Shown here: positions 1-64,000 of the stretch, in pieces
Layout of the letters: each line of letters starts with the position of its first letter
Position numbering within the stretch: the first letter of the stretch is position 1
Assembly (NCBI GenBank): GCA_947494695.1
Contig: CANLWB010000004.1
Span: 62,001 to 126,000 of the forward strand
Direction: 5' to 3'
Source: an uncultured Flavobacteriaceae bacterium
GTDB lineage: Bacteria; Bacteroidota; Bacteroidia; Flavobacteriales; Flavobacteriaceae
DNA length: 64,000 bases
Notes under the pieces: model-generated
What the model was told of the DNA's origin: nothing
The model's input: only the letters and a program-made list of their open reading frames with translations
Databases searched by the model: none
Position numbers and translations under genes: made by a program

Positions 1-1
1 T

Positions 2-415
2 CGGGCAGAACAGTCTGTTTGGAAAACCGGAAAGTACAGTGCCATTTTTATGGGTATCGTTTCCATTATATATTTGGTATTTGCACCACAGATAATCGCC
101 ATGTTTAATACGGCCCCAGATGTGGTTAAATACGGGAGCCTGTGTTTACGTGTTATTGCGGCTGGCTACATTTTTTATGGCTACGGTATGGTGGTGATAA
201 ACTCATTTAATGGAGCTGGAGATACGACAACACCAACATGGATAAATTTTGTATGTTTTTGGCTCTTACAATTGCCTTTTGCATATGTAATGGCCATTAT
301 ATTAGATTTTGGTCCGGCAGGTGTATTCTGGGCCATTACCCTGGCAGAGGTACTTATCGCTATTGTATCTATAATCTTGTTTAAGAAAGGACGTTGGAAA
401 TCGGTTAAAGTTTAA
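2..415 (+). CDS. MATE family efflux transporter, C-terminal part
   Basis: Inner-membrane cation-coupled exporter of the MATE family; only the last 137 or so residues are in the window, and the frame is open to the left edge. Three to four hydrophobic helices are visible, together with the sequence SFNGAGDTTTPTWIN, which matches the conserved segment in the second half of MATE proteins, and a basic tail (KKGRWKSVKV). The internal ATG at 50 is not the true start. The DUF1801 gene follows after 11 bases, so both may be co-transcribed. Substrate cannot be told from this fragment. Confidence 0.88.
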   Translation, partial: RAEQSVWKTGKYSAIFMGIVSIIYLVFAPQIIAMFNTAPDVVKYGSLCLRVIAAGYIFYGYGMVVINSFNGAGDTTTPTWINFVCFWLLQLPFAYVMAIILDFGPAGVFWAITLAEVLIAIVSIILFKKGRWKSVKV

Positions 416-426
416 CATATTACAAT

Positions 427-777
427 TTGGAGACAAAAGAAACAGATACCTATTATCTGAATATTAAGGAACCCAATAAAAGTTCGATGTTAGCTTTAAG
501 GGATATTATTTTAAATCAGGATAATGCCATAGTGGAGTTTTTAAAATTTAAGACACCTTGTTTTAGATATAACGGTAGGGTACTCTGCTATTTATGGATT
601 GATAAAGAAACTGGTCATCCCAGTATTTTAATGCAAGATGGCAAATATCTTAATCATCCCGATTTGGAAGAAACAAGTCATAAGCAAATCGGGATGATAA
701 GGGTGTATCCCTTGGAAGATTTACCTATAAAAACGATTGAGTCAATTTTAAATGCAGGAATAAAATTTCTTAAATAA
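427..777 (+). CDS. DUF1801 domain-containing protein (YdhG-like)
   Basis: Small soluble protein of 116 residues resembling the DUF1801 family: a short N-terminal helix, LRDIILNQDNAIVEFLKFKTPCFRY, then alternating strands and a C-terminal IKTIESILNAGIKF helix. The family has no firmly assigned biochemical role. The start is a TTG (TTG GAG ACA AAA); no ATG lies in frame before the conserved part. It sits 11 bases after the MATE gene and 7 bases before the VOC protein, so the three probably form one transcript. Confidence 0.72.
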   Translation: METKETDTYYLNIKEPNKSSMLALRDIILNQDNAIVEFLKFKTPCFRYNGRVLCYLWIDKETGHPSILMQDGKYLNHPDLEETSHKQIGMIRVYPLEDLPIKTIESILNAGIKFLK

Positions 778-784
778 TCATACT

Positions 785-1213
785 ATGGAACAGCGATTAA
801 CTATTGTAGGATTGGGAGTAGATGACTTAAACGTGTCTAACGATTTTTACGAAAATAAATTTGGTTGGAAAAAAATGGCATCCAGTACTGATGATATTTC
901 CTTTTTTCAACTAAATGGTCTTTTGCTATCCCTATATCCCAGGGAAAAACTGGCCGAAGATGCAGGTGTTAGTCATGTAGGAAGTGGGTTTAAGGGATTC
1001 TCTTTGGCATTTAATACAAGAACCAAAGAAGAAGTTGATGACCTTATAACGACCTTAGCGTCTAAAGGGGTGTCTATTGTAAAAAGGCCGGAAGATGTTT
1101 TTTGGGGCGGGTATAGTGGTTATATATCGGACCCCGATGGAAACCTTTGGGAAATCGCTTTTAATCCATATTTAAGTTTGGATGAAAAAGGTAATACCAT
1201 TGAGGACGCATAG
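785..1213 (+). CDS. VOC family protein (glyoxalase/dioxygenase superfamily)
   Basis: 142-residue vicinal-oxygen-chelate protein. The N-terminal half (LTIVGLGVDDLNVSNDFYE) and the C-terminal half, ending in GYISDPDGNLWEIAFNPY, are the two beta-alpha-beta modules of the fold; the Glu in NLWEIAF is at the usual C-terminal metal-ligand position. Members include glyoxalase I, extradiol dioxygenases and antibiotic-binding proteins, so the substrate cannot be named. ATG start, 7 bases after DUF1801, last gene of the short run that begins with the MATE exporter. Confidence 0.85.
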   Translation: MEQRLTIVGLGVDDLNVSNDFYENKFGWKKMASSTDDISFFQLNGLLLSLYPREKLAEDAGVSHVGSGFKGFSLAFNTRTKEEVDDLITTLASKGVSIVKRPEDVFWGGYSGYISDPDGNLWEIAFNPYLSLDEKGNTIEDA

Positions 1214-1321
1214 TCTGATATGATGAGAATCCTGAGCGGATAAAGTTATTGAGACCATGTTTTTCGATTTTATTCCGATTTTTGAACAGGGTTTAAGATT
1301 TTTTAATTAAAAACAGACGTC

Positions 1322-2200
1322 ATAAAAAAGAAATTAAAACTTCATTCAAATAACAAACATAAATCCGGATACGATCTAAAACGTTTATGCGATTCGTATC
1401 CGGACTTAATGGCATTCGTATTCGAAAATGATCATGGGATTAAAACCATAGATTTTTCAAACCCCAAAGGCGTAAAGGCTTTAAATACGGCACTATTGGT
1501 TACGCACTATGGTATTAAATTTTGGGAGTTTCCAGATGCTAATTTATGCCCACCAATACCGGGCAGAGTAGATTATATACATCATTTAGCCGATTTATTA
1601 AAAATATCTGATGTTCATAAGGAGGTAACCATTTTAGATGTGGGAACCGGAGCCACCTGTATTTATCCTATTTTAGGCCATGCCGAATACAACTGGAAGT
1701 TTATAGGAACCGATATCGATAAGAAATCGCTACAGCATGCACAGGAAATTGTTTCGAAAAACACACTTGATCATGGCATTACATTAAGACATCAAGAAAA
1801 CCCATTGCATATTTTTAATGGGGTTATAAAGCCTTCAGATAGGTTTACCGCGACACTATGTAATCCGCCATTTTATAAATCGGAAGTCGAGGCCATTGCA
1901 GCCACTACACGTAAATTAAAAGGCTTAAATAAAAATGAAGCCGGGGTGGTTCGGAATTTTTCCGGAACGCATAATGAACTTTGGTATAAAGGCGGGGAAA
2001 AGGCCTTTATTCATAATTATTTATATGAAAGTGCTCAGTTTAAAGATCAATGCCAGTGGTTTACAACCCTGGTTTCGAAAAAAGACCTGGTACGTGGTAT
2101 TAAAGTGTCTTTAAAAAAGCTTGGAGCTACCGAGATTAAAGTTGTTAACATGGGACAGGGGAATAAAATATCGCGTATCGTAGCGTGGACATTTTTATGA
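1322..2200 (+). CDS. rlmF: 23S rRNA (adenine(1618)-N(6))-methyltransferase RlmF, no canonical start
   Basis: SAM-dependent methyltransferase that modifies A1618 of 23S rRNA. Seen: the family block CPPIPGRVDYIHHLADLL, the SAM-binding stretch ILDVGTGATCIYPILG, and the catalytic CNPPFYKS (NPPF). The family N-terminus (HxxNKHxxxYDL, as in the E. coli enzyme) is encoded in frame from about 1343 (HSNNKHKSGYDLKRL), well before the first ATG at 1409. The frame opens after a TAA at 1304 and contains no ATG, GTG or TTG before that block. I placed the start at the only near-cognate codon, ATA at 1322, as a guess. An ATG start at 1409 would drop about 22 conserved residues. A perfect 11-base inverted repeat (1364-1374 with 1394-1404) lies in the same stretch. 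Confidence 0.85.
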   Translation: MKKKLKLHSNNKHKSGYDLKRLCDSYPDLMAFVFENDHGIKTIDFSNPKGVKALNTALLVTHYGIKFWEFPDANLCPPIPGRVDYIHHLADLLKISDVHKEVTILDVGTGATCIYPILGHAEYNWKFIGTDIDKKSLQHAQEIVSKNTLDHGITLRHQENPLHIFNGVIKPSDRFTATLCNPPFYKSEVEAIAATTRKLKGLNKNEAGVVRNFSGTHNELWYKGGEKAFIHNYLYESAQFKDQCQWFTTLVSKKDLVRGIKVSLKKLGATEIKVVNMGQGNKISRIVAWTFL

Positions 2201-2455
2201 GAGGCTTTTTCATTTTTTTAATTTTGAGAGTGTGGCGCAATGATTAGCAAAGTATAGATAAGGCAATCGTTTTGTATGCGTATAATTTTTTAATAAAGTT
2301 AGCAATATTTTTTTATTTCAAATAATTTTAAATGTAATTGGGGACTACCATAAAATTAAAGAAAGCCTCCCATTTTGCAGCTAATTTTTTTAAATGCTAT
2401 TTTTTCGTGTCATATAGTCCTTACTATTAAATGAATATTAACTTTGAAAAACGGG

Positions 2456-2815
2456 CTAGTGTTTTTCATAGGAGCCATTTTTAGACAACGTTATTTTTCT
2501 TAATATTAAGGTGTCCAGTTCATCATTCATAAATAATAATTTATTACCATCATATCTTAACAAGGTTGTTTTTATGGTGTCACTTTTATATAGGTTTTTA
2601 GTAAAGATTAAATCAGAAGAAAAATTAGGATTCTTTTTCAATTTGAAATACCCTAGTCTGTCTGTATAAGTATAAAAATTATTTTCACTAAATTCCCGAA
2701 CCTTTACATTTTGAATAGGTTTATTATTTTTATCAAAAACATAACCGTGATAAAATTCTATTTTAGATTCACAAGAGGAAAATATAATAGAAATTATTAA
2801 AAGATATTTTTTCAT
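2456..2815 (-). CDS. Small lipoprotein, candidate immunity protein of a type VI effector
   Basis: About 119 residues; I chose the start at 2815 (MKKYLLIIS) because it gives a lipoprotein signal peptide with Cys after IIFSS, rather than the upstream ATG at 2839. After the lipid cysteine, HGYVFDKNNKPIQNVKVRE and TYTDRLGYFKLK resemble a carboxypeptidase regulatory-like (beta-sandwich) domain, common in Bacteroidota surface proteins. Its ATG overlaps the stop of the upstream metallopeptidase-type gene (ATGA), so the two are translationally coupled. Being envelope-anchored and immediately downstream of a presumed type VI effector, it may be the matching immunity protein. That role is inferred from position only. 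Confidence 0.6.
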   Translation of the reverse strand: MKKYLLIISIIFSSCESKIEFYHGYVFDKNNKPIQNVKVREFSENNFYTYTDRLGYFKLKKNPNFSSDLIFTKNLYKSDTIKTTLLRYDGNKLLFMNDELDTLILRKITLSKNGSYEKH

Positions 2816-3979
2816 TTTAATTCCATTTTTGTTAGCCAAATCAATCCTAAAACATCTTTTTCATTAGCAACTATTCTATTATAGAAAGAACTATAAAAAT
2901 AGCCATTATAATACTTCATTAAATCAATTTCACCACTTTTTGGATAGTTTTCTCCTGTGAAGTCCTCCATATAGTCGATATATAAATTTTCCTCAATAAA
3001 GGACTCTTTATTAACTGGTTTAACATCTTGAGGTAATAAGTATGAACTACCTTTGTGTTGTTTAGAGTAGATATGTCCTCCAAATGCTTTTAATATTTCA
3101 TGTCCAATTTCATGAGCAGAAGTTTCTTCAAATCCACTCGTTGCATCTGAATCATCTTGGAAAAACCAATTTTTATATTTTAGAAAACCTGTTTTGTAAT
3201 ATAATTTTCTGGACGCTTCCCAATTATGAGATCTAGTATAAAAACGATTTATACTGTTTGTAAAATAAACCAATTCAGGAGCCTTCATACCATTTTCGTT
3301 TTGAACGGATGTTACTATTATTTCCCAGTTTTTATCGTTGATAATTGTCCCTTCCGTATTAGTATATCTTCTGCTCCAATAAGTATTTATTCCATCTAAG
3401 GCCATTTGTACTAATTCTTTGTATGTTTTTGAGCGTTTTCTTAAAGGAGTTCCATATTTTTTTATTTCTTTTTCAGGTATTTCATCCCAAGGGCAAATTC
3501 TTATAATTGGAGCATTTCTCGATTTCCCAAGTTCTTTACAATCTTTTTCCGTTCCAACCTCACCGCCATCAGTTAAATTAACCCGAAGTTCAATATCAAT
3601 TCTAGATGTTAATTTATCAATCTTAACATCAACCCATTTTACTTCATCATATGTTGCTCTAAAGTTAGTTGAACTTCTTTCTATATTACCTTGCGAATCT
3701 TTTGCAGTTATATATAGATTAAGATTTTTGGCATTTATAAACCTAGCTGTATCTAATATTCCATCATTATCGAAACCATCCCATTTCCATATGTGTTCGC
3801 CTTGAGATATTTTATCTCGTTCTGTTATTTTCTCTTCATACCAAACACTACTACCATCTCGTATTTGTAAAAGTTAATTCATTGGCATCATCATCTTCGA
3901 TTTCATAAGTAAATTGAAAATAATCGCGTTCTTTTTCACCATTAAAACTAGGTATTCCTAAAGGTATAAAATGAGGCAT
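2812..3979 (-). pseudogene. Type VI-associated metallopeptidase-type effector, frameshifted
   Basis: Starts ATG CCT CAT TTT at 3979, one base after the Hcp stop. The first frame reads MPHFIPLGIPSFNGEKERDY and runs to a TAG at 3851-3853; the second frame is open from 3873 to the stop at 2812. Removing one base from the A4 run at 3869-3872 joins them into a single 388-residue protein passing through NELTLQIRDGSSVWYEEK. The N-terminal part (EHIWKWDGFDNDGILDTARF) looks like a beta-rich adaptor or FlgD/Ig-like region. The C-terminal half carries SAHEIGHEILKAFGG, a zinc-peptidase HExxH (H98, E99 and H102 counted from the internal Met at 3405). Without the frameshift this would be an Hcp-delivered peptidase toxin. 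It could be a real mutation, a sequencing error or recoding. Confidence 0.65.
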
Positions 3980-3980
3980 T

Positions 3981-4448
3981 TTAAGACATTTTGGTTTTAA
4001 TTTTAAGTTGTTTTTTTTCTTCAACTACTGTTTGAGTTTCTAGTTGCGGAAACGTCGTTCTCCAATAGGCAGAATATTCGGCAGTAGAATTAGAGTCTTT
4101 CATCCCTGCAGCACTAATGCGAAGTGTTTCACTCATTGGCAGATTTCCTGTAGAAGTGAAATGATTGTCCCATTGTAAAAGGTGACAATCATAGAAATAC
4201 AATTTACGAGTTTTACCCCCCATAACCACGGGATAGATATGCAATTCTAATTGCTTTGTTTGATTGGAATTAAAAGCCCAATCCGCCAGGTTTAAATCTC
4301 TTATGGTTTCAATCTCTAATTGTAAACCAACAAATACTGATTTTTTAGTAGGTCTGTTATTCGTGTCTGTCCCTTGGTTGAAGCCAAAACTAAAAGAGAG
4401 CACATTCATTTGATGTTCGTCTATGAGTATCTTTGCTTTTACGCTCAT
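3981..4448 (-). CDS. tssD: Type VI secretion system tube protein TssD (Hcp), Bacteroidota type
   Basis: 155 residues; the pattern MSVKAKILIDEHQMNVLSFSFGFNQGTDTNNRPT, with a mid-protein LELHIYPVVMGGKTRKLYFYDCHLL, matches the Hcp/TssD family of the Bacteroidota type VI system (T6SS subtype iii). Hcp forms hexameric rings that stack into the secretion tube and may carry effectors in their lumen. No other tss gene is in the window, so this copy is probably an orphan that serves the effector gene 1 base downstream. The C-terminal tail (VVEEKKQLKIKTKMS) is slightly longer than in most family members. Confidence 0.85.
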   Translation of the reverse strand: MSVKAKILIDEHQMNVLSFSFGFNQGTDTNNRPTKKSVFVGLQLEIETIRDLNLADWAFNSNQTKQLELHIYPVVMGGKTRKLYFYDCHLLQWDNHFTSTGNLPMSETLRISAAGMKDSNSTAEYSAYWRTTFPQLETQTVVEEKKQLKIKTKMS

Positions 4449-5103
4449 TATTTTCGATTAAGTGAATGCCTTACCGCAAGCGGTTCGTATATGATTTGTT
4501 GCGTGAAAATCCGTAGGGATGTTCAAATTTACACACGAAGATAGGAAAAGCGCTATGATTTTCCGACAGAAAAATTAGAAGGATGTATTTTGTTTCATGT
4601 AGTTTCTTTTTGATATTTGTCCAGACAAGACGTGCTTACGATAGTGCGATGAGGAAATCGCAACACAGGTTTAAAAAAGCTATAGAAAGACATGAAGGAG
4701 CAAGTCCAGAGATCAATCCAGGCATTTTAGATTTGCCAGGAAAAAATTTGAAATTTAAGGCGAAAAATGCAGCCTTGGCCTTAGCTAAGTCGAGGCTTTT
4801 CAACGAAAAAATTCATTTTTTTTCGGTGAAAATTGATGTTATTTAATATTGCCTTAGCTATAAAAAGAAGTATATGGCTTTACGTCGCATAAAAAAACCT
4901 CAATAACTCGAAATGATATCAAATTATTGAGGTGATACACATATGCAATGGTAAGTTTATGGAGCCTGCTCTTGCTGTTATAAGCATCGATGTTAAACCT
5001 TACCGGTTATCAAAAACTTTAAGAAGGCAGTAATACTAATAAAGCTGACAAGTCTCTGTTCAAATTTTCTTTTTGTATGTAACAGATTAATTTATAAATT
5101 ATA
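4449..5103. other. 655-base gene-poor stretch upstream of hcp
   Basis: Holds no gene I can defend. On its left (4470-4572) is a stretch with CCGCAAGCGGTTCGTATATG and, further on, ACACACGAAGATAGGAAAAG; it has the look of reiterated intergenic sequence I associate with flavobacterial genomes, but this cannot be checked here. A plus-strand reading frame at 4583-4846 has no recognisable domain. A terminator-like hairpin lies at 4891-4933. The promoter of hcp should be near 4449-4520, but I see no clean TAnnTTTG. Confidence 0.5.
4891..4933 (-). terminator. Probable intrinsic terminator of the DUF1080 gene
   Basis: ACCTCAATAA (4897-4906) pairs with TTATTGAGGT (4924-4933). Read on the minus strand, the stem is followed by a run of seven U (4891-4897). 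It lies about 170 bases after the stop of the minus-strand gene at 5104. Confidence 0.65.
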
Positions 5104-6003
5104 TTAGAAAAGCGCTTTTTGTTTTTGAGTAAGCGAATCTATTTTTCGTATTCTTATGTCTTTAAAGAATATTTCTGCCGCCTCACTCTGGAGTTGAATT
5201 TTACCTTTTGTTAAGGGAACATCCTTACCGTTTTCATCAATATATCTTGAGTTTTTTAGAATCATTACCACTTCACCATTAACAACATGTAGACTTTTAC
5301 CCTCGAAACAATACAAATCGAGCGTATTCCATTCATCATGAGGTTTTTCATAGTTGCCGCTTCGTAAACAGTAGTTTCTATATGGGCTATTCATACTTAT
5401 AGGGATGTAATCTTGAGACTCATGTGCCAACGGGTCTAAAACAGACTCGGGCTTATAGGCTCTAATATCTATAGCAGAGTTCGCTTGGCTCCAGAAGTCG
5501 CCCGTATGCCCTTCCATGATTTGAAATTCCTGAGAGAGCATCCACGATCTCCAGTATTCAACAGCCATAGGCCCCACAGAGTGATATAAAATACCAGAAT
5601 CTTTGAGTAAATGTTTTCTATACGCCCAGGTTTTATCACCCCACTTATATTTTAGTTGGAAGTGGTAGTTGTCATATTCTGCTTTGGTAATTAAACATCC
5701 ATAATATTCACCCGTATTTCTAATGATGGTTTCATCAGTTTCCTGGAATGTTGTAAAAACATCATACCCGGCTTTATTTAACCCAATGGGAGGAATAAGC
5801 TCTCCCTGCTCATTTTTGGGAGGTGTGCCATCGTATCCAGGTTGATGCTTATAGCTTAAATAGGTATCCCATTTAGTTAAGCTGCTGTCAATGAGTTCTT
5901 CCCAATTATGGGCCTCAAGTTTTTCAGAATTTTGGTTGTTCTTCATTTGAGAACAAGACATAGCAAGTAAAAGAATACAAAGCGTTAATTTGTTAAAGGT
6001 CAT
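5104..6003 (-). CDS. DUF1080 (3-keto-disaccharide hydrolase-like) lipoprotein
   Basis: 299 residues with a lipoprotein signal (LLLAMSCSQ, Cys17). The body is the DUF1080 concanavalin-like jelly roll: NTGEYYGCLITKAEYDNYHFQLKYKWG, DSGILYHSVGP, QEFQIMEGHTGDFW, EWNTLDLYCFEG, and the terminal IQLQSEAAEIFFKDIRIR. Family members act on sugars in the periplasm or at the cell surface; some cleave 3-keto-glycosides produced by oxidoreductases. No such oxidoreductase is nearby, so the substrate is unknown. It appears to be a single-gene transcript ending at the hairpin at 4891-4933. Confidence 0.88.
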   Translation of the reverse strand: MTFNKLTLCILLLAMSCSQMKNNQNSEKLEAHNWEELIDSSLTKWDTYLSYKHQPGYDGTPPKNEQGELIPPIGLNKAGYDVFTTFQETDETIIRNTGEYYGCLITKAEYDNYHFQLKYKWGDKTWAYRKHLLKDSGILYHSVGPMAVEYWRSWMLSQEFQIMEGHTGDFWSQANSAIDIRAYKPESVLDPLAHESQDYIPISMNSPYRNYCLRSGNYEKPHDEWNTLDLYCFEGKSLHVVNGEVVMILKNSRYIDENGKDVPLTKGKIQLQSEAAEIFFKDIRIRKIDSLTQKQKALF

Positions 6004-6574
6004 TTATTTTTCAAATTAGTGTTATTTAATGAAGTTAGGAATTTACAAAAATTAGCAGCTTTAAGGCACGATACTCCGCTAAAAAATTAATTGTTCGGTT
6101 TTTGTTCAGTCGCTTTTTAGTGGGTTTTCGGTCTTTTTTCATAAGTTTCGGCTATTATGATAAGAACTGGGTATTTTTAGATATTCTGATTTTGAAAGAC
6201 TTACACTTCTAAAGTGATTTTTAAATCATTTCGTTGTTCATGAATTATAAGCCATCTTGGAGGGTTCTAAAAATGGCAGTTTGAAAAGACTCTAAATACG
6301 ATTCGGTTTATTTCGAATGGATATATATAAACGATTATTATCAAGTTCTCTTAAATTGTTGAGGGTAGACTCTAAGAGTGTAGTGTTTTGTTAAATGGAA
6401 ATACATCCAAAGGGATTTATGGTTTCAATAACCCGAAACGTTTAAATGACGTTTAGCTATGAAACTCAATATAGCAAAGGCTTTTAGAGTGTCATGATGA
6501 GGCTGTCTCAAAAGTAAATGACATGGTCATTTAAAATAACACTTTTGAAGCAGCCTTATCTTTAATAGTAAGTA
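6004..6574. other. 571-base intergenic stretch
   Basis: No reading frame here resembles a protein. It must hold the promoter of the DUF1080 gene (near 6004-6080) and the 3-prime end of the DUF2490 transcript. The only clear structure is the nested inverted repeat at 6500-6556. Confidence 0.5.
6500..6556 (-). terminator. Nested inverted repeat after the DUF2490 gene
   Basis: AGGCTGTCTCAAAAGT (6500-6515) pairs with ACTTTTGAAGCAGCCT (6541-6556), 14 of 16 positions. Inside it AAATGAC/GTCATTT flank ATG, giving a two-tier stem. It starts 18 bases after the stop at 6575. No long U run follows on the minus strand, so it may be an RNA-stabilising 3-prime structure rather than a classical terminator. 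Confidence 0.45.
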
Positions 6575-7255
6575 TTATTGGGACGTTTTCTTTCTAAAAT
6601 CCGTTTTATAATACAAACCAGCTTGCAATCTGTGAAGTCCGTCACCCTTTATATATCTATGCATATAGCCCAATTGCAGATTACAAGATTTAGACAGGTT
6701 GATTCCTAAGGCTCCGTAAAGTCTGTTTTCTGAAAAGAAATCGTCTTCTATATGGGCCATAACTTCATTATGTGCACGTATAAATAACATGTTGTTGAGT
6801 TTAATTTTAGTGCCCAAACGATACCTTAACCGATGCTTTACAGAGTTGCCTTTTCTTAGGTTAAATAATCGATGCTCGATTCTTAGTCGATGTCCAATAG
6901 GGAGATTATTTAATTTGTGTTTAAAGGCCAATTGTTCTGAAATTCTATTTTCAAATATATGCATGCCTTCAATATCCTGAATACTTCTATCGATATCCAA
7001 AAAACTATAGGCCACTGTAGCCTTGAGCTTATTATTAATATGATAACTTAAACCGCCCTGTAGAATAACCAGGTTAAAGTTGGTTGCGGGTTCGTACAAC
7101 CAGGTTTGAGCGCAGGTATGAATACTTAATTTGTTAGATAGTCTATGACTTCCAAAAAGCGTGTACCAGGCGCCTAATTTGTCTTTTGGTACCGTTTGAG
7201 AATAGCCCAGAGAAATGGTAAGTAAAAAAACTAAAGGTGCTATATAGTGTTTCAT
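6575..7255 (-). CDS. DUF2490 domain-containing protein (outer-membrane beta-barrel type)
   Basis: 226 residues with a cleavable signal peptide (MKHYIAPLVFLLTISLGYSQ). The mature part shows alternating amphipathic strands with motifs typical of DUF2490: LGAWYTLFGSHRLSNKLS, RISEQLAFKHKL, HRLRIEHRLFN, KHRLRYRLGTKI, and the closing NLQLGYMHRY and QAGLYYKT. The family is predicted to form a small outer-membrane barrel of unknown function. It lies 21 bases downstream of the SLC13 transporter gene on the same strand, so the two are likely one operon and may share a transport role. Confidence 0.85.
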   Translation of the reverse strand: MKHYIAPLVFLLTISLGYSQTVPKDKLGAWYTLFGSHRLSNKLSIHTCAQTWLYEPATNFNLVILQGGLSYHINNKLKATVAYSFLDIDRSIQDIEGMHIFENRISEQLAFKHKLNNLPIGHRLRIEHRLFNLRKGNSVKHRLRYRLGTKIKLNNMLFIRAHNEVMAHIEDDFFSENRLYGALGINLSKSCNLQLGYMHRYIKGDGLHRLQAGLYYKTDFRKKTSQ

Positions 7256-7276
7256 AAGTCAAATTGAACAAGGGGT

Positions 7277-9118
7277 TTAAAAAGGCCATATTAGTGGCAC
7301 GAGTATAAGCGAAATGATGAAAAATATAAGTAGCAATGGAGCGCCTACTTTTAGGTAATTCATGAATTTATATCCACCTGCGGTCATCACCATAGCATTT
7401 GTTGTGGTTCCAATAGGAGTTAAAAAAGCTGTAGATGCACTTATGGCAACAACAATCATAAATGGAGCAGGAGAGAGGTTTAAAGAATTTGCTGCCAGGA
7501 TCGAAATGGGAGCCATTAAAACGGCTGTTGCCGAGTTATTAATCACCTGACTAAATGTTGTGGTTAAGAGAAAAATACCTCCCAATAATAGTATAGGGTG
7601 AATGGATCCCAGATAGTCTACAAGTCCATTAGCGATCACTTGGGCCGTTCCGGTTTTTTGTAGAGCAATGCCCATGGGAATCATAGCAGCAATCATAACA
7701 ACGCTGGTCCAGCTAATACCTTTATAGGCTTTAGAGATAGGTACGCAACCAGTTAGTAATACAATACCTGCCGAGATTAGGGCAGCAATCGATCCCGGTA
7801 CAATTTTAAAGACCATAAATATAATCATGAGAATTAAGGCGCCTAGTGCGATAAAAGATTTACGACTTAGACTTTCTACATTTTTGGCCATGCCTTCCGG
7901 GCTGCCAATGATTACCAGGTTTTCGTGTTGCTTCTTCAGGTCTTCTATACTTTGCCAGGTACCTCGTATTATAAAAGCATCACCAGCCTTTACTGTAATG
8001 TCCTTTTCTTTTATGGGTCTGTTGTTTCTGGAAGCAGCCAATAATTGAATGCCATATCGTCTGAAGTAATCGCCCAATTTATATGTTCTTCCAACCAGTA
8101 TAGAGTTTGGGTTTACAATAATTTCGGTCATACCAACCTCTTGATTGATCAGGTTGTGTTTTAACTCGTCGGTAATGGGCTCCAGAGGTAATAATCCAAG
8201 TCTGAAAGAGATCATAAGTTTGTTAATCGCTTCTGTATCTCCTTTTACCGTTAGGATGTCATGATAGTATAATTCGGTTTTAGGACTTGGAAACTCTTCA
8301 AAAGGTTGTATCCCCTTAAGAATATTCGGGTGTCGTCGTTTTAGTCGAATGACGGAGACGTTATATGCTTTTTCAAATTGCCAATCTTCAATTTTTGTAT
8401 TAATAAGAGGAGACAATGATCTTATACGTAATTTGTAGTATCCTTCATCAATCTTATAAGATTCGATCCATTTGTGCAGGGTAGATTCGATATTTACTGG
8501 TTTGTTATTGGTTTTATTTTTAGGCAATAACTTGTAACCCACATATCTAAAATAAATTAAAGCGATTATCAGTAACGGTAAGCCAATAAGGCCAAATTCG
8601 AAAAATGAGAATCCCTCAAACCCAGCATCTATTAATGCATTACTTGCAATAATATTAGGAGGTGTTCCGGTTAAAGTTAGTAAGCCGCCGGTGTTAGACC
8701 CGAATGCTACGGGCATGAGCATTTTAGAAGGTAACGTACCAATACTCCATGCAGATGATATGGTAAGTGGCATGAGTGTAGCAACCGTACCAGTATTACT
8801 TACAAAACCCGATAAAACACCAGCTCCCAACGTTACAATAACGAGTAGTTTAGGAACACTTTTTCCAGCCCATTCTACAAACTTTTTACCCGCTAGAGCT
8901 GTCCAACCCGTTTGAGCGATGCCTTCGCCTATTACAAAAAGCGCGGCGATCATGATCACCGTTGGGTTACTAAACCCGCTTAGCGTTTCAGCAGGCGTTA
9001 AAATACCTGTTAAGAACAGGCTTATCATAGACATGAGTGCTACGATATCTGGAGTGAATTTCCCCCAAACAAATAGACCAATGGTAATAACTAAAATGAA
9101 GAGCATTAAGTAGATCAT
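7277..9118 (-). CDS. SLC13-type sodium/anion permease with two TrkA-C domains
   Basis: 613-residue inner-membrane transporter of the ion-transporter superfamily (SLC13/ArsB/CitT type). Each half has a re-entrant Asn-Thr/Ser motif: SNTGTVATLMPL and SNTGGLLTLTGTPPN in the first, NNSATAVLMAP and TPIGTTTNAMVM in the second. Between about residues 215 and 385 lie two cytosolic RCK_C (TrkA-C) domains (for example SLSPLINTKIEDW and NPNSILVGRTYKLGDYF), which bind regulatory ligands in other transporters. Likely substrates are dicarboxylates, sulfate or similar anions; the sequence does not decide. The DUF2490 gene follows after 21 bases. Confidence 0.85.
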   Translation of the reverse strand: MIYLMLFILVITIGLFVWGKFTPDIVALMSMISLFLTGILTPAETLSGFSNPTVIMIAALFVIGEGIAQTGWTALAGKKFVEWAGKSVPKLLVIVTLGAGVLSGFVSNTGTVATLMPLTISSAWSIGTLPSKMLMPVAFGSNTGGLLTLTGTPPNIIASNALIDAGFEGFSFFEFGLIGLPLLIIALIYFRYVGYKLLPKNKTNNKPVNIESTLHKWIESYKIDEGYYKLRIRSLSPLINTKIEDWQFEKAYNVSVIRLKRRHPNILKGIQPFEEFPSPKTELYYHDILTVKGDTEAINKLMISFRLGLLPLEPITDELKHNLINQEVGMTEIIVNPNSILVGRTYKLGDYFRRYGIQLLAASRNNRPIKEKDITVKAGDAFIIRGTWQSIEDLKKQHENLVIIGSPEGMAKNVESLSRKSFIALGALILMIIFMVFKIVPGSIAALISAGIVLLTGCVPISKAYKGISWTSVVMIAAMIPMGIALQKTGTAQVIANGLVDYLGSIHPILLLGGIFLLTTTFSQVINNSATAVLMAPISILAANSLNLSPAPFMIVVAISASTAFLTPIGTTTNAMVMTAGGYKFMNYLKVGAPLLLIFFIISLILVPLIWPF

Positions 9119-9643
9119 ATCTTAAAATTGTTTATTAGTTTTAATGTATCAATTTCATGACATAAAATTACAGGGGATTGCCTCCAATAATTATGACGAA
9201 AGTCATGCTTTCCAGAGGCATGTCACTTTTTGAAGATTGTAGTTATTTTTAATTCTCACCTGTTAAAAACGCGTACGAAAACGTGGTAGTGATATTGGAT
9301 GTTTAATGATATCTGAGATATTTAATAAATTTGGACTTTCAATCCGTCGAGAAGATTAAAAAAAGCATAATAACTATTTTTTTGAGGAAGATATAGGTAT
9401 TGAGTTGTCATTTTTAATTGGTAAACGGAAATTTAGTAATAACGTGGTTTAAATGTTTTACAATAGGTGATAATATTCTCTTTAACTCAAATTTTGTCTT
9501 TTCATAACTCTGTAGCGATGCTAGCTGTCCGTTTGGTAAGCGGATGTTCTTCAAAAAAGTCTTTAATTGGGAATAAAAGTGTTATTTTTCACTTTAATTT
9601 AAAGTTTAAACCACTTCAATAAATAAAACATAATATTAAATAG
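9119..9643. other. 525-base divergent intergenic stretch between the SLC13 gene and bshB1
   Basis: Contains the two divergent promoters but no convincing gene. At 9179-9220 a stem-loop is visible: TGCCTC (9179-9184) pairs with GAGGCA (9215-9220), and inside it ATGAC-GAAA-GTCAT (9193-9206) forms a perfect 5-base stem. It would be in the leader of the SLC13 mRNA. It matches no riboswitch class I know. I do not see a good TAnnTTTG before bshB1. Confidence 0.45.
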
Positions 9644-10360
9644 ATGAAATTAGATATTCTTGCTATAGGCGCTCACCCCGACGATGTTGAGTTAGGATGC
9701 GGTGGTACCATTGCAAAGGAAATAGCCAATGGGAAAAACGTTGGTATTATCGATTTAACTAGAGGAGAATTAGGAACCAGAGGTACGGCCGAAACCCGCG
9801 ATGAGGAAGCTTACAATGCAGGCAAAATATTAGGTGTAAAAGCCCGGATTAATTTGGGGTTTGCAGATGGCTTTTTTGTAAATGATAAAGCGCATCAAAT
9901 GGAAATCATTAAAATGATTCGTAAATTTCAACCAGAGATTGTGCTTTGCAATGCTGTTGATGATAGACATATAGATCATGGTAAGGGAAGTAAACTGGTT
10001 AGTGATGCCTGTTTTTTAAGTGGGTTGATTAAGATTGAAACCTACCATGATGATGACGTACAGGAGCCATGGAGACCTAAACAAGTATACCATTATATAC
10101 AATGGAAAAATTTAGAACCGGATTTTGTTGTAGATGTTTCCGATTTTATAGACAAAAAACAAGAAGCGGTATTAGCTTATAAAACACAATTCTACAATAG
10201 TGATAGTAAGGAGCCGGAAACCCCTATTTCTAGCAAGAATTTTACAGATAGTGTTATCTATAGATCCAATGATTTAGGAAGGTTAGTTGGGGTGGAGTAT
10301 GCAGAAGGCTTTACTGTGGAGCGCTATGTCGCCGTTGATAGCCTATTTGATATCAAATAG
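9644..10360 (+). CDS. bshB1: Bacillithiol biosynthesis deacetylase BshB1
   Basis: 238-residue zinc-dependent N-deacetylase of the PIG-L/LmbE fold. The metal-binding motif GAHPDDVELGCGGT is at residues 8-21, and the second ligand region is DDRHIDHGKGSKL. BshB1 removes the acetyl group from N-acetylglucosaminyl-malate during synthesis of bacillithiol, the low-molecular-weight thiol of Firmicutes and many Bacteroidota. The end of the protein (GVEYAEGFTVERYVAVDSLF) is typical of this subfamily rather than of generic LmbE proteins. bshA and bshC are not in the window. It is followed directly by the tRNA-His promoter. Confidence 0.93.
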   Translation: MKLDILAIGAHPDDVELGCGGTIAKEIANGKNVGIIDLTRGELGTRGTAETRDEEAYNAGKILGVKARINLGFADGFFVNDKAHQMEIIKMIRKFQPEIVLCNAVDDRHIDHGKGSKLVSDACFLSGLIKIETYHDDDVQEPWRPKQVYHYIQWKNLEPDFVVDVSDFIDKKQEAVLAYKTQFYNSDSKEPETPISSKNFTDSVIYRSNDLGRLVGVEYAEGFTVERYVAVDSLFDIK

Positions 10361-10415
10361 TTAAAAGATTATAAAATACAATTTTTAAAATCTATAGAAA
10401 ATATTAAAAAAAGTC

Positions 10416-10447
10416 TTTGTAGAAACCATAGAAATCAATTACATTTG
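10416..10447 (+). promoter_or_regulatory. Promoter of tRNA-His (Bacteroidota type)
   Basis: TTTG at 10416-10419 and TACATTTG at 10440-10447, separated by 20 bases, match the Bacteroidota consensus TTTG-N(19-23)-TAnnTTTG. Transcription should start near 10453, about 23 bases before the tRNA. Confidence 0.8.
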
Positions 10448-10475
10448 CACACGCATTACAAAATGCACGTTACAC

Positions 10476-10550
10476 GGTGGTTGTAGCTCAGTTGGTTAGA
10501 GCATTGGTTTGTGGTACCAAGGGTCGTGGGTTCGAATCCCATCTTCCACC
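10476..10550 (+). tRNA. tRNA-His (anticodon GTG)
   Basis: The cloverleaf is complete: D arm GCTC/GAGC, anticodon stem TTGGT/ACCAA around loop TTGTGGT with anticodon GTG, T arm GTGGG-TTCGAAT-CCCAT. The extra G at 10476 opposite C at 10550 is the G-1:C73 pair special to tRNA-His. The CCA end is not encoded. The acceptor stem has two adjacent U-U mismatches (pairs 5:68 and 6:67). Confidence 0.95.
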
Positions 10551-10557
10551 CAAAAAT

Positions 10558-10589
10558 AAAAACCTTTCAAGAGATTGAAAGGTTTTTTT
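10558..10589. terminator. Bidirectional terminator after tRNA-His
   Basis: AAAAACCTTTCAA (10558-10570) pairs with TTGAAAGG plus a T7 run (10575-10589). It serves tRNA-His on the plus strand and the peptidase gene ending at 10614 on the minus strand. Confidence 0.88.
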
Positions 10590-10613
10590 GTTTTAAAACT
10601 TAAACTTAAATTG

Positions 10614-11627
10614 TTAATCCAAAGCCACGCGTTCGTCTCTATTAGCTAATTCCCAAGCTGTATGAAAGATAAGGCGCGCTCGTGTTTCCAATAAATCGTA
10701 TTCAATTTTATCTGGTGTATCTGTTGGTCTGTGATAATCGGCATGAGTTCCATTAAAATAGAAGATCACCGGAACATTGTGTTTTGCAAAATTATAATGG
10801 TCTGATCGGTAATAGAAGCGATTTGGATCATCCTCATCATTGTAGGTATAATCAAACTCCATATTGAAATATTCTTTATTAACAGCCTCGGAAACCTCAT
10901 GTAATTCCTTACTCAGTTTATCAGATCCAATTAAATATAAGTAGTTTCTGCTGTTTTCATGTTTAGGGTCCACACGCCCGATCATATCTATATTCAGGTT
11001 AGCTACTGTGTTTTCTAACTTAAAAACGGGATCTACATCCGTGTAATACCTGGATCCGTAAAGTCCTATTTCTTCGGCTGTGACATGTAAAAACATCACC
11101 GAACGTTTTGGTCCGTGTCCCTTATCAGCCGCCATTTTAAAAGCTTCAGCAATTTCCAAAATAGCAACGGTTCCAGAGCCATCATCATCAGCACCATTAT
11201 TAATATCTCCATTTTTAGAAATACCAATATGATCTAAATGTGCTGAAATAATAACAACTTCATCTGGCTTTTCAGTCCCTTTAATATAAGCTATGACATT
11301 CTCGGAATCCTTAATGTTACCCGAGAAATAGGATGCTGGGATTTCTTGAAAATAATCATCTTTAGCGATAGGAGAAGGAATTCCCGATGCCACATAGTGG
11401 TCCTTAATAAAATTGATCGCTTTTTTTTGACCTGGTTCTCCTGTTTTTCGACCTTCATAGTCATCTGAAGCATATATATAAAGTGCTTCTTTGAGTTCTT
11501 CTACCGTAATAGTTTTTGCGAAGTCTACAATAATATCATCTTTTTGTATCGTTTTTTTACGCTGAGAGGAGCTACATGCGGCGATAGCCAATGCAGCACC
11601 ACATAGAAACATTGCTAGTTTTTTCAT
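10614..11627 (-). CDS. M28 family metallopeptidase lipoprotein (copy 1)
   Basis: Start set at 11627 (MKKLAMFLCGAALAIAACSSS), which gives a clean lipoprotein signal; the longer frame adds 11 residues without one. About 337 residues. The zinc ligands of the M28 aminopeptidase family are visible: AHLDHIG (His), NGADDDGSGTVA (bridging Asp), HVTAEEIGLYGS (catalytic and ligand Glu), NIDMIGR (Asp) and the terminal GTHADYHRPTDTPDKI (His). It likely trims peptides in the periplasm or at the cell surface. It is one half of a tandem pair with the gene at 11694, 66 bases away. It ends at the terminator shared with tRNA-His. Confidence 0.9.
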   Translation of the reverse strand: MKKLAMFLCGAALAIAACSSSQRKKTIQKDDIIVDFAKTITVEELKEALYIYASDDYEGRKTGEPGQKKAINFIKDHYVASGIPSPIAKDDYFQEIPASYFSGNIKDSENVIAYIKGTEKPDEVVIISAHLDHIGISKNGDINNGADDDGSGTVAILEIAEAFKMAADKGHGPKRSVMFLHVTAEEIGLYGSRYYTDVDPVFKLENTVANLNIDMIGRVDPKHENSRNYLYLIGSDKLSKELHEVSEAVNKEYFNMEFDYTYNDEDDPNRFYYRSDHYNFAKHNVPVIFYFNGTHADYHRPTDTPDKIEYDLLETRARLIFHTAWELANRDERVALD

Positions 11628-11693
11628 GGTTAAAAAGTAATATTTATCGCGATAATACAAAAATGAATTAAGAGAAAGACCATCCTTTTCGAT

Positions 11694-12746
11694 CTATTTT
11701 AAGAATTCATTCTCTTCATCGATAGCGATACGATGTTCCTGGTTAGCAATTTGCCAAGCCGTGGTAAATATCAGTTTTGTACGTCGTTCTAAAAGATTAT
11801 AGTCTATTTTATCCGGGGTATCTGAAATTTCATGATAATCCCCATGTTCACCATTGAAATAAAAAATAACCGGGATGCCCTTTACTGCGAAGTTATAATG
11901 ATCAGATCGCGAGTAATATTGGTGGGATTCGCCTTCTCTGTTATATCGGTAATCGATATTTATGTTATAATAGGTGTTATTAACTTTTTCAGATAGAAAA
12001 TGAAGCTCCTTGCTAATTCTATCTGAACCAATGAGATACATGTAATCCTTATTGTTTTTATGAAGGTCGTCAATTCTGCCTATCATGTCTATATTTAAAT
12101 TGGCAACTGTATTTTCTAAGGGGAAAATGGGATGTTGGGTATAAAATTCAGATCCTTGTTTACCAATCTCTTCAGCCGTAAAATGAAGGAATAAGATGCT
12201 TCGTTTTGGGCCATGTCCGTTTTTTTGGGCTAGATTAAATGCCTGCGCCATTTCCATAATAGCAACCGTACCAGAACCATCATCATCAGCACCATAATAT
12301 ATTTGTCCCTCATCTGAGATTCCAAGATGGTCGAGGTGTGCCGAAATCACAATAATTTCCTCGGGCTTTTCGCTTCCTTTAATATATGCCAAAACATTCT
12401 CTGAACTGTTGATACCCTTCGAGAAAAAGTCTTTGGGAATGGTTTGGTAGTAATTGTCCCCTCCAAAAGGAGAGGCAATATGTTCCTTTATATAATAGGA
12501 CTTTAAAAATTCTGCAGCTAATTTCTGTCCCTTTTCCCCAACTTTTCTACCCTGGAATTCGCTAGATGCGAACTTGTATAAATGTGTTTTTAACTCTTGA
12601 TAAGTTATGGTATTTGCATAGGTTGTAACGTTGTTACTATCAACAAGTATAATACTATCCTTAAGGTTTTGGATTCTAATCGTATATTTTGGTGTAGAGC
12701 AGGTGCCTAATAGTGCGAATGCCGACAGGATAAAAAAGGTTTTCAT
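11694..12746 (-). CDS. M28 family metallopeptidase lipoprotein (copy 2)
   Basis: 350 residues with a lipoprotein signal (MKTFFILSAFALLGTCS). Same layout and ligands as its neighbour: AHLDHLGIS, YGADDDGSGTVAIMEMAQ, HFTAEEIGKQGSEFY, NIDMIGRIDD and GEHGDYHEISDTPDKI. The two proteins align along their whole length, including a shared tail ending in TAWQ/ELAN, so they come from a tandem duplication. This is the first gene in the transcription order; copy 1 follows after a 66-base gap. The clearest differences are in the region after the signal peptide and in the C-terminal extension (EENEFLK). Confidence 0.9.
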   Translation of the reverse strand: MKTFFILSAFALLGTCSTPKYTIRIQNLKDSIILVDSNNVTTYANTITYQELKTHLYKFASSEFQGRKVGEKGQKLAAEFLKSYYIKEHIASPFGGDNYYQTIPKDFFSKGINSSENVLAYIKGSEKPEEIIVISAHLDHLGISDEGQIYYGADDDGSGTVAIMEMAQAFNLAQKNGHGPKRSILFLHFTAEEIGKQGSEFYTQHPIFPLENTVANLNIDMIGRIDDLHKNNKDYMYLIGSDRISKELHFLSEKVNNTYYNINIDYRYNREGESHQYYSRSDHYNFAVKGIPVIFYFNGEHGDYHEISDTPDKIDYNLLERRTKLIFTTAWQIANQEHRIAIDEENEFLK

Positions 12747-12906
12747 GTGTTCTGATAGTCCAAATATTTAGATAAGACTTCATTGTCAAATCACGTTGTT
12801 GGGAGAGAAAACGTTTTATCGCGCTATTAATCGTTCTATTGGCTAATATATAAAAAATACTGTAGAATTTACTTACCGTGAAAAGTTAAGCCCTCATTAT
12901 CACGTC

Positions 12907-13275
12907 CTAAAAGCGGTTATGTTTAATATCGTTTTGTGTGTTATCTGGTTTTACCATTTCCAATAAGGTTTCAGAGTTGATGGCACCATGTTCTGAAAAA
13001 ACCATTCCGAAAATTGCCGTAACCATGGCAATCATTAAAATAATGAATGCGAACTTAAATAGTTTTGTTCTTTGAATGTTTCTTTTTACTAAATAAAAAC
13101 ATATAGCTCCGAAGACTAGCCCCATAACTCCAGGTGTAATTCCAAGATAGTAGACGATAAGAGCAAGCAGTAATACTATTAGTATAAATGCTATAATTAT
13201 TATAGATGTGAATGCGCTTTTCATCAATGCCCCCATTTTAAACCTTAAAATCGGTATATGTACGTCATTTCTCAT
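12907..13275 (-). CDS. Hypothetical membrane protein
   Basis: 122 residues as drawn; the more likely start is Met18 (MKSAFTSIIIIAFILIVLL) at 13224, because the preceding residues are charged and not conserved in pattern. Three hydrophobic helices are visible (about 20-45, 49-63 and 74-95), followed by a short polar tail ending in TQNDIKHNRF. I recognise no family. It stands alone between the M28 pair and the divergent universal stress gene. Confidence 0.5.
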   Translation of the reverse strand: MRNDVHIPILRFKMGALMKSAFTSIIIIAFILIVLLLALIVYYLGITPGVMGLVFGAICFYLVKRNIQRTKLFKFAFIILMIAMVTAIFGMVFSEHGAINSETLLEMVKPDNTQNDIKHNRF

Positions 13276-13512
13276 AAACCTGTTGTACGTTATCCTTTGA
13301 ATACATAAGGTTGTAACCTAAACATATGCTAAGGATCATGTGTATGATTTTAAGGCAACAAATCATTTACATTTATTGTGCCGAAATGTCCCTTTTTATA
13401 AAAAAAAATATATTTTTTAACGATTTGTATGTAATGGTCTACAACTGACAATTGTCATAGTTTTTTTCTGCTATCCGTTTTATATTTACTTGTAATCTTA
13501 TTCTGTAATCTC

Positions 13513-14352
13513 ATGAAAGCAATATTGTTGCCTACCGATTTTTCTAAAAATTCAATAAATGCCATTGATTTTGCCGTAACACTTTTTAGAGATGTGGCCT
13601 GTAACTTTTATTTACTAAATGTACAGAAAGCTTCTGCATTCATTTCAGATGATATGATGGAGGTTACAGTAACTTCAACCATTTACAATACGATCATTGA
13701 CGCGGCGAAGACATCTTTATCTAATATCATTTCTAAGGTAAAAGAACGTCATGATAATGACAAACACCACTTTTACACCATGGTTGACTATGATAACTTT
13801 ATCGATGCCATAAATCAGGTTTCAGAGAAACACCAAATTGAGCTCATCATTATGGGAACCAAAGGGGCTTCAGGATTACAAAAAGTCATATTTGGAAGTC
13901 ATACTGCTCGGGTTATGCAACGATGTGAAGTACCCGTATTGGCCATCCCCGATAATTGCACCTTTTCTAGCCTTGACAAAATAGCGTTAACCACTAATAA
14001 TATTACGGTTCGTGATTTTGATGCGCTTAGGTCTATTATGGAACTTATAAAATTAAACAATTCCAAGCTCTATGTGCTTCATGTGACCGACGAAAATTAT
14101 GAAGTCCATGAACAAGGTGATCGGAGTGATTTTTTTAGTATGAATTTCGAAAGCCCCGTTCATGATCATATTAATGTAAAGACAAAAGATATGTATAACG
14201 CCGTGCATAAGTATGTTATGGATAACGATATAAAGATGATTGGTATGGTTGGTGAAAAGCACGCTTTCTTTGAACGCCTATTTAATAAAGATTCTGTAGA
14301 AATTTTTGCGTTTAGTATTGATATTCCTTTTTTAGTGATGAAAACGACATAA
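13513..14352 (+). CDS. Universal stress protein, tandem UspA domains
   Basis: 279 residues made of two UspA domains, the usual Bacteroidota arrangement. The first (1-145) opens with ILLPTDFSKNSINAIDFA and carries the ATP-binding motif MGTKGASGLQKVIFGSH near its end. The second (about 155-279) has a degenerate motif (GMVGEKHAFFERLFNKDS), so only the first domain is likely to bind ATP. A cytosolic stress-response protein. It has its own promoter region and is followed by a 230-base gap before the large kinase-cyclase gene. Confidence 0.9.
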   Translation: MKAILLPTDFSKNSINAIDFAVTLFRDVACNFYLLNVQKASAFISDDMMEVTVTSTIYNTIIDAAKTSLSNIISKVKERHDNDKHHFYTMVDYDNFIDAINQVSEKHQIELIIMGTKGASGLQKVIFGSHTARVMQRCEVPVLAIPDNCTFSSLDKIALTTNNITVRDFDALRSIMELIKLNNSKLYVLHVTDENYEVHEQGDRSDFFSMNFESPVHDHINVKTKDMYNAVHKYVMDNDIKMIGMVGEKHAFFERLFNKDSVEIFAFSIDIPFLVMKTT

Positions 14353-14584
14353 AAGAATGTAATTATGACATAAAAAGTAAATCATAGCTACTGTGTTCTC
14401 TTTCGGAATAGCCTTAACAACTAAAATTAATGATATGTTAGGGCTATTCTTTAATATAGAATAATTTGTTTTTGGGTGTATTTACTTGATAAACAAGAGA
14501 TTATTTTGTGTTAATTTATGAAATTTGGATTTTTCCTCTTAACTTTATAGAAATAACTAATCCAACCAACTCTCATTCCCTAAG

Positions 14585-17500
14585 ATGAAATACAAGGTCT
14601 GTATATTGTTTTTATTGACCATTCATTGCTCTATTTCTTTTGGTCAGACTCATAAAATTGACAGTTTAAAGCATGTCTTTTTAAGTGAAGATACGACCGA
14701 TTCTTTGAGGTTTAATGCTGGAAGAGAGGCTGTTATAGGTCTCTTTAGGTCTAATCTGGATTCTGCCAGAGTTTTTGGACAAGACGTTTTAAAATTTGCT
14801 GAGTCTAGAAAAAATAAAGGCTGGGAGGCCAGCTCACTACGTCTTATTGGGAATACTTACGCGATTCAGGGTCGTTTTAGAGAAGCGTTGAAATATTTTA
14901 CGGGGAGTCATGATCTTTTAATTAAACTGTCTGATAAAAAAGGAATGGCCACAACCTATAATAATATAGGAACAGTACATTACGAATTGGGAAATTTTCC
15001 CATAGCACTAAGTAACTTATTAAAAGGGTTGAAAATCGCTGAGGAAATTGATGATAAAACAAACCAGGCCAGGCTTACCAATAATTTAGGTAATGTATAT
15101 ATAAGGCAGAAAAATCAAGAAAAGGCTTTGGAATATCTTTTGTATAGTCTTAAGCTTAAAGAAAACATGGGGAATAAAAGGACCTTGCCTCATGCCTATA
15201 ATAATGTAGGATTGGTGTACACTAATCTCGAAAAATATGATTTAGCATTAAGTCATCTATTAAAAAGCGTTGAGATTTCTGAAGGCCTTGGAGATAAAAG
15301 GTCTTCGACAAGGGCCTATAGTAATATTGGAGAATTATATGGGAAACAAGGTCAGTTTTTAAAAGCACGGGAATATTTTAATAAAAGTATTGAGATAAAG
15401 GAAAGTATAGGAGACCAGGAAGGTCTTATATCTGCCTACCTATATAGAGGTGGTTCTTACCTGAACACCAAAAACTATGTGCAAGCCAAAGAGAACTGTG
15501 AGAAAAGTTATGAGCTAGCAAAGGACATGAGTGTTTTAATTGCTAAAAAAGAGTCTTGTGAATGCTTAAGCAAGGCCTGGGAGAAGCTAGGAAGCTCCAA
15601 AAAAGCATTGCATTATTATAGATTATCCATTCAGGCCAAAGATTCACTGTTTAATAAGGAAAAAACCCAGGAAATTACACGTCAGGACATGCAGTATCAA
15701 TTTGAAAAGCAACAGCTGGCAGATAGTATGGCGTTTAATAAGCAACAGGCTGCGCAGGAATTAAAGTTTGTAAACGACCTAAACAAGCAGCAAAATAAAT
15801 TAAACCTTATTGTTTTTGGAGGTTTGGGATTACTGTTAATAGGCATTGTTTATTGGCGTTCCAGACAAAAAAGTATGAAACTGGCACAGGAGCGTAATGT
15901 GATAAACAGACTAAAACAGGTGGATCAACTCAAAGATCAGTTTTTGGCAAATACATCCCACGAATTACGAACACCTTTAAATGGTATCATCGGGTTATCT
16001 GAATCTCTTAAAGATGGTGTGGCCGGTAAATTATCTGCCAGAGCCATTGATAATTTAGATATGATTGTAAATAGTGGTAAACGTCTCTCAAACTTGGTTA
16101 ATGATATTCTCGACTTTTCTAAATTAAAAAATAAAGACCTTGAACTGTCGCTCCAACCTACAGATGTTTACGCAGTGGCGGATTCGGTTTTAAAAGTTTC
16201 AGAGTTTTTAATCACAGGGAAGGAGCTTCGCCTTACAAACAACATTTCTAAAAGTATTGTATTGGTTGAAGCAGATGAAAACCGATTGGAGCAAATTCTG
16301 TATAACCTTATTGGAAATGCAATTAAGTTTACCGAAACGGGAAATATAGAGGTTAGTGCTTTAGAAGAGCAAGGCATGCTATCGGTTTCAATATCCGATA
16401 CAGGAATTGGGATCCCTGAAGAACAATTTGATACCATTTTTAAATCCTTCGAGCAGGCCGACGGGTCTACCTCCAGGACTTACGGAGGTACGGGACTGGG
16501 GCTTTCGGTAACCAAACAATTGGTAGAACTTCATGGCGGTACTATTACAGTGAAATCTGAAGTAAATAAAGGATCTGTGTTTACATTTACCCTACCCATA
16601 AGTAAACAAGATAGAAAGGAATTTAACGAAGCAGTAACCGGGGAGTCATCACCTAAAGTTCAAAGCATCGATACGAGTAATGAAAACCTGGAAGACCACG
16701 TTTCTAAGTCTGTTAATACGAGTATACGCATTCTTATTGTAGATGATATGATTGTGAACCGACGGGTTTTGGAAAATCATTTAACACTGGCAGGATATCA
16801 GGTGGAAGAAGCGGGAAGTGGGAAGGAAGCACTTAAACTCATAGAAGAAGGTAATTTCGATTTGGTGCTTTTAGATATTATGATGCCTAATATGTCTGGC
16901 TATGAGGTTTGTGAAAAAATAAGAGAACATTATTTAACCAGTGAGCTACCAGTTGTTCTGTTAACAGCTAAAAATAGGGTTAGCGACCTGGTTGCTGGTT
17001 TTAATGTAGGAGCTAACGATTACTTAACCAAACCATTTTCTAAAAACGAATTATTAAGCCGAATAAAAACACACTTAAACCTTAACGGCATTCACAAAGC
17101 TACAAGCCGTTTCGTGCCTTCCGAGTTCTTAAAATCTGTAGGACGAGACGCTATAACCGATGTTGTTTTAGGAGACCATATAGAAAAGAAAGTAACCGTA
17201 TTGTTTACAGATGTTAGAGATTATACAAACCTGTCCGAATCCATGACCCCAGAGCAGAATTTCAAATTTGTAAATGCTTATGTTGGACGAATGGGACCTA
17301 TTATTCAGGAGAATGATGGATTTGTAAATCAATATTTAGGGGATGGGATTATGGCATTGTTTCCAGAACATGCCGGACAAGCCTTAAAGGCAGCTGTTGA
17401 AATGCAAAAGACCATTCAGAATTATAACATAAAACGTATGCAAGAAGGATATAAACCCATTTCGGTAGGGATGGGACTTCATACCGGTGACCTGGTTATG

Positions 17501-17959
17501 GGAATTATTGGTGATGTGTATAGAAATGATACTGCTATTATTGCAGATACGGTAAATACCGCTTCTAGAATGGAAGGCGTTACTAAATACTATGGTGCAA
17601 ACATCATTATTAGTGAGGATAGCTTAAATACCATTGAGAATAAAGAAGATTTTAATTTTAGGTATTTAGGAAAGGTTAAAGTGAAAGGGAAAAATGATAT
17701 TATCCCCATATATGAATGTTTCGATGGAGATTCTCAAGAAACCATTCAATTAAAAACAAGTACCCTAAAACATTTTGAAAAAGGATTGAAGCATTTTTAC
17801 AGGCATGAATTCCCAAAGGCTTCAGCTGCTTTCGATACGGTTTTAAGAAAAAACCCTAAAGATCATATAGCGAAATATTTTGTAACCAAATCGGCTGAAT
17901 ATATGATTGCCGGAACTCCTGATGATTGGGACATGGTGAATAAAATGGAAAAAAAATAA
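14585..17959 (+). CDS. TPR-histidine kinase-receiver-nucleotide cyclase fusion protein
   Basis: 1124 residues. Order seen: signal peptide (1-21); about seven TPR repeats (50-370; for example AYNNVGLVYTNLEKYDLALSH); coiled coil; one membrane helix (LNLIVFGGLGLLLIGIVYW); HisKA with phospho-acceptor His459 (NTSHELRTPLNG); HATPase_c (NLIGNAIKF, DTGIGIPEEQ, GGTGLGLSV); receiver domain with Asp764 (LLDIMMPNMSG); class III cyclase domain (about 865-1050); short TPR-like tail. The cyclase keeps both metal Asp residues (876 in FTDVRDYT, 920 in YLGDGIMAL) and the Asn/Arg pair (VNTASRME). The adenine-selecting Lys is Gln (VNQYLGD), so the product (cAMP or cGMP) is open. Its stop is 15 bases from the convergent PFOR gene. 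Confidence 0.88.
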   Translation: MKYKVCILFLLTIHCSISFGQTHKIDSLKHVFLSEDTTDSLRFNAGREAVIGLFRSNLDSARVFGQDVLKFAESRKNKGWEASSLRLIGNTYAIQGRFREALKYFTGSHDLLIKLSDKKGMATTYNNIGTVHYELGNFPIALSNLLKGLKIAEEIDDKTNQARLTNNLGNVYIRQKNQEKALEYLLYSLKLKENMGNKRTLPHAYNNVGLVYTNLEKYDLALSHLLKSVEISEGLGDKRSSTRAYSNIGELYGKQGQFLKAREYFNKSIEIKESIGDQEGLISAYLYRGGSYLNTKNYVQAKENCEKSYELAKDMSVLIAKKESCECLSKAWEKLGSSKKALHYYRLSIQAKDSLFNKEKTQEITRQDMQYQFEKQQLADSMAFNKQQAAQELKFVNDLNKQQNKLNLIVFGGLGLLLIGIVYWRSRQKSMKLAQERNVINRLKQVDQLKDQFLANTSHELRTPLNGIIGLSESLKDGVAGKLSARAIDNLDMIVNSGKRLSNLVNDILDFSKLKNKDLELSLQPTDVYAVADSVLKVSEFLITGKELRLTNNISKSIVLVEADENRLEQILYNLIGNAIKFTETGNIEVSALEEQGMLSVSISDTGIGIPEEQFDTIFKSFEQADGSTSRTYGGTGLGLSVTKQLVELHGGTITVKSEVNKGSVFTFTLPISKQDRKEFNEAVTGESSPKVQSIDTSNENLEDHVSKSVNTSIRILIVDDMIVNRRVLENHLTLAGYQVEEAGSGKEALKLIEEGNFDLVLLDIMMPNMSGYEVCEKIREHYLTSELPVVLLTAKNRVSDLVAGFNVGANDYLTKPFSKNELLSRIKTHLNLNGIHKATSRFVPSEFLKSVGRDAITDVVLGDHIEKKVTVLFTDVRDYTNLSESMTPEQNFKFVNAYVGRMGPIIQENDGFVNQYLGDGIMALFPEHAGQALKAAVEMQKTIQNYNIKRMQEGYKPISVGMGLHTGDLVMGIIGDVYRNDTAIIADTVNTASRMEGVTKYYGANIIISEDSLNTIENKEDFNFRYLGKVKVKGKNDIIPIYECFDGDSQETIQLKTSTLKHFEKGLKHFYRHEFPKASAAFDTVLRKNPKDHIAKYFVTKSAEYMIAGTPDDWDMVNKMEKK

Positions 17960-17974
17960 ACGGCTCTGTCAGTT

Positions 17975-20900
17975 TTACTTTTTATAGGTTAATTGCTGTT
18001 TTATTTTATGGTTTTGAAGCCATTTGGTTCTGCTGATTTGATTAGAACTCATTTGTAAATATCTATTAAAACGTGTATCCACCTGGCTTTGGATATCGCG
18101 AATAACATTCCTAAATGCATTCTTGTTTTTTCTGAATAGTTTAGAAAACCGTGCTTCAAGTTTTAAATAGTCCTGAATAGGCACCGAGGGTACTTCGGAA
18201 TCAAGTTGTAGTGTACTTAGATGCTTTGTTGCACGTCTCGGATCGTTTCTGTATAATAACCATTGTCCCGATTGTACCGCAGCTTTATGATATTTAGAGG
18301 GGTGTTTCATATCAATACCATGAGATGCGCTGTGTGAATAGGCAATGATTATGGATGGCCCTTCAAAACTTTCGGCCTCATTAAACGCTTTTAAGGTTTG
18401 CTCTTGATTTGCTCCAATAGCTACAGATGCGACATAAACATGGTCATAATTCATAGCAAAAAGGCCAAGGTCTTTTTTCTGTTTTTGTTTACCCTGAAAC
18501 GTAAATTTAGCTTCTGATCCAAAAGGCGTCGCTTTTGAGGCTTGTCCACCCGTATTATCGTAAACTTCATTATCAAGAATTAAAATATTTACATTTTTAC
18601 CAGAGGCTACCACATGATCTAAACCCCCAAAACCAATATCGTAAGCCCACCCGTCACCACCAACAATCCAAACGCTTTTTTTAACCAGATGATCAGTCAT
18701 GTTTAAAAGCTGTTTGGCTTCGCTTGAATTCAGGGCTTTAAGGCACATTTTCAACCTTGTAATTCTGGATCGTTGTTGGTTGATTTCCACTTCGGTGGTT
18801 TGCTTGGCGGTTAAAATATCTCGGACTAATTGGGAATCTAATTGATCTTCGAATTTAAGAAGGAGGTTTTTTGCTTGTTGCTCCTGTTGGTCTAATGATA
18901 ATCGATATCCTAAGCCAAATTCGGCATTGTCTTCAAATAAGGAGTTAGACCATGCCGGGCCACGACCTTTATCATTTTTACTCCATGGTGTGGTGGGTAA
19001 AGCACCCCCAAATATTGAACTGGCGCCAGTTGCATTTGCTACTAAAAGCCTATCCCCAAATAATTGTGACATCAGTTTTAAATAGGGGGCTTCCCCGCAT
19101 CCTTCAACACCAATTGAATATTTAAATAGTGGTTCTTGTAGTTGTTGCTGATTTATTTTTGTTGGGTTAATTTTTTCTCTGTCAAATTCCGGAATAGTTT
19201 CAAAATAGGTCCAGTTTTGTTTTTCAGATGCTTCCCTAGTCGATCTGTTTACCATGGTTAATGCTTTTGAGGTGCAGGCATCAACACAGTGGTTACAGCT
19301 ATTACACTGATCTGTATGTATTTGGATCGTGTAATTTAAAAGGTCTACATCCCAATCGGTTTCAGTCGATTTTACATGTTTAAAGCTTGAAGGTGACTTT
19401 TCTAAATGCGTATGATCATAGACTTTGATTCTTAGTGCGCCTTGAGGACATGCCATACTGCAAGCTCCACATTGTGTGCACATATCGGGTTGCCATGAGG
19501 GGATAGAAGTGCTCTGTTGAATCGGGTTATACTGTGAGGTATCACTTGGGTATGTGCCATCTGCAGGAAGTAAGCTCACCGGAACGTCGTTACCTTTGTT
19601 TGCCAGTAATTGCCCCAATAACGAGCTATTAAATACTGAATCAAAGCGATGTTGGACGTCTTTAGTGTGGGTAGGTTTGGAAGTACCTACATTATAAATA
19701 TAATCGCTTAACTCCTCATAAGTCGGCTCTTTTCTAAGCGCTAGAAAACAGGCATGTAATATGGATAGATGATGATCTTTTAAGACATTTAATTGTAAAA
19801 GCTCATCACAATCGAAAATGAATAGATTAACCTCTTTTTCTCTTATTTGATGTTGTGTTTTGATTGAAAGCGATTGCCAAAATGCTTTAGATTTTAGCGG
19901 GGTATGAACCAAAAGTGTCCCCTTGTGTTTTAACAAGTCTATGATGTGGTTATACGCAGTAAAGTCGGTATACTGACAGCCTATAAAATCGGCTTGATTG
20001 ATTAAATAAGGTTCTTTAATAGGGGTTTGATTGATTCTTAAGTGAGCCATATTTATGGTGTTAGATTTTTTATAATCGCAATCAATATAACCCTGTACAT
20101 AGGTATTTTGTTGTTTCGCTATAAGTTTTAAAGTGTTAGTGAAACTTTCTGTGGTTGTTTTGTTTTTTTTCTGATAAAATATCGCTTGATAGGTGTTGTT
20201 TTCAATTTGAAGATTGCTTGAGTATTCTAAACTTAGGTTTGTCACATCGTCGTGAATACCTATAGTGAAATTGTTTTTTGGATAGTCTTGCTTTAGATTA
20301 TTAAAAATGGCTTGAACCATTCCTGGATTGAACACTTTAGAAGATAAGCCATAACGCCCACCAACCAGTTTTGGTAAGGATTTTATTTTATTATTTTGAA
20401 AGGCTTCAGAAAGGGATTGAAGGACATCCAAATAAAGCGGTTCTCCGCTGGAGCCCGCTTCTTTAGTGCGGTCTAAAACGGCTATAGATGTTACCGATTT
20501 AGGTAAGGCATCTATGAGGTGTTTTGTACTAAAAGGTCTGAATAACCGAACTTTAATAAGTCCGAACTTTTCCCCAGTATTATTTAAATGTTTAATGGTT
20601 GCTTCAATAGTTTCGGTAGAGGAAGCCATAGAAATGATGATCTGCTCGGCTTTGGGATCTCCAACATAATCAAATAACTGATAAGATCTTCCGGTTAAAG
20701 CAGCAAACATATCCATATGCTTTTGAACAATATCTGGGCAGGCATCGTAAAAAGGATTAATAGCTTCACGGCTTTGAAAAAATACATCAGATTGTTGTGC
20801 TGTACCTCTTATAACGGGTTTGTTTGGGGTTAAAGCACGACTTCTATGGTTTTCAGCGCCTTTTAAATCCATCATAAATTGGATGGTTTCATCTAAGATG

Positions 20901-21457
20901 AGGTCTATTTTATTAATTTCATGAGAGGTTCTAAATCCGTCGAAGAAGTGAACAAAAGGAATGTGGGATTCTAAAGTAGCGGTTTGTGCGATGAGTGCGA
21001 AATCCTGGGCTTCTTGTACCGAGGCGCTTCCCAGCATAGCATATCCAGATTGGCGTACCCCCATAATATCACTGTGGTCTCCAAAAACAGATAAGGCATG
21101 TGTGGCCATACTTCTTGTGGCTACATGAATAACATTTGAAGTAAGCTCTCCAGCAATTCTATACATGTTGGGTAACATGAGTAACAAGCCCTGGGATGCT
21201 GTAAATGTAGATGACAGGGCCCCAGTTTGAAGCGCACCGTGCATAGCACCAGCAACTCCAGCCTCACTTTGCATTTGAAATACAGAAGGGATATTCCCGA
21301 AACTGTTTTCTTTTTTTTCTGCACACCATTGCTCCACCAATTCACTCATTTCCGAAGCAGGTGTAATGGGATAAATGGGGAAAACTTCATTGGTTTTGTA
21401 AGCAATTCGGGCAACCGCCTGATTTGCATTTAGTATGCTTTGTGTTGAAGTATTCAT
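17975..21457 (-). CDS. nifJ: Atypical pyruvate:ferredoxin (flavodoxin) oxidoreductase homologue
   Basis: 1160 residues, colinear with single-chain PFOR, which oxidises pyruvate to acetyl-CoA with TPP and [4Fe-4S] clusters. Substrate and TPP residues are kept: Thr32 (YPITPAS), Glu65 (MQSEAG), Arg115 (HVATRSMATH), and the TPP motif GGDGWAYDIGFGGLDH with YDNTGGQ. Both ferredoxin-type clusters are complete (CTQCGACSMACP, CNSCNHCVDAC). The proximal cluster is not: of the four ligands known from the Desulfovibrio enzyme (Cys812, 815, 840, 1071), only Cys787 remains; the others are Val784 (GVEGCGE), Ala812 (NATGASSI) and Ser1043 (YSHSASHG), with identical spacing. The domain III motif GLGSDGTVGANK is also gone (FYQKKNKTTTESF). 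Fold sure; activity unsure. The gene symbol marks homology only. Confidence 0.85.
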   Translation of the reverse strand: MNTSTQSILNANQAVARIAYKTNEVFPIYPITPASEMSELVEQWCAEKKENSFGNIPSVFQMQSEAGVAGAMHGALQTGALSSTFTASQGLLLMLPNMYRIAGELTSNVIHVATRSMATHALSVFGDHSDIMGVRQSGYAMLGSASVQEAQDFALIAQTATLESHIPFVHFFDGFRTSHEINKIDLILDETIQFMMDLKGAENHRSRALTPNKPVIRGTAQQSDVFFQSREAINPFYDACPDIVQKHMDMFAALTGRSYQLFDYVGDPKAEQIIISMASSTETIEATIKHLNNTGEKFGLIKVRLFRPFSTKHLIDALPKSVTSIAVLDRTKEAGSSGEPLYLDVLQSLSEAFQNNKIKSLPKLVGGRYGLSSKVFNPGMVQAIFNNLKQDYPKNNFTIGIHDDVTNLSLEYSSNLQIENNTYQAIFYQKKNKTTTESFTNTLKLIAKQQNTYVQGYIDCDYKKSNTINMAHLRINQTPIKEPYLINQADFIGCQYTDFTAYNHIIDLLKHKGTLLVHTPLKSKAFWQSLSIKTQHQIREKEVNLFIFDCDELLQLNVLKDHHLSILHACFLALRKEPTYEELSDYIYNVGTSKPTHTKDVQHRFDSVFNSSLLGQLLANKGNDVPVSLLPADGTYPSDTSQYNPIQQSTSIPSWQPDMCTQCGACSMACPQGALRIKVYDHTHLEKSPSSFKHVKSTETDWDVDLLNYTIQIHTDQCNSCNHCVDACTSKALTMVNRSTREASEKQNWTYFETIPEFDREKINPTKINQQQLQEPLFKYSIGVEGCGEAPYLKLMSQLFGDRLLVANATGASSIFGGALPTTPWSKNDKGRGPAWSNSLFEDNAEFGLGYRLSLDQQEQQAKNLLLKFEDQLDSQLVRDILTAKQTTEVEINQQRSRITRLKMCLKALNSSEAKQLLNMTDHLVKKSVWIVGGDGWAYDIGFGGLDHVVASGKNVNILILDNEVYDNTGGQASKATPFGSEAKFTFQGKQKQKKDLGLFAMNYDHVYVASVAIGANQEQTLKAFNEAESFEGPSIIIAYSHSASHGIDMKHPSKYHKAAVQSGQWLLYRNDPRRATKHLSTLQLDSEVPSVPIQDYLKLEARFSKLFRKNKNAFRNVIRDIQSQVDTRFNRYLQMSSNQISRTKWLQNHKIKQQLTYKK

Positions 21458-21501
21458 GGTGTAGTGAATTAGTATTAAGCGTTTGTCGTTTTAAGCGGAA
21501 T

Positions 21502-21546
21502 AAAAAAATGGCTACTTTGGTTATTTGTTTGAGTAGCCATTTTTTT
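21502..21546. terminator. Terminator between osmC and the PFOR gene
   Basis: Perfect 15-base inverted repeat: AAAAAAATGGCTACT (21502-21516) with its complement at 21532-21546, giving a U run in either direction. It ends the minus-strand OsmC transcript, 59 bases after that gene's stop, and lies 45 bases before the PFOR start, so the PFOR gene either has its own promoter in the short gap or depends on read-through. Confidence 0.85.
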
Positions 21547-21605
21547 GTTTACGAACCCATTTGAACGTTTTGGATTTAAGCGAAAATTAAGAGTTTTTAG
21601 TTCTA

Positions 21606-22160
21606 TTACTGCTTTACAATTTCGATGGAAACCGGAGTGGGGTTGGTTAACATATCGAATACAGGTGAGAACTTAGCTAAATTTTCAAGTTGTTCAGCTG
21701 ATGCGTCAGATTTCACATTGAGTACCATTTTGATGCCATCAAAGCCTTGGCGTATTTCTGGGTTCAATCCTAAAAAACCGTGAAGGTCAATATCACCTTT
21801 TAAGGTAGAATCGGCACTCTCAATATCGATACCGTTGGCCGCAGCATGATAGGTCATAGCAGCAGTTAGACATGATCCCAAGGCGTGTAATACAACTTCT
21901 GGTGGGGTTGCTGCTTTGTCTTTGCCTAGTAATACATTAGGATGATCGCATGCCATACTAAATGTTTCTTCACGAGTGGAATCTTCCTGACCTACGCCAT
22001 AAAAACTTTTAATATCGGTAACACAATGTCCACCTTCTATCCAATCGTTTTTAGCTCTAAATTCGAATTTTGCTAATTCAGGGTTTTGTTGAACGGCTCC
22101 AATCGTTTCTACTAATTGGTCTACATTTACTCCGTTTTTGATGTTTGATGTTGTAATCAT
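21606..22160 (-). CDS. OsmC family protein
   Basis: 184 residues of the OsmC/Ohr fold, whose members reduce organic hydroperoxides or act as thiol-dependent peroxidases. The hallmark helix with the first reactive cysteine is GSCLTAAMTYHAAANGIDIE, near residue 91. The second cysteine position of classical Ohr is less clear; CDHPNVLLG at about 68-76 supplies one candidate. It is preceded by a sigma-54-type promoter (22207-22223) and follows the sigma-54 activator gene on the same strand. This suggests that the activator drives it. With bacillithiol synthesis encoded in the window, a thiol-linked peroxide role is plausible but not shown. Confidence 0.88.
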   Translation of the reverse strand: MITTSNIKNGVNVDQLVETIGAVQQNPELAKFEFRAKNDWIEGGHCVTDIKSFYGVGQEDSTREETFSMACDHPNVLLGKDKAATPPEVVLHALGSCLTAAMTYHAAANGIDIESADSTLKGDIDLHGFLGLNPEIRQGFDGIKMVLNVKSDASAEQLENLAKFSPVFDMLTNPTPVSIEIVKQ

Positions 22161-22206
22161 TTTTTCTAATTTTTAAAGTGTTAAACGTTTTGTTTGGTTG
22201 ATAAGA

Positions 22207-22223
22207 TGCTAATGGCATGCCAA
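22207..22223 (-). promoter_or_regulatory. Sigma-54-type promoter of osmC
   Basis: On the minus strand TTGGCATGCCATTAGCA, with GG and GC separated by exactly 10 bases (-24/-12). It matches YTGGCACGRNNNTTGCW at every defined position except three. The start would be near 22196, leaving a 35-base leader. It is the only GG-N10-GC of this quality that I noticed, and it lies next to a sigma-54 activator gene. Confidence 0.65.
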
Positions 22224-22281
22224 AAACTTTAAGTATTTGAAAATTAGATAGTTAAATGTATTTTGGGTAAGTTTTTGTTTC

Positions 22282-22333
22282 ACGATATTTCATAAATTAA
22301 CGATATTTCGTTAGTTTATTTATGAGATCTCGT
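22282..22333 (-). promoter_or_regulatory. Repeated sites, candidate upstream activator binding region
   Basis: ACGATATTTC occurs twice (22282-22291 and 22300-22309), and a third, inverted and slightly different copy, GAGATCTCGT, is at 22324-22333. The second copy is part of the palindrome AACGATATTTCGTT. They lie about 60-125 bases upstream of the sigma-54-type promoter, the usual distance for enhancer sites. Confidence 0.5.
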
Positions 22334-22337
22334 GAAT

Positions 22338-24170
22338 TTATAAAGGGCGCTCTATGCCTAATGCTTTGATTCTGGATGACAGTGTGGTGGGAGGGATCTG
22401 AAGTAAAGCAGCAGCTCCGTTTGTACCCGAAATCTTCCATCGGGTTTGCTTAAGTGCTTTTAAAATGTTCTCTTTTTCCAGGGCAGTAAGTTCTGTTGAG
22501 GTTAAGATTTTATCTTTAGACGTATTCTGGGGGTTTTCGGCTATTTGTGTATGGCCAGGGATAATGTTTTGCCAGTTTATGTTCCCGTGTTTTGAAACGA
22601 TCACAGCACGTTCAATTAAGTTTTGTAGTTCCCTAACATTACCAGGCCAATGATATGAGATTAACAACTGTTTGTCGGCTTCAGATAAAGCAATGCCCGG
22701 TTTGTTAAGTTTTTTTGAAAACTGGGAGATCATGTCTTCGGCAATTAAGCAAATATCATTCCCACGGTCTCTAAGAGCCGGCACTTGAATAGGGAAAACA
22801 TTGAGTCTATAGTAAAGGTCTTCTCGAAACTTCCCTGCTTTGGAAAACTCATAAAGGTTTCTGTGGGTTGCAGCAATGATTCTCACATCTACTTTAATGG
22901 TTTCGGAGCTTCCTACAGGATCGAATTCACCTTCTTGTATAATACGCAGGAGTTTAGGTTGCAGTTCTAAGGGCATTTCTCCAATTTCATCTAAAAAGAT
23001 GGTTCCCTTATCTGCTAGAAGAAAACGTCCTTTTCTGCTTATTGTAGCTCCTGTAAAGGCTCCTTTTTCATGTCCGAACAGCTCACTTTCAATGAGGTTT
23101 GTTGGTATGGCACCGCAGTTAATTCGAATTAAAGGCTTGTCATTTCTATGGCTTTCACTATGAATGGCTCTGGCTACCAATTCCTTACCGGTCCCGGTTT
23201 CTCCGTTTATGAGCACGGTAGCATCGGTTTTTGCCACTTGATGAATTAGATTTAAAGCGTCTTTCATGCTTTTATCTTCTGCTATAATACCGTAGCTGCT
23301 TGTGAGTTCCTGAATTTCTTCAGTAAGATATTCGGTTTGTTTGGTTAACAGGTTTATTTTGTCTTCAGCCACAAGACGTTCTTCAATATTTCTCAGAATA
23401 AGCGTGTAAAAAGTCTTTGTGCTTGTGCCATATGTACTTATGGTGCCTTCGTTTAAAGTTTCGGCACCATGTGATCCAATGACTTTTACAATATCGGGGA
23501 GATACCTATTCATAGAGGCTTCATGCGCTTCGTTTTTTACTATCGATTCGATCAAATGGGCACTTTCTTCATCAAAGAAGAACAAAACGTTACGTTGCAA
23601 GCTGTCGTCATTCTCCAACAATTTGTTTGCAGATGGATTTGTGAGTACAATTCTAAAATCCTTGTTAAACATGATTATTGCATCCATCGCGCCATTAATG
23701 AGTCCGCTTAGTTTACTATTGGCAAATTCAATGTCTTGTTTAGAGGAGGCCAGTCGCTCTTGTATAACATCCAATTCGCGATGGCGTTTTATCATTACCG
23801 ATAAAATTCCCTGAGCAAACCCGCTATCGGTTTTAATCAGATTTAAAAAGTGCTCACGTTCTATTTTTAGGACTTTGGTTTTTTCTATAGCAGTAACCGT
23901 TGCAGAACGTGTTTCATTATCTATAAGGGCGTATTCGCCAAAGCAGTCGCCCGTGGTTAGAGTGTCGTAAACATGTTTTTTATCATGGACTTTTACACGA
24001 CCATTTAAAACTGCATACATGGAATTTCCAGCCGTATCTTTTTCAAAAATAACCTCGTTTTTTATATAGGTTTCTTCCGTGACGTTATTGCACAAATGCT
24101 GAAGAGACGTTTTCGAAACTTCAGAAAAAAATGGAATTTCAACTAAAAAGTTTATGAGGGATGGCGTCAC
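22338..24170 (-). CDS. Sigma-54-dependent activator with cyclic-nucleotide-binding and PAS domains
   Basis: 610 residues, GTG start at 24170. Domains in order: cyclic-nucleotide-binding domain (about 10-125) with an intact phosphate-binding cassette, FGEYALIDNETRSATV; PAS domain (about 150-270, LINGAMDAIIMFNKDFRIVLTN); sigma-54 AAA+ domain (about 300-535) with Walker A NGETGTGKELVARAIH, the sigma-54 contact loop GAFTGA, Walker B IFLDEIGEMP and the Arg finger region YYRLNVFPI; Fis-type helix-turn-helix at the end (ISGTNGAAALLQIPPTTLSSRI). It activates RNA polymerase carrying sigma-54 by ATP hydrolysis. A cyclic-nucleotide sensor on such a protein is unusual. The osmC gene and its sigma-54 promoter follow on the same strand. 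Confidence 0.9.
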   Translation of the reverse strand: MTPSLINFLVEIPFFSEVSKTSLQHLCNNVTEETYIKNEVIFEKDTAGNSMYAVLNGRVKVHDKKHVYDTLTTGDCFGEYALIDNETRSATVTAIEKTKVLKIEREHFLNLIKTDSGFAQGILSVMIKRHRELDVIQERLASSKQDIEFANSKLSGLINGAMDAIIMFNKDFRIVLTNPSANKLLENDDSLQRNVLFFFDEESAHLIESIVKNEAHEASMNRYLPDIVKVIGSHGAETLNEGTISTYGTSTKTFYTLILRNIEERLVAEDKINLLTKQTEYLTEEIQELTSSYGIIAEDKSMKDALNLIHQVAKTDATVLINGETGTGKELVARAIHSESHRNDKPLIRINCGAIPTNLIESELFGHEKGAFTGATISRKGRFLLADKGTIFLDEIGEMPLELQPKLLRIIQEGEFDPVGSSETIKVDVRIIAATHRNLYEFSKAGKFREDLYYRLNVFPIQVPALRDRGNDICLIAEDMISQFSKKLNKPGIALSEADKQLLISYHWPGNVRELQNLIERAVIVSKHGNINWQNIIPGHTQIAENPQNTSKDKILTSTELTALEKENILKALKQTRWKISGTNGAAALLQIPPTTLSSRIKALGIERPL

Positions 24171-24347
24171 TTTTGCTAGTATAAGATTAGATAATCATTG
24201 TTAAAGATATTAATTTATTATAATAGTTAAGCATTGATATTAAATATATTAGAGGGCAGTAAGGTCTGGTTCATATCTTTTAAAGAAAAGTGTAACATTT
24301 TGTAAAGAGCTACGTCCTATAAGCATCAATCAAAATAATCAATCACT

Positions 24348-24689
24348 ATGATGAGACAAGACAATCAATTGTTAGTTATAACCCATCTGAGCCAGCTCAT
24401 AGTCCTAATTACAGGATTTGGTAGTTTGTTAGTACCATTGGTGTTATGGTTAACCCAGAAAGAAAAAGTATATCTAATGGATGAGCATGGTAAAAACATT
24501 ATAAACTTCCAGTTAAGTTTACTAGTTTATTTTGTGATATGTATTCCCCTAATATTATTATTTGGCCTTGGTTTACTTGGCCTGGTAGTTTTGGGAATTA
24601 TATCCATAGTTTTTCCAATTATTAATGCCATTAGAGCGAATAATGGGGAGGTGCCAACGTATCCTTTTACTTTTAATTTTGTGAGTTAA
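24348..24689 (+). CDS. DUF4870 domain-containing membrane protein
   Basis: 113 residues, three hydrophobic helices, family signature ending in IINFQLSLLVYFVICIPL and AIRANNGEVPTYPFTFNFV. DUF4870 (formerly a Tic20-like group) proteins are small inner-membrane proteins of unknown function. Complete, with an ATG start after GATGAGACA-type context. A broken serine hydrolase remnant follows at once on the same strand. Confidence 0.87.
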   Translation: MMRQDNQLLVITHLSQLIVLITGFGSLLVPLVLWLTQKEKVYLMDEHGKNIINFQLSLLVYFVICIPLILLFGLGLLGLVVLGIISIVFPIINAIRANNGEVPTYPFTFNFVS

Positions 24690-25284
24690 AATGTTGGGAA
24701 AAATTATGAGCAATTGGCAAGGGATATCGTTTTTGAACCATTGGAAATGAAAAATACGAGCTACTTGTGGCAAGAAAGGTTTGAAACAACATATTGCAAC
24801 GGACATACTACAGAACAGGGTATTGATAAAAAAGATAAAAGAGATAGAGCAGCAGCAGCAGCTTCTATGGAGACCAATTTAATTGATTATTCCTTGTTTG
24901 TGATGCATGTTTTGAAGTTAACCAAAGCAAAATCTGATGTAACAAACGTATTGTTTAAACCAAATTTTAGAATTCGTACTAAAGCTCAGTTTGGACCGCT
25001 ATCTCTTGTTGAATCTCATGACAATAATGACATGGCATTGAGTTATGGTTTGGGGTGGGGATTATTACAATCTCCTTATGGATTTGGAGCTTTTAAGGAA
25101 GGCTATGGAGAAGGGTTTCAACATTATACTATTATTATTTCCCGAAAAAGAAACAGGAATTGTCATACTTGCAAATAGTGATAATGCTGAAAGTATATTT
25201 AAAGAACTTTTAGAAATAACTATTGGAGATATGTATACGCCCTGGGAATGGGAAAATTATATTCCGTTTTCAAATGAATACTAA
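24690..25284 (+). pseudogene. Serine hydrolase (beta-lactamase family) remnant
   Basis: The frame beginning just after the DUF4870 stop reads NYEQLARDIVFEPLEMKNTS, which is the middle of a class C beta-lactamase-type hydrolase; the N-terminal half with the SxxK nucleophile is missing. It continues through LSYGLGWGLL and GYGEGFQHYTII, then shifts frame at about 25128-25140 (ATT repeat followed by TTTCCC); the new frame continues FPEKETGIVILANSDNAES to a stop at 25284. So it is truncated at the front and frameshifted near the end. The intact serine hydrolase gene at 34350 belongs to the same superfamily but is not obviously its parent. Confidence 0.8.
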
Positions 25285-25332
25285 ACTTTTTTATCTCTAG
25301 ATCTATATTAGTTAAGTGGAAATGAGATAAAC

Positions 25333-25362
25333 AAAATGCCCACCAAATTGGTGGGCATTTTT
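25333..25362. terminator. Bidirectional terminator between the pseudogene and dnaN
   Basis: AAAATGCCCACC (25333-25344) pairs with GGTGGGCATTTTT (25350-25362), with a 5-base loop and U runs in both directions. It lies between two convergent genes and ends the gldF-gldG-dnaN run. Confidence 0.9.
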
Positions 25363-25397
25363 ATTATGAGATTCCTGTCTGACTATTCAGGGTTGTA

Positions 25398-26519
25398 TTA
25401 TCCGTTTAACATAACTGGCATAACAAGCATAGTAACTTGTTCTCCTTCGTCAAGTCCGTCGATAGGTGTTAAGATTCCTGCTCTATTTGGCATGCTCATT
25501 TCTAGCTGTACCTCATCTGAACCTAAATTGTTTAACATTTCTGTTAAGAAACGTGAGTTAAATCCAATTTGCATATCATCACCTTGATAATCACAAGTTA
25601 AGCGTTCTTCCGCTTTATTACTGTAATCGATATCTTCTGCCGAGATATTAAGTTCGGCACCAGCAATTTTTAAACGTATTTGATGTGTGGTTTTATTAGA
25701 AAAGATACTCACACGTTTTACAGAGTTTAAAAACTGCGTTCTGTCGATGGTTAGCTTATTAGGGTTTTCTTTTGGTATTACTGCTTCGTAGTTGGGGTAT
25801 TTACCATCGATTAAACGACAAATTAACTCAGAATTTTCAAAAGTAAACTTGGCATTTGACTCATTATATTCTATGGACACCTCTTCTTCACTAGCAGCCA
25901 AAATACCCTTTAATAGTGTTAAAGGTTTTTTCGGCATGATGAATTCCGCAACTTGACTGGCTTTAATGTCTTCTCGGGTGTATTTAACCAGTTTATGAGC
26001 ATCGGTCGCCACAAAGGTTAAACCTTCTGTTGAGAATTGAAAAAACACACCGCTCATCACCGGACGTAAATCATCGTTACCAGCCGCAAAAATAGTTTTG
26101 CTTATAGCTGTTGCTAATACATCCCCAGTAACTACAGTTTTACTTGGGTCTTCTAGAGTAACTGCCTTAGGAAACTCGTTACCATCGGCATAGGCCAGGG
26201 CATATTTACCGTGATTCGAGCTAATTTCTACAGTGTTGCTATCTTCCTCAACAACAAATGTAAGCGGTTGCTCGGGAAATGTCTTTAAAGTATCTAGAAG
26301 TAGACGTGCAGGAATGGCAACGCTACCTTTACTATCACTTTCAACATCAAGAGAGGACGCCATGGTAGTTTCTAAATCACTTGCCGAAACCGTTAGTTTC
26401 GTTTGATCCAATTCAAATAAAAAATTATCTAAAATAGGTAAGGTGTTAGAGCTATTAATGACACCTCCTAAAACTTGCAATTGCTTTAATAGATAGGTGC
26501 TTGATACTATAAATTTCAT
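25398..26519 (-). CDS. dnaN: DNA polymerase III subunit beta (sliding clamp)
   Basis: 373 residues, the ring-forming clamp that holds DNA polymerase on the template. Three clamp domains follow each other; recognisable pieces are MKFIVSSTYLLKQLQVLGGV, GSVAIPARLLLDTLKTFPE, LRPVMSGVFFQF, FVATDAHKLVKY, KLICRLIDGKYPNYEAVIP-like LIDGKYPNYEAVIP, and the terminal VTMLVMPVML. Length is normal. It is not in a dnaA-dnaN-recF cluster but follows gldG, as seen in other Flavobacteriia. A TAnnTTTG promoter (26558-26565) lies 39 bases upstream. Confidence 0.97.
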   Translation of the reverse strand: MKFIVSSTYLLKQLQVLGGVINSSNTLPILDNFLFELDQTKLTVSASDLETTMASSLDVESDSKGSVAIPARLLLDTLKTFPEQPLTFVVEEDSNTVEISSNHGKYALAYADGNEFPKAVTLEDPSKTVVTGDVLATAISKTIFAAGNDDLRPVMSGVFFQFSTEGLTFVATDAHKLVKYTREDIKASQVAEFIMPKKPLTLLKGILAASEEEVSIEYNESNAKFTFENSELICRLIDGKYPNYEAVIPKENPNKLTIDRTQFLNSVKRVSIFSNKTTHQIRLKIAGAELNISAEDIDYSNKAEERLTCDYQGDDMQIGFNSRFLTEMLNNLGSDEVQLEMSMPNRAGILTPIDGLDEGEQVTMLVMPVMLNG

Positions 26520-26557
26520 GTATTTATAAAGTGTTTAAATTTTAATAAAGCTTCTTA

Positions 26558-26565
26558 CAAATATA
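26558..26565 (-). promoter_or_regulatory. -7 element of a dnaN promoter
   Basis: TATATTTG on the minus strand, matching TAnnTTTG. The -33 position has only TTTC instead of TTTG. It gives dnaN its own promoter behind gldG, with a leader of about 35 bases. Confidence 0.55.
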
Positions 26566-26604
26566 TTCGATATGCACAACAAATCGAAAGAAACTTATTA
26601 ACAT

Positions 26605-28272
26605 TTATGAAGTAAATTTTTTCTTTCTGAAGTAATTAAAGGCGAAACCAAAGATGGTCAATAACACCATTGGTAGTGCGATGTTTATAAACTGCCACTT
26701 AATTTTTTGATCTGATATTTTTTCATGATCGAGAAATGCAATAGCAATTTCCTTTGACCGAATGTTTATAAGTCCGTCGTCATCTAAAAGATAATTCACG
26801 GCATTTAGTAAAAATTCTTTGTTTCCAAATGTTTTTCCTGTCCAACGATCAAAGCCCAATTCCTGTGGTCTGTTTTTAAGAACATCATTTTTTATAACAT
26901 CTCCATCGGCGATCACGATCATTTTGGTAGGAACGCTTGTGTTTTTTTCTTCAGATAATTTAAACGGTTTTATACGGTTTTGAAATACCGATTCAAAGCT
27001 GCCCTCTAATAAAACCGCGAGCGTTTGATTGCCTTTGTTAAATAGTCTGGGGTCTTGTTTTTGAGTAACCAAATCTAAACTGATTTCTCTTGGGGTGCCA
27101 TCCAGTTTCGATAGTGGAGCCGACTCTAAGAGAATCGTTTTGCTTACATTATTTTTAATCGTATCAATTGGATTGGCAAAATCGAATTTTACAAGATTCA
27201 AATTATTAACGATCGGGTGTTTACTGTTCGAAGACGCCAAGGGGGAATAGGGCCATTGCAAATGTTGAAATTGAGACTCGCTACCACGGCCCATAGCTAA
27301 GGTAATGGGCGCAGAGTAAAGGGTGCTTACCATTAACGGATTAACACGAACACCGTATTTAAAGAAGAAATCGGTTAAGTTTAAGTCTCTGGCTACTGCA
27401 AAATTCCTGCCCGCATCATTATATAAGCTATCTTTTTCCATAGCCACGGCATCTACGAGCCATAAGCTTTTGCCGCCATTCATGGTGTATTGATCTAAAA
27501 TCAGTTTTTCTTCTTCGGTGAACGCCTGAGTTGGTTTAGCTGAAATTATTAAATCAAAGGCCTTAATGTTTTGGAGTGTTTTTTGCGGATTGCCAGCAAC
27601 ACTATCTAATGTGAAAGGAGCGATGAAATAATATGTTCCAAGTGTCTTGATGAAATCTGCAATATATCTATCCTCCAATTGATTATTTCCCCTTAAAACA
27701 GCAATTTTTCGACGTTTTGGTTTTATGAGTTTGCTAAATCCATCTGAAAAGGCATATTCCAGATGCTGTACCGAGTTAGTAACCAGTTCCTGTTGGGAGG
27801 CACCTATTTTATTTTTTATTAATGAAATAGTAACAGTTTGATCGTTATAACTTGCCAAAGCCCAGGGGAAGATTACAGCTTGCGTTGCCTTTCCATTTTC
27901 CTGAACACTTAATTGCATCGGTGTTAAACCACGTTGTGTAAGTTGCTGTATATTTCTGTCTCGCGTGGATTCGTCTTCTAATGGATTAATAAAATTAAAG
28001 GTGATCCGATTGTTTTCAGCATTAAACTCTTCCAACAATTGTTTGGTTTCTCTTTTTAGTCGCCTGAATTCCGAAGGGAAATCATCACCACTCAAGAATA
28101 CATCAACAATTAAGGGAGACTCCACCTCTTCAATAATATGAAGGGCAGACGCACTAAGTGTGTACCGTTGATCTGTTGTTAAATCAAAGCGTTTAAAAAC
28201 CTGATTGCCCAAAACATTAATTGCAATTAATACAACTAGGAGTAAAGCGATATGTTTAATATTCTTATTCAA
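26605..28272 (-). CDS. gldG: Gliding motility protein GldG (ABC-transporter-associated)
   Basis: 555 residues. An N-terminal membrane anchor (HIALLLVVLIAINVLGNQVFKRFDLT) leads into the conserved QRYTLSASALHIIEEVESPLIVDVFLSGDDFPSEFRRLKRET, then a large extracytoplasmic domain, and a C-terminal helix (FINIALPMVLLTIFGFAFNYF). GldG works with GldF and the ATPase GldA in an ABC-type complex needed for gliding in Flavobacterium johnsoniae. It overlaps the preceding 161-residue gene by 8 bases. dnaN follows with its own promoter. Confidence 0.93.
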   Translation of the reverse strand: MNKNIKHIALLLVVLIAINVLGNQVFKRFDLTTDQRYTLSASALHIIEEVESPLIVDVFLSGDDFPSEFRRLKRETKQLLEEFNAENNRITFNFINPLEDESTRDRNIQQLTQRGLTPMQLSVQENGKATQAVIFPWALASYNDQTVTISLIKNKIGASQQELVTNSVQHLEYAFSDGFSKLIKPKRRKIAVLRGNNQLEDRYIADFIKTLGTYYFIAPFTLDSVAGNPQKTLQNIKAFDLIISAKPTQAFTEEEKLILDQYTMNGGKSLWLVDAVAMEKDSLYNDAGRNFAVARDLNLTDFFFKYGVRVNPLMVSTLYSAPITLAMGRGSESQFQHLQWPYSPLASSNSKHPIVNNLNLVKFDFANPIDTIKNNVSKTILLESAPLSKLDGTPREISLDLVTQKQDPRLFNKGNQTLAVLLEGSFESVFQNRIKPFKLSEEKNTSVPTKMIVIADGDVIKNDVLKNRPQELGFDRWTGKTFGNKEFLLNAVNYLLDDDGLINIRSKEIAIAFLDHEKISDQKIKWQFINIALPMVLLTIFGFAFNYFRKKKFTS

Positions 28273-28750
28273 ATGTCTTTTCTAATTGATATTGTCTGAT
28301 GTTAACGGCCAAATTATTTTTAAATTCTATTTCAATACATTCCTGCATTTTGTTGAAAGCCCCTGGTTTAAACCCCAGGTTATAATTCCATTTGTCTGAT
28401 GAGTTTTTTTTCAAAGCATCATCCCAACCTAACCACTCGCTTTTTCCAAGACGTGTTTCGACGTCGTCTTTGCTTTTATTTAAAAACAAGTGCTCATCGA
28501 TAATGTGATCACTCATCTCGTACCGTAGAGCTGGTTTATCTTTCCAGACAATTTCATCAAAATATTTTTTATGATGATAGCTACTAAAAATATTTAGCAC
28601 CGGGTAAAATACATAAAAATAAATAACGGGAGTTAAAATAATAGCGATGAGTAAACTAACCCACTTACGTTTATCTATAGTATTGGTAAACGTCCATGTT
28701 AAGGCAAAAACAAGCACTAAAAAAATAACAAATAAAGGTGTTAAAATCAT
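28265..28750 (-). CDS. Unknown membrane protein inserted between gldF and gldG
   Basis: 161 residues: two hydrophobic helices (MILTPLFVIFLVLVFALTW and VSLLIAIILTPVIYFYVFYP), then a soluble part with KSKDDVETRLGKSEWLGW and an ending YNLGFKPGAFNKMQECIEIEFKNNLAVNIRQYQ, which resembles the BamE/SmpA fold. It overlaps gldF by 4 bases (ATGA) and gldG by 8 bases, so it is translated with them and is likely part of the same job. I recognise no named family. The usual flavobacterial order is gldF directly followed by gldG. Confidence 0.75.
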   Translation of the reverse strand: MILTPLFVIFLVLVFALTWTFTNTIDKRKWVSLLIAIILTPVIYFYVFYPVLNIFSSYHHKKYFDEIVWKDKPALRYEMSDHIIDEHLFLNKSKDDVETRLGKSEWLGWDDALKKNSSDKWNYNLGFKPGAFNKMQECIEIEFKNNLAVNIRQYQLEKTFE

Positions 28751-29466
28751 TTGGTTTCTTTACTAATATTTGTTTTGGTTAACATTAAAAAAAACACGGT
28801 AATACTTAGGAAATAAAGAATGTCTCTAGTGTCTAGCACCCCACGACTCATGCTTTTAAAATGTGTGCTCATGGCTAGCTGTTCTATAAAACGACTTGAT
28901 GTAAAATCTGCAATGCCTTCAAAACCTATATAAAACAGAAAGCAAATAAAAACAGCAATTATAAAAGCTACAATTTGATTGTCTGAAAGCGACGATGCAA
29001 ATATACCAATGGCGGTATAAGCAGCTACTAAAAACAGGAGTCCAAAATACGAGCCAAGAGTACTACCTATATCGAGATTACCCTCTGGAGTTCCTAGTTT
29101 ATAAATGGTATACACATAGAGTAGAGTTGGTAGTAGTGTAATTATGATTAAAATAAAAGCTCCGAAATACTTTCCTAAAATAATTTTTATATGCGAAATA
29201 GGTTTGGTGAGCAACAGTTCTAATGTGCCTTGCTTTTTTTCATCAGAAAAACTACGCATGGTAACTGCCGGGATTAGGAATATTAAAATCCATGGTGCCA
29301 GTAAAAAGAACGCCGATAAATCTGCAAAACCGTAATCTAAAATATTAAACTCTCCTTTAAATACCCACAAAAATAAACCGTTTAAAACTAAAAAAATAGC
29401 AATGACCAAATACCCTATGGGTGATGCAAAAAATGAGTTTATTTCTTTTTTAAGTATGGCTAACAT
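28747..29466 (-). CDS. gldF: Gliding motility ABC transporter permease GldF
   Basis: 239 residues with six hydrophobic helices, ABC-2 permease type. Characteristic pieces: MLAILKKEINSFFASPIGYLVIAIFLVLNGLFLWVF, AVTMRSFSDEKKQGTLELLLTKPIS (cytosolic loop), and the end THFKSMSRGVLDTRDILYFLSITVFFLMLT. GldF is the membrane subunit of the GldAFG complex. It is the first gene of the minus-strand run gldF - 161-residue protein - gldG - dnaN. gldA is not in the window. Confidence 0.93.
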   Translation of the reverse strand: MLAILKKEINSFFASPIGYLVIAIFLVLNGLFLWVFKGEFNILDYGFADLSAFFLLAPWILIFLIPAVTMRSFSDEKKQGTLELLLTKPISHIKIILGKYFGAFILIIITLLPTLLYVYTIYKLGTPEGNLDIGSTLGSYFGLLFLVAAYTAIGIFASSLSDNQIVAFIIAVFICFLFYIGFEGIADFTSSRFIEQLAMSTHFKSMSRGVLDTRDILYFLSITVFFLMLTKTNISKETK

Positions 29467-29587
29467 GACCTGTTTTCGCTTGTAATTCTGTATCGTCTTA
29501 TGCTGTGTGCTAATCTATATAATTTTGAATGATTAACGTAATAAATTCATCAATTTGTAGTGTTGTGGTGTATTTGGTGGATTAAAT

Positions 29588-30133
29588 TTATATTGTACTT
29601 AATATAGTTTCGGAATTTTCAGCAGTTAATATGCCTTTTGTGGGAATCATATGTTGCCAAACCCAATTGTAATGCTCGATCACTTTTTCGGCACTTAAAT
29701 GGGGCCTGTCTCCAGTAGTATGACCATCTTTTACAACTGTGATGTTATAGTCTTTAACCAATGCAGATTGGATGGTGGACTCTATGCAAAAATCGGTGGC
29801 ACAACCTGTTATGAATAACTCATCAATGTTACGAATTTCTAATTCGGACTTAAGTCTGGAGTTATAAAACACATCATTCGCATATTTGTCGATAAGAATA
29901 TCCTCTTGAGACACATGCAACTCCGATAAAATTTCCCAGGATGCTGTGTTCGGAATAAATTCATTGTGACGACTGCCATCATGTTGAATGTGGAACACAA
30001 AAAAACCAGAAGCTCTAAACCGTTCTGCCAATGCGTTGATTCGTTCAACAACACCAGAAGTATCATACCGGGGAGTTTCAGGAGTAAACGAGCCTTTTTG
30101 CATATCGATAATTAAAAGGGCTTTATTAGCCAT
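29588..30133 (-). CDS. Cysteine hydrolase (isochorismatase-like)
   Basis: 181 residues. The isochorismatase-fold triad is visible: Asp in LLIIDMQKGSF, Lys in LIDKYANDVFYNS, Cys in FITGCATDFCIESTI. Such enzymes include nicotinamidases, N-carbamoyl hydrolases and isochorismatases; the metal site and substrate are not clear here. It is the third gene of an operon with the monooxygenase-like protein (7 bases upstream) and SAM hydrolase. Confidence 0.88.
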   Translation of the reverse strand: MANKALLIIDMQKGSFTPETPRYDTSGVVERINALAERFRASGFFVFHIQHDGSRHNEFIPNTASWEILSELHVSQEDILIDKYANDVFYNSRLKSELEIRNIDELFITGCATDFCIESTIQSALVKDYNITVVKDGHTTGDRPHLSAEKVIEHYNWVWQHMIPTKGILTAENSETILSTI

Positions 30134-30140
30134 AACCTAA

Positions 30141-30437
30141 TTAATTTAAAGATTCCAGTTTATCGACACTCCATGCCAATGGCCGAATATTAAACAAGGG
30201 TTTGGTTTTAGACCATACATTTTTGAAAACCTCAGAGTGTCTGTAATGTTCTAAATCATTTTCGGTATCCCAATAACTATAAGTAAAAAAAATGGTTGGA
30301 TCATTTTTATCCCGATAAAGTTCTAAGAACTTACAACCCTCAAAATGCCTTATCTTTTCCTTATTCGCATTAAAATTAGCAAGAAAGGTTTCAATATGTT
30401 CCTTATGAAACCCCATTTTTACAATTCTAACAAACAT
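30141..30437 (-). CDS. Antibiotic biosynthesis monooxygenase (ABM) domain protein
   Basis: 98 residues of the dimeric ferredoxin-like ABM fold: MFVRIVKMGFHKEHIETFLANFNANKEKI, a middle HFEGCKFLELYRDKN, FFTYSYWDTENDLEHYRHSEVFKNVW. Members act as cofactor-free monooxygenases or as small heme-related proteins; most have no known substrate. It starts 2 bases after the SAM hydrolase stop and ends 7 bases before the cysteine hydrolase start. Confidence 0.85.
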   Translation of the reverse strand: MFVRIVKMGFHKEHIETFLANFNANKEKIRHFEGCKFLELYRDKNDPTIFFTYSYWDTENDLEHYRHSEVFKNVWSKTKPLFNIRPLAWSVDKLESLN

Positions 30438-30439
30438 AA

Positions 30440-31276
30440 TTATACTTTTATAAAATTAACGCTTATAGAATCCATCAAGCCCAGCCCCATAAGCGTTGAT
30501 GCACTTCCTACTGTACTACTATTACTTTTGTAAACCGCGATTTCGAGGAAATCTCCAGAGTTAAATACCACGAGTCCTCTCCCTTCGTCGTTACGTTTGC
30601 TTTCTTCAATATCGAAGTTTACGATATCACTGTACTTCTCAAAAATACTTTTAAACTTATTGTTTCGAGCCGAAATCACAAAAGGACGTCCTTTTTGAAT
30701 GGTTTCGAAAAAGTTCTTTTTTATATTGGTAATAACATTGCCGTAGTTATCAATATAAATAACACTACCAATAATTTGTGTTTTATCATCATTCACATAA
30801 GGAACCAAATTTTTAAGAGGCTTTATGGTGTTAATACTTTTGCCAATGACTTCCAGAGTACCCCCTCGTGCAATATGGCAGGCCGCTTTCACAAAAACAT
30901 CTAAAACGGGAAAACTGGTTTGTATTTTGTCGTGAATGTTAATTTCGACTATTTTTTCGGGTGCAATTTCAGAGCAAATCATACTCATTATGCCATTATT
31001 GGCACAGATAAAAAAATGATCGTCGAGCTTGACGGCAATGTGTTTGTTTTCTGGATTTATTTCAGAATCTATTCCAATAAGATGTATCGTACCTTTTGGA
31101 AAGCTTTTATATGCATTTTGAATGATATAAGCGGCTTCTGGAATACTAAAAGGAGAGATAGAGTGAGAGATATCAACAATTCTTACATCTTCAAGTTCAC
31201 TATAAATGGCTCCTTTTGTTGCGCCGGCGAAATGATCTTTCTCACCAAAATCGGTAGTTAATGTAATTATCGCCAT
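30440..31276 (-). CDS. SAM hydroxide adenosyltransferase (DUF62, chlorinase/fluorinase-like)
   Basis: 278 residues. The family opening ITLTTDFGEKDHFAGATKGAIY and DISHSISPFSIPEAAYI carry the SAM-binding Asp and the His of the family's Asp-Arg-His set. Non-halogenating members hydrolyse SAM to adenosine and methionine; the halogenase-specific loop of FlA/SalL is not evident, so hydrolysis is the better guess. It is the first gene of a three-gene operon and is divergent from phoH. Confidence 0.88.
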   Translation of the reverse strand: MAIITLTTDFGEKDHFAGATKGAIYSELEDVRIVDISHSISPFSIPEAAYIIQNAYKSFPKGTIHLIGIDSEINPENKHIAVKLDDHFFICANNGIMSMICSEIAPEKIVEINIHDKIQTSFPVLDVFVKAACHIARGGTLEVIGKSINTIKPLKNLVPYVNDDKTQIIGSVIYIDNYGNVITNIKKNFFETIQKGRPFVISARNNKFKSIFEKYSDIVNFDIEESKRNDEGRGLVVFNSGDFLEIAVYKSNSSTVGSASTLMGLGLMDSISVNFIKV

Positions 31277-31324
31277 TGAGAAAATTGTTGATATGTTTTT
31301 AGGGTATTGTCTCTCAAATTTATG

Positions 31325-31332
31325 TATTTTTG
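31325..31332 (+). promoter_or_regulatory. Possible -7 element of the phoH promoter
   Basis: TATTTTTG matches TAnnTTTG, about 90 bases before phoH. The -33 region (TTTTAGG about 22 bases upstream) is a poor match. It lies in the 145-base gap between the divergent SAM hydrolase and phoH genes. Confidence 0.35.
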
Positions 31333-31421
31333 AGTTTTAACAAAATTAGTAAATTCATTTCATCGATTAAATATTATTTTTCACTTTAATCCGGTGGAGA
31401 ACTAAATCAAAATTCACGCCT

Positions 31422-32375
31422 TTGAATGAAATCGTAATTGAACTGGAAGAGATTTCTCCAAAAGAATTTTTTGGAGCTCAAAACACCAATATTGCACTTC
31501 TTAAAAAATACTTTCCTAAATTAAAAATCGTTGCCAGAGGAAACAAAATTAAAGCTTTTGGAGACGAAGAGTTATTGGAAGAGTTTGATCGTAGAATCAC
31601 GATGCTTTTAAAACATTTTGCCAAGTATAACAAAATCGATGAGAATGTTATCGAGCGTGTTTTAACAAGCCAGAGCAGTGATGATTATGATACGTCTAAA
31701 CAAAGTGGAGAGGTGATTGTACATGGTGTAGGGGGGAAAATTATTAAAGCGCAGACCGTAAACCAACGTAAGTTGGTCGAACTTATACGTAAAAACGATA
31801 TGGTTTTTGCCATTGGTCCTGCTGGTACGGGGAAAACCTATACAGGGGTAGCTTTGGCAGTACAGGCGCTTAAAAATAAGGAAGTAAAACGCATTATATT
31901 AACACGACCTGCAGTAGAGGCCGGAGAGAATTTAGGGTTTTTACCTGGAGATTTAAAGGAAAAACTGGATCCGTATATGCAACCATTGTACGATGCGTTA
32001 CGAGATATGATCGCTCCGGAAAAACTAACACACTATATTGAGAATGGTACCATTCAGATCGCGCCATTAGCCTTTATGAGAGGACGCACCCTGGATAATG
32101 CCTTTGTGATTTTAGATGAAGGTCAGAATACAACACACGCGCAAATGAAAATGTTTTTGACGCGGATGGGTAAAAATGCCAAGTTTTTATTAACTGGAGA
32201 TCCTGGACAAATTGATCTACCTCGTCGTACTATTTCTGGTTTGAAAGAAGCGCTTTTAATATTAAAGAATGTGGAAGGTGTGGGGATGATCTTTTTAGAT
32301 GACAAGGACGTGATTCGCCATAAGTTGGTTAAAAAAGTGATTGAAGCTTACGAAAGTATTGAGAATAGATCTTAA
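31422..32375 (+). CDS. phoH: PhoH family protein
   Basis: 317 residues. A KH-like N-terminal part (about 1-90: IELEEISPKEFFGAQNTNIALLKKYFP) is followed by the PhoH ATPase with Walker A FAIGPAGTGKTYTGVALA, RPAVEAGENLGFLPGDLKEK, AFVILDEGQNTT (Walker B) and LTGDPGQIDLP. PhoH proteins are cytosolic ATPases linked to RNA metabolism. The start is TTG (TTG AAT GAA ATC), the only reasonable start before the conserved MNEIVIELEE. The gene before purC, an arrangement common in flavobacteria. Confidence 0.94.
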   Translation: MNEIVIELEEISPKEFFGAQNTNIALLKKYFPKLKIVARGNKIKAFGDEELLEEFDRRITMLLKHFAKYNKIDENVIERVLTSQSSDDYDTSKQSGEVIVHGVGGKIIKAQTVNQRKLVELIRKNDMVFAIGPAGTGKTYTGVALAVQALKNKEVKRIILTRPAVEAGENLGFLPGDLKEKLDPYMQPLYDALRDMIAPEKLTHYIENGTIQIAPLAFMRGRTLDNAFVILDEGQNTTHAQMKMFLTRMGKNAKFLLTGDPGQIDLPRRTISGLKEALLILKNVEGVGMIFLDDKDVIRHKLVKKVIEAYESIENRS

Positions 32376-32707
32376 TTAGTGATCTGACCAAGGGGAGTTC
32401 AGTTAGACCGATGGTATTCAGAATAGTGGTGTAAAGTTATTTCTTTGGTAAATTTAGGGTTTACGCTCTGCTGAGCTGAGGAATAAAAACATGACAAACA
32501 CACCGTTATTGCCTGTGATTGGCTCAATGAGCAATGATTGTCATTCCTGCGCCGGCAGGCAGGAAGACAGGAATCCACTTGATACTTTAGAGATGACAAA
32601 TTAAAAAGAGTGACATTAAATCAAAGCTATAAAAGGCTAGGTACCTCAAACAGAAGAAACAATTTTCAACAGACCCAGAACGTGTTTAGGGTTTATAAAT
32701 AAAGTAA
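32376..32707. other. 332-base gap between phoH and purC
   Basis: Holds one copy of an interspersed repeat at 32540-32576 and otherwise no gene or clear terminator. A minus-strand frame at 32399-32599 is only the reverse of the repeat and its flank. The purC promoter is probably in the last 100 bases, but I see no TAnnTTTG there. Confidence 0.5.
32540..32576 (+). repeat. Interspersed GTCATTCC...GGAATC repeat (copy 1)
   Basis: GTCATTCCTGCGCCGGCAGG at its left and ending in GACAGGAATCC; the inner part is a G/C-rich palindrome (CCTGC...GCAGG). Related copies are at 33803-33826, 54452-54497, 54530-54557 and 62342-62366. Confidence 0.65.
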
Positions 32708-33661
32708 ATGAGTAATAGTAATACGATAATAGACAGTAATTTTAATTTTCCGAACCAGAAAAGTGTATATAAAGGAAAAGTAAGAGAGGTTTATAATATT
32801 GAAGACAACAAATTGGTAATGATCGCTACGGATAGGCTTTCTGCTTTTGATGTCGTTATGCCGAAAGGAATACCATATAAAGGACAAATACTGAATCAGA
32901 TTGCTACTAAAATGATGAAAGCAACCGAAGATTTGGTGCCTAACTGGTTAACAGCAACTCCCGACCCAAACGTGGCGGTAGGCGAGCTATGTGAACCTTT
33001 TAAAGTCGAAATGGTTATTCGAGGTTATATGTCCGGGCATGCGGCTCGTGAGTATAAAGCTGGTAAACGAATACTTTGTGGAGTACCTATGCCGGAAGGA
33101 ATGACGGAGAATGACAAATTTCCAGAGCCTATTATTACACCGGCTACAAAAGCGGAGCAGGGAGACCATGATGAAGATATTTCTCGTGAAGAAATTTTAA
33201 GTCAGAGAATTGTCTCTGAAGCCGATTATGTGGTATTAGAGGATTATACCCGTAAATTGTTTCAACGAGGAACCGAAATTGCAACGTCGAGAGGATTAAT
33301 TTTAGTGGACACCAAATACGAATTTGGAAAAACTAAAGATGGAAAAATTGTATTAATCGATGAGATTCACACACCTGATTCATCACGTTATTTTTATGCT
33401 GATGGGTATGAGGAACGTCAGGCAAAAGGTGAAAAGCAAAAACAATTATCCAAAGAGTTTGTTCGTCAATGGCTTATAGAAAACGGTTTTCAAGGTTTAG
33501 AAGGGCAGAAGGTACCTGTTATGAGTGATGCGTACATTGAATCTGTAAGTGATCGCTATATCGAGCTTTACGAAAACATCACAGGAGAAACCTTTGAAAA
33601 AGCCGATGTTTCTAATATACAACAACGTATAGAGACTAATGTGTTGGCGTATTTGAAATAG
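32708..33661 (+). CDS. purC: Phosphoribosylaminoimidazole-succinocarboxamide synthase
   Basis: 317 residues, SAICAR synthase of purine synthesis (CAIR plus aspartate and ATP). Conserved pieces: [90 protein letters not shown]. Length is normal for the Bacteroidota form. Single gene with its own promoter region after the repeat-containing gap. Confidence 0.97.
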
Positions 33662-33802
33662 AGCGTTTTTTAGTGGGCTTATGAATTCAAAATACTATAG
33701 GTGTAATAGTTTTAAATTACTGGTGTTGGTGCTGAAGCAAGATTATGTGAGGTTTGTTTAAGATTTGACTTTCTCTTTTATTCGAGATACCCCATGAGGA
33801 TG

Positions 33803-33826
33803 AGATTCCTCCTCGTTAGGAATGAC
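33803..33826 (-). repeat. Interspersed GTCATTCC repeat (copy 2)
   Basis: On the minus strand GTCATTCCTAACGAGGAGGA followed by ATCT: the two ends of the repeat family brought close together. It lies in the 212-base gap between convergent purC and the TfoX-like gene. Confidence 0.6.
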
Positions 33827-33873
33827 ATGGTTGCATAGTATCGATTATCATGTTACATCAACTTACAGCCCTT

Positions 33874-34248
33874 TTACTTGCTCTTCTTCTTCCTGGGCTT
33901 ACTAGCCTTCGCCAACGGGTTAAAAGCAATACATAAATCCAACCAATGGGATAGATCATCATCTGTATCAAAACCATCTGGAGTTACAAAAATATACCCT
34001 TTCATAGGCCGGCCGGTAAAATCCATGGGAAGGCATTCAGGCTTTTCCAGTTCGGTTTCGTAAACAGCTTCTCCTATTCGAGCCATCAACAAGTTGTCGC
34101 CGTATTTTTTATCTAAATGAATGCCGCAAAGCATTTTATTATCGACTTTAAAACACAAACCGCCCATCATTTTAAGTTCTGAAAAAGCTGTGTTTTTTTC
34201 TTTGAGTTGTTGTCGAATTCTATCCGCTAAATATTCGTCGTAAGCCAT
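33874..34248 (-). CDS. TfoX/Sxy N-terminal domain protein
   Basis: 124 residues: YDEYLADRIRQQLKEKN, KMMGGLCFKVDNKMLCGIHL, LMARIGEAVYE, PMDFTGRPMKGYIFVTPDGF, and a lysine-rich tail (SKPRKKKSK). This is the TfoX N-terminal fold without the C-terminal helix-hairpin-helix part, a common stand-alone form whose role is unclear; full TfoX proteins promote competence genes in gammaproteobacteria. Convergent to purC. Confidence 0.85.
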   Translation of the reverse strand: MAYDEYLADRIRQQLKEKNTAFSELKMMGGLCFKVDNKMLCGIHLDKKYGDNLLMARIGEAVYETELEKPECLPMDFTGRPMKGYIFVTPDGFDTDDDLSHWLDLCIAFNPLAKASKPRKKKSK

Positions 34249-34349
34249 AAAAAGAAGCCGTTTTTAAGTTAAACTAGGAGTAAAGTTAATGGATTTATAA
34301 ATGCAACGAACAAAGAATTAATATCAATTAAAACAGTTTACTTAAATCC

Positions 34350-35465
34350 TCAATGAGATGTCCCATTATTTTTTGCTTTTATAAAGAGATCGACTATACT
34401 TTCGATAGTACTAGTGTAATTGACATTAGATGAGTTGGATAAGGCAACGATAACAAGGTTTTCTTTCGGGTAAATTTGAAACTTTGTAACCCCCCCAACA
34501 GAACCGCCGTCATGTCCGAAACCTTCTAGTCCATTTCTTTTAATAACGCCCCAACCTATACCATAACCAGTCTTTTTACCACTAGACAATTTTTGAGATT
34601 TTGTAAACTCCTTAATGATTTTAGCAGAAAGAAATTCTTCTTTAATCATAGCATTTCCAAATGTTATCAAATCGTGGGTCGTAGAAACAAATCCACCTCC
34701 TGCCCATTTATAACTATTATCCACATAAGTGGCATTTTCAATGGTGTTTGAGGCATTAATTTGATAAAATGACGATCTGTTTCTCATAATACGTTTATTT
34801 TTATCTGCAAACGTGGCATTCATACCCAATTTATAAAAGACTTCTTGTTTCATAAAATCCAAAAAAGACATCCCACTTGCGCCTTCAACAGCTGCACTCA
34901 GCAAATTAAATCCGTATGACGAATATAAATAGTCGGTTCCCGGTTTAAAGCGCAAAGAATCGTTTTTAAAAATATCCAAACCCGATTCAACCGTGTTATA
35001 TCTTTTAGCCGAAGTATACTCGGCGTTTTTGTAATGTCTTATACCTGCTATGTGCCCTGCAATTTGTCTCACTGTGATAGGATACTTCTTTTTTGGGAAG
35101 TATTTAACATAGGTTTGAATGGTTGAATCTAAGCTTAATTTACCACGTTCAACCAGTTTACCTAGAGCCGTAGATGTTAGTGGTTTTGATACACTTCCAA
35201 TTCTGAAAATAGTTTTTCCAGAGATCACAGGTACTTGAAGTTCAATATTTGCAAATCCGAACCCTTCAGACCATACAATGGTGTCATTGATAGATACCGC
35301 AATGTCAATTCCAGGAATGTTTTGCTTTTGCTGAAGAGAGTCAATAATGCGATGTGCCTTAAATATAGCCGAAGCATATGTTGTGTTTTTAATCGTTTGA
35401 CTTGTACTTTTAGTTACAATCATAAGGGGAGTTACGAGTACTAAAAGTTTAAATAAGAATCTCAT
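34350..35465 (-). CDS. Serine hydrolase, beta-lactamase/PBP4-type
   Basis: 371 residues with a signal peptide (MRFLFKLLVLVTPLMIVTKSTSQ). Class C beta-lactamase fold: nucleophile in GSVSKPLTSTALG (SxxK), middle motif YSSYGFNLLS (YxN), and a third-box region GHDGGSVGG. Such periplasmic enzymes are usually esterases, D-aminopeptidases or peptidoglycan-acting proteins, not true beta-lactamases. Monocistronic by spacing. An unrelated broken gene of the same superfamily is at 24690-25284. Confidence 0.88.
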   Translation of the reverse strand: MRFLFKLLVLVTPLMIVTKSTSQTIKNTTYASAIFKAHRIIDSLQQKQNIPGIDIAVSINDTIVWSEGFGFANIELQVPVISGKTIFRIGSVSKPLTSTALGKLVERGKLSLDSTIQTYVKYFPKKKYPITVRQIAGHIAGIRHYKNAEYTSAKRYNTVESGLDIFKNDSLRFKPGTDYLYSSYGFNLLSAAVEGASGMSFLDFMKQEVFYKLGMNATFADKNKRIMRNRSSFYQINASNTIENATYVDNSYKWAGGGFVSTTHDLITFGNAMIKEEFLSAKIIKEFTKSQKLSSGKKTGYGIGWGVIKRNGLEGFGHDGGSVGGVTKFQIYPKENLVIVALSNSSNVNYTSTIESIVDLFIKAKNNGTSH

Positions 35466-35634
35466 GGGTCGCTTTTTATAGTATTGATAAAATATGTCGA
35501 AAAAGAGCCATTTAGCTTTCTTTCGGTGCGTTTCTTTTTTAGTTCAGTTTCGTAAACAGGCCGTTCAATAGCCTATACACTAAAAGTATACTTTTACGGT
35601 TTTACCTCGAAGATAATTCGTTTTAAGGAATTCT

Positions 35635-36726
35635 TTATTTTCTAAAACGATTAATTAATTTTCGTTTTAGAAAATGATATACAAACGTATTTGTTTTTGC
35701 ATAATAAAATGATATCAGACAAACGACAACAACAAATAGTATAGCTCCAATTATGGCTTCGGTAGGGTTTAATGTTTGGTTTAAAAAACGTTTTAGTCCA
35801 TAGTTCGTAAAACTTCCAAATAAAATAATAAAATGGATCACATAAATGGATAGGGTTTTCTTGCCTATTTTGGCAATTATAGATTGTTTTAAAAAGCGTT
35901 CAAAGGAATAAAACAAACCAAATAGAATGAGCACATCTCCTAAACGTATAAACAAAAAATTGTAATTGGCACTTAATCGCAATAGCTCAATATTCGTTAT
36001 ACCATGTAGCTTTAAAAGAAACCATGTTGAATGATAAATTAGAAAATATCCTATGACGAAGAACGTCATTATGGTACATAATTTAAAACGATTTCTGTGA
36101 ACGTGTCTAAAAAAAATGGTGGATATAAAGGCTCCAAAAGCCGAATAACCAAACCATGGCAAAATAGTAAAAACAGAACCATTAGTTTTAGTCATATAAT
36201 TTGCAATGGGAAGTGGTAAATGATCAATGACTAAGCCTCTATACAAAGGTTCAGAAATAAAGCAAAGACATCCCAGGGAAAAAAGAATTATCGAAAAGAT
36301 ATAGCTGTAGCGTTTAAATAGAACATGTAAGCTAACTAAAATAATAAGAGATAAACCAATGCATTGCAATACATCAACTACGAAAAAATAGGAACTAAAA
36401 TACCCACTAAGCCAACTTACTAAGTTGATGCGAAGGCTATAACCAATCCCAATAAGAACAAGTCCCCTGAAAAACCCTTTTTTAATTCTTGGTTGATCAT
36501 CATTTTTAGAATACGCTCGTAATAACAAATAGGTGAAAACCAGACCAGAAATAGAAAAAAAAGTAGGAGCAGTAATACCCCTAAAATAAGACCATACGTT
36601 ATAAACTATGTTTGTAGAATCCCTATAAACAGGATCGATTAATGTATCAATGAAATGCCCTTGTAGCATCATTAATATCGCAAATGCTCTAACGGCATCA
36701 ATAAAATACAAACGATTAGATTGCAA
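35635..36726 (-). CDS. Membrane acyltransferase, HGSNAT-like (heparan-alpha-glucosaminide N-acetyltransferase type)
   Basis: Ten or so membrane helices; begins LYFIDAVRAFAILMMLQGHFIDTL and continues FRGITAPTFFSISGLVFTY, the signature of the HGSNAT catalytic/DUF1624 type acyltransferases, and later TPAEAI-like tail helices. I placed the start at TTG 36726 (MQSNRLYFIDAVR, 363 residues): the frame is open to an ATG at 36912, but those extra 62 residues are basic, lack family features and would overlap the upstream control region of the gene. Function is acetyl or acyl transfer to a sugar or lipid; substrate unknown. Confidence 0.72.
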   Translation of the reverse strand: MQSNRLYFIDAVRAFAILMMLQGHFIDTLIDPVYRDSTNIVYNVWSYFRGITAPTFFSISGLVFTYLLLRAYSKNDDQPRIKKGFFRGLVLIGIGYSLRINLVSWLSGYFSSYFFVVDVLQCIGLSLIILVSLHVLFKRYSYIFSIILFSLGCLCFISEPLYRGLVIDHLPLPIANYMTKTNGSVFTILPWFGYSAFGAFISTIFFRHVHRNRFKLCTIMTFFVIGYFLIYHSTWFLLKLHGITNIELLRLSANYNFLFIRLGDVLILFGLFYSFERFLKQSIIAKIGKKTLSIYVIHFIILFGSFTNYGLKRFLNQTLNPTEAIIGAILFVVVVCLISFYYAKTNTFVYHFLKRKLINRFRK

Positions 36727-36958
36727 AATGAGTCGAATTGGTTGCGATAAATATACTTCTATTATCTCAACTCCAATAATTACCAAATCAAAATATCGAT
36801 GAAATACCTTCAGCTTAAACTGTCTAAGAGGCCAAGGGGCTATAAAACCTCGGATTATCTGAAAATTAACGCGTAAGTCATAGGGAGCACTTCGGCTACG
36901 AACAGTGCTCAACCTAACAATTCGAATTACAATGATTTTTCAGACCGTGTTATATGTT

Positions 36959-37744
36959 TTAGAAATGATAAGTAACAACCCGGTCGTTCAAAGGTTGTTC
37001 ATTGCGATAGTTGTTAATAGGCATATTGTTTTTTAGTTTGAGAACCTCTTCGACCGATAAAATGATAGGTTCTTTAAATACAATCCAGTTCACATTTTCG
37101 GTACATGGTGGTGTAGTTAATGAACCCTTATAGGAATAATAAGGCTTATCCTCTAAAAATAGACTGGATAAATCGATTTTTTGATGAATGTCTTTTATCA
37201 TACCTTCTTTGATGGGTAAAAAGCTTTCAAAAAATTCAAATAACTGACTTTCGTCACCTTCTTCACCCAGTAGTCCTAAAACACTTATGCTTCCAGTCTT
37301 GCTAACATGGACGAGGTGCATCTCAATAGGATAAATAATACCATTTATTCGATGTTCCGAAGGTTCATGGAAATGAATCTGTTTTAGGTGGTAGGTTTCA
37401 TTATGATAGTTTATGGAGTCACCGGCTTCAAAATCAAACTGTATAGAATGTCCGTTATTCTCAACCTTACTTATAAGGGTATTGGGAGCGTATTGTATGT
37501 TTAGTTCGTTTTGATTTTTAGCTGGGTTTGCATTGTTGTGAATAATATTAATTGGAGACTGATGGCGACCTCCACAATCAGAATTCTTCTCAATGTCTAT
37601 CCAATGTTCAGGAGATGTTTCTCCGGAATAACTCCAATGGAGGTTATGTTGTCGGAGACCTTCAGATATGTCATGTTTTGAGTTTGTACAAGACATGTTT
37701 GCCATTAAAGTTAGGGGGAGCAGTAAAGCAATTTTTACATACAT
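36959..37744 (-). CDS. Alpha-class carbonic anhydrase lipoprotein
   Basis: 261 residues with a lipoprotein signal (MYVKIALLLPLTLMANMSC). The alpha-CA pattern is complete: HWSYSGETSPEHW, QSPINI, three zinc His in QIHFHEPSEH and MHLVHVS, the Glu and Thr gate (SEH, LTTPPCTENVNWIVF). It interconverts CO2 and bicarbonate in the periplasm. It appears to stand alone between the acyltransferase and the AGCS gene; about 50 bases separate it from the acyltransferase frame. Confidence 0.92.
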   Translation of the reverse strand: MYVKIALLLPLTLMANMSCTNSKHDISEGLRQHNLHWSYSGETSPEHWIDIEKNSDCGGRHQSPINIIHNNANPAKNQNELNIQYAPNTLISKVENNGHSIQFDFEAGDSINYHNETYHLKQIHFHEPSEHRINGIIYPIEMHLVHVSKTGSISVLGLLGEEGDESQLFEFFESFLPIKEGMIKDIHQKIDLSSLFLEDKPYYSYKGSLTTPPCTENVNWIVFKEPIILSVEEVLKLKNNMPINNYRNEQPLNDRVVTYHF

Positions 37745-38015
37745 AACATGATAATTTAGGTATTAGTAGAATACAAAACTATAGATGAAATGTCTTTAAA
37801 AACCTTACTTTTATCAGCTTTTGAGAGTAAAACAACCAAAGTTATTAACTATTTCGTTTTCGAAATTAGAGAAAGGTTTTTAGTTTACTTTCAATGCCTG
37901 TATCATTATTATGTGAATAACGAACTACCCAGATAGGATTCTTATTCAAAATAAAACTTATTAAGGCTAACTATGCGTAAATTTAATACTTTTATAAAAC
38001 CAACTTAGATTGTAA

Positions 38016-39383
38016 ATGAAACAATTGGACCACATTGTAAAGGCCTTTTCTGATTATGCTTGGGGCCTTCCCTTAGTTATCTTACTTATTGGAGGCGGTC
38101 TGTACCTCTTAATACTATCACGATTTTTACCGTTCAGATTTGTTGGTCATGCCATTCAGATATTACGAGGTAAATATGACGATCCCAACGATCCTGGACA
38201 GATTAGTCATTTTAAAGCCTTAACCACGGCCTTGTCTTCAACTATTGGTATGGGGAATATTGCTGGTGTTGCGGTGGCTATTTCGGTTGGAGGTCCCGGG
38301 GCTATGTTTTGGATGTGGGTAAGTGCTATTGTAGGGATGTCTACCAAGTTTTTTACATCTACATTGGCCGTTATGTTTCGAGGAAAAGATAGTCGCGGAG
38401 AGTTGCAAGGAGGACCTATGTATTTTATTGTGGAAGGCCTGGGAAAGAAGTGGAAGCCTTTGGCAATTATGTTTAGTCTCTTTGGAATGATTGGGGCACT
38501 TCCAGTGGTTAACGTAAATCAGTTAACCCAGGCTATAAACGACATTGTTCTCGTACCAAATGGTATAGCGGTAGGGTTAAAGTCAAATTTGGTCATCGCC
38601 CTGGTGCTGGTTCTATTGACATCAGTTATTATTTTAGGCGGATTAAAACGGATTAGCAATGCAGCTTCTAAAATGGTGCCTTCTATGGTATTACTCTATT
38701 TTGTTTTGGTATTGTTTATTTTGATTTCCAATTATGAGGTGGTTCCAAAATATTTTACCATGATTTTTACAGATGCTTTCGGGGCGAATCATTACTCCAA
38801 AGAACCCTTTTTTGGAGGTGTTTTAGGAGCGCTCATCCTACTTGGAGTGCGCCGTGGAGCCTTTTCCAATGAAGCCGGTATAGGTACAGCACCCATGGCT
38901 CATGGGGCAGCAAAAACAGATGAACCAGTGCGTGAAGGATTGGTTGCCATGTTAGGGCCTGCTATAGATACATTGATTGTATGTACATTAACAGCTTTAG
39001 CTATCTTGGTAACCGGAGTGTGGGAAACCACTTCAAATAATGGAATAAGCTTAACAGCGGCAGCATTTGCCAGTAGCATGCCTAATTATGGGAAGTATCT
39101 CCTCATGTTATGCGTGTTAATATTTAGTGTGTCGTCCTTGTTTTCATATGCATATTATGGAACAAAATGCATGTCTTTTATAATTGGGGCAGATAAAAAA
39201 CACTATTACAATTACGTCTATATTATAAGTATTGTGCTAGCTGCTACAACGCCTTTTAGTATGATGTTGAACTTAATTGACGGAACCTTTGCACTTATGG
39301 CCATTCCAACCATGATCTCTACATTAGCTTTAGCACCAAAAGTGGTTAAAGAATTTAAGCGCTATAGAAACCAATTAAATTAA
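38016..39383 (+). CDS. Alanine/glycine:cation symporter (AGCS family)
   Basis: 455 residues, 11 or so membrane helices. Family signatures: FKALTTALSSTIGMGNIAGVAVAISVGGPGAMFWMW and RRGAFSNEAGIGTAPMAHGAAKTDEPVREGLVAM. It imports alanine or glycine with sodium. The DUF4212 gene follows after 5 bases, so it may be co-transcribed with the acetate-type symporter pair. It is the first gene of a run that ends with acs. Confidence 0.93.
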   Translation: MKQLDHIVKAFSDYAWGLPLVILLIGGGLYLLILSRFLPFRFVGHAIQILRGKYDDPNDPGQISHFKALTTALSSTIGMGNIAGVAVAISVGGPGAMFWMWVSAIVGMSTKFFTSTLAVMFRGKDSRGELQGGPMYFIVEGLGKKWKPLAIMFSLFGMIGALPVVNVNQLTQAINDIVLVPNGIAVGLKSNLVIALVLVLLTSVIILGGLKRISNAASKMVPSMVLLYFVLVLFILISNYEVVPKYFTMIFTDAFGANHYSKEPFFGGVLGALILLGVRRGAFSNEAGIGTAPMAHGAAKTDEPVREGLVAMLGPAIDTLIVCTLTALAILVTGVWETTSNNGISLTAAAFASSMPNYGKYLLMLCVLIFSVSSLFSYAYYGTKCMSFIIGADKKHYYNYVYIISIVLAATTPFSMMLNLIDGTFALMAIPTMISTLALAPKVVKEFKRYRNQLN

Positions 39384-39388
39384 TATAT

Positions 39389-39643
39389 ATGACTAAAACT
39401 AATGCAAAAGCCTATTGGAAAGAGAATATTAAATACGTGCTTATACTACTATTAATTTGGTTTCTGGTCTCCTACGGAGCCGGAATACTGTTTAAAGACG
39501 CTCTTAATAAGATAAAAATAGGGGGCTTTAAATTGGGCTTTTGGTTTGCGCAACAAGGGGCGATGTATGTGTTTGTCATACTTATATTTGTATATGTTCG
39601 TCTTATGAATAAGCTTGATAAAAAGTATGGTTATGACGAATAG
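39389..39643 (+). CDS. DUF4212 protein, small subunit of a sodium:solute symporter
   Basis: 84 residues, two membrane helices, with the DUF4212 features KAYWKENIKYVLILLLIWFLVSYGAGILF and LGFWFAQQGAMYVFVILIFVYVRLMNKLDKKYG. This small protein regularly pairs with the larger VC_2705-type SSF symporter, as here. The following gene's long ORF would overlap it; a start at 39663 avoids this. Confidence 0.92.
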   Translation: MTKTNAKAYWKENIKYVLILLLIWFLVSYGAGILFKDALNKIKIGGFKLGFWFAQQGAMYVFVILIFVYVRLMNKLDKKYGYDE

Positions 39644-39662
39644 TATGATGTTAAAGGAAGCC

Positions 39663-41360
39663 ATGGGCGTTCAAAACTGGACTTATATTTTAGTAGGAAT
39701 CACCTTTGCAATTTATATAGGAATTGCTATTTGGTCCAGAGCAAGTTCTACCAAAGAATTTTATGTTGCGGGAGGTGGTGTTTCACCTTTAGCCAATGGG
39801 ATGGCAACAGCGGCAGATTGGATGAGTGCGGCTTCTTTTATTTCTATGGCAGGCATCATATCATTTGCGGGTTACGACGGCGCTGTGTATTTAATGGGGT
39901 GGACTGGAGGTTATGTTTTACTGGCATTGCTTTTAGCGCCTTATTTAAGAAAGTTTGGAAAGTTTACCGTACCCGATTTTATAGGCGATCGGTATTATTC
40001 CAAAACGGCACGTTTGGTTGCTGTATTTTGTGCTTTATTGGTGTCCTTTACCTATGTCGCTGGGCAAATGCGAGGCGTAGGGATTGTATTTTCAAGGTTT
40101 TTAGAGGTCGATATCAATACAGGTGTCATTATTGGGATGTTAATTGTGTTATTTTATGCTGTTTTAGGAGGTATGAAGGGCATCACATATACACAAGTAG
40201 CCCAGTATTGCATTTTAATTTTTGCTTTTATGGTCCCCGCCATTTTTATATCCATTCAAATGACAGGAAACCCAGTGCCTCAGTTTGGTTTTGGAAGCAA
40301 GTTAGTAGATGGCTCTGAAATGTATTTGTTAGATAAACTGGATGGTTTGAGTACCGAGCTTGGTTTTGCAGAATACACCGAAGGTTCTAAATCTATAATA
40401 GATGTATTTGCTATAACATTGGCCTTAATGGTAGGAACAGCAGGCTTACCACATGTTATTGTCCGGTTTTTTACAGTTAAGCGGGTACGGGACGCCCGTA
40501 AATCGGCAGGAATAGCACTTTTGTTAATTGTTCTTTTATATACAGCAGCACCAGCTGTAGCTGTTTTTGCGAGAACGAACATGATTGAAACAGTATCCAA
40601 TACACCATATTCAGAGGTTCCGCAATGGTTTAAAAAATGGGAAAAGACCGGACTAATTGCATTTACAGATAAAAATAAAGATGGTCGTATTCAGTATGTT
40701 GCAGATCCTTCTAAAAACGAATTGGTTGTTGATAGAGACATTATGGTATTAGCGAATCCCGAAATAGCGAATTTGCCTAGTTGGGTGATTGCTCTGGTTG
40801 CTGCCGGGGGATTGGCCGCAGCATTATCTACAGCAGCGGGGTTGTTACTTGTTATTTCGGCGGCAGTTTCTCACGATTTAATTAAAAAAATTATCAAGCC
40901 TTCCATTTCAGAAAAAAGTGAGTTAATAGCCGCGCGGTTATCGGCAATTGGGGCAGTTTGCGTCGCAGGATATTTTGGAATTAATCCGCCGGGGTTTGTA
41001 GCTGCAGTAGTTGCTTTGGCTTTTGGACTGGCAGCAGCTTCCTTTTTTCCAGCCATTATTTTAGGTATTTTTTATAAACGTATGAATAAAGAAGGCGCTA
41101 TTGCCGGTATGGTGGTTGGTATTACATCCATGTTGCTTTACATGATTAAATATAAGCTTGGATGGTTGGACGTCGAGTTACCTGATAAAACGGAATGGTG
41201 GTTTGGTATTTCTCCCGAAGGATTTGGAACTGTAGCTATGATTTTAAACTTTATGGTCTCTATAGGAGTTATGAAATTTACGGCTCCACCACCTGAAAAT
41301 GTTCAGAAAATAGTGGAAGATATTCGAATTCCGAGTGGAGCAGGAGAAGCAACGCATTAA
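39663..41360 (+). CDS. Sodium:solute symporter (SSF), acetate/VC_2705 type
   Basis: 565 residues from MGVQNWTYILVG at 39663; the preceding AAAGGAAG gives a ribosome site at 4 bases. The ORF could also begin at 39615 or 39645, but 39615 would overlap DUF4212 by 29 bases. Thirteen or so helices; SSF pieces include KEFYVAGGGVSPLANGMATAADWMSAASFISMAG and GGLAAALSTAAGLLLVISAAVSHD. An acidic loop before a helix, DKNKDGRIQYV, resembles an EF-hand. With the DUF4212 subunit and acs close by, the likely substrate is acetate or another short monocarboxylate. Confidence 0.9.
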   Translation: MGVQNWTYILVGITFAIYIGIAIWSRASSTKEFYVAGGGVSPLANGMATAADWMSAASFISMAGIISFAGYDGAVYLMGWTGGYVLLALLLAPYLRKFGKFTVPDFIGDRYYSKTARLVAVFCALLVSFTYVAGQMRGVGIVFSRFLEVDINTGVIIGMLIVLFYAVLGGMKGITYTQVAQYCILIFAFMVPAIFISIQMTGNPVPQFGFGSKLVDGSEMYLLDKLDGLSTELGFAEYTEGSKSIIDVFAITLALMVGTAGLPHVIVRFFTVKRVRDARKSAGIALLLIVLLYTAAPAVAVFARTNMIETVSNTPYSEVPQWFKKWEKTGLIAFTDKNKDGRIQYVADPSKNELVVDRDIMVLANPEIANLPSWVIALVAAGGLAAALSTAAGLLLVISAAVSHDLIKKIIKPSISEKSELIAARLSAIGAVCVAGYFGINPPGFVAAVVALAFGLAAASFFPAIILGIFYKRMNKEGAIAGMVVGITSMLLYMIKYKLGWLDVELPDKTEWWFGISPEGFGTVAMILNFMVSIGVMKFTAPPPENVQKIVEDIRIPSGAGEATH

Positions 41361-41470
41361 TTTTCAAAAGTTTTATATAGCATATCTGGTGCTGTCGATA
41401 GAAATTGTGTGTTAATTAGGTATTATTTTTATTATTTTAGGCATCCAAAATTAATTTTTTAACAAATACC

Positions 41471-43378
41471 ATGAGTAATTATCACATAAAACATTTAGAG
41501 GAGTATTATCAAGTTTACCGGAAATCGGTTCGAGAACCGGAAAATTTTTGGGAAGAAGTGGCCGAAGAACATTTTATGTGGCATAAAAAATGGGATCGGG
41601 TTTTAAGTTGGGATTTTTCCAAACCTGAGGTAAAATGGTTTGAGGGCGCCCAATTAAATATTACCGAAAACTGTATCGATAGGCATTTAGCAACACGAGG
41701 TGATAAAACGGCCATTTTGTTTGAGCCAAATGATCCAAAGGAAAAAGCAGAATCGATAACCTATAATCAGTTACATGAACGTGTAAACAAATTTTCAAAT
41801 GTATTAAGAGCTCAGGGGGTCTCTAGGGGAGATCGGGTATGTATCTATTTACCTATGATTCCCGAATTAGCCGTCGCCGTTTTGGCCTGCGCCAGAATAG
41901 GTGCTATACATTCTGTGGTATTTGCAGGTTTTTCTTCAACAGCATTGTCTACCAGAATTAATGACAGTTCATGTAAAATGGTTATTACGAGTGATGGTTC
42001 TTACAGAGGTGCTAAAACTATAGATTTGAAGGGGATTGTAGACGAAGCTCTAAACGATTGTCCTTGCGTTGAAACGGTTTTGGTAGCCAAACGAATTCAG
42101 TCCGATATAGATATGGTATCGGGCCGGGATAAATGGTTACAACCGCTTTTGGATGAAGCATCGCCTAATTGCAAAGCAGAGGTTATGAATGCTGAAGACC
42201 CTTTATTTATTCTGTATACTTCGGGATCTACTGGAAAACCAAAAGGTATGGTACATACCACGGCAGGCTATATGGTATATTCGGCATATACATTTAAGAA
42301 TGCTTTTCAATACAAGGAAGACGATATATACTGGTGCACGGCAGATATAGGTTGGATTACCGGGCATAGTTACATTGTTTATGGCCCATTAGCCAATGGT
42401 GCTACTACGGTTATGTTTGAAGGTGTACCGAGTTATCCGGATTTTGGACGTTTTTGGGAGATTGTTGAAAAACATAAAATAAACCAGTTTTATACCGCAC
42501 CAACAGCCATACGTGCTTTGGCTAAACAGGGATTGGAGTTTGTTGAGAAATACGATTTGTCTTCGCTTAAAGTTTTAGGATCGGTAGGAGAGCCTATAAA
42601 TGAAGAAGCCTGGCACTGGTATAATGATAATATTGGTAAAAAGAAAAGTCCGATTGTGGATACCTGGTGGCAAACCGAAACTGGTGGCATTATGATTACA
42701 CCCATTCCGTTTGTAACACCAACCAAACCTACTTACGCCACTTTACCATTTATAGGAATACAACCAGCACTTATGGATGAAAATGGGAATGAAATTAAAG
42801 GAAATCAGGTCGATGGACGATTATGTATTAAGTTTCCATGGCCTAGTATGGCACGTACTATTTGGGGAGACCATCAACGATACAGAGATACCTATTTTTC
42901 GGCCTTTAAAAATAAATACTTCACAGGAGACGGTGCCTTACGTGATGAGGTAGGGTACTATCGAATTACTGGACGTGTCGATGATGTTATTATTGTTTCT
43001 GGACATAACCTGGGAACAGCACCCATAGAAGATGCTATTAATGAACATCCGGCAGTAGCAGAATCGGCTATTGTTGGCTTCCCGCATGATGTAAAAGGAA
43101 ATGCTTTATATGGTTATGTTATTTTAAAGGATGTGGGAGAAACTAGAGATCAAGATAATTTGCGTAAGGAAATAAATCAGATCATTACCGAGCATATTGG
43201 TCCTATTGCCAAGCTGGATAAAATTCAGTTTACTCAAGGTTTGCCCAAAACGCGATCTGGTAAAATTATGAGGCGTATTTTGAGAAAAATTGCTCATAAA
43301 GATACGAGTAACCTTGGGGATACCAGTACACTTTTAAATCCAGAAGTTGTTCAGGACATTATAGATAACACATTGTAA
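41471..43378 (+). CDS. acs: Acetate--CoA ligase (acetyl-CoA synthetase)
   Basis: 635 residues, normal length. AMP-forming ligase: P-loop-like motif ILYTSGSTGKPKGMVHT, TWWQTETGGIMITP, the hinge and C-terminal domain with GRVDDVIIVSGHNLGTAPIEDAI, and the conserved terminal LPKTRSGKIMRRILRK, whose lysine is acetylated in homologues. It activates acetate to acetyl-CoA in the cytosol. It lies 110 bases after the symporter gene and starts with ATG; separate promoter possible. Confidence 0.96.
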   Translation: MSNYHIKHLEEYYQVYRKSVREPENFWEEVAEEHFMWHKKWDRVLSWDFSKPEVKWFEGAQLNITENCIDRHLATRGDKTAILFEPNDPKEKAESITYNQLHERVNKFSNVLRAQGVSRGDRVCIYLPMIPELAVAVLACARIGAIHSVVFAGFSSTALSTRINDSSCKMVITSDGSYRGAKTIDLKGIVDEALNDCPCVETVLVAKRIQSDIDMVSGRDKWLQPLLDEASPNCKAEVMNAEDPLFILYTSGSTGKPKGMVHTTAGYMVYSAYTFKNAFQYKEDDIYWCTADIGWITGHSYIVYGPLANGATTVMFEGVPSYPDFGRFWEIVEKHKINQFYTAPTAIRALAKQGLEFVEKYDLSSLKVLGSVGEPINEEAWHWYNDNIGKKKSPIVDTWWQTETGGIMITPIPFVTPTKPTYATLPFIGIQPALMDENGNEIKGNQVDGRLCIKFPWPSMARTIWGDHQRYRDTYFSAFKNKYFTGDGALRDEVGYYRITGRVDDVIIVSGHNLGTAPIEDAINEHPAVAESAIVGFPHDVKGNALYGYVILKDVGETRDQDNLRKEINQIITEHIGPIAKLDKIQFTQGLPKTRSGKIMRRILRKIAHKDTSNLGDTSTLLNPEVVQDIIDNTL

Positions 43379-43460
43379 ATATTAGGTTCGTGAATTTTTG
43401 GTAAAAACATAAGTGGCCCATTACAAAACATATGTTACCGGTATTATATTAAATATCTTA

Positions 43461-43468
43461 TATTTTTG
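43461..43468 (+). promoter_or_regulatory. -7 element of the GH16 gene promoter
   Basis: TATTTTTG matches TAnnTTTG, 15 bases before the ATG at 43484. The -33 element is not clear; a small palindrome AACATATGTT lies at 43427-43436, about 25 bases upstream, and could be a regulator site. Confidence 0.45.
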
Positions 43469-43483
43469 TAAAAAAAGCTTGGC

Positions 43484-44656
43484 ATGTTAAAAAGTATCTT
43501 TTCAAATACCTTAGCACTGGTCTTATTAATGTCTTTCATGATATTCGTTACAAATTGCAGTAGCAATAGTAGTGCAGAACCAGAAGACAATATAGATCCC
43601 ACAATATCATGTGTTTCTAATATTAATGAAACCATTGAGGCTACAGAAAATGGAACGGAAATAACGTATACAGCTCCAACAGGATCGGATGATCAACCTG
43701 GAGCCGTAACAACGCAAATTGAAGGTTTGGCCTCCGGAGAGATTTTTCCAATAGGAACGACCACAAATACGTTTCAGGTTAAAGATGCTGCGGGTAATTT
43801 AGCAACATGTAGTTTTGATGTGGTTATTACCAGAAATGCACCTTCATCAAGTGCACCATATTTTATTGGAGAAGACCCAACGCCACCTGGAGAATCCTGG
43901 ACTAGGGTTGAAAGCTTGTCGGATGAATTTGATGACGATAGTTTTGATAATAGTAAATGGTTGAATACAGATCCTGGCCGATGGGTAGGTAGGCCACCGG
44001 GACTTTTTAAGCAAAATACCATGACTGAAGCCGATGGTCACCTTAAACTCACGGCTTATGAGCTGGCTGCACCCGAGGTTGTAAATGGCAATACATTTAC
44101 GCATGCAGGATCATATATCGGGTCTAAAACGGCTGCACAGGTAGGCTACTATTTTGAATGTAAAATGAAGGCTAATAAAACATTTATGTCGTCTACGTTT
44201 TGGTTGATTAACCATCGAAATGAAGGTAGCGGTTGCGATAGAAGAGTTACAGAACTTGATATTCAGGAATGTGTTGGACAAATTAATACCTCGGCGAGCT
44301 GGGCGCAACAATTTGATGAAGCGATTCACTCGAATACCCATAGCAGACAGGCCGATTGTACATCGACACCAACTGGAACTGAAGGCGGTAATGCTCCACT
44401 TGGAACCAAAGCCTGGGCCGAATATCATGTTTATGGGGCCTGGTGGAAAAGTGCTACGGAAATAGAGTTTTATCTGGATGGTAAAAAAGTATATACTGTA
44501 ACACCGAAAGCTAATTTCGACTTACCAATGTATATGCGAATGGTTGTTGAAACTTACGATTGGAATCCTGTGCCTTCTGATGGGGGGATGATTGGAAGAA
44601 CAGAAGAAGAAAGAACCACGTCTTACGATTGGGTAAGAACCTGGGAATTAAAATAA
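43484..44656 (+). CDS. GH16 family glycoside hydrolase lipoprotein (agarase/porphyranase-like)
   Basis: 390 residues. Lipoprotein signal (FMIFVTNCSS); a HYR domain (about 40-110: CVSNINETIEATENGTEITY ... PIGTTTNTFQVKDAAGNLATCSF); a GH16 catalytic domain (about 130-390). The GH16 motif ExDxxE is ELDIQE, with nucleophile Glu257, Asp259 and acid/base Glu262. The end, AEYHVYGAWW and ...TSYDWVRTWELK, fits marine agarase/porphyranase branches of GH16. It probably acts on algal galactans at the cell surface. Neither SusC/D nor a sulfatase is nearby, so it is not in a typical polysaccharide locus. Confidence 0.9.
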   Translation: MLKSIFSNTLALVLLMSFMIFVTNCSSNSSAEPEDNIDPTISCVSNINETIEATENGTEITYTAPTGSDDQPGAVTTQIEGLASGEIFPIGTTTNTFQVKDAAGNLATCSFDVVITRNAPSSSAPYFIGEDPTPPGESWTRVESLSDEFDDDSFDNSKWLNTDPGRWVGRPPGLFKQNTMTEADGHLKLTAYELAAPEVVNGNTFTHAGSYIGSKTAAQVGYYFECKMKANKTFMSSTFWLINHRNEGSGCDRRVTELDIQECVGQINTSASWAQQFDEAIHSNTHSRQADCTSTPTGTEGGNAPLGTKAWAEYHVYGAWWKSATEIEFYLDGKKVYTVTPKANFDLPMYMRMVVETYDWNPVPSDGGMIGRTEEERTTSYDWVRTWELK

Positions 44657-44672
44657 AACCTTTTTAAGTGTG

Positions 44673-45338
44673 CTAGGGTTTTAATAAATGATCCCAATCC
44701 AGTTTATTTCTTTTATCCATTCTGGAAAGAATTTTTAGAAATACAATGGCCGTTATAAGGGCATCACCACTGGCTGTATGTCGATCCACCTTAGGAACAT
44801 TTAGCTCTTTACAAAGATCGTCCAACGTGTAATGTTCTTTTAGGTTTTCTTGATAAATGGCGTGTTTGGATTTATTAAACAGATGTCCAGTATCTAGAAA
44901 TTGATTTTTAAGCCTGCCAAGTCCATGTCTTGATAGCATAGCATTAACCATATTTCTATCGAAGTTCGCATGGTGAGCGACTAAAACAGCATCCTTTATG
45001 TAGTCTAAAAAAGTTTCAATGGCTTCGGGCTCGGTGACTTTTTCCAAAGATCCTTTCTTCATTAATCCATGTATTTTAACCGTTTCAGGATTAAAGACAT
45101 CCTGCTCTAAATAAAGTTCCAGACTTTCATTAACCTGAATAGATTTCCCAGTAAATTCGACAGCACCAATCGATAAAATGCGGTCCTTTTTTTTATCGAA
45201 CCCTGTGGTCTCTGTATCAAAAGCAATAAAACGCGTTTCTTTAATCGAGCGTTTTTTTGCATCCTTAAAGGTGTTCACATATGCTGTCCAAAAGTCAGGG
45301 TAATCATTTTTATTTTTATAGAGCCATTTAAAAACCAT
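44673..45338 (-). CDS. 3'-5' exonuclease (DEDDh, DnaQ-like)
   Basis: 221 residues. Exo motifs are intact: FIAFDTETTGFDKK (D, E), VAHHANFDRNM (D), and HTASGDALITAIVFL (H...D). The DnaQ/epsilon-type domain alone; there is no polymerase-contact tail visible, so it is a stand-alone nuclease, not the main polymerase proofreader. It starts directly after the DUF294 gene stop (both on minus, no gap), a pairing seen with acetate symporter genes in other bacteria. Confidence 0.88.
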   Translation of the reverse strand: MVFKWLYKNKNDYPDFWTAYVNTFKDAKKRSIKETRFIAFDTETTGFDKKKDRILSIGAVEFTGKSIQVNESLELYLEQDVFNPETVKIHGLMKKGSLEKVTEPEAIETFLDYIKDAVLVAHHANFDRNMVNAMLSRHGLGRLKNQFLDTGHLFNKSKHAIYQENLKEHYTLDDLCKELNVPKVDRHTASGDALITAIVFLKILSRMDKRNKLDWDHLLKP

Positions 45339-47255
45339 TTATATGAAGTTTTTTAAATCAAATCTTATTTTTAAAATTTCCTGAATTTTTTGAATAGGTT
45401 TGAAGCAACGTCTTAGTTTAAGTTTTTCCTCTTTAGTAAGTGTTTTTAAGTCAATGTACTTACCCGAATTACCATGTAATAAGCCTTGTTTAGTTTTAAA
45501 TTTGGATAAGGCTTTAAAGGCGTAAGAACACGATTCGTGTAATTCCTTATTAGCGGGTTCCAATTCAGCTAACTTTTCAAACCGCTCGTGTGTATTATTA
45601 ATGCCACTTATTTGATGATTTAATATAAGCAATCGAGCGGCATCGGTAAGCGGCATTAACGCTCTGTTTTTAATATTAAAAAGCTCTTTCTGATCACCGT
45701 TTTGCTCAACCAAAAATTGTTTAAAGAAGCCAAGAGGAGTTGGGCTTTTTATGGCATCACGCCCTAAGAATTTATAGAACAGATCGGTTTCTTTCAAACT
45801 GGTAAAAATGGTGTCGGTGAGATTATCAACCAATTCTTTACTTCCAAAAACACAATCATAATCGAAAAAAATGGATGATAGGAGCACTGCTTTTTCATCG
45901 GGTTTTAAAATCCAATTTTTAAATTGGGTTTTCCACTCACTTAAAGATTTGCACCATTCTGGATTACTGGCCATCATATCGGCTTCACAATATTCAAATC
46001 CAATTTTGTTAAGTGACATCGTAACCAGTTCAGCCAGTTTTAAAAAATAGGATTGAGTCTCTTCATATAGTGCCTCTGGAACATCTTCAAATACCAACGC
46101 ATTATCCTGATCTGTAAACAGCAATTGCTCTTTTCGTCCTTGGCTTCCTAAGGCAAGCCAAGAAAAGGCAACAGGAGGTTTAGAGGACATCTTTTCTAAA
46201 GTTAACTCAATGGTGCGTATGGTTACGGCATCATTAATTTGAGAAATCACATTTAAAATATGCGAAATAGGTATGTTTTGCTCAATGTAACTCTTTAATA
46301 AGGTATTGGCTTTTAATCTGGCCTCACGAAGTTTTTTAGTTTGTTTTGCACGTTTTATTTCCTTTAAAATAACCATAGGACTATTTCCCAGAGTCACTAA
46401 AATATCATGGTGACTTAACACACCCACAAGCTTTGAGTCTGGTGTACCATCTCTTGTAATACATAAATGACCAATATTGTGCTTAATCATTTGTAACTGC
46501 CCGTCTGCTATCGTTAAATCTTTCTTACCCGTGATAACTGGAGAGCTCATAATATTAGTTACAGGTGTGTCAATTGGAAACTTGCCAGTCGCTATTTTGT
46601 TTTTAATATCACTGTTTGTGATAATGCCCAAAGGGTTTTTGTCATCATCTACTATAATGATACATCCAATTCTATGGTCAGACATCTTTTTAGCAGCTTC
46701 CTGTAGCGATGCTTTTATGTTAATTGTAACCGGAGACTTCGTGTAATTAGCTGTTTGAAAATTTACCATATCCTGTGTGGTGTTAGGTAAATAATCCACA
46801 AAAATCTTATCAGCTTCTTCAGAAGAGTAGGGGGCAAAAGCATTAGACGCAAATGCCGTAATTAAATACTTCTGAACTTTGTTGTTATATTCTATTAAGG
46901 ATTGAAAAACGTCAATTGGGATGGCATAAACTATAGATTCTTCATTTGCTGTAGCAGTAAGTTTGTAAGGATCCTTATTTATAAGTGGACGTAATCCGAA
47001 AACATCTCCAGGGTCATGTATGTTCGCTATATCTCGGTTCTCACCATTATTGTAATAGAGAACAACAGCTCCATCTCTAACTATAAAAAAATGATCTAAA
47101 CTAGCATCATCTTTTTTAAATATAGTATCTCCCTTTTCTAAATAGATAATACTCACCTCTAAAGCAATGTCTAATAGCGTTTTGGTGGAAAGTATATTAA
47201 ATGGTGGGTAGCCTTTTATAAAATCGACAACTCGTTCTGCAATGGAATTTTTCAT
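45339..47255 (-). CDS. DUF294 nucleotidyltransferase-type regulator with cNMP-binding and CBS domains
   Basis: 638 residues. Order: cyclic-nucleotide-binding-like domain (about 15-125; GDVFGLRPLINKDPYKLTATA); two CBS domains (about 165-300); DUF294 nucleotidyltransferase (about 320-460) with ALGSQGRKEQLLFTDQDNALVF, the GSxxRxE...DxD motif of GlnE-like enzymes; and a C-terminal DUF294_C domain. This class is thought to modify partner proteins or sense energy charge. It is next to the exonuclease and near the DUF4212/SSF/acs genes, the same set that co-occurs in gammaproteobacteria. The cNMP cassette lacks the Arg of active binding sites (PYKLTA), so it may not bind cAMP. Confidence 0.88.
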   Translation of the reverse strand: MKNSIAERVVDFIKGYPPFNILSTKTLLDIALEVSIIYLEKGDTIFKKDDASLDHFFIVRDGAVVLYYNNGENRDIANIHDPGDVFGLRPLINKDPYKLTATANEESIVYAIPIDVFQSLIEYNNKVQKYLITAFASNAFAPYSSEEADKIFVDYLPNTTQDMVNFQTANYTKSPVTINIKASLQEAAKKMSDHRIGCIIIVDDDKNPLGIITNSDIKNKIATGKFPIDTPVTNIMSSPVITGKKDLTIADGQLQMIKHNIGHLCITRDGTPDSKLVGVLSHHDILVTLGNSPMVILKEIKRAKQTKKLREARLKANTLLKSYIEQNIPISHILNVISQINDAVTIRTIELTLEKMSSKPPVAFSWLALGSQGRKEQLLFTDQDNALVFEDVPEALYEETQSYFLKLAELVTMSLNKIGFEYCEADMMASNPEWCKSLSEWKTQFKNWILKPDEKAVLLSSIFFDYDCVFGSKELVDNLTDTIFTSLKETDLFYKFLGRDAIKSPTPLGFFKQFLVEQNGDQKELFNIKNRALMPLTDAARLLILNHQISGINNTHERFEKLAELEPANKELHESCSYAFKALSKFKTKQGLLHGNSGKYIDLKTLTKEEKLKLRRCFKPIQKIQEILKIRFDLKNFI

Positions 47256-47290
47256 AACGTCCTTGTTTTAAGGGTCCGTTGTATATATGG

Positions 47291-47905
47291 TTATATCATT
47301 TTAAAGTCTAATAAAAGCTCTCCTTCTATGGAGGCTTGCAAGTGGTCACCTTTAAAAATTTGACCAATTCCCAATGCAGGTGTTCCCGTAAAAATTAAAT
47401 CTCCCGGAATCAACGTCATAAAGTTCGAAACAAAACTAATGATTTCGCTAAAATTATAAATCATAAAACTGGTATTCCCCAATTGCTTTTGTTCACCATT
47501 TATCACCAAACCGAAATTAATGTTATCAAGTTCAGGAAAGTGAGAAACGGGTTTGAAATTCGAAATAGGGGACGCACCGTCGAAGCCCTTAGCCAATGCC
47601 CAAGGCTCCTTATTGTTTCTGCTGGCTGTTAGAACATCCTTGGCAGTATAATCGATGCCTATTGCAATTTCAGAAATAAATGAGGATGCAAGGTCCAGAG
47701 GGATGTCTTTTCCTGTTTTCCCAATTTTAATGACCAACTCAACCTCATAAATAAGTTCGTTAGTGATAGAAGGGAATACAACATCCTTATTGTCGGTTAC
47801 AAGTGAACTTTCCGGTTTAGTAAATATTAATTGAGAACCAGTTTTTATGCCAGCGACTTCAGATTTGTCGCTTACATAGTTTTTTCCAATACCAATAATT
47901 TTCAT
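47291..47905 (-). CDS. Fumarylacetoacetate hydrolase family protein
   Basis: 204 residues of the FAH fold: MKIIGIGKNYVSDKSEV, FPSITNELIYEVELVIKIGK (metal Glu and neighbouring residues), EIAIGIDYTAKDVLTASRNNKEPWALAKGFDGASPI, and LIFTGTPALGIGQIFKGDHLQ. The family includes acylpyruvases, oxaloacetate decarboxylases and 2-hydroxyhepta-diene-dioate isomerases. The size fits the small acylpyruvase/oxaloacetate tautomerase branch; substrate unresolved. 35 bases upstream of the DUF294 gene, likely same transcript. Confidence 0.9.
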   Translation of the reverse strand: MKIIGIGKNYVSDKSEVAGIKTGSQLIFTKPESSLVTDNKDVVFPSITNELIYEVELVIKIGKTGKDIPLDLASSFISEIAIGIDYTAKDVLTASRNNKEPWALAKGFDGASPISNFKPVSHFPELDNINFGLVINGEQKQLGNTSFMIYNFSEIISFVSNFMTLIPGDLIFTGTPALGIGQIFKGDHLQASIEGELLLDFKMI

Positions 47906-48638
47906 GTGCTATTATTCGTTGTTGTTAGTGGCAATAAAATTAATAAATTAATGAGGATTATTGTAGACGATTTCTTCATTTGATGCGCTTTTTATCAATT
48001 TTCATCTTTATTTGAGGTACCACTGAAATTAATACACGTTTTCGAAACCATGTTGATGTATTTATTATCTGTGGGGCGTATGTTCGATTCAATATATGAT
48101 TTGAATTTGGAGCTTTTAAATAATAACTGCTTAATTTGTCAAATTATTCTGTACCTCGTCGTTTTTTTGTAATTAAGCTCCATTTCGGATCAAAAAAAAG
48201 TGCTGTTATCCTTCAAGATATAAAAAAACACCTATAAAAAAGCAGTTAGCATGTGTTAATACCTGACTGTATTTCATGTGTATTCGCAGCCATGCATATT
48301 TATATACATCACGCCGGTCCAGTCTTCGAGGATTACCACTCTAAAAAGGGATAGCATAGACATTTGTGAATTTTCAAAATGTATAAGGTCGTTTGCTCAA
48401 AAGAAGAATACTCCGGCCACAGCATAGATATAAAATAGTAGCAGCAATAGAATAGAGACATATCCCAGAGAAGGAATAAAGCAAGAAATTAGTGTTTTTA
48501 ATTTTAATACATATGTGAATTCTTTCGTGAAAACGACATGATTGCAGCGTTTTGAGTTAGAACTAATACATAAATAGCAGAAAAATATAAGGTGAAGTTA
48601 TACTTTTCTGCTATTTTTAGTTAGCAAAATTTATGTTT
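47906..48638. other. 733-base gap, no gene seen
   Basis: The largest gap in the window. It is AT-rich with stops in all frames and no recognisable protein remnant. It holds the promoter of the FAH-family gene at its left and a terminator-like hairpin at its right (48572-48618). I see no RNA structure I can name. Confidence 0.5.
48572..48618 (-). terminator. Terminator-like hairpin after the propeller gene
   Basis: AAATAGCAGAAAA (48572-48584) pairs perfectly with TTTTCTGCTATTT (48604-48616), with a 19-base loop. It starts about 21 bases after the stop of the minus-strand gene at 48639. The U run on that strand is short (three), so termination is probable but not sure. Confidence 0.6.
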
Positions 48639-49703
48639 TTATTCTTTTATAAATTTAAGCGTGTTACTGTTCTCTAGATTCAAAAAGTATAACCCGTTAG
48701 ATAAGTTTTTGATATTAATATTTTTATTACCAACAACCACCCCGCTATTTACTTTAGACCCTAAAGCATTGTAGATGGTATAACTTTTTGTTTGAGTCAA
48801 TCCTGAAATTTGAATGAAGTCAGAAGAAGGACTCGGGTATAACATTATACTTGATGATTTTTTATTATCATGATTGGAAAGTGGACTTAAATTGATTTTA
48901 GAGACTCTGTTTTCATCATATTCGGTGAAATATAAATCGGTTCCATCAAGGACCATTTGAACAGGAGTATTTGCATAGGTTACAAGAGTAGCCAATGGTA
49001 CAGCAAGGCTAATGTCTATTTTAGAAATTTTATTGCCTACATATTCAGCAACATATAGCTCATTTCCAATAAGTAGTAGTCCAAATGGGTGATTCACTGC
49101 ATTTGTGACATTTGTTGCAGTAGCAATTGGTAAAGGGGCGGTAATATCGATTTTAGAAATTCTATTTCCATCAAATTCACTAATATACAAGTCATTGCCA
49201 TGAAGTGCCATTCCTGTAGGAAGACTCAATCCTGTTATCACGTCTGTGGTTGTCGGAGTAGTTGCTGTAATGTCTATTTTAGAGATTTTGTTCCCAGCAT
49301 ATTCGCTAACGTATAAGTCATTTCCATTGATTATCATTATAGTAGGGGTGTTCAGCCCTGTTATTACATCTGTAGCAGTAGGTGTGGCTGCTGTAATATC
49401 GATTTTAGAGATTTTGTTTCCAGATGTTTCGGCTATATAAAGGTCATTGCCATGAAGTGCGATAGCAGTAGGACGACTCAATCCAGTTATCACATCTATA
49501 GGTGTAGGTGTGTCTGCTGTAATATCCATTTTGGAAATTTTGTTTCCATTCGCTTCAGTAATATATAAGTAATTGCCAATGAGTAGTATACCACTGGGGG
49601 CATTCAGACTTGTTGTTTGCGCAATAAGTTTGTTGCCGTTTAATAATAAAAATATAGAAAACAATACGATTCCTATGCTTTGTGATTTGGTAATTTTTTT
49701 CAT
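48639..49703 (-). CDS. Six-bladed beta-propeller protein with T9SS sorting domain
   Basis: 354 residues. Signal peptide (about 1-29), then six repeats of 42 residues centred on GNDLYIAETSGNKISKIDIT, and a C-terminal type A sorting domain (about 285-354: MLYPSPSSDFIQISGLTQTK ... NGLYFLNLENSNTLKFIKE), which directs outer-membrane export through the type IX system. The neighbouring repeat units keep strong DNA identity over 126 bases, a sign of recent duplication or correction. It is a secreted or surface-attached binding protein; ligand unknown. The promoter has a palindrome beside its -7 element. Confidence 0.9.
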   Translation of the reverse strand: MKKITKSQSIGIVLFSIFLLLNGNKLIAQTTSLNAPSGILLIGNYLYITEANGNKISKMDITADTPTPIDVITGLSRPTAIALHGNDLYIAETSGNKISKIDITAATPTATDVITGLNTPTIMIINGNDLYVSEYAGNKISKIDITATTPTTTDVITGLSLPTGMALHGNDLYISEFDGNRISKIDITAPLPIATATNVTNAVNHPFGLLLIGNELYVAEYVGNKISKIDISLAVPLATLVTYANTPVQMVLDGTDLYFTEYDENRVSKINLSPLSNHDNKKSSSIMLYPSPSSDFIQISGLTQTKSYTIYNALGSKVNSGVVVGNKNINIKNLSNGLYFLNLENSNTLKFIKE

Positions 49704-50193
49704 GATTAATTTGATTTGTATGCTAACATATAATATTGCTATACTGTTTCAAAATTAATATGGTGAGTGCGTTTGTTTACATGGTAAACGTATTAAAATT
49801 AAGGGTGAATTGTTAATACTTAATTAAGAATTCTGCTGTGTAATTAACTGATTTTAAGTGTGTAATTTGAATATGGTTTGTGGGAAATGTAAAAAAATAA
49901 ATAGATTTGATGATTTAATTATAGTTTTATTCTATGAGTAATTACCAGGTTTTATTAGGCCTTGGTTTTAATTGTATAATGTCATTCTTAGAATCTTCGT
50001 TTGTCGTATTTATATCAATTTTTATATGTCATGCATACTAAACATATTAAGTATAACCGACCTTTTCAAATGGGTTTTTGTAAACCTTAAGATTTACAAA
50101 TAGTCAGTCTAAATGGATGGATAAGCTAGGGTATGTGTCGTTTTTTACTCTATGATTGGATGTGAGTGTTTTATAAGGATGGTTTTAGAGTAT
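49704..50193. other. 490-base gap holding the propeller gene promoter
   Basis: No gene here. Near 49750-49789 is the promoter of the propeller gene. The rest, up to the MFS stop at 50194, is AT-rich and without structure that I can name. Confidence 0.5.
49750..49789 (-). promoter_or_regulatory. Promoter and operator-like palindrome of the propeller gene
   Basis: Minus strand TAATTTTG (plus 49750-49757) fits TAnnTTTG, leaving a leader of about 40 bases. Seventeen bases upstream, GTTTAC-ATG-GTAAAC (49775-49789) is a perfect 6-base palindrome with a 3-base spacer, placed at the -33 region. Confidence 0.45.
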
Positions 50194-51420
50194 TTAAGCG
50201 TGTAACATCCTATTTTTTCTTTTTAGAATAACAAAAGTTAAAAGTGATAAAATACCAAAAATTGAAAAACCAATAAACAAAGGTAATACCGAATGGTTAA
50301 CAAAACTCCCTATGTAATTTGCTATAGGCACAGCCATAACTGTAGACACGAAGCCATTAATGGCGGCACCTATGCCGGCAATATGTCCTAACGGTTGCAT
50401 GGCCAGGGCTCTTATGTTCCCAAAAATAAAACCAACAGCAAAGAATTGTAAAGCAAAAAAGCCGAGTAAAACACCAATACTGGGGTTGTCTCCAGACCAG
50501 AATAAAAGCACATACAAAATAGATATAATAGCATAAGCGATAGTTGCTATATATGAGATGCGCCACATACCATATTTTACAACAAAAATGCTATTTAAAT
50601 AGGTTGCAAAACCAATTGATATAGCCAAACTTGCGAAAATATAAGGAAACATATCTGCCATGTTATACTGCTCTTGAAAAATTTGTTGTGAGGTACTTAA
50701 ATAGACCATAAAGGATCCGGTTACAAAACCCGAAATAAGCGTAAAAGCCACAGCATCTTTGTGTTTAACAAACTCTTTCGCTCCATCAATAAATTGATGG
50801 GACGTAAATTTTATACGTTTTTCTTTTTCTAAAGTTTCAGGTTGCCGTTTCCAAAACCAAAGTATAACGAGGAGGCCGTAAATTAAATTCACATAGAATA
50901 TAGACTCCCAATTGTAAAAGTTAATTAAAAACTGTCCTAAAGTAGGTGCAATTACTGGAACCAATATGAAAACCATAACCACAATAGATAGAATTTTAGC
51001 CATATAATCGCCACTATATGAATCTCTTACAATAGCTATACTAAGTGTTCTAGGAGATGATAAACCAATCCCCTGAAGTATACGGCCCAGGATCATCATT
51101 TCAAAGCTTTTCGTGGTAACACAAATGATACTGGCAATGGTGAACACTAAAAAACCGACGTAGACGATGGGTTTTCTTCCGAAACTGTCAGACAATGGTC
51201 CGAAAATGAGCTGTCCAAATCCTAAACCAAGAAAAATCATGGTGATAAGCATTTGATTATCATTAGGGTTGGTAACACCAAAGGCGTTTCCTATTTGCGG
51301 TATGGCGGGTAGTAAAGCATCTATTGATAGGGCTACAATAGACATGAGAGACGCCATTAATGCTACAAATTCAAATTGGAGTTTATTATTTGTTTTTTGC
51401 ATTATGCAAAAATACTTCAT
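50194..51420 (-). CDS. Multidrug efflux MFS transporter, Bcr/CflA type
   Basis: 408 residues as drawn, 12 helices. Bcr/CflA signatures: DALLPAIPQIGNAFGVTNPNDNQMLITMIFLGLGFGQLIFGPLSDSFGRKPIVYVGF (motif A) and GLSSPRTLSIAIVRDSYSGD (motif C region). The start may be Met7 (MQKTNNKLQ, 51402), which looks more natural for the cytoplasmic end. Proton-driven drug or peptide export. A 102-base gap separates it from the divergent FKBP gene. Confidence 0.9.
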   Translation of the reverse strand: MKYFCIMQKTNNKLQFEFVALMASLMSIVALSIDALLPAIPQIGNAFGVTNPNDNQMLITMIFLGLGFGQLIFGPLSDSFGRKPIVYVGFLVFTIASIICVTTKSFEMMILGRILQGIGLSSPRTLSIAIVRDSYSGDYMAKILSIVVMVFILVPVIAPTLGQFLINFYNWESIFYVNLIYGLLVILWFWKRQPETLEKEKRIKFTSHQFIDGAKEFVKHKDAVAFTLISGFVTGSFMVYLSTSQQIFQEQYNMADMFPYIFASLAISIGFATYLNSIFVVKYGMWRISYIATIAYAIISILYVLLFWSGDNPSIGVLLGFFALQFFAVGFIFGNIRALAMQPLGHIAGIGAAINGFVSTVMAVPIANYIGSFVNHSVLPLFIGFSIFGILSLLTFVILKRKNRMLHA

Positions 51421-51490
51421 ATAAAGTTACCAAGCTTGAAATAAAGGTTACAATATTCATGAATTTTCATTATTTTATGCCCTTATAAAT

Positions 51491-51498
51491 TATATTTG
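51491..51498 (+). promoter_or_regulatory. -7 element of the FKBP promoter
   Basis: TATATTTG, 24 bases before the ATG at 51523, matches TAnnTTTG. The -33 region at 51464-51468 reads TTTTC, a weak match. Confidence 0.5.
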
Positions 51499-51522
51499 TA
51501 GCGTATTTATTAATAGAAAAGT

Positions 51523-51972
51523 ATGAAATATATTATATTTTATTTAGTGTTATCTTTTTTTGTTTCATGCAGTAGCGATGACAACATAGATTATGTCACC
51601 TTGAATGATGAGGAAATCACAAATTACATTGCACAAAATAATTTGAACGCAAAGAAAAGTTCAACTGGTCTCTATTATGTGATTGATAATGAAGGTGATG
51701 GGGCGCGTCCCAATTCGACATCAACAGTTACCGTTGCTTACAAAGGTTACCGTACGGATGGAACCGTTTTTGAAGAAAGTAGTACAGCAGGCATAACATT
51801 TAACTTACGAGATGTTATAGAGGGTTGGACAGAAGGTATCACTTATTTTAGGGAAGGTGGTAGTGGTGTACTTTTAATACCATCTCATTTAGCTTATGGA
51901 AATGAGGGAAAAGGAAGTATATCTGGAGGTGCAGTTCTTATTTTTGATATTAATCTTGTTGCTGTTAATTAG
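51523..51972 (+). CDS. FKBP-type peptidyl-prolyl isomerase lipoprotein
   Basis: 149 residues with a lipoprotein signal (FVSCSSDDNID). FKBP core: LYYVIDNEGDGARPNSTSTVTVAYKGYRTDGTVFEES, IEGWTEGITYFREGGSGVLLIPSHLAYGNEGKGSI and a closing VLIFDINLVAV. It is a periplasm-facing prolyl isomerase that helps envelope proteins fold. ATG start with a TATATTTG promoter. It stands alone; a 331-base gap follows. Confidence 0.93.
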   Translation: MKYIIFYLVLSFFVSCSSDDNIDYVTLNDEEITNYIAQNNLNAKKSSTGLYYVIDNEGDGARPNSTSTVTVAYKGYRTDGTVFEESSTAGITFNLRDVIEGWTEGITYFREGGSGVLLIPSHLAYGNEGKGSISGGAVLIFDINLVAVN

Positions 51973-52303
51973 TGACAGAAACTATTGAGAAGATTGTTTT
52001 TCATCGAAATCAATCTATTTTATCATTATTTTAATATTAAGAAACATTATTTTGAGTTAAAAGATGTCGGGTTGACAGACCAAACCAGTTTACCTGAGAC
52101 TTTATTAAGAGTCTTTCGTCTTAAAACTAAGCCCTTACCTGGATACCTAAGACAAACGTAAGTTGAAGTCTACCTTTATAATCTTCTAAGGCTAGTTCGT
52201 TTCAATACATGCTTTAGTTCCAAAAACGCAAAATCAAGTTTTCTAGAACCTATTTTATTACTATTTGATTAGATTTGTTATTTGATTAGAACGTTGATAA
52301 AAA
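51973..52303. other. 331-base gap, nothing recognised
   Basis: No reading frame, repeat or hairpin of note between the FKBP and DinB genes. The region includes the promoter of the DinB-Crp run, but I cannot place it. Confidence 0.45.
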
Positions 52304-52750
52304 ATGCTGACTAAAACTTTAATTAGAATTTTTGCCCGGGACCTCCAAAAGCTAAAAACGGAGATACGAGCCTATAATCGTGAAGAAAACTTATGGCTTT
52401 TTAATAAAGACATTGCGAACTCTGCCGGTAATTTGTGCTTGCATATTGTTGGAAACTTAAATCATTTTATTGGAGCCACGCTTGGAAGTACAGGGTATTT
52501 AAGGCAAAGAGATCTGGAGTTTTCGCTTAAAAATGTGCCTGAGGCGGAATTGCTAAAACAGATAGATGATACGATTTTGATGGTTGAAATTGCCTTAAAA
52601 AAATTATCAAATGAGGATTTGGAAAAGCCATACCCAATTGTGGTTTTTAAGGAACCCATGACTACAGAGTATTTCCTGGTACATTTAACGACACATTTAA
52701 CGTATCATTTAGGACAAATAAATTATCACAGACGTTTATTAGATTCATAA
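52304..52750 (+). CDS. DinB family protein
   Basis: 148 residues, four-helix bundle of the DinB/YfiT-like metalloenzyme fold. The three metal-ligand His are plausible: NLCLHIVGNLNHFIGATLG, then HLTTHLTYHLGQINYHRRLL. Family members include bacillithiol and mycothiol S-transferases; with bacillithiol synthesis in this genome, an S-transferase role is possible but not shown. It ends one base before the Crp-family gene, so the two are co-transcribed. Confidence 0.85.
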   Translation: MLTKTLIRIFARDLQKLKTEIRAYNREENLWLFNKDIANSAGNLCLHIVGNLNHFIGATLGSTGYLRQRDLEFSLKNVPEAELLKQIDDTILMVEIALKKLSNEDLEKPYPIVVFKEPMTTEYFLVHLTTHLTYHLGQINYHRRLLDS

Positions 52751-52751
52751 G

Positions 52752-53348
52752 ATGATTATTAAAGAAAAAGGACAATTATTATTAGACTATATTAATAGGT
52801 ATGTGCCTTTAACAGAAGAAGAGGAACAAATACTACTTTCTAAAATTGGCTATAGAACATATTTAAAAGGACAGTTTGTAGTTCAGCAGGGGGATATCTG
52901 TAAATATGAATGTTTTGTACTTTCTGGTTGTACAAAAACATTTTATATGGATGGTGAAGGGCAGGAGCATATTGTTATGTTTTCTATTGAAGATTGGTGG
53001 ACGGCAGATATGGGAAGTTTTATAACGCAAACTCCAGCAGATTATAATGTTCAGTGTTTAGAAAAAACGGAGCTAATCATGTTTTCTTATGATATTATTG
53101 AAGATTTGTATGCTGCTATTCCAAAACTAGAGCGTTTTTTCAGGCTAATTATACAGAATGCATTTGTGGCGTCACAAAAACGTATCATTAGAAGTTTTAG
53201 CCTTTCTGCAAAAGAGCGTTATGTTTATTTTAGAAATCAGTATCCCAAAATAGAGCAGCGCATTCCTCAATACATGATCGCCTCATATTTAGGTATTACC
53301 AAAGAGTTTTTAAGTAAAATTAAAAGCGAACTTATAGTAGAACAATAA
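52752..53348 (+). CDS. Crp/Fnr family transcriptional regulator
   Basis: 198 residues: N-terminal cyclic-nucleotide-binding domain (15-125; YRTYLKGQFVVQQGDICKYECFVLSGCTKTF) and a C-terminal helix-turn-helix (about 150-198; RIPQYMIASYLGITKEFLSKIKSEL). The cassette region is degenerate (EDWWTADMGSFITQTPADYN), as is common in Bacteroidota Crp-type proteins, so a cyclic nucleotide is unlikely to be the ligand. ATG one base after the DinB stop. Likely controls itself and the adjacent SnoaL and YceI genes. Confidence 0.88.
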   Translation: MIIKEKGQLLLDYINRYVPLTEEEEQILLSKIGYRTYLKGQFVVQQGDICKYECFVLSGCTKTFYMDGEGQEHIVMFSIEDWWTADMGSFITQTPADYNVQCLEKTELIMFSYDIIEDLYAAIPKLERFFRLIIQNAFVASQKRIIRSFSLSAKERYVYFRNQYPKIEQRIPQYMIASYLGITKEFLSKIKSELIVEQ

Positions 53349-53445
53349 AAAGTTAAACTAGATTAATATGATTTTATAATCTACCTTATTTTCCTCTCGG
53401 AAAGTGTTTAAGACATTTGTATCATAATAATTAAAACAATATATT

Positions 53446-53799
53446 ATGAATACGTTAATTGAAAACATAAGCACAATAAATGACATGATTCTTCAAGGGA
53501 AGGCATTAGACGCTTTTGATGAATTTTATCATGAAGAGGTTATCATGCAAGAAAACGATCACCCGGAGGTTGTTGGTAAAACAGCAAATCGTATAAGAGA
53601 AGAAGACTTTTTTGCTGCAATTACCGAGTTTAGGTCGGCTAAACCCATAAAGGTAACTGTAGGAGAAAATACAACCATGGTCGAATGGCATTTTGACTAT
53701 ACCCATAAAGATTGGGGTGAAAGGAACTATACACAAGTGGCGGTGCAAGACTGGAAGGAAGGAAAAATAATTAAAGAAAAATTTTATTACGGATCATAA
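53446..53799 (+). CDS. SnoaL-like (NTF2 fold) protein
   Basis: 117 residues: NTLIENISTINDMILQGKALDAFDEFYHEEVIMQEND, VGKTANRIREEDFFAAITEF, and MVEWHFDYTHKDWGERNYTQVAVQDWKEGKIIKEKFYYGS. This is the SnoaL-like NTF2 fold (polyketide cyclase-like or unknown ligand binding). The YceI gene follows after 30 bases, so the two probably share a transcript. Confidence 0.85.
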   Translation: MNTLIENISTINDMILQGKALDAFDEFYHEEVIMQENDHPEVVGKTANRIREEDFFAAITEFRSAKPIKVTVGENTTMVEWHFDYTHKDWGERNYTQVAVQDWKEGKIIKEKFYYGS

Positions 53800-53829
53800 A
53801 TTAAAACAAGAATATTAAAAAAAGTAAAG

Positions 53830-54408
53830 ATGAAAAACACATTCAAAAATTTATTAGCGTTAGCTGTAGTTACATTATTTACAATGTCTTTTACAGTTGC
53901 AGACAAGGACAAAAAAGAAGTAAAAGCAGACAAAAGTAAAGTGGTTTGGAAGGGATACAAAGTAACAGGTTCTCATGAAGGAACCATTGGGATTAAATCA
54001 GGATTTTTAAACTTTGAGTCCGATAAGTTAACAGGAGGTGAGTTTGTTGTTGATATGAAAACCATAAATACGACAGATCTAGAGGGTGAGTACAAAGGAA
54101 AGTTAGATGGGCATTTAAAATCTGATGATTTCTTTGGAGTAGCGAATTATCCAACGGCGAAATTAGTATTTAAAAAGGTAAAGGCTACTGGGAAAAATGC
54201 TTACAGCGTAACTGGAGATTTGACCATAAAAGGTAAAACCAACCCGGTTACATTAACCGTTTCTATTTATGGTAGTAAAGCAACGGCTACTTTAAAAGTT
54301 GATAGAACGAAGTACGACGTAAAATATGGTTCTGCAAGTTTCTTCGATAACTTAAAAGACAAAACGATTTATGATGAATTCGATTTGGTAGTCGATTTAG
54401 AATTCTAA
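53830..54408 (+). CDS. YceI family periplasmic lipid-binding protein
   Basis: 192 residues, signal peptide (about 1-24), then the YceI lipocalin-like barrel: KVVWKGYKVTGSHEGTIGIKSGFLNFESDKLTGGEFVVDMKTINTTDL, KSDDFFGVANYPTAKLVF, ITGDLTIKGKTNPVTL-like GDLTIKGKTNPVTLTV, and DRTKYDVKYGSASFFDNLKDKTIYDEFDLVVDLEF. It binds an isoprenoid or other lipid in the periplasm. It ends 27 bases before a large repeat-built terminator. Confidence 0.92.
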   Translation: MKNTFKNLLALAVVTLFTMSFTVADKDKKEVKADKSKVVWKGYKVTGSHEGTIGIKSGFLNFESDKLTGGEFVVDMKTINTTDLEGEYKGKLDGHLKSDDFFGVANYPTAKLVFKKVKATGKNAYSVTGDLTIKGKTNPVTLTVSIYGSKATATLKVDRTKYDVKYGSASFFDNLKDKTIYDEFDLVVDLEF

Positions 54409-54434
54409 AAAAAAGAGAATACATAATGGTTAAG

Positions 54435-54588
54435 AGGGCGTCTAAAAAGGTGTCATTCGGAACGCGGCCTGCCGACGCGCAGGAAGTGAAGAATCTCTAA
54501 GAAATTAAATGCTTATTTATTAAGGTTTTAAGATTTTTCGACCACGCTCAAAATGACAATTTCAAAACTTTTTAGACGCCCTTTTTTT
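54435..54588 (+). terminator. Terminator of the YceI gene, built from inverted interspersed repeats
   Basis: AGGGCGTCTAAAAAG (54435-54449) and CTTTTTAGACGCCCT (54568-54582) are perfect 15-base inverted repeats, and a T7 run follows (54582-54588). Inside, TGTCATT and AATGACA (54451-54457 and 54552-54558) pair too. Two copies of the GTCATTCC family lie inverted within the loop. Confidence 0.75.
54452..54557. repeat. Two inverted copies of the GTCATTCC repeat family
   Basis: Plus copy 54452-54497 (GTCATTCGG...GAATCTC) and minus copy 54530-54557 (GTCATTTTGAGCGTGGTCGA, then AAAATCT on the minus strand). They lie within the loop of the YceI terminator. Confidence 0.6.
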
Positions 54589-54632
54589 GTACTTAATCCT
54601 ATCTTTGTTCCAAAATTCAGGCAAATTTTTCA

Positions 54633-55166
54633 ATGCATATAACATTTAGACATTTTAATATCCAGGCGTTGAATCCCGAAGATGGTGAAAGGTTCTTTAA
54701 TTTAATAGATAGCAATAGAAATCGATTGGAAGATTTTTTTGCAGGAACATTATCTCAAACGAAAACACTTGACGATACCATGTCGTATTGTAGAGAGATA
54801 GGGCAAAAGCAACAGGAAAAAAGTTACTTACCTTTTGCTATAAAAAACCTAAAGACAGAGGCTTTTATTGGGTTTGTTGATGTTAAAAATATAGATTGGG
54901 GAATTCCAAAAGCAGAACTGGGGTATTTTATTGATAAAAATTATGAAGGTCAGGGTGTTATCTCAAAATCTGTAGAATTGGTTATAGAATATCTATTAGA
55001 GACCTATGCGTTTAAAAAATTATTGTGCCGATCAAGTAGTCGTAACATGGGAAGTATAGCTGTGGCTAAAAAGAATGGTTTTATCTTAGAAGGAACTATA
55101 AGAAGGGATTATAAAACCACAAGCGGAGAACTTGTAGATCTAGATTATTACGGTCGTATTTTTTGA
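54633..55166 (+). CDS. GNAT family N-acetyltransferase, RimJ/RimL type
   Basis: 177 residues. GNAT motif A is EGQGVISKSVELVIEYLLE and the preceding strand is KAELGYFIDKNYEG; the closing helix is NMGSIAVAKKNGFILEGTIRRDY, typical of RimJ/RimL-type acetyltransferases. It acetylates a protein N-terminus or a small amine; target unknown. It comes after the YceI terminator, and shares the strand with its neighbours on both sides. Confidence 0.88.
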   Translation: MHITFRHFNIQALNPEDGERFFNLIDSNRNRLEDFFAGTLSQTKTLDDTMSYCREIGQKQQEKSYLPFAIKNLKTEAFIGFVDVKNIDWGIPKAELGYFIDKNYEGQGVISKSVELVIEYLLETYAFKKLLCRSSSRNMGSIAVAKKNGFILEGTIRRDYKTTSGELVDLDYYGRIF

Positions 55167-55236
55167 CACGGTGTATTATTGTTCTTAGTTTTTTGGTGCT
55201 CAATGAGTTTCATGACGTTTGGTTCCCAAAAAAACT

Positions 55237-55268
55237 CTTAACAATTGTTAAGAAAGAAAATATATTTG
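55237..55268 (+). promoter_or_regulatory. LuxR-type gene promoter with an overlapping 16-base palindrome
   Basis: TATATTTG (55261-55268) fits TAnnTTTG, 38 bases before the TTG start at 55306. CTTAACAATTGTTAAG (55237-55252) is a perfect 16-base palindrome that covers the -33 position in place of TTTG. This is the layout of a repressor or activator site. Confidence 0.55.
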
Positions 55269-55305
55269 TATATTTTCACCCTAGGGATTTTTATACATTC
55301 AAGTT

Positions 55306-56913
55306 TTGATTAAGCAAAAATTAAGTTTGAAGCACGTTTTGCTACGTGTTTCCATGACTCTATTGTTTGTTGGTACGTTTTGCCATAGTCAGGTTGTTGA
55401 TGACTATGAGCGATTTGTTGATTCTGCTGATATTCATATTGATTTTAGTACCGAAAAAGCCATTGCTTTTTTAGATTCTATTCCAAAGCCTGTTGAGGAT
55501 TATTTAAAGAAAGGGCTTCCTGATTACTATATGATTAGAGGGATTATTTCCGATGAAGCAAACGATTTTATAAGGTCGCATCAATGTAGTGCCTTAGCTC
55601 TTAAATATGCTAAGGAGAACAAAAACTACAAAATTGCAGGAGATGCTTGTATAGAGATATTTGTCTCGTCTTATTATATTAATAAAGATACAGCAGCTTT
55701 TAAATATTTAAATGAGGCAAGAGATTATTATAAACTATCAGATTATACCTATGGTGATATTGAAGTTGATCTTACCTATGCTTATGCCAGGTTTTTAGAT
55801 AAGGATTATGATACCTGCAATACATTTTTGTTGAACAATTTAAGTCGGTATAAGGCAGCTAAAAAAGATGCTTATTTCTATATGTTTGCCAATTACATGC
55901 TCACCCGTAATTATATAAATCTTTCGGACTTAAAAAAGGCCCATTTTTATTTCAATGAATTCAAAACTCTTAAAAACGATAGTACCATTGTTTCTTATAA
56001 CTATTTATCCTTTGAGTCTCATATACATGTAGATTTTGCGCAAGTCTATTTTGAAAATAAACAAATGGATTCTACGCGTAATTACCTGTCGAAAGCGGCT
56101 AAACAGAAGCATTTTATGACAGAGGATATTTTGAAAACCTATTTAAAACTAAATGCTGGTTATTATAGATCATCCGGTAATGAACAAATAGCTGGGGTTT
56201 ATAAGGATTCTTTATCCGATTTTGAAAGCAGGACTTATAAAAATGTAATAAAATCGGGTTTCCAAATAAACAATGATCTGGTAAAAACGGAATCTGCCCT
56301 AGAAGCCGAAAGCAATATGAAATTTCGAAATGGGATGCTAGTAGTTGTCCTGTTTATTGCTCTGGCTATTCTAAGTATTTTATCTTTCATTTTTTATAAG
56401 AAACAAATTCTTAAAACGCTCAATTTAAGTAATCAAACAAGTAATTTGTCTTATTTGAAGTCCAACAATGAAAAACTGGTGGTAAAAGTTCAGGGCTTAG
56501 AAGAATATATTAATAACCTTAAAAAGGAAATAAAGCGAATATCGACTATAGGAGAACACCCTGTACAGCGCGATAAAATAAAGGAGTTATATAGGAGTTT
56601 GCATCATCACTCTAGTACAATTCTGGATAAAAAGGAGAATCATATGGATCTGGTTAATGATCTGAATATCGACTTTTTTAAAAAAATAAATGAACTTCAT
56701 CCCCAACTTAATAATTCAGAGGTTGTTATATGTTACTATTTATATGTTGGCTTCAAGAATAAAGAAATAGCTGTTTTCCTAAATACATCGGTAAGAGCTG
56801 TAGAAAGTAAACGCTACCGTATTGGGAAAAAGATTCACCTGGATAAGAATAAGATGACGCTATTAGAGCATCTAAAAAAGACTTTTAGAGCAGAGCGCAT
56901 TATAGAAAGTTAA
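55306..56913 (+). CDS. TPR and LuxR-type helix-turn-helix membrane regulator
   Basis: 535 residues from a TTG start (TTG ATT AAG CAA). Signal peptide (to about 31), TPR-like helical repeats (about 35-340), a membrane helix (MLVVVLFIALAILSILSFIFY), coiled coil, and at the end HPQLNNSEVVICYYLYVGFKNKEIAVFLNTSVRAVESKRYRIGKKIHL, a LuxR-type DNA-binding helix-turn-helix. This layout, a periplasmic sensor joined to a cytosolic LuxR domain, is frequent in Bacteroidota. Target genes unknown; the palindrome in its own promoter may be an autoregulation site. Confidence 0.85.
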   Translation: MIKQKLSLKHVLLRVSMTLLFVGTFCHSQVVDDYERFVDSADIHIDFSTEKAIAFLDSIPKPVEDYLKKGLPDYYMIRGIISDEANDFIRSHQCSALALKYAKENKNYKIAGDACIEIFVSSYYINKDTAAFKYLNEARDYYKLSDYTYGDIEVDLTYAYARFLDKDYDTCNTFLLNNLSRYKAAKKDAYFYMFANYMLTRNYINLSDLKKAHFYFNEFKTLKNDSTIVSYNYLSFESHIHVDFAQVYFENKQMDSTRNYLSKAAKQKHFMTEDILKTYLKLNAGYYRSSGNEQIAGVYKDSLSDFESRTYKNVIKSGFQINNDLVKTESALEAESNMKFRNGMLVVVLFIALAILSILSFIFYKKQILKTLNLSNQTSNLSYLKSNNEKLVVKVQGLEEYINNLKKEIKRISTIGEHPVQRDKIKELYRSLHHHSSTILDKKENHMDLVNDLNIDFFKKINELHPQLNNSEVVICYYLYVGFKNKEIAVFLNTSVRAVESKRYRIGKKIHLDKNKMTLLEHLKKTFRAERIIES

Positions 56914-57192
56914 TCCCCTCATATTTTTCATACGCCTTAAACTTAGTAAACATGCGGGAAACAAAAAATACGCATACTTGCGTATAAAGTGAGTAGTGAA
57001 TTTTTATTGGTTTTTAATGTAGTTTATCATATTTGCATCGCTATTATCAATCAGCTGCTGTACATTAAATTTGTTTTTAGTTGGGTAGGCTAAGCTTTTT
57101 TAGTATTAAAAACATTGGAGATGATATAGTGGTATTATGATTTCAGATAAACTACATTATTTGTACATAAAAAAGTTTATTTGGTTGGAAGT
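56914..57192. other. 279-base gap before the acyl-CoA carboxylase terminator
   Basis: No gene. ATACGCA-TACT-TGCGTAT (56968-56985) is a small 7-base stem with a 4-base loop, 55 bases after the LuxR-type gene; it may be the 3-prime end of that transcript, though no strong U run follows. Confidence 0.4.
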
Positions 57193-57223
57193 AAAAAGGA
57201 GTCTCGATGAGACTCCTTTTTTT
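57193..57223. terminator. Terminator of the acyl-CoA carboxylase operon
   Basis: AAAAAGGAGTCTC (57193-57205) pairs with GAGACTCC plus T7 (57209-57223), with a 3-base loop. It starts 2 bases after the stop of the minus-strand beta subunit gene. Works in either direction. Confidence 0.9.
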
Positions 57224-57225
57224 AT

Positions 57226-58767
57226 CTATAGTGGAATATTACCATGTTTTCGTTTGGGTTGGTCCACCTCTTTATCTTCAAGCATAGCAAATGCTTTTAT
57301 AAGTTTTCTTCTAGTGTTTTCGGGTAGAATAACTTCGTCAATAAAACCACGTCTTGCTGCTCTGTACGGATTTGCAAATTTCTCTGCGTACTCGGCTTCT
57401 CTTTCTGCTAGTTTTTCTACGGGGTCATTAGAAGCAGCAATTTCTTTCCTAAAAATAATTTCACTAGCGCCTTTGGCACCCATAACTGCAATTTCTGCTC
57501 CTGGCCAGGCATAATTTATATCTGCACCTATGTGTTTAGAATTCATAACATCGTACGCCCCCCCATAGGCCTTTCTTGTAATAACCGTTACACGAGGAAC
57601 CGTAGCCTCACTTAAAGCATACAATAGTTTTGCGCCATGAACAATAATGCCATTCCATTCTTGATCGGTTCCTGGTAAAAATCCAGGGACATCTACCAAT
57701 ACCAGAAGTGGAATATTAAAACAATCACAAAAGCGTGTAAAACGTGCGGCTTTCTTAGAGCTGTTAACATCTAAAACTCCTGCTAAAAAAAGAGGTTGGT
57801 TAGCTACAATTCCAATATTACGCCCGCCAAGCCTGGCAAAACCAACAATTATATTCTCTGCGTAATCTTTATGGATTTCGTAAAAGCTGTCTTCATCTAT
57901 TATTCCATTAATAACCTCTTGCATATCATAAGGTTTATTGGGGTTATCGGGAACAATATTTGATAAAACATCCCTAACTTCATCTTCTAATTCAAAATCC
58001 AATTTTTGCGAGGTTTGGGTGTTGTTTTGAGGTAAGTACCCCAGTAAGGTTTTAATATCTTCTAAACATTCAATATCGTTAGTCGAGGTTCTATGAGCCA
58101 CACCAGATTTAGAGGCGTGCGTATACGCACCTCCAAGTTCTTCACTGGTTACCTCTTCGTTGGTTACTGTTTTTACTACATTTGGACCGGTTACAAACAT
58201 GTAGCTGGTGTTTTCAACCATGAGTGTGAAATCGGTCATAGCAGGCGAGTATACTGCACCTCCGGCACAAGGCCCCATAATTGCAGATATTTGAGGAATA
58301 ACACCTGAACTTTGCACATTTCTATAAAAAATATCGGCATAGCCTCCTAAAGACCGAACCCCTTCCTGAATACGAGCTCCACCAGAATCATTCAAACCTA
58401 CAATAGGAGCTCCAACTTTAACAGCCAGATCCATGATTTTACATATTTTTTCGGCATGAGTCTCAGATAAGGCACCGCCAAAAACTGTGAAATCCTGCGC
58501 ATATACATAGATCAATCTACCGTTTACCGTACCATAACCGGTAATGACCCCATCTCCATAATAGATCTCATCTTGCATTCCAAAATCGGTCGTTCTATGT
58601 GTCACCAAAACGCCAATTTCTTCAAAAGACCCTTCATCCAATAGATAAGTTACACGTTCTCTGGCCGTAAGTTTCTTTTTTTCATGTTGTTTATCAATAC
58701 GTTTTTGTCCACCGCCTAAATGGGCTAGAGCAATACGTTCGTTTAGTTTTTTTATTTTTGAATCCAT
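57226..58767 (-). CDS. Acyl-CoA carboxylase, carboxyltransferase (beta) subunit
   Basis: 513 residues, propionyl-CoA-carboxylase beta/methylmalonyl-CoA decarboxylase type. Family pieces: [144 protein letters not shown]. It transfers carbon dioxide from biotin to an acyl-CoA. Third gene of a minus-strand operon after the carrier and biotin carboxylase genes; likely propionyl-CoA rather than acetyl-CoA carboxylation. Confidence 0.92.
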
Positions 58768-58846
58768 AGATTGGTGTACTTTGTCACTTTTAATTGATAG
58801 ATTTAATCTGCTTTTTTAAGATTTAATATCAACGAACGAGCGACCA

Positions 58847-60286
58847 TTAATTAGGTATTCTTAGTTGTTTTTTATCCTTTATATATTGTTTCACAGCAAG
58901 CAAGGCGGCAATTCTGGCCTCATGTTCTGTTTCTTGCCGTAATACCTCGGGTGCGTAATAATTTTTAACAAAATGAGTGTCGAAATTACCAGATTTAAAG
59001 GCCTCGTGTTCACAAACGAATTTTCCAAATGATAAGGTCGTTTGCACCCCTTCTACGTGATAATCGTCTATAGCTTTTATCATTAATTGTATAGCTTCCT
59101 CTCTCGTCTTACCATAGGTAATTAGTTTAGAAAGCATGGGGTCGTAAAAAATAGGAATGTCCATATGTTCTTCGAAACCGTTATCTACTCGTATTCCGGC
59201 TCCTGTTGGAAGTTTGTAAACATCCAAATGTCCTACGCTAGGTAGAAAATCATTTAACGGATCTTCCGCGTAAACTCTCAGCTCTAAAGCATGTCCGACA
59301 ATTTTTAAATCGTCTTGTTTTATAGAAAGTGCTTCTCCTCGAGCTACCTGTATTTGAAGTTCTACCAGATCAACACCCGAAATTAATTCGGTAACCGGAT
59401 GCTCGACCTGTAGCCTTGTATTCATTTCTAGGAAGTAAAAATTGTGATCGTCATCCAATAAGAATTCTACGGTTCCGGCCCCCAGATAATCGCATGACTT
59501 TGCGACTTTAATGGCCGCTTCTCCCATTCTGGCTCTCAATTCTGGAGTTAACACAGAAGAAGGAGCTTCTTCAACCACTTTTTGATGACGACGCTGTACA
59601 CTACATTCTCGTTCAAAAAAATGTAAAATGTTTCCGTGACTGTCTGCCATGACCTGAATTTCAATGTGTCGTGGAGAGGTAACATATTTTTCAATAAAAA
59701 CCGAACCATCACCAAAGGCAGAAGTAGCCTCACTTATGGCTCTATTCATTTGAGATTCCAGGTCACGTTCTTCATTTACAACGCGCATCCCTTTTCCACC
59801 TCCTCCAGCAGAGGCTTTAATAAGTATGGGAAAACCAATGTCTTTGGCAATAGCTTTAGCCTTATCAATATCGGTAATGGCTTCATCAATACCAGGAACC
59901 ATTGGGATATTGTATGCTTTAACCGCTTCTTTTGCTGCAAGTTTACTCCCCATTATTTTTATGGCTTTAGATCGCGGACCAATAAAAACAATGTGGTTTT
60001 GTTCACATAACTCGGCAAAACCTGCATTTTCACTTAGGAAGCCGTATCCAGGGTGGATGCCATCAACCTTCAATTGTTTTGCAACTTCTATAATTTTTTC
60101 ACCTCTAAGATAAGATTGATTCGATGGAGGTTCACCGATGCAAACAGCTTCGTTTGCAAACTTGACGTGAGGTGCGTTTCGGTCTATCGTAGAGTATACG
60201 GCTACCGTCTTTATACCCATTTTATGGGCGGTCTTCATAACTCTTATGGCTATTTCACCTCTATTTGCTACTAGTATTTTTTTCAT
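58847..60286 (-). CDS. accC: Biotin carboxylase subunit of acyl-CoA carboxylase
   Basis: 479 residues. KKILVANRGEIAIRVMKTAHKMGIKTVAVYS, GYGFLSENAGFAELCEQNHIVFIGP, ASAGGGGKGMRVV (ATP lid), ECSVQRRHQKVVEEAPS, and FYFLEMNTRLQVEHPVTELISGVDLVELQI. It carboxylates biotin on the carrier protein with ATP and bicarbonate. The ORF overlaps nothing; 77 bases from the carrier gene and 79 bases from the beta subunit. The symbol is by family; the partner may be PCC-type. Confidence 0.95.
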   Translation of the reverse strand: MKKILVANRGEIAIRVMKTAHKMGIKTVAVYSTIDRNAPHVKFANEAVCIGEPPSNQSYLRGEKIIEVAKQLKVDGIHPGYGFLSENAGFAELCEQNHIVFIGPRSKAIKIMGSKLAAKEAVKAYNIPMVPGIDEAITDIDKAKAIAKDIGFPILIKASAGGGGKGMRVVNEERDLESQMNRAISEATSAFGDGSVFIEKYVTSPRHIEIQVMADSHGNILHFFERECSVQRRHQKVVEEAPSSVLTPELRARMGEAAIKVAKSCDYLGAGTVEFLLDDDHNFYFLEMNTRLQVEHPVTELISGVDLVELQIQVARGEALSIKQDDLKIVGHALELRVYAEDPLNDFLPSVGHLDVYKLPTGAGIRVDNGFEEHMDIPIFYDPMLSKLITYGKTREEAIQLMIKAIDDYHVEGVQTTLSFGKFVCEHEAFKSGNFDTHFVKNYYAPEVLRQETEHEARIAALLAVKQYIKDKKQLRIPN

Positions 60287-60363
60287 AATAAATATAAGCT
60301 ATTATTATAAATGCTTTTAGTCTAATATGTTATGTTTTTGGAAGGGGTAACGGGAGGTCCCTT

Positions 60364-60852
60364 TTAAGCTTCAAATTCGATTAGTAATTGATTTTTGTCA
60401 ACAGCATCTCCTTGTTTTACAAAAATGGATTTTATAACCCCGTCTCGTGGAGATGTAATCATGTTTTCCATTTTCATAGCTTCAAGAATTAAAAGGGAAT
60501 CGTCCTCTTTTACTTCTTGCTTTTCTTTTACATTGATCTCTAAGATTAAGCCTGGCATTGGGGCTTTTACAGAATCTATTTGTTTAGCAGATCCAATAGC
60601 AAATCCCATGTCCTTTATTAATAGGTCTAAACTATCCGAAATATCAATAGTATACGGTGTGTTGTTGATTTTTATCTCGTAAGCTTTTTTATTAAAATCT
60701 GCTTTAATAATTTCAGCTTTATACGATTTGTTTTGCTCTAGAATATGAAATTTAGAATCGGATATTTGTAAAGCATCCAGGCTTGAAATATCTGCATCGT
60801 TAATTTCAAAATCAAAAGAACTATTCACTGAAGTTTTGAAAGTTGTACTCAT
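60364..60852 (-). CDS. accB: Biotin carboxyl carrier protein
   Basis: 162 residues. C-terminal biotinyl domain: SVKAPMPGLILEINVKEKQEVKEDDSLLILEAMKMENMITSPRDGVIKSIFVKQGDAVDKNQLLIEF, with the biotinylated Lys in EAMKMEN. The N-terminal half (FEINDADISSLDALQIS) is of the form found in acyl-CoA/propionyl-CoA carboxylase carriers and decarboxylase gamma subunits. First gene of the operon carrier - accC - beta subunit. Confidence 0.92.
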   Translation of the reverse strand: MSTTFKTSVNSSFDFEINDADISSLDALQISDSKFHILEQNKSYKAEIIKADFNKKAYEIKINNTPYTIDISDSLDLLIKDMGFAIGSAKQIDSVKAPMPGLILEINVKEKQEVKEDDSLLILEAMKMENMITSPRDGVIKSIFVKQGDAVDKNQLLIEFEA

Positions 60853-60980
60853 TAGTCACTTTAAGTTAGTTGGTTGTAAATATAAGAATTTTCCACACTA
60901 TTATTATGGTGTTTGTGGAAGATATTGAGGCAGTTAAAGTTAACTAATAAGACCTGTTCAATTTATTAGATAGGTCATGT

Positions 60981-61667
60981 TTAGAACTCGCCCTGTGCTT
61001 TGAAACTGGAGTTCATTTGGTGCTTCTTTATGGCTTTTTGAGAGAGTAAGATGCCTATAAAGAGTGATAATATAGCTCCTATCCATACACCAGGTACAAA
61101 ATCTATAAACAGGAAGAAATCGTATGCGCCATGACATATTATTGCAGATAATAAACCAATAAGATTTAGCACAATCTTATGTTTTGAAAACTTTGCTTTT
61201 CCCATATAGTACCCCATTAGGATTCCAAAAGTAGCATGAGCCGGAACGGCCGTGAAAGCTCTTAATATGGCCGTGTGTAAACCGCCTTCTAAAACGTAAA
61301 AAATATTCTCGGTTGCCGCAAACCCCATAGAGACCATCACTGCATATATAATACCATCAAAGGGTTCGTTAAATTCGGTATGTCGTTGAGCGTAATACCT
61401 AACAATAACATATTTACTAAACTCTTCTGTCAGGCCTACGACTAAAAAGGCCTTTAAGAATTGCTGAAAAATACTGGTCTGGTCTGGAAGAGGTAAGACA
61501 ATATCGAAGGCATAATACAAAATAGTTGTAATAACCACACTTACAACAGCACCTAAAAGAAAGTTATAAAGAAGTAACCGTTTGGGTTCTTTTTCATGTT
61601 TATCCTTGACATAGATATAAATGATGACAACGAAAATAGGCGCGATAGCCAGTAGGAGTAGGTTCAT
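60981..61667 (-). CDS. PrsW family intramembrane glutamic protease
   Basis: 228 residues, eight helices. The catalytic Glu pair is in LTEEFSKYVIVRYYAQR (EExxK-type), followed by FNEPFDGIIYAVMVSMGFAATENIFYVLEGG and AVPAHATFGILMGYYMGKAKF. PrsW cleaves anti-sigma factors in Bacillus; here the target is unknown. 12 bases downstream of the NUDIX gene, likely same transcript. Confidence 0.9.
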   Translation of the reverse strand: MNLLLLAIAPIFVVIIYIYVKDKHEKEPKRLLLYNFLLGAVVSVVITTILYYAFDIVLPLPDQTSIFQQFLKAFLVVGLTEEFSKYVIVRYYAQRHTEFNEPFDGIIYAVMVSMGFAATENIFYVLEGGLHTAILRAFTAVPAHATFGILMGYYMGKAKFSKHKIVLNLIGLLSAIICHGAYDFFLFIDFVPGVWIGAILSLFIGILLSQKAIKKHQMNSSFKAQGEF

Positions 61668-61679
61668 TTTGAGCTGGTA

Positions 61680-62246
61680 TTATAGGAGGGTAGAGTTTAC
61701 GGTTTGTACTATTTTTTGTAAAACGAATTCGTAGTAGGATTTGTTAGATGGGACAAAATGATTGTCATTATTTTTGATATGCTCTATGAGTTGATTAAAT
61801 CCTTTGAAGGATACTAATTTAACGGCTTCAACTTCTTCTTTTTGGAGGACTAGTTTAGAAATATCGACCTGCAATTCACATATAAAGGTATTATGAAACT
61901 CATTATCAATAATTCCAGTATCGTAGGTTTGAAAGCATTGAAAGACTCCAATTTCTTTTAAATCACTTTCAGAAATTGAAACCCCTATTTCCTCTGTACT
62001 TTCTCTAATAGCTGCCTGTTTAATAGATTCTCCGGCATCGATATGTCCAGCTACCGAGACATCCCACAAGAGCGGACAAATCTTTTTTTTTGCCGAACGT
62101 TGGGATAGCAAAATTTCACCTTGGGTCGTATAAAACCAAATATGGGCGGTATTGTGGTAATATCCTTTTTGATGTACAACAGATTTTAATTCAGATTTCC
62201 CTATGGGAATGCCTTCTTTTGTTAGGATATCTATGTATTCGTCCAT
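61680..62246 (-). CDS. NUDIX hydrolase, isopentenyl-diphosphate-isomerase-like
   Basis: 188 residues. Nudix box fully formed: GHIDAGESIKQAAIRESTEEIG (residues about 69-90), preceded by MDEYIDILTKEGIPIGKSELKSVVHQKGYYHNTAHIWFY, as in the IDI-like NUDIX group. It cleaves a nucleoside diphosphate derivative or, less likely, isomerises isopentenyl diphosphate: the His and Glu specific to Idi are not evident. Followed by PrsW after 12 bases. Confidence 0.87.
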   Translation of the reverse strand: MDEYIDILTKEGIPIGKSELKSVVHQKGYYHNTAHIWFYTTQGEILLSQRSAKKKICPLLWDVSVAGHIDAGESIKQAAIRESTEEIGVSISESDLKEIGVFQCFQTYDTGIIDNEFHNTFICELQVDISKLVLQKEEVEAVKLVSFKGFNQLIEHIKNNDNHFVPSNKSYYEFVLQKIVQTVNSTLL

Positions 62247-62299
62247 TTAGATGTTTCTTTATGTGGTATTAAACCATTTAGCTTCTGTTTTAATTGAAA

Positions 62300-62370
62300 A
62301 GAACTCCCCCGAAGCTCTGCGTCGGGGTATCCGTTGAAATTGTCATTCCCATGAAAATGGGAATCTAAAT
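62300..62370 (+). repeat. Composite repeat: CCCCGA hairpin plus GTCATTCC repeat
   Basis: CCCCGA (62307-62312) pairs with TCGGGG (62322-62327), the loop reading AGCTCTGCG; this is followed by GTCATTCCCATGAAAATGGG and AATCT (62342-62366). It fills the 285-base gap between the NUDIX gene and the hybrid kinase gene. The second part is the fifth copy of the GTCATTCC family. Confidence 0.65.
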
Positions 62371-62531
62371 AATAGAATTTTGGTTTTTGATACTTAGATC
62401 AAAATTAAACCAACGAAATAACCCTGTAGCTTGTCCAAGGGATGTTGGTTTCAAGAAATTCTTTATTTGCTAAAACTACTAAAGTTTATTGAAACACGTG
62501 TGGAAAAGTAGACGAGATTATATACCTGTTT

Positions 62532-64000
62532 TTAGATTAACCGTCTTAAAACAGTTGCCAAGTTTTGCCTTTTTATTGGTTTTTCAAGAAAAGCATCCAT
62601 ACCGTTTTTCATACAATTTTCAATATCTTCCTGAAAGGTGTTGGCTGTTGTTGCAACAATTTTTACGGGATTTTCAGTTTTAGAAATCTTTTCCAACGCT
62701 CTTATTTTTATAGTGGCTTCTATACCATCCATCTTAGGCATGCGTATATCCATTAATATAATATCATACTGGTTTGTTTTAAACAAATCCAGAGCTTCCA
62801 AACCATTTTTTGCTACGTCGATGTGCGTTGAAAATGAACTTAACACAATTTGAGCAACTTTTATATTAACGAGATTGTCTTCTACAATAAGAAACTTTTT
62901 GTTTTTAAAAACGATGTATTGGTCTTTATCCTCTATAGTTTCGATGGGTTCTTGTTCTTGTTGCATTCCCAAAACTTTAAGGATGACATTAAGAAGTTGG
63001 TTCATTTTCACTGGCTTATTTAGGGCCTCATCAAAACCAACCTCTTCCATTTTTCCTATTGGTATGGCATCGGTTATTGATGATAACAAAATTAATTTCA
63101 AATCGTTCATCTGTTTCATCTTTTTAATTTGCCTTGCCAATTCTTCACCATCCATGTCTGGCATTTGGTAATCTATTAAAACTAAATCGACAGATTTGCC
63201 GGAGGCATACATCTTTTTCAAAAAAGGCAATGCCTTTAGTCCGTTTTCAAATTCAGTAACCTCTACTTGCCAGGTTTTTAGATAGTTTCTAAAAATTAAT
63301 CTATTGGTTTCATTATCATCTACAATAACAATATGCTTTTTTCGGAGTTGTTTCATACTCAAAAAGATATTGTTCTTTTTGTGCTCTTCAGAGGTCGTAA
63401 ATTTAACTTGGAATGAGAATGTCGAACCTTTACCAATAGAACTATCAACTTCCAGTTTGCCTCCCATTAGAGTAACCAATCGTTGAGAAATAACAAGTCC
63501 CAAACCAGTGCCTCCGTGTTTCCTTGTCGTTGAAGGGTCGACTTGTGAGAATGATTCAAATATTTTTTTCTGATCTTCTTTTGCTATACCTATGCCGGAA
63601 TCTTTGACCTTAAATTGAAGGTTATGAGACCCATCTCTCTTTCCAATATAATCGACGCGAACAAGAACTTCGCCCTTAGCGGTAAACTTTACTGCATTGT
63701 TAACAAGGTTTGTAATGATCTGTTTTAGACGAATATAGTCTCCTCCCACAAATTCCGGGATTTTAGGGTCTACATAAGTTAATATATCTACGGGCTTCGT
63801 CATCGTATCGACAATTTGAATATCGGCAACTTCCTCAATGATATTTCTAATACTAATAGGAACGGTTTCCAGTTCCATTTTACCCGATTCAATTTTAGAG
63901 AAATCCAAAATATCATTAATGAGAGATAACAAAGTTTGTCCCGATTTCATTACAATATTCAAATATTCTCTTTGGCGTTCGCTAAGTTTAGATTTACTTA
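62532..64000 (-). CDS. Hybrid histidine kinase, C-terminal part (kinase and two receiver domains)
   Basis: About 489 residues visible; the frame is open to the right edge, so the N-terminus and the sensor lie outside. Seen in order: end of HisKA (SERQREYLNIVMKSGQTLLSLINDILDFSKIESGKM), HATPase_c (NLVNNAVKFTAKG, DSGIGIAKEDQ, GGTGLGLVISQRLV), a receiver domain with DLVLIDYQMPDMDGEEL (Asp phospho-acceptor), and a second with DIILMDIRMPKMDGIEATI. The N-terminal half of the dimerisation His (H-box) is outside the window. The conserved Lys near the end of each receiver (LLSS...NKPVK and ATTA...EKPIK) is present. A cell-surface stimulus sensor likely. Confidence 0.92.
   Translation of the reverse strand, partial: SKSKLSERQREYLNIVMKSGQTLLSLINDILDFSKIESGKMELETVPISIRNIIEEVADIQIVDTMTKPVDILTYVDPKIPEFVGGDYIRLKQIITNLVNNAVKFTAKGEVLVRVDYIGKRDGSHNLQFKVKDSGIGIAKEDQKKIFESFSQVDPSTTRKHGGTGLGLVISQRLVTLMGGKLEVDSSIGKGSTFSFQVKFTTSEEHKKNNIFLSMKQLRKKHIVIVDDNETNRLIFRNYLKTWQVEVTEFENGLKALPFLKKMYASGKSVDLVLIDYQMPDMDGEELARQIKKMKQMNDLKLILLSSITDAIPIGKMEEVGFDEALNKPVKMNQLLNVILKVLGMQQEQEPIETIEDKDQYIVFKNKKFLIVEDNLVNIKVAQIVLSSFSTHIDVAKNGLEALDLFKTNQYDIILMDIRMPKMDGIEATIKIRALEKISKTENPVKIVATTANTFQEDIENCMKNGMDAFLEKPIKRQNLATVLRRLI

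Follow-up and report, generated by a model that had tools for sequence, protein, structure and literature searches.

The window, a 64,000-nucleotide stretch of DNA from an uncultured member of the Flavobacteriaceae, encodes a homologue of single-chain PFOR that has lost three of the four cysteines of the proximal [4Fe-4S] cluster together with the CoA-binding loop of domain III. Tentatively, and with a little below an even chance, we read this protein and its close homologues as PFOR-derived, CoA-free 2-oxoacid decarboxylases or carboligases that would act within an OsmC/sigma-54 sulfur/thiol-stress operon; the reaction, the second messenger and the sulfur role in this proposal are what we infer. 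Since the proximal cluster and CoA define the action of PFOR, a natural lineage that lacks both sets of residues but retains the TPP residues and the ferredoxin cysteines provides an evolutionary test of which parts of the mechanism are separable.

Cluster ligands and the domain III loop

The gene and the relevant parts of its product are located as follows.

17975..21457, minus strand: PFOR-derived TPP protein of 1160 aa, without the proximal-cluster ligands and the CoA loop
20141..20179, minus strand: residues 427-439, substitute for the domain III loop (GLGSDGTVGANK region)
19274..19480, minus strand: two intact 4Cys ferredoxin motifs, residues 660-728
19106..19108, minus strand: codon of Val784 (Cys812 in D. 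africanus, by the numbering of the sequence-only reading)
19097..19099, minus strand: codon of Cys787, the sole proximal ligand retained (40/40 rows)
19022..19024, minus strand: codon of Ala812 (Cys in ordinary PFOR)
18329..18331, minus strand: codon of Ser1043 (Cys in ordinary PFOR)

An earlier reading of the DNA, made from the sequence only, had described an intact gene of 1160 residues. Indeed, an ORF check found 17975..21457 open throughout on the minus strand, which that reading had left unstated; the plus strand holds 83 stops there. With 1362 bits against TIGR02176, the model for single-chain PFOR (cut-off 911), and with the domain order of that family, the product is clearly homologous to these enzymes. 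NCBIfam naming would still give PFOR, a standard database name that is probably wrong because the ligand cysteines of the proximal centre and the CoA loop are lost. Since the curated model scores the variant far above the PFOR cut-off, metabolic reconstructions would credit these marine flavobacteria with a ferredoxin-linked acetyl-CoA route that is probably absent. The genome of the window contained no second match to the protein, and its pyruvate dehydrogenase E1 scored over the family cut-off.

The translation confirmed Val, Cys, Ala and Ser at positions 784, 787, 812 and 1043, the first three of which aligned without gaps to the CxxC...C of PDB chains 6cin, 7plm and 1b0p, in an alignment ending before the fourth. 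Ordinary PFORs from the family and phylum samples carried Cys at these three positions in 39/39 rows and at the fourth in all 24 readable rows, the other 15 of the 39 ending before it. When the proposed search for homologues sharing the ligand loss was run, the loss was found in 40/40 homologue rows, which excludes chance or sequencing error. In these rows, the window protein included, the first ligand was always non-Cys and the third Ala or Ser, and the fourth was Ser wherever it could be read (38/38). Cys787 was present in all 40, leaving one of the four cysteines that hold the cluster in single-chain PFOR, and the proximal cluster itself is presumably physically absent. Replacement ligands were sought as variant-specific, near-invariant columns, where ten residues had been gained. 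The most plausible substitute among them would be His1057, gained in 36 of 37 variant rows at a distance of 14 residues C-terminal to the lost fourth ligand. At position 1041, 31 of 39 readable variant rows carry Cys and the window protein carries Ser, and five variant rows have Asp or Glu at 784.

The domain III motif had likewise been reported as replaced, and GLGSDGTVGANK of ordinary PFORs does correspond to FYQKKNKTTTESF in the window protein, which thus lacks the CoA-binding loop of single-chain PFOR. In Moorella PFOR the CoA P-loop sits in domain III (excerpt of PMC8091585), and the domain III loop discussed here would be that P-loop. Of the columns conserved in ordinary PFORs, the variants retain only 7/57 in domain III, compared with 79/97 in domain I and 94/112 in domain VI; also missing from them is a short conserved segment located between domains III and IV. 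T32, E65, R115 and NTGGQ are present in the window protein, as the sequence-only reading had stated. T32, E65 and R115, which together with the GDG and NTG motifs we take to be the TPP and pyruvate residues, are retained in 40/40 variant rows, and the window protein has both motifs. In line with its statement that both ferredoxin-type clusters are kept, all eight medial and distal ligand cysteines occur in the window protein and in 40/40 variant rows. At position 963, Thr in 39/39 ordinary PFORs is replaced by Asn in 39/39 readable variants; Asn serves at the Mg site of StOFOR1 (excerpt of PMC5020499). The suggested change in the electron and acyl path thus finds sequence-level support in the rows checked: a single proximal ligand remains and the domain III loop is gone, whereas the TPP residues and ferredoxin cysteines are kept.

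A tree with canonical PFORs, as had been proposed, contained one branch, with a support of 100, that sets 38 variants apart from 42 ordinary PFORs. The tree was taken without L037 and L105, the latter being included in the final counts, and column statistics were taken without L037 (contig end) and L041 (divergent, with a truncated C-terminus). In the three closest variant pairs dN/dS was 0.15, 0.13 and 0.14, with 0.07-0.12 in the ferredoxin domain and finite values of at most about 0.3 in every domain; judged from these codon comparisons, the variant gene is under purifying selection. Two ordinary PFOR pairs gave about 0.05 and 0.08 at larger, partly saturated dS, and by this measure the variants are under weaker constraint than these two pairs. 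The claim that this is a selected variant and not decay is supported by the one-branch grouping, the low dN/dS (0.13-0.15) and the conserved operon with its promoter and operators.

The variant group was found here only in Flavobacteriaceae. In the phylum sample (395 genomes, of which 213 gave a match at 1e-100), the variant kind occurred, among the matches listed, in the window's genome and in one other of the same family (G154). In this sample we read the ligands of L075-L102, leaving out weaker same-class matches (e.g. G442, G613 and G727), and the first three ligands were Cys in 28/28. For the family sample, the remaining genomes with a match were assigned by the pattern of that match, and the ligands of just 11 ordinary ones were read, so that the number of variant genomes, at least 39, is a lower bound. 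Among the open-licence papers listed, titles and abstract starts yielded nothing on the variant protein.

The OsmC operon, its regulator and its operators

The neighbourhood of the gene comprises the following features.

21606..22160, minus strand: OsmC-like protein of 184 aa, inferred first operon gene
22206..22222, minus strand: sigma-54 promoter of the -24/-12 type, TGGCATGCCATTAGCAT
22282..22333, no strand assigned: three tandem palindromic operators of the ACGANATNTCGT type, with gaps of 6 and 10 bases
22338..24170, minus strand: sigma-54 activator with cNMP-binding (CRP-like), PAS, AAA+ and Fis-type HTH domains
14585..17959, plus strand: TPR/histidine kinase/receiver/class III nucleotide cyclase, a convergent neighbour

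The PFOR-like gene follows the OsmC gene in 31/31 loci, and the OsmC partner has two invariant cysteines in all of them; two genomes, G378 and G219, have the island without the PFOR-like protein. The strict sigma-54 consensus found no match before OsmC in the 16 loci scanned, whereas a looser GG-N10-GC scan revealed a conserved box upstream of OsmC in 26/31; the promoter call therefore rests on conservation. An activator with a cyclic-nucleotide-binding domain lies nearby in 29/31 loci, and GAFTGA is present in 29/29 of these regulators, which together with the -24/-12 promoter marks a sigma-54 operon. All 29 also carry an FGE...RS cassette, which we take to be the phosphate-binding cassette of the cyclic-nucleotide-binding domain, and they are thus predicted to respond to cyclic nucleotides. 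A nucleotide cyclase is found nearby in 28/31 loci, and this neighbour probably supplies the second messenger to the activator. None of the conserved neighbours looked at could be recognised as a gene for the use of aldehyde or acetoin, which counts against the decarboxylase or carboligase reading.

The operator was also encountered before TauE exporter or TlpA-type genes in 5/41 island genomes. Since it recurs before such genes in five related genomes, this suggests a sulfur/thiol-stress regulon. Nine places away from the OsmC promoter were examined (L131-L139; left out were G000:C1, G129:C31, G129:C12, G378:C4, G265:C6 and G173:C1). The operator preceded a TauE gene in L133, L135 and L138, and a TlpA-like gene or an operon holding one in L131, L134 and L137, with L131, L135 and L137 assigned by Pfam and L133, L134 and L138 by eye; DsbD_N matches at these loci were below the Pfam cut-off. 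L132 is a regulator copy with promoter at a contig end, and no such target genes were seen in L136 (a non-island genome) or L139 (three mismatches). A script detected a sigma-54-like box in matching geometry in L131, L135 and L137; on visual inspection the box is partial in L133 and L134, and L138 showed none. A like scan of ten ordinary-PFOR loci (131,010 bases) gave no box with two or more operators, and the TauE genes of G000, G019 and G240 (6/9 places) had no promoter and operator pair. Operator patterns that allow three mismatches come close to noise, as reversed controls matched in 3/6 and 9/41 genomes; none of the six TauE/TlpA sites exceeds two mismatches in both patterns. The window's genome has one operator site at up to two mismatches and one more at three. 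One operon preceded by operators contains DsrE and an S-methyltransferase-type gene. The leading gene of the G148 operon is similar, at a score below the cut-off, to arsenite methyltransferases, and a thiol stress other than sulfur would therefore be possible. The sequence-only reading had mentioned neither the OsmC operon nor a link to sulfur; as it stands, this operon supplies a concrete regulatory hypothesis that links a cyclic nucleotide, sigma-54, OsmC and sulfur.

Proposed fate of the TPP intermediate

According to the decarboxylase or carboligase proposal, the variant enzymes would have given up ferredoxin-linked acetyl-CoA formation. They would still bind TPP and a pyruvate-like 2-oxoacid and decarboxylate the latter, but the hydroxyethyl-TPP would not be oxidised in the usual way, since its electrons would find no proximal cluster and the loop that brings CoA as the thiol is lost. 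Most likely the intermediate would leave as an aldehyde or be passed on to a second molecule, the ferredoxin-cluster cysteines being kept for structure or for a single-electron side path. One sigma-54 operon would make the protein together with the OsmC thiol protein, switched by an activator whose cyclic-nucleotide-binding domain is probably fed by the neighbouring cyclase, and the whole operon would form part of a sulfur/thiol-stress response. Excerpts of PMC5020499 and PMC9405506 describe an S. tokodaii OFOR cluster equivalent to the PFOR proximal cluster; without the ligand cysteines or the cluster, CoA-dependent oxidative decarboxylation is lost and non-oxidative decarboxylation stays.

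Some observations run against a decarboxylase. CoA is required for non-oxidative activity in both S. solfataricus and S. acidocaldarius, in a role thought to be structural (excerpt of PMC9405506), whereas the CoA loop is lost in the variants. The eight ferredoxin cysteines in 40/40 rows are unexpected for a plain non-redox enzyme. Furthermore, G378 and G219 manage without the protein, and constraint is weaker than in the two ordinary pairs.

The eight ferredoxin cysteines, together with the invariant Cys787 and the low dN/dS of the ferredoxin domain, would suit an enzyme that is still redox-active, an unlikely alternative. Electrons from the TPP intermediate would then reach the two ferredoxin clusters by another relay: through Cys787, through a cofactor that occupies the emptied pocket, or by slow direct tunnelling. 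The acyl group would go to water or to another thiol. However, the CoA loop is lost, the variant-specific columns offer no obvious substitute relay, and in DaPFOR the proximal cluster sits between TPP and its medial counterpart (excerpt of PMC5020499).

We consider it improbable that the protein binds TPP without catalysing a reaction and serves the OsmC system as a scaffold or sensor. Such a role would be in keeping with the lost ligands and CoA loop and with the two genomes that keep the island without the protein. It is contradicted by Glu65, Thr32 and Arg115 in 40/40 rows, by the strong conservation of domains I and VI, and by the upper bound on dN/dS in any domain of the variant pairs.

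A slightly smaller probability falls to a 2-oxoacid-driven persulfide or disulfide reductase, in which a persulfide or mixed disulfide of Cys787, sitting in the vacated pocket, would accept the acyl group and the electrons from TPP much like lipoamide in pyruvate dehydrogenase. It is equally improbable that Cys787 thereby replaces both cluster and CoA, with OsmC as the partner of the reductase in a cyclic-nucleotide-switched response to sulfur stress. The retention of one ligand Cys in 40/40 rows while the other three were replaced, the operators before TauE, TlpA-like, and DsrE and S-methyltransferase-type genes, and the two invariant cysteines of OsmC (31/31) fit this chemistry. Against it, the sulfur link is indirect and the possible partner Cys1041 is Ser in the window protein; we know of no biochemical precedent for it.

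Even less probable is an ordinary PFOR whose proximal cluster is held by other ligands, for which Cys787, the frequent Cys1041 two residues from the lost ligand, the five acidic residues at 784 and His1057 could be invoked. In the window protein, positions 1041 and 784 are occupied by Ser and Val, the CoA loop has gone as well, and the best candidate, His1057, is 14 residues away from the lost ligand. A sequencing error or decaying gene, of negligible probability, is ruled out by 40 rows with the same losses, 1160 intact codons and purifying selection.

Relation to known systems

Single-chain PFORs (TIGR02176; D. africanus, Moorella) have the same domain order, TPP/pyruvate residues and two-cluster ferredoxin cysteines, and the variant differs from them in keeping a single proximal ligand of the four, in lacking the loop of domain III, and in its OsmC operon. 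The S. tokodaii two-subunit OFOR mutants (Yan et al. 2014, via excerpts of PMC5020499 and PMC9405506) present the same TPP core without a proximal-type cluster. Yet these mutants are laboratory-made and two-subunit, with no ferredoxin domain, whereas the ligand loss of the variant is natural and common to the rows checked. The bifunctional POR/PDC of hyperthermophiles is likewise of PFOR type and can release acetaldehyde; unlike what we propose for the variant, it is CoA-dependent and oxidising, with [4Fe-4S] clusters (excerpts of PMC4030962 and PMC9405506). Moorella oxalate oxidoreductase is an OFOR relative that works without CoA, but it has three [4Fe-4S] clusters (excerpt of PMC5020499). 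With regard to regulation, the FisR sulfide-response regulon resembles the proposed one in its Fis-type sigma-54 activator and in a TauE-type exporter among its targets, which also include SQR and persulfide dioxygenase (excerpt of PMC7315123). In the variant system, by contrast with FisR as described there, the sensor combines a CRP-like part with PAS, and OsmC together with the PFOR-like gene forms the main target.

Identity of the window protein and loss of the proximal ligands

The gene under study encodes a pyruvate:ferredoxin oxidoreductase (PFOR) homologue:

17975-21457, minus strand: PFOR-like variant gene, 1160 residues

Its product carried the Pfam domains POR_N, PFOR_II, EKR, Fer4 and TPP_enzyme_C, and scored 1362 bits against NCBIfam TIGR02176 (cut-off 911). 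The best solved-structure matches were the PFOR chains 6cin, 7plm and 1b0p, which we take to be the Moorella and D. africanus enzymes. At the positions of the four proximal-cluster cysteines we read V784, C787, A812 and S1043, precisely the residues claimed in the sequence-only reading. Judged by its sequence, the protein either descends from single-chain PFOR or has a common ancestor with it. This assignment is one of homology, and we do not file the protein as PFOR by function because it departs from PFOR in two of the defining features tested, its set of proximal ligands and its CoA loop. A search of its own genome at E 0.001 returned no second match, and a pyruvate dehydrogenase E1 gene scored over its family cut-off there. 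No title or abstract opening found in the open-licence literature described the group.

PFOR-like matches of any strength were present in 121 of 397 sampled genomes of the family, and the variant in at least 39, namely 38 from this search (including G148, where a contig end cuts the gene) and G191. Together with one named Arenibacter genome, these gave 40 aligned rows. No row had Cys at position 784 (V in 32, E in 3, D in 2, and I, A and S), position 812 was Ala in 32 and Ser in 8, position 1043 was Ser in all 38 readable rows, and position 787 was Cys in 40/40. The ligand loss is no oddity of a single gene. The ordinary PFORs (11 family and 28 phylum rows) had Cys at the first three ligand positions in 39/39 rows and at the fourth in 24/24 readable rows. 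The claimed retention of the TPP/pyruvate residues and, as ligands, of the ferredoxin-type clusters extended to the other variants aligned: T32, E65 and R115 were present in 40/40 rows, as were all eight ferredoxin cysteines.

Variant and ordinary PFOR occurred together in at least three genomes (G154, G194 and G217). The most divergent variant, L041 (G154:C1:3340244-3343258), lacked the stretch around 1043 and had a shortened C-terminus; its genome also holds an ordinary PFOR. G248, from the window's own genus, had an ordinary PFOR (locus L043) and no OsmC match at 1e-30. Stop-interrupted fragments at G005:C3:181087-181853, 51-53% identical to the C-terminal part of the PFOR-like protein, are probably a decayed copy, of variant or of ordinary kind. 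Loci L112-L114 (G360, G223 and G132) contained open frames of 1654-1659 residues with distant matches (26-27% and 31-33%) to both TPP domains of PFOR; they may encode a further oxoacid oxidoreductase fusion. At six loci (L044-L049), an ordinary flavobacterial PFOR lay near two-subunit 2-oxoacid oxidoreductase-like genes and a small ferredoxin-like gene, the latter recognized by eye.

Conserved regions, phylogeny and constraint

Ordinary PFORs share 281 conserved columns, 36 of which were lost in the variants, and the losses were concentrated in domain III and around the proximal ligands. With domain borders that we set approximately, the conserved columns kept were 79/97 in domain I, 37/44 in II, 94/112 in VI, 13/20 in the ferredoxin domain, 5/10 in the EKR stretch and 7/57 in domain III. 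Position 963, presumably a Mg ligand in D. africanus PFOR, was Thr in 39/39 ordinary rows and Asn in 39/39 readable variants. According to the respective papers, the CoA-binding P-loop of Moorella PFOR lies within domain III (PMC8091585), and S. tokodaii OFOR has Asn at the Mg site (PMC5020499). The TPP site of the variants therefore looks active.

The tree with canonical PFORs, built by a quick method, set 38 variants apart from 42 ordinary PFORs (three from other phyla) by a single branch (support 100, length 0.82). This shows that one change suffices for the split. The midpoint root, used for drawing only, fell among long-branched variants, and the tree by itself therefore gives no direction of change. 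Loss in the flavobacterial line is the simpler reading, because ordinary PFORs span several phyla. The claim that the gene is not decaying was borne out by dN/dS values of 0.15, 0.13 and 0.14 in the three closest variant pairs (domain III, 0.10-0.21; 0.30 in one further pair, L008/L003). Two ordinary PFOR pairs gave about 0.05 and 0.08, at larger dS, so the variants are under weaker constraint than ordinary PFOR, yet are not decaying. In L008/L003, domains III and V showed a synonymous divergence of about 0.2-0.4, as against >1.1 in I, II and VI, which suggests recent recombination inside the gene.

The OsmC neighbourhood and its operators

The following features adjoin the gene:

21606-22160, minus strand: OsmC-like protein
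22206-22222: GG-N10-GC box (sigma-54 type; expected number of loose-form matches, 0.09)
22282-22333: three palindromes of the ACGANATNTCGT type, upstream of the box (0.01 and 0.00 expected)

The variant gene lay downstream of an OsmC-like gene in 31/31 loci with flanks, directly so in 30. A sigma-54 activator was located upstream in 29, three of which had other ORFs between activator and OsmC; the two loci that lacked the activator were L067 and one at a contig end. Homologues of either of two cyclase proteins were within the fetched flanks of 28/31 loci, and Pfam found a class III cyclase domain on one protein of each type. Each of the 29 regulators carried FGE...RS in its cNMP domain and GAFTGA in its AAA+ domain. 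Their ligand would be a cyclic nucleotide that the neighbouring cyclase produces. In the OsmC-like protein, C46 and C97 were invariant (31/31), and the copy in the window has Ser165 at what we take to be the place of the second catalytic Cys in classical OsmC/Ohr proteins.

The OsmC gene (≥66% identity) was found in 41/397 genomes, namely all 39 variant genomes plus G378 and G219. These two (L103 and L104) had the OsmC/sigma-54/cyclase island without a PFOR-like gene; next to OsmC they encode a DsrE protein, a cytochrome of the SoxA/TsdA type and, by eye, a Tat-signal-like protein, and elsewhere a two-piece match resembled ordinary PFOR by its pattern. The cytochrome/DsrE set also occurred in five variant loci. 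It follows that the variant PFOR was either added to a system centred on OsmC or lost from it.

The GG-N10-GC box, of TGGCA type, was located 58-72 bases upstream of OsmC in 26/31 loci; in four of the remaining five, the first half was present and the second altered (by eye). The six-gap operator pair (≤2 mismatches) occurred in 33/397 genomes; 32 of these were among the 41 island genomes, and the remaining one was G140. Its reversed control occurred in eight, none an island genome. The ten-gap pair (≤3 mismatches) was present in 38/41 island genomes (reversed control, 9/41), in G173, G219 and G378 only at sites other than the OsmC promoter. Nine places with such other operators were examined. 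Five genomes had them before genes for TauE-family exporters (G169, G219 and G378) or for TlpA-like thioredoxins accompanied by a DsbD_N-like gene (G148, G219 and G240). The first gene of the G148 operon encodes a methyltransferase with a below-cut-off similarity to arsenite methyltransferases; it is followed by TlpA-like, DsbD_N-like, homocysteine S-methyltransferase-type, DsrE and cysteine desulfurase-like genes (the last by eye). FisR, a sigma-54 activator in a sulfide response, likewise has TauE among its targets (PMC7315123). A sulfur role in the window's genome is an extrapolation, as no second operator site at two mismatches was found there.

Candidate reactions of the variant

We tentatively predict, at slightly below an even chance, that the variant would work without CoA, as a decarboxylase or carboligase whose substrate is pyruvate or a close 2-oxoacid. 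Against this, the ferredoxin cysteines are perfectly kept, suggesting that electrons still flow through the variant as a redox enzyme, which we consider rather unlikely. A persulfide or disulfide reductase, with Cys787 in the vacated pocket taking over from the Fe-S cluster and CoA, is founded on the retention of this residue, which simple loss would leave unexplained, and seems quite improbable. The CoA-free decarboxylase or carboligase is also opposed by two other archaeal enzymes, whose non-oxidative activity is reported to be CoA-dependent (PMC9405506). It is favoured because S. tokodaii OFOR without the cluster cysteines or the cluster lost CoA-dependent oxidation and kept non-oxidative decarboxylation (work of Yan et al. 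2014, as reported in PMC5020499 and PMC9405506), and the flavobacterial variants look like its natural counterpart, from which the CoA loop has gone as well.
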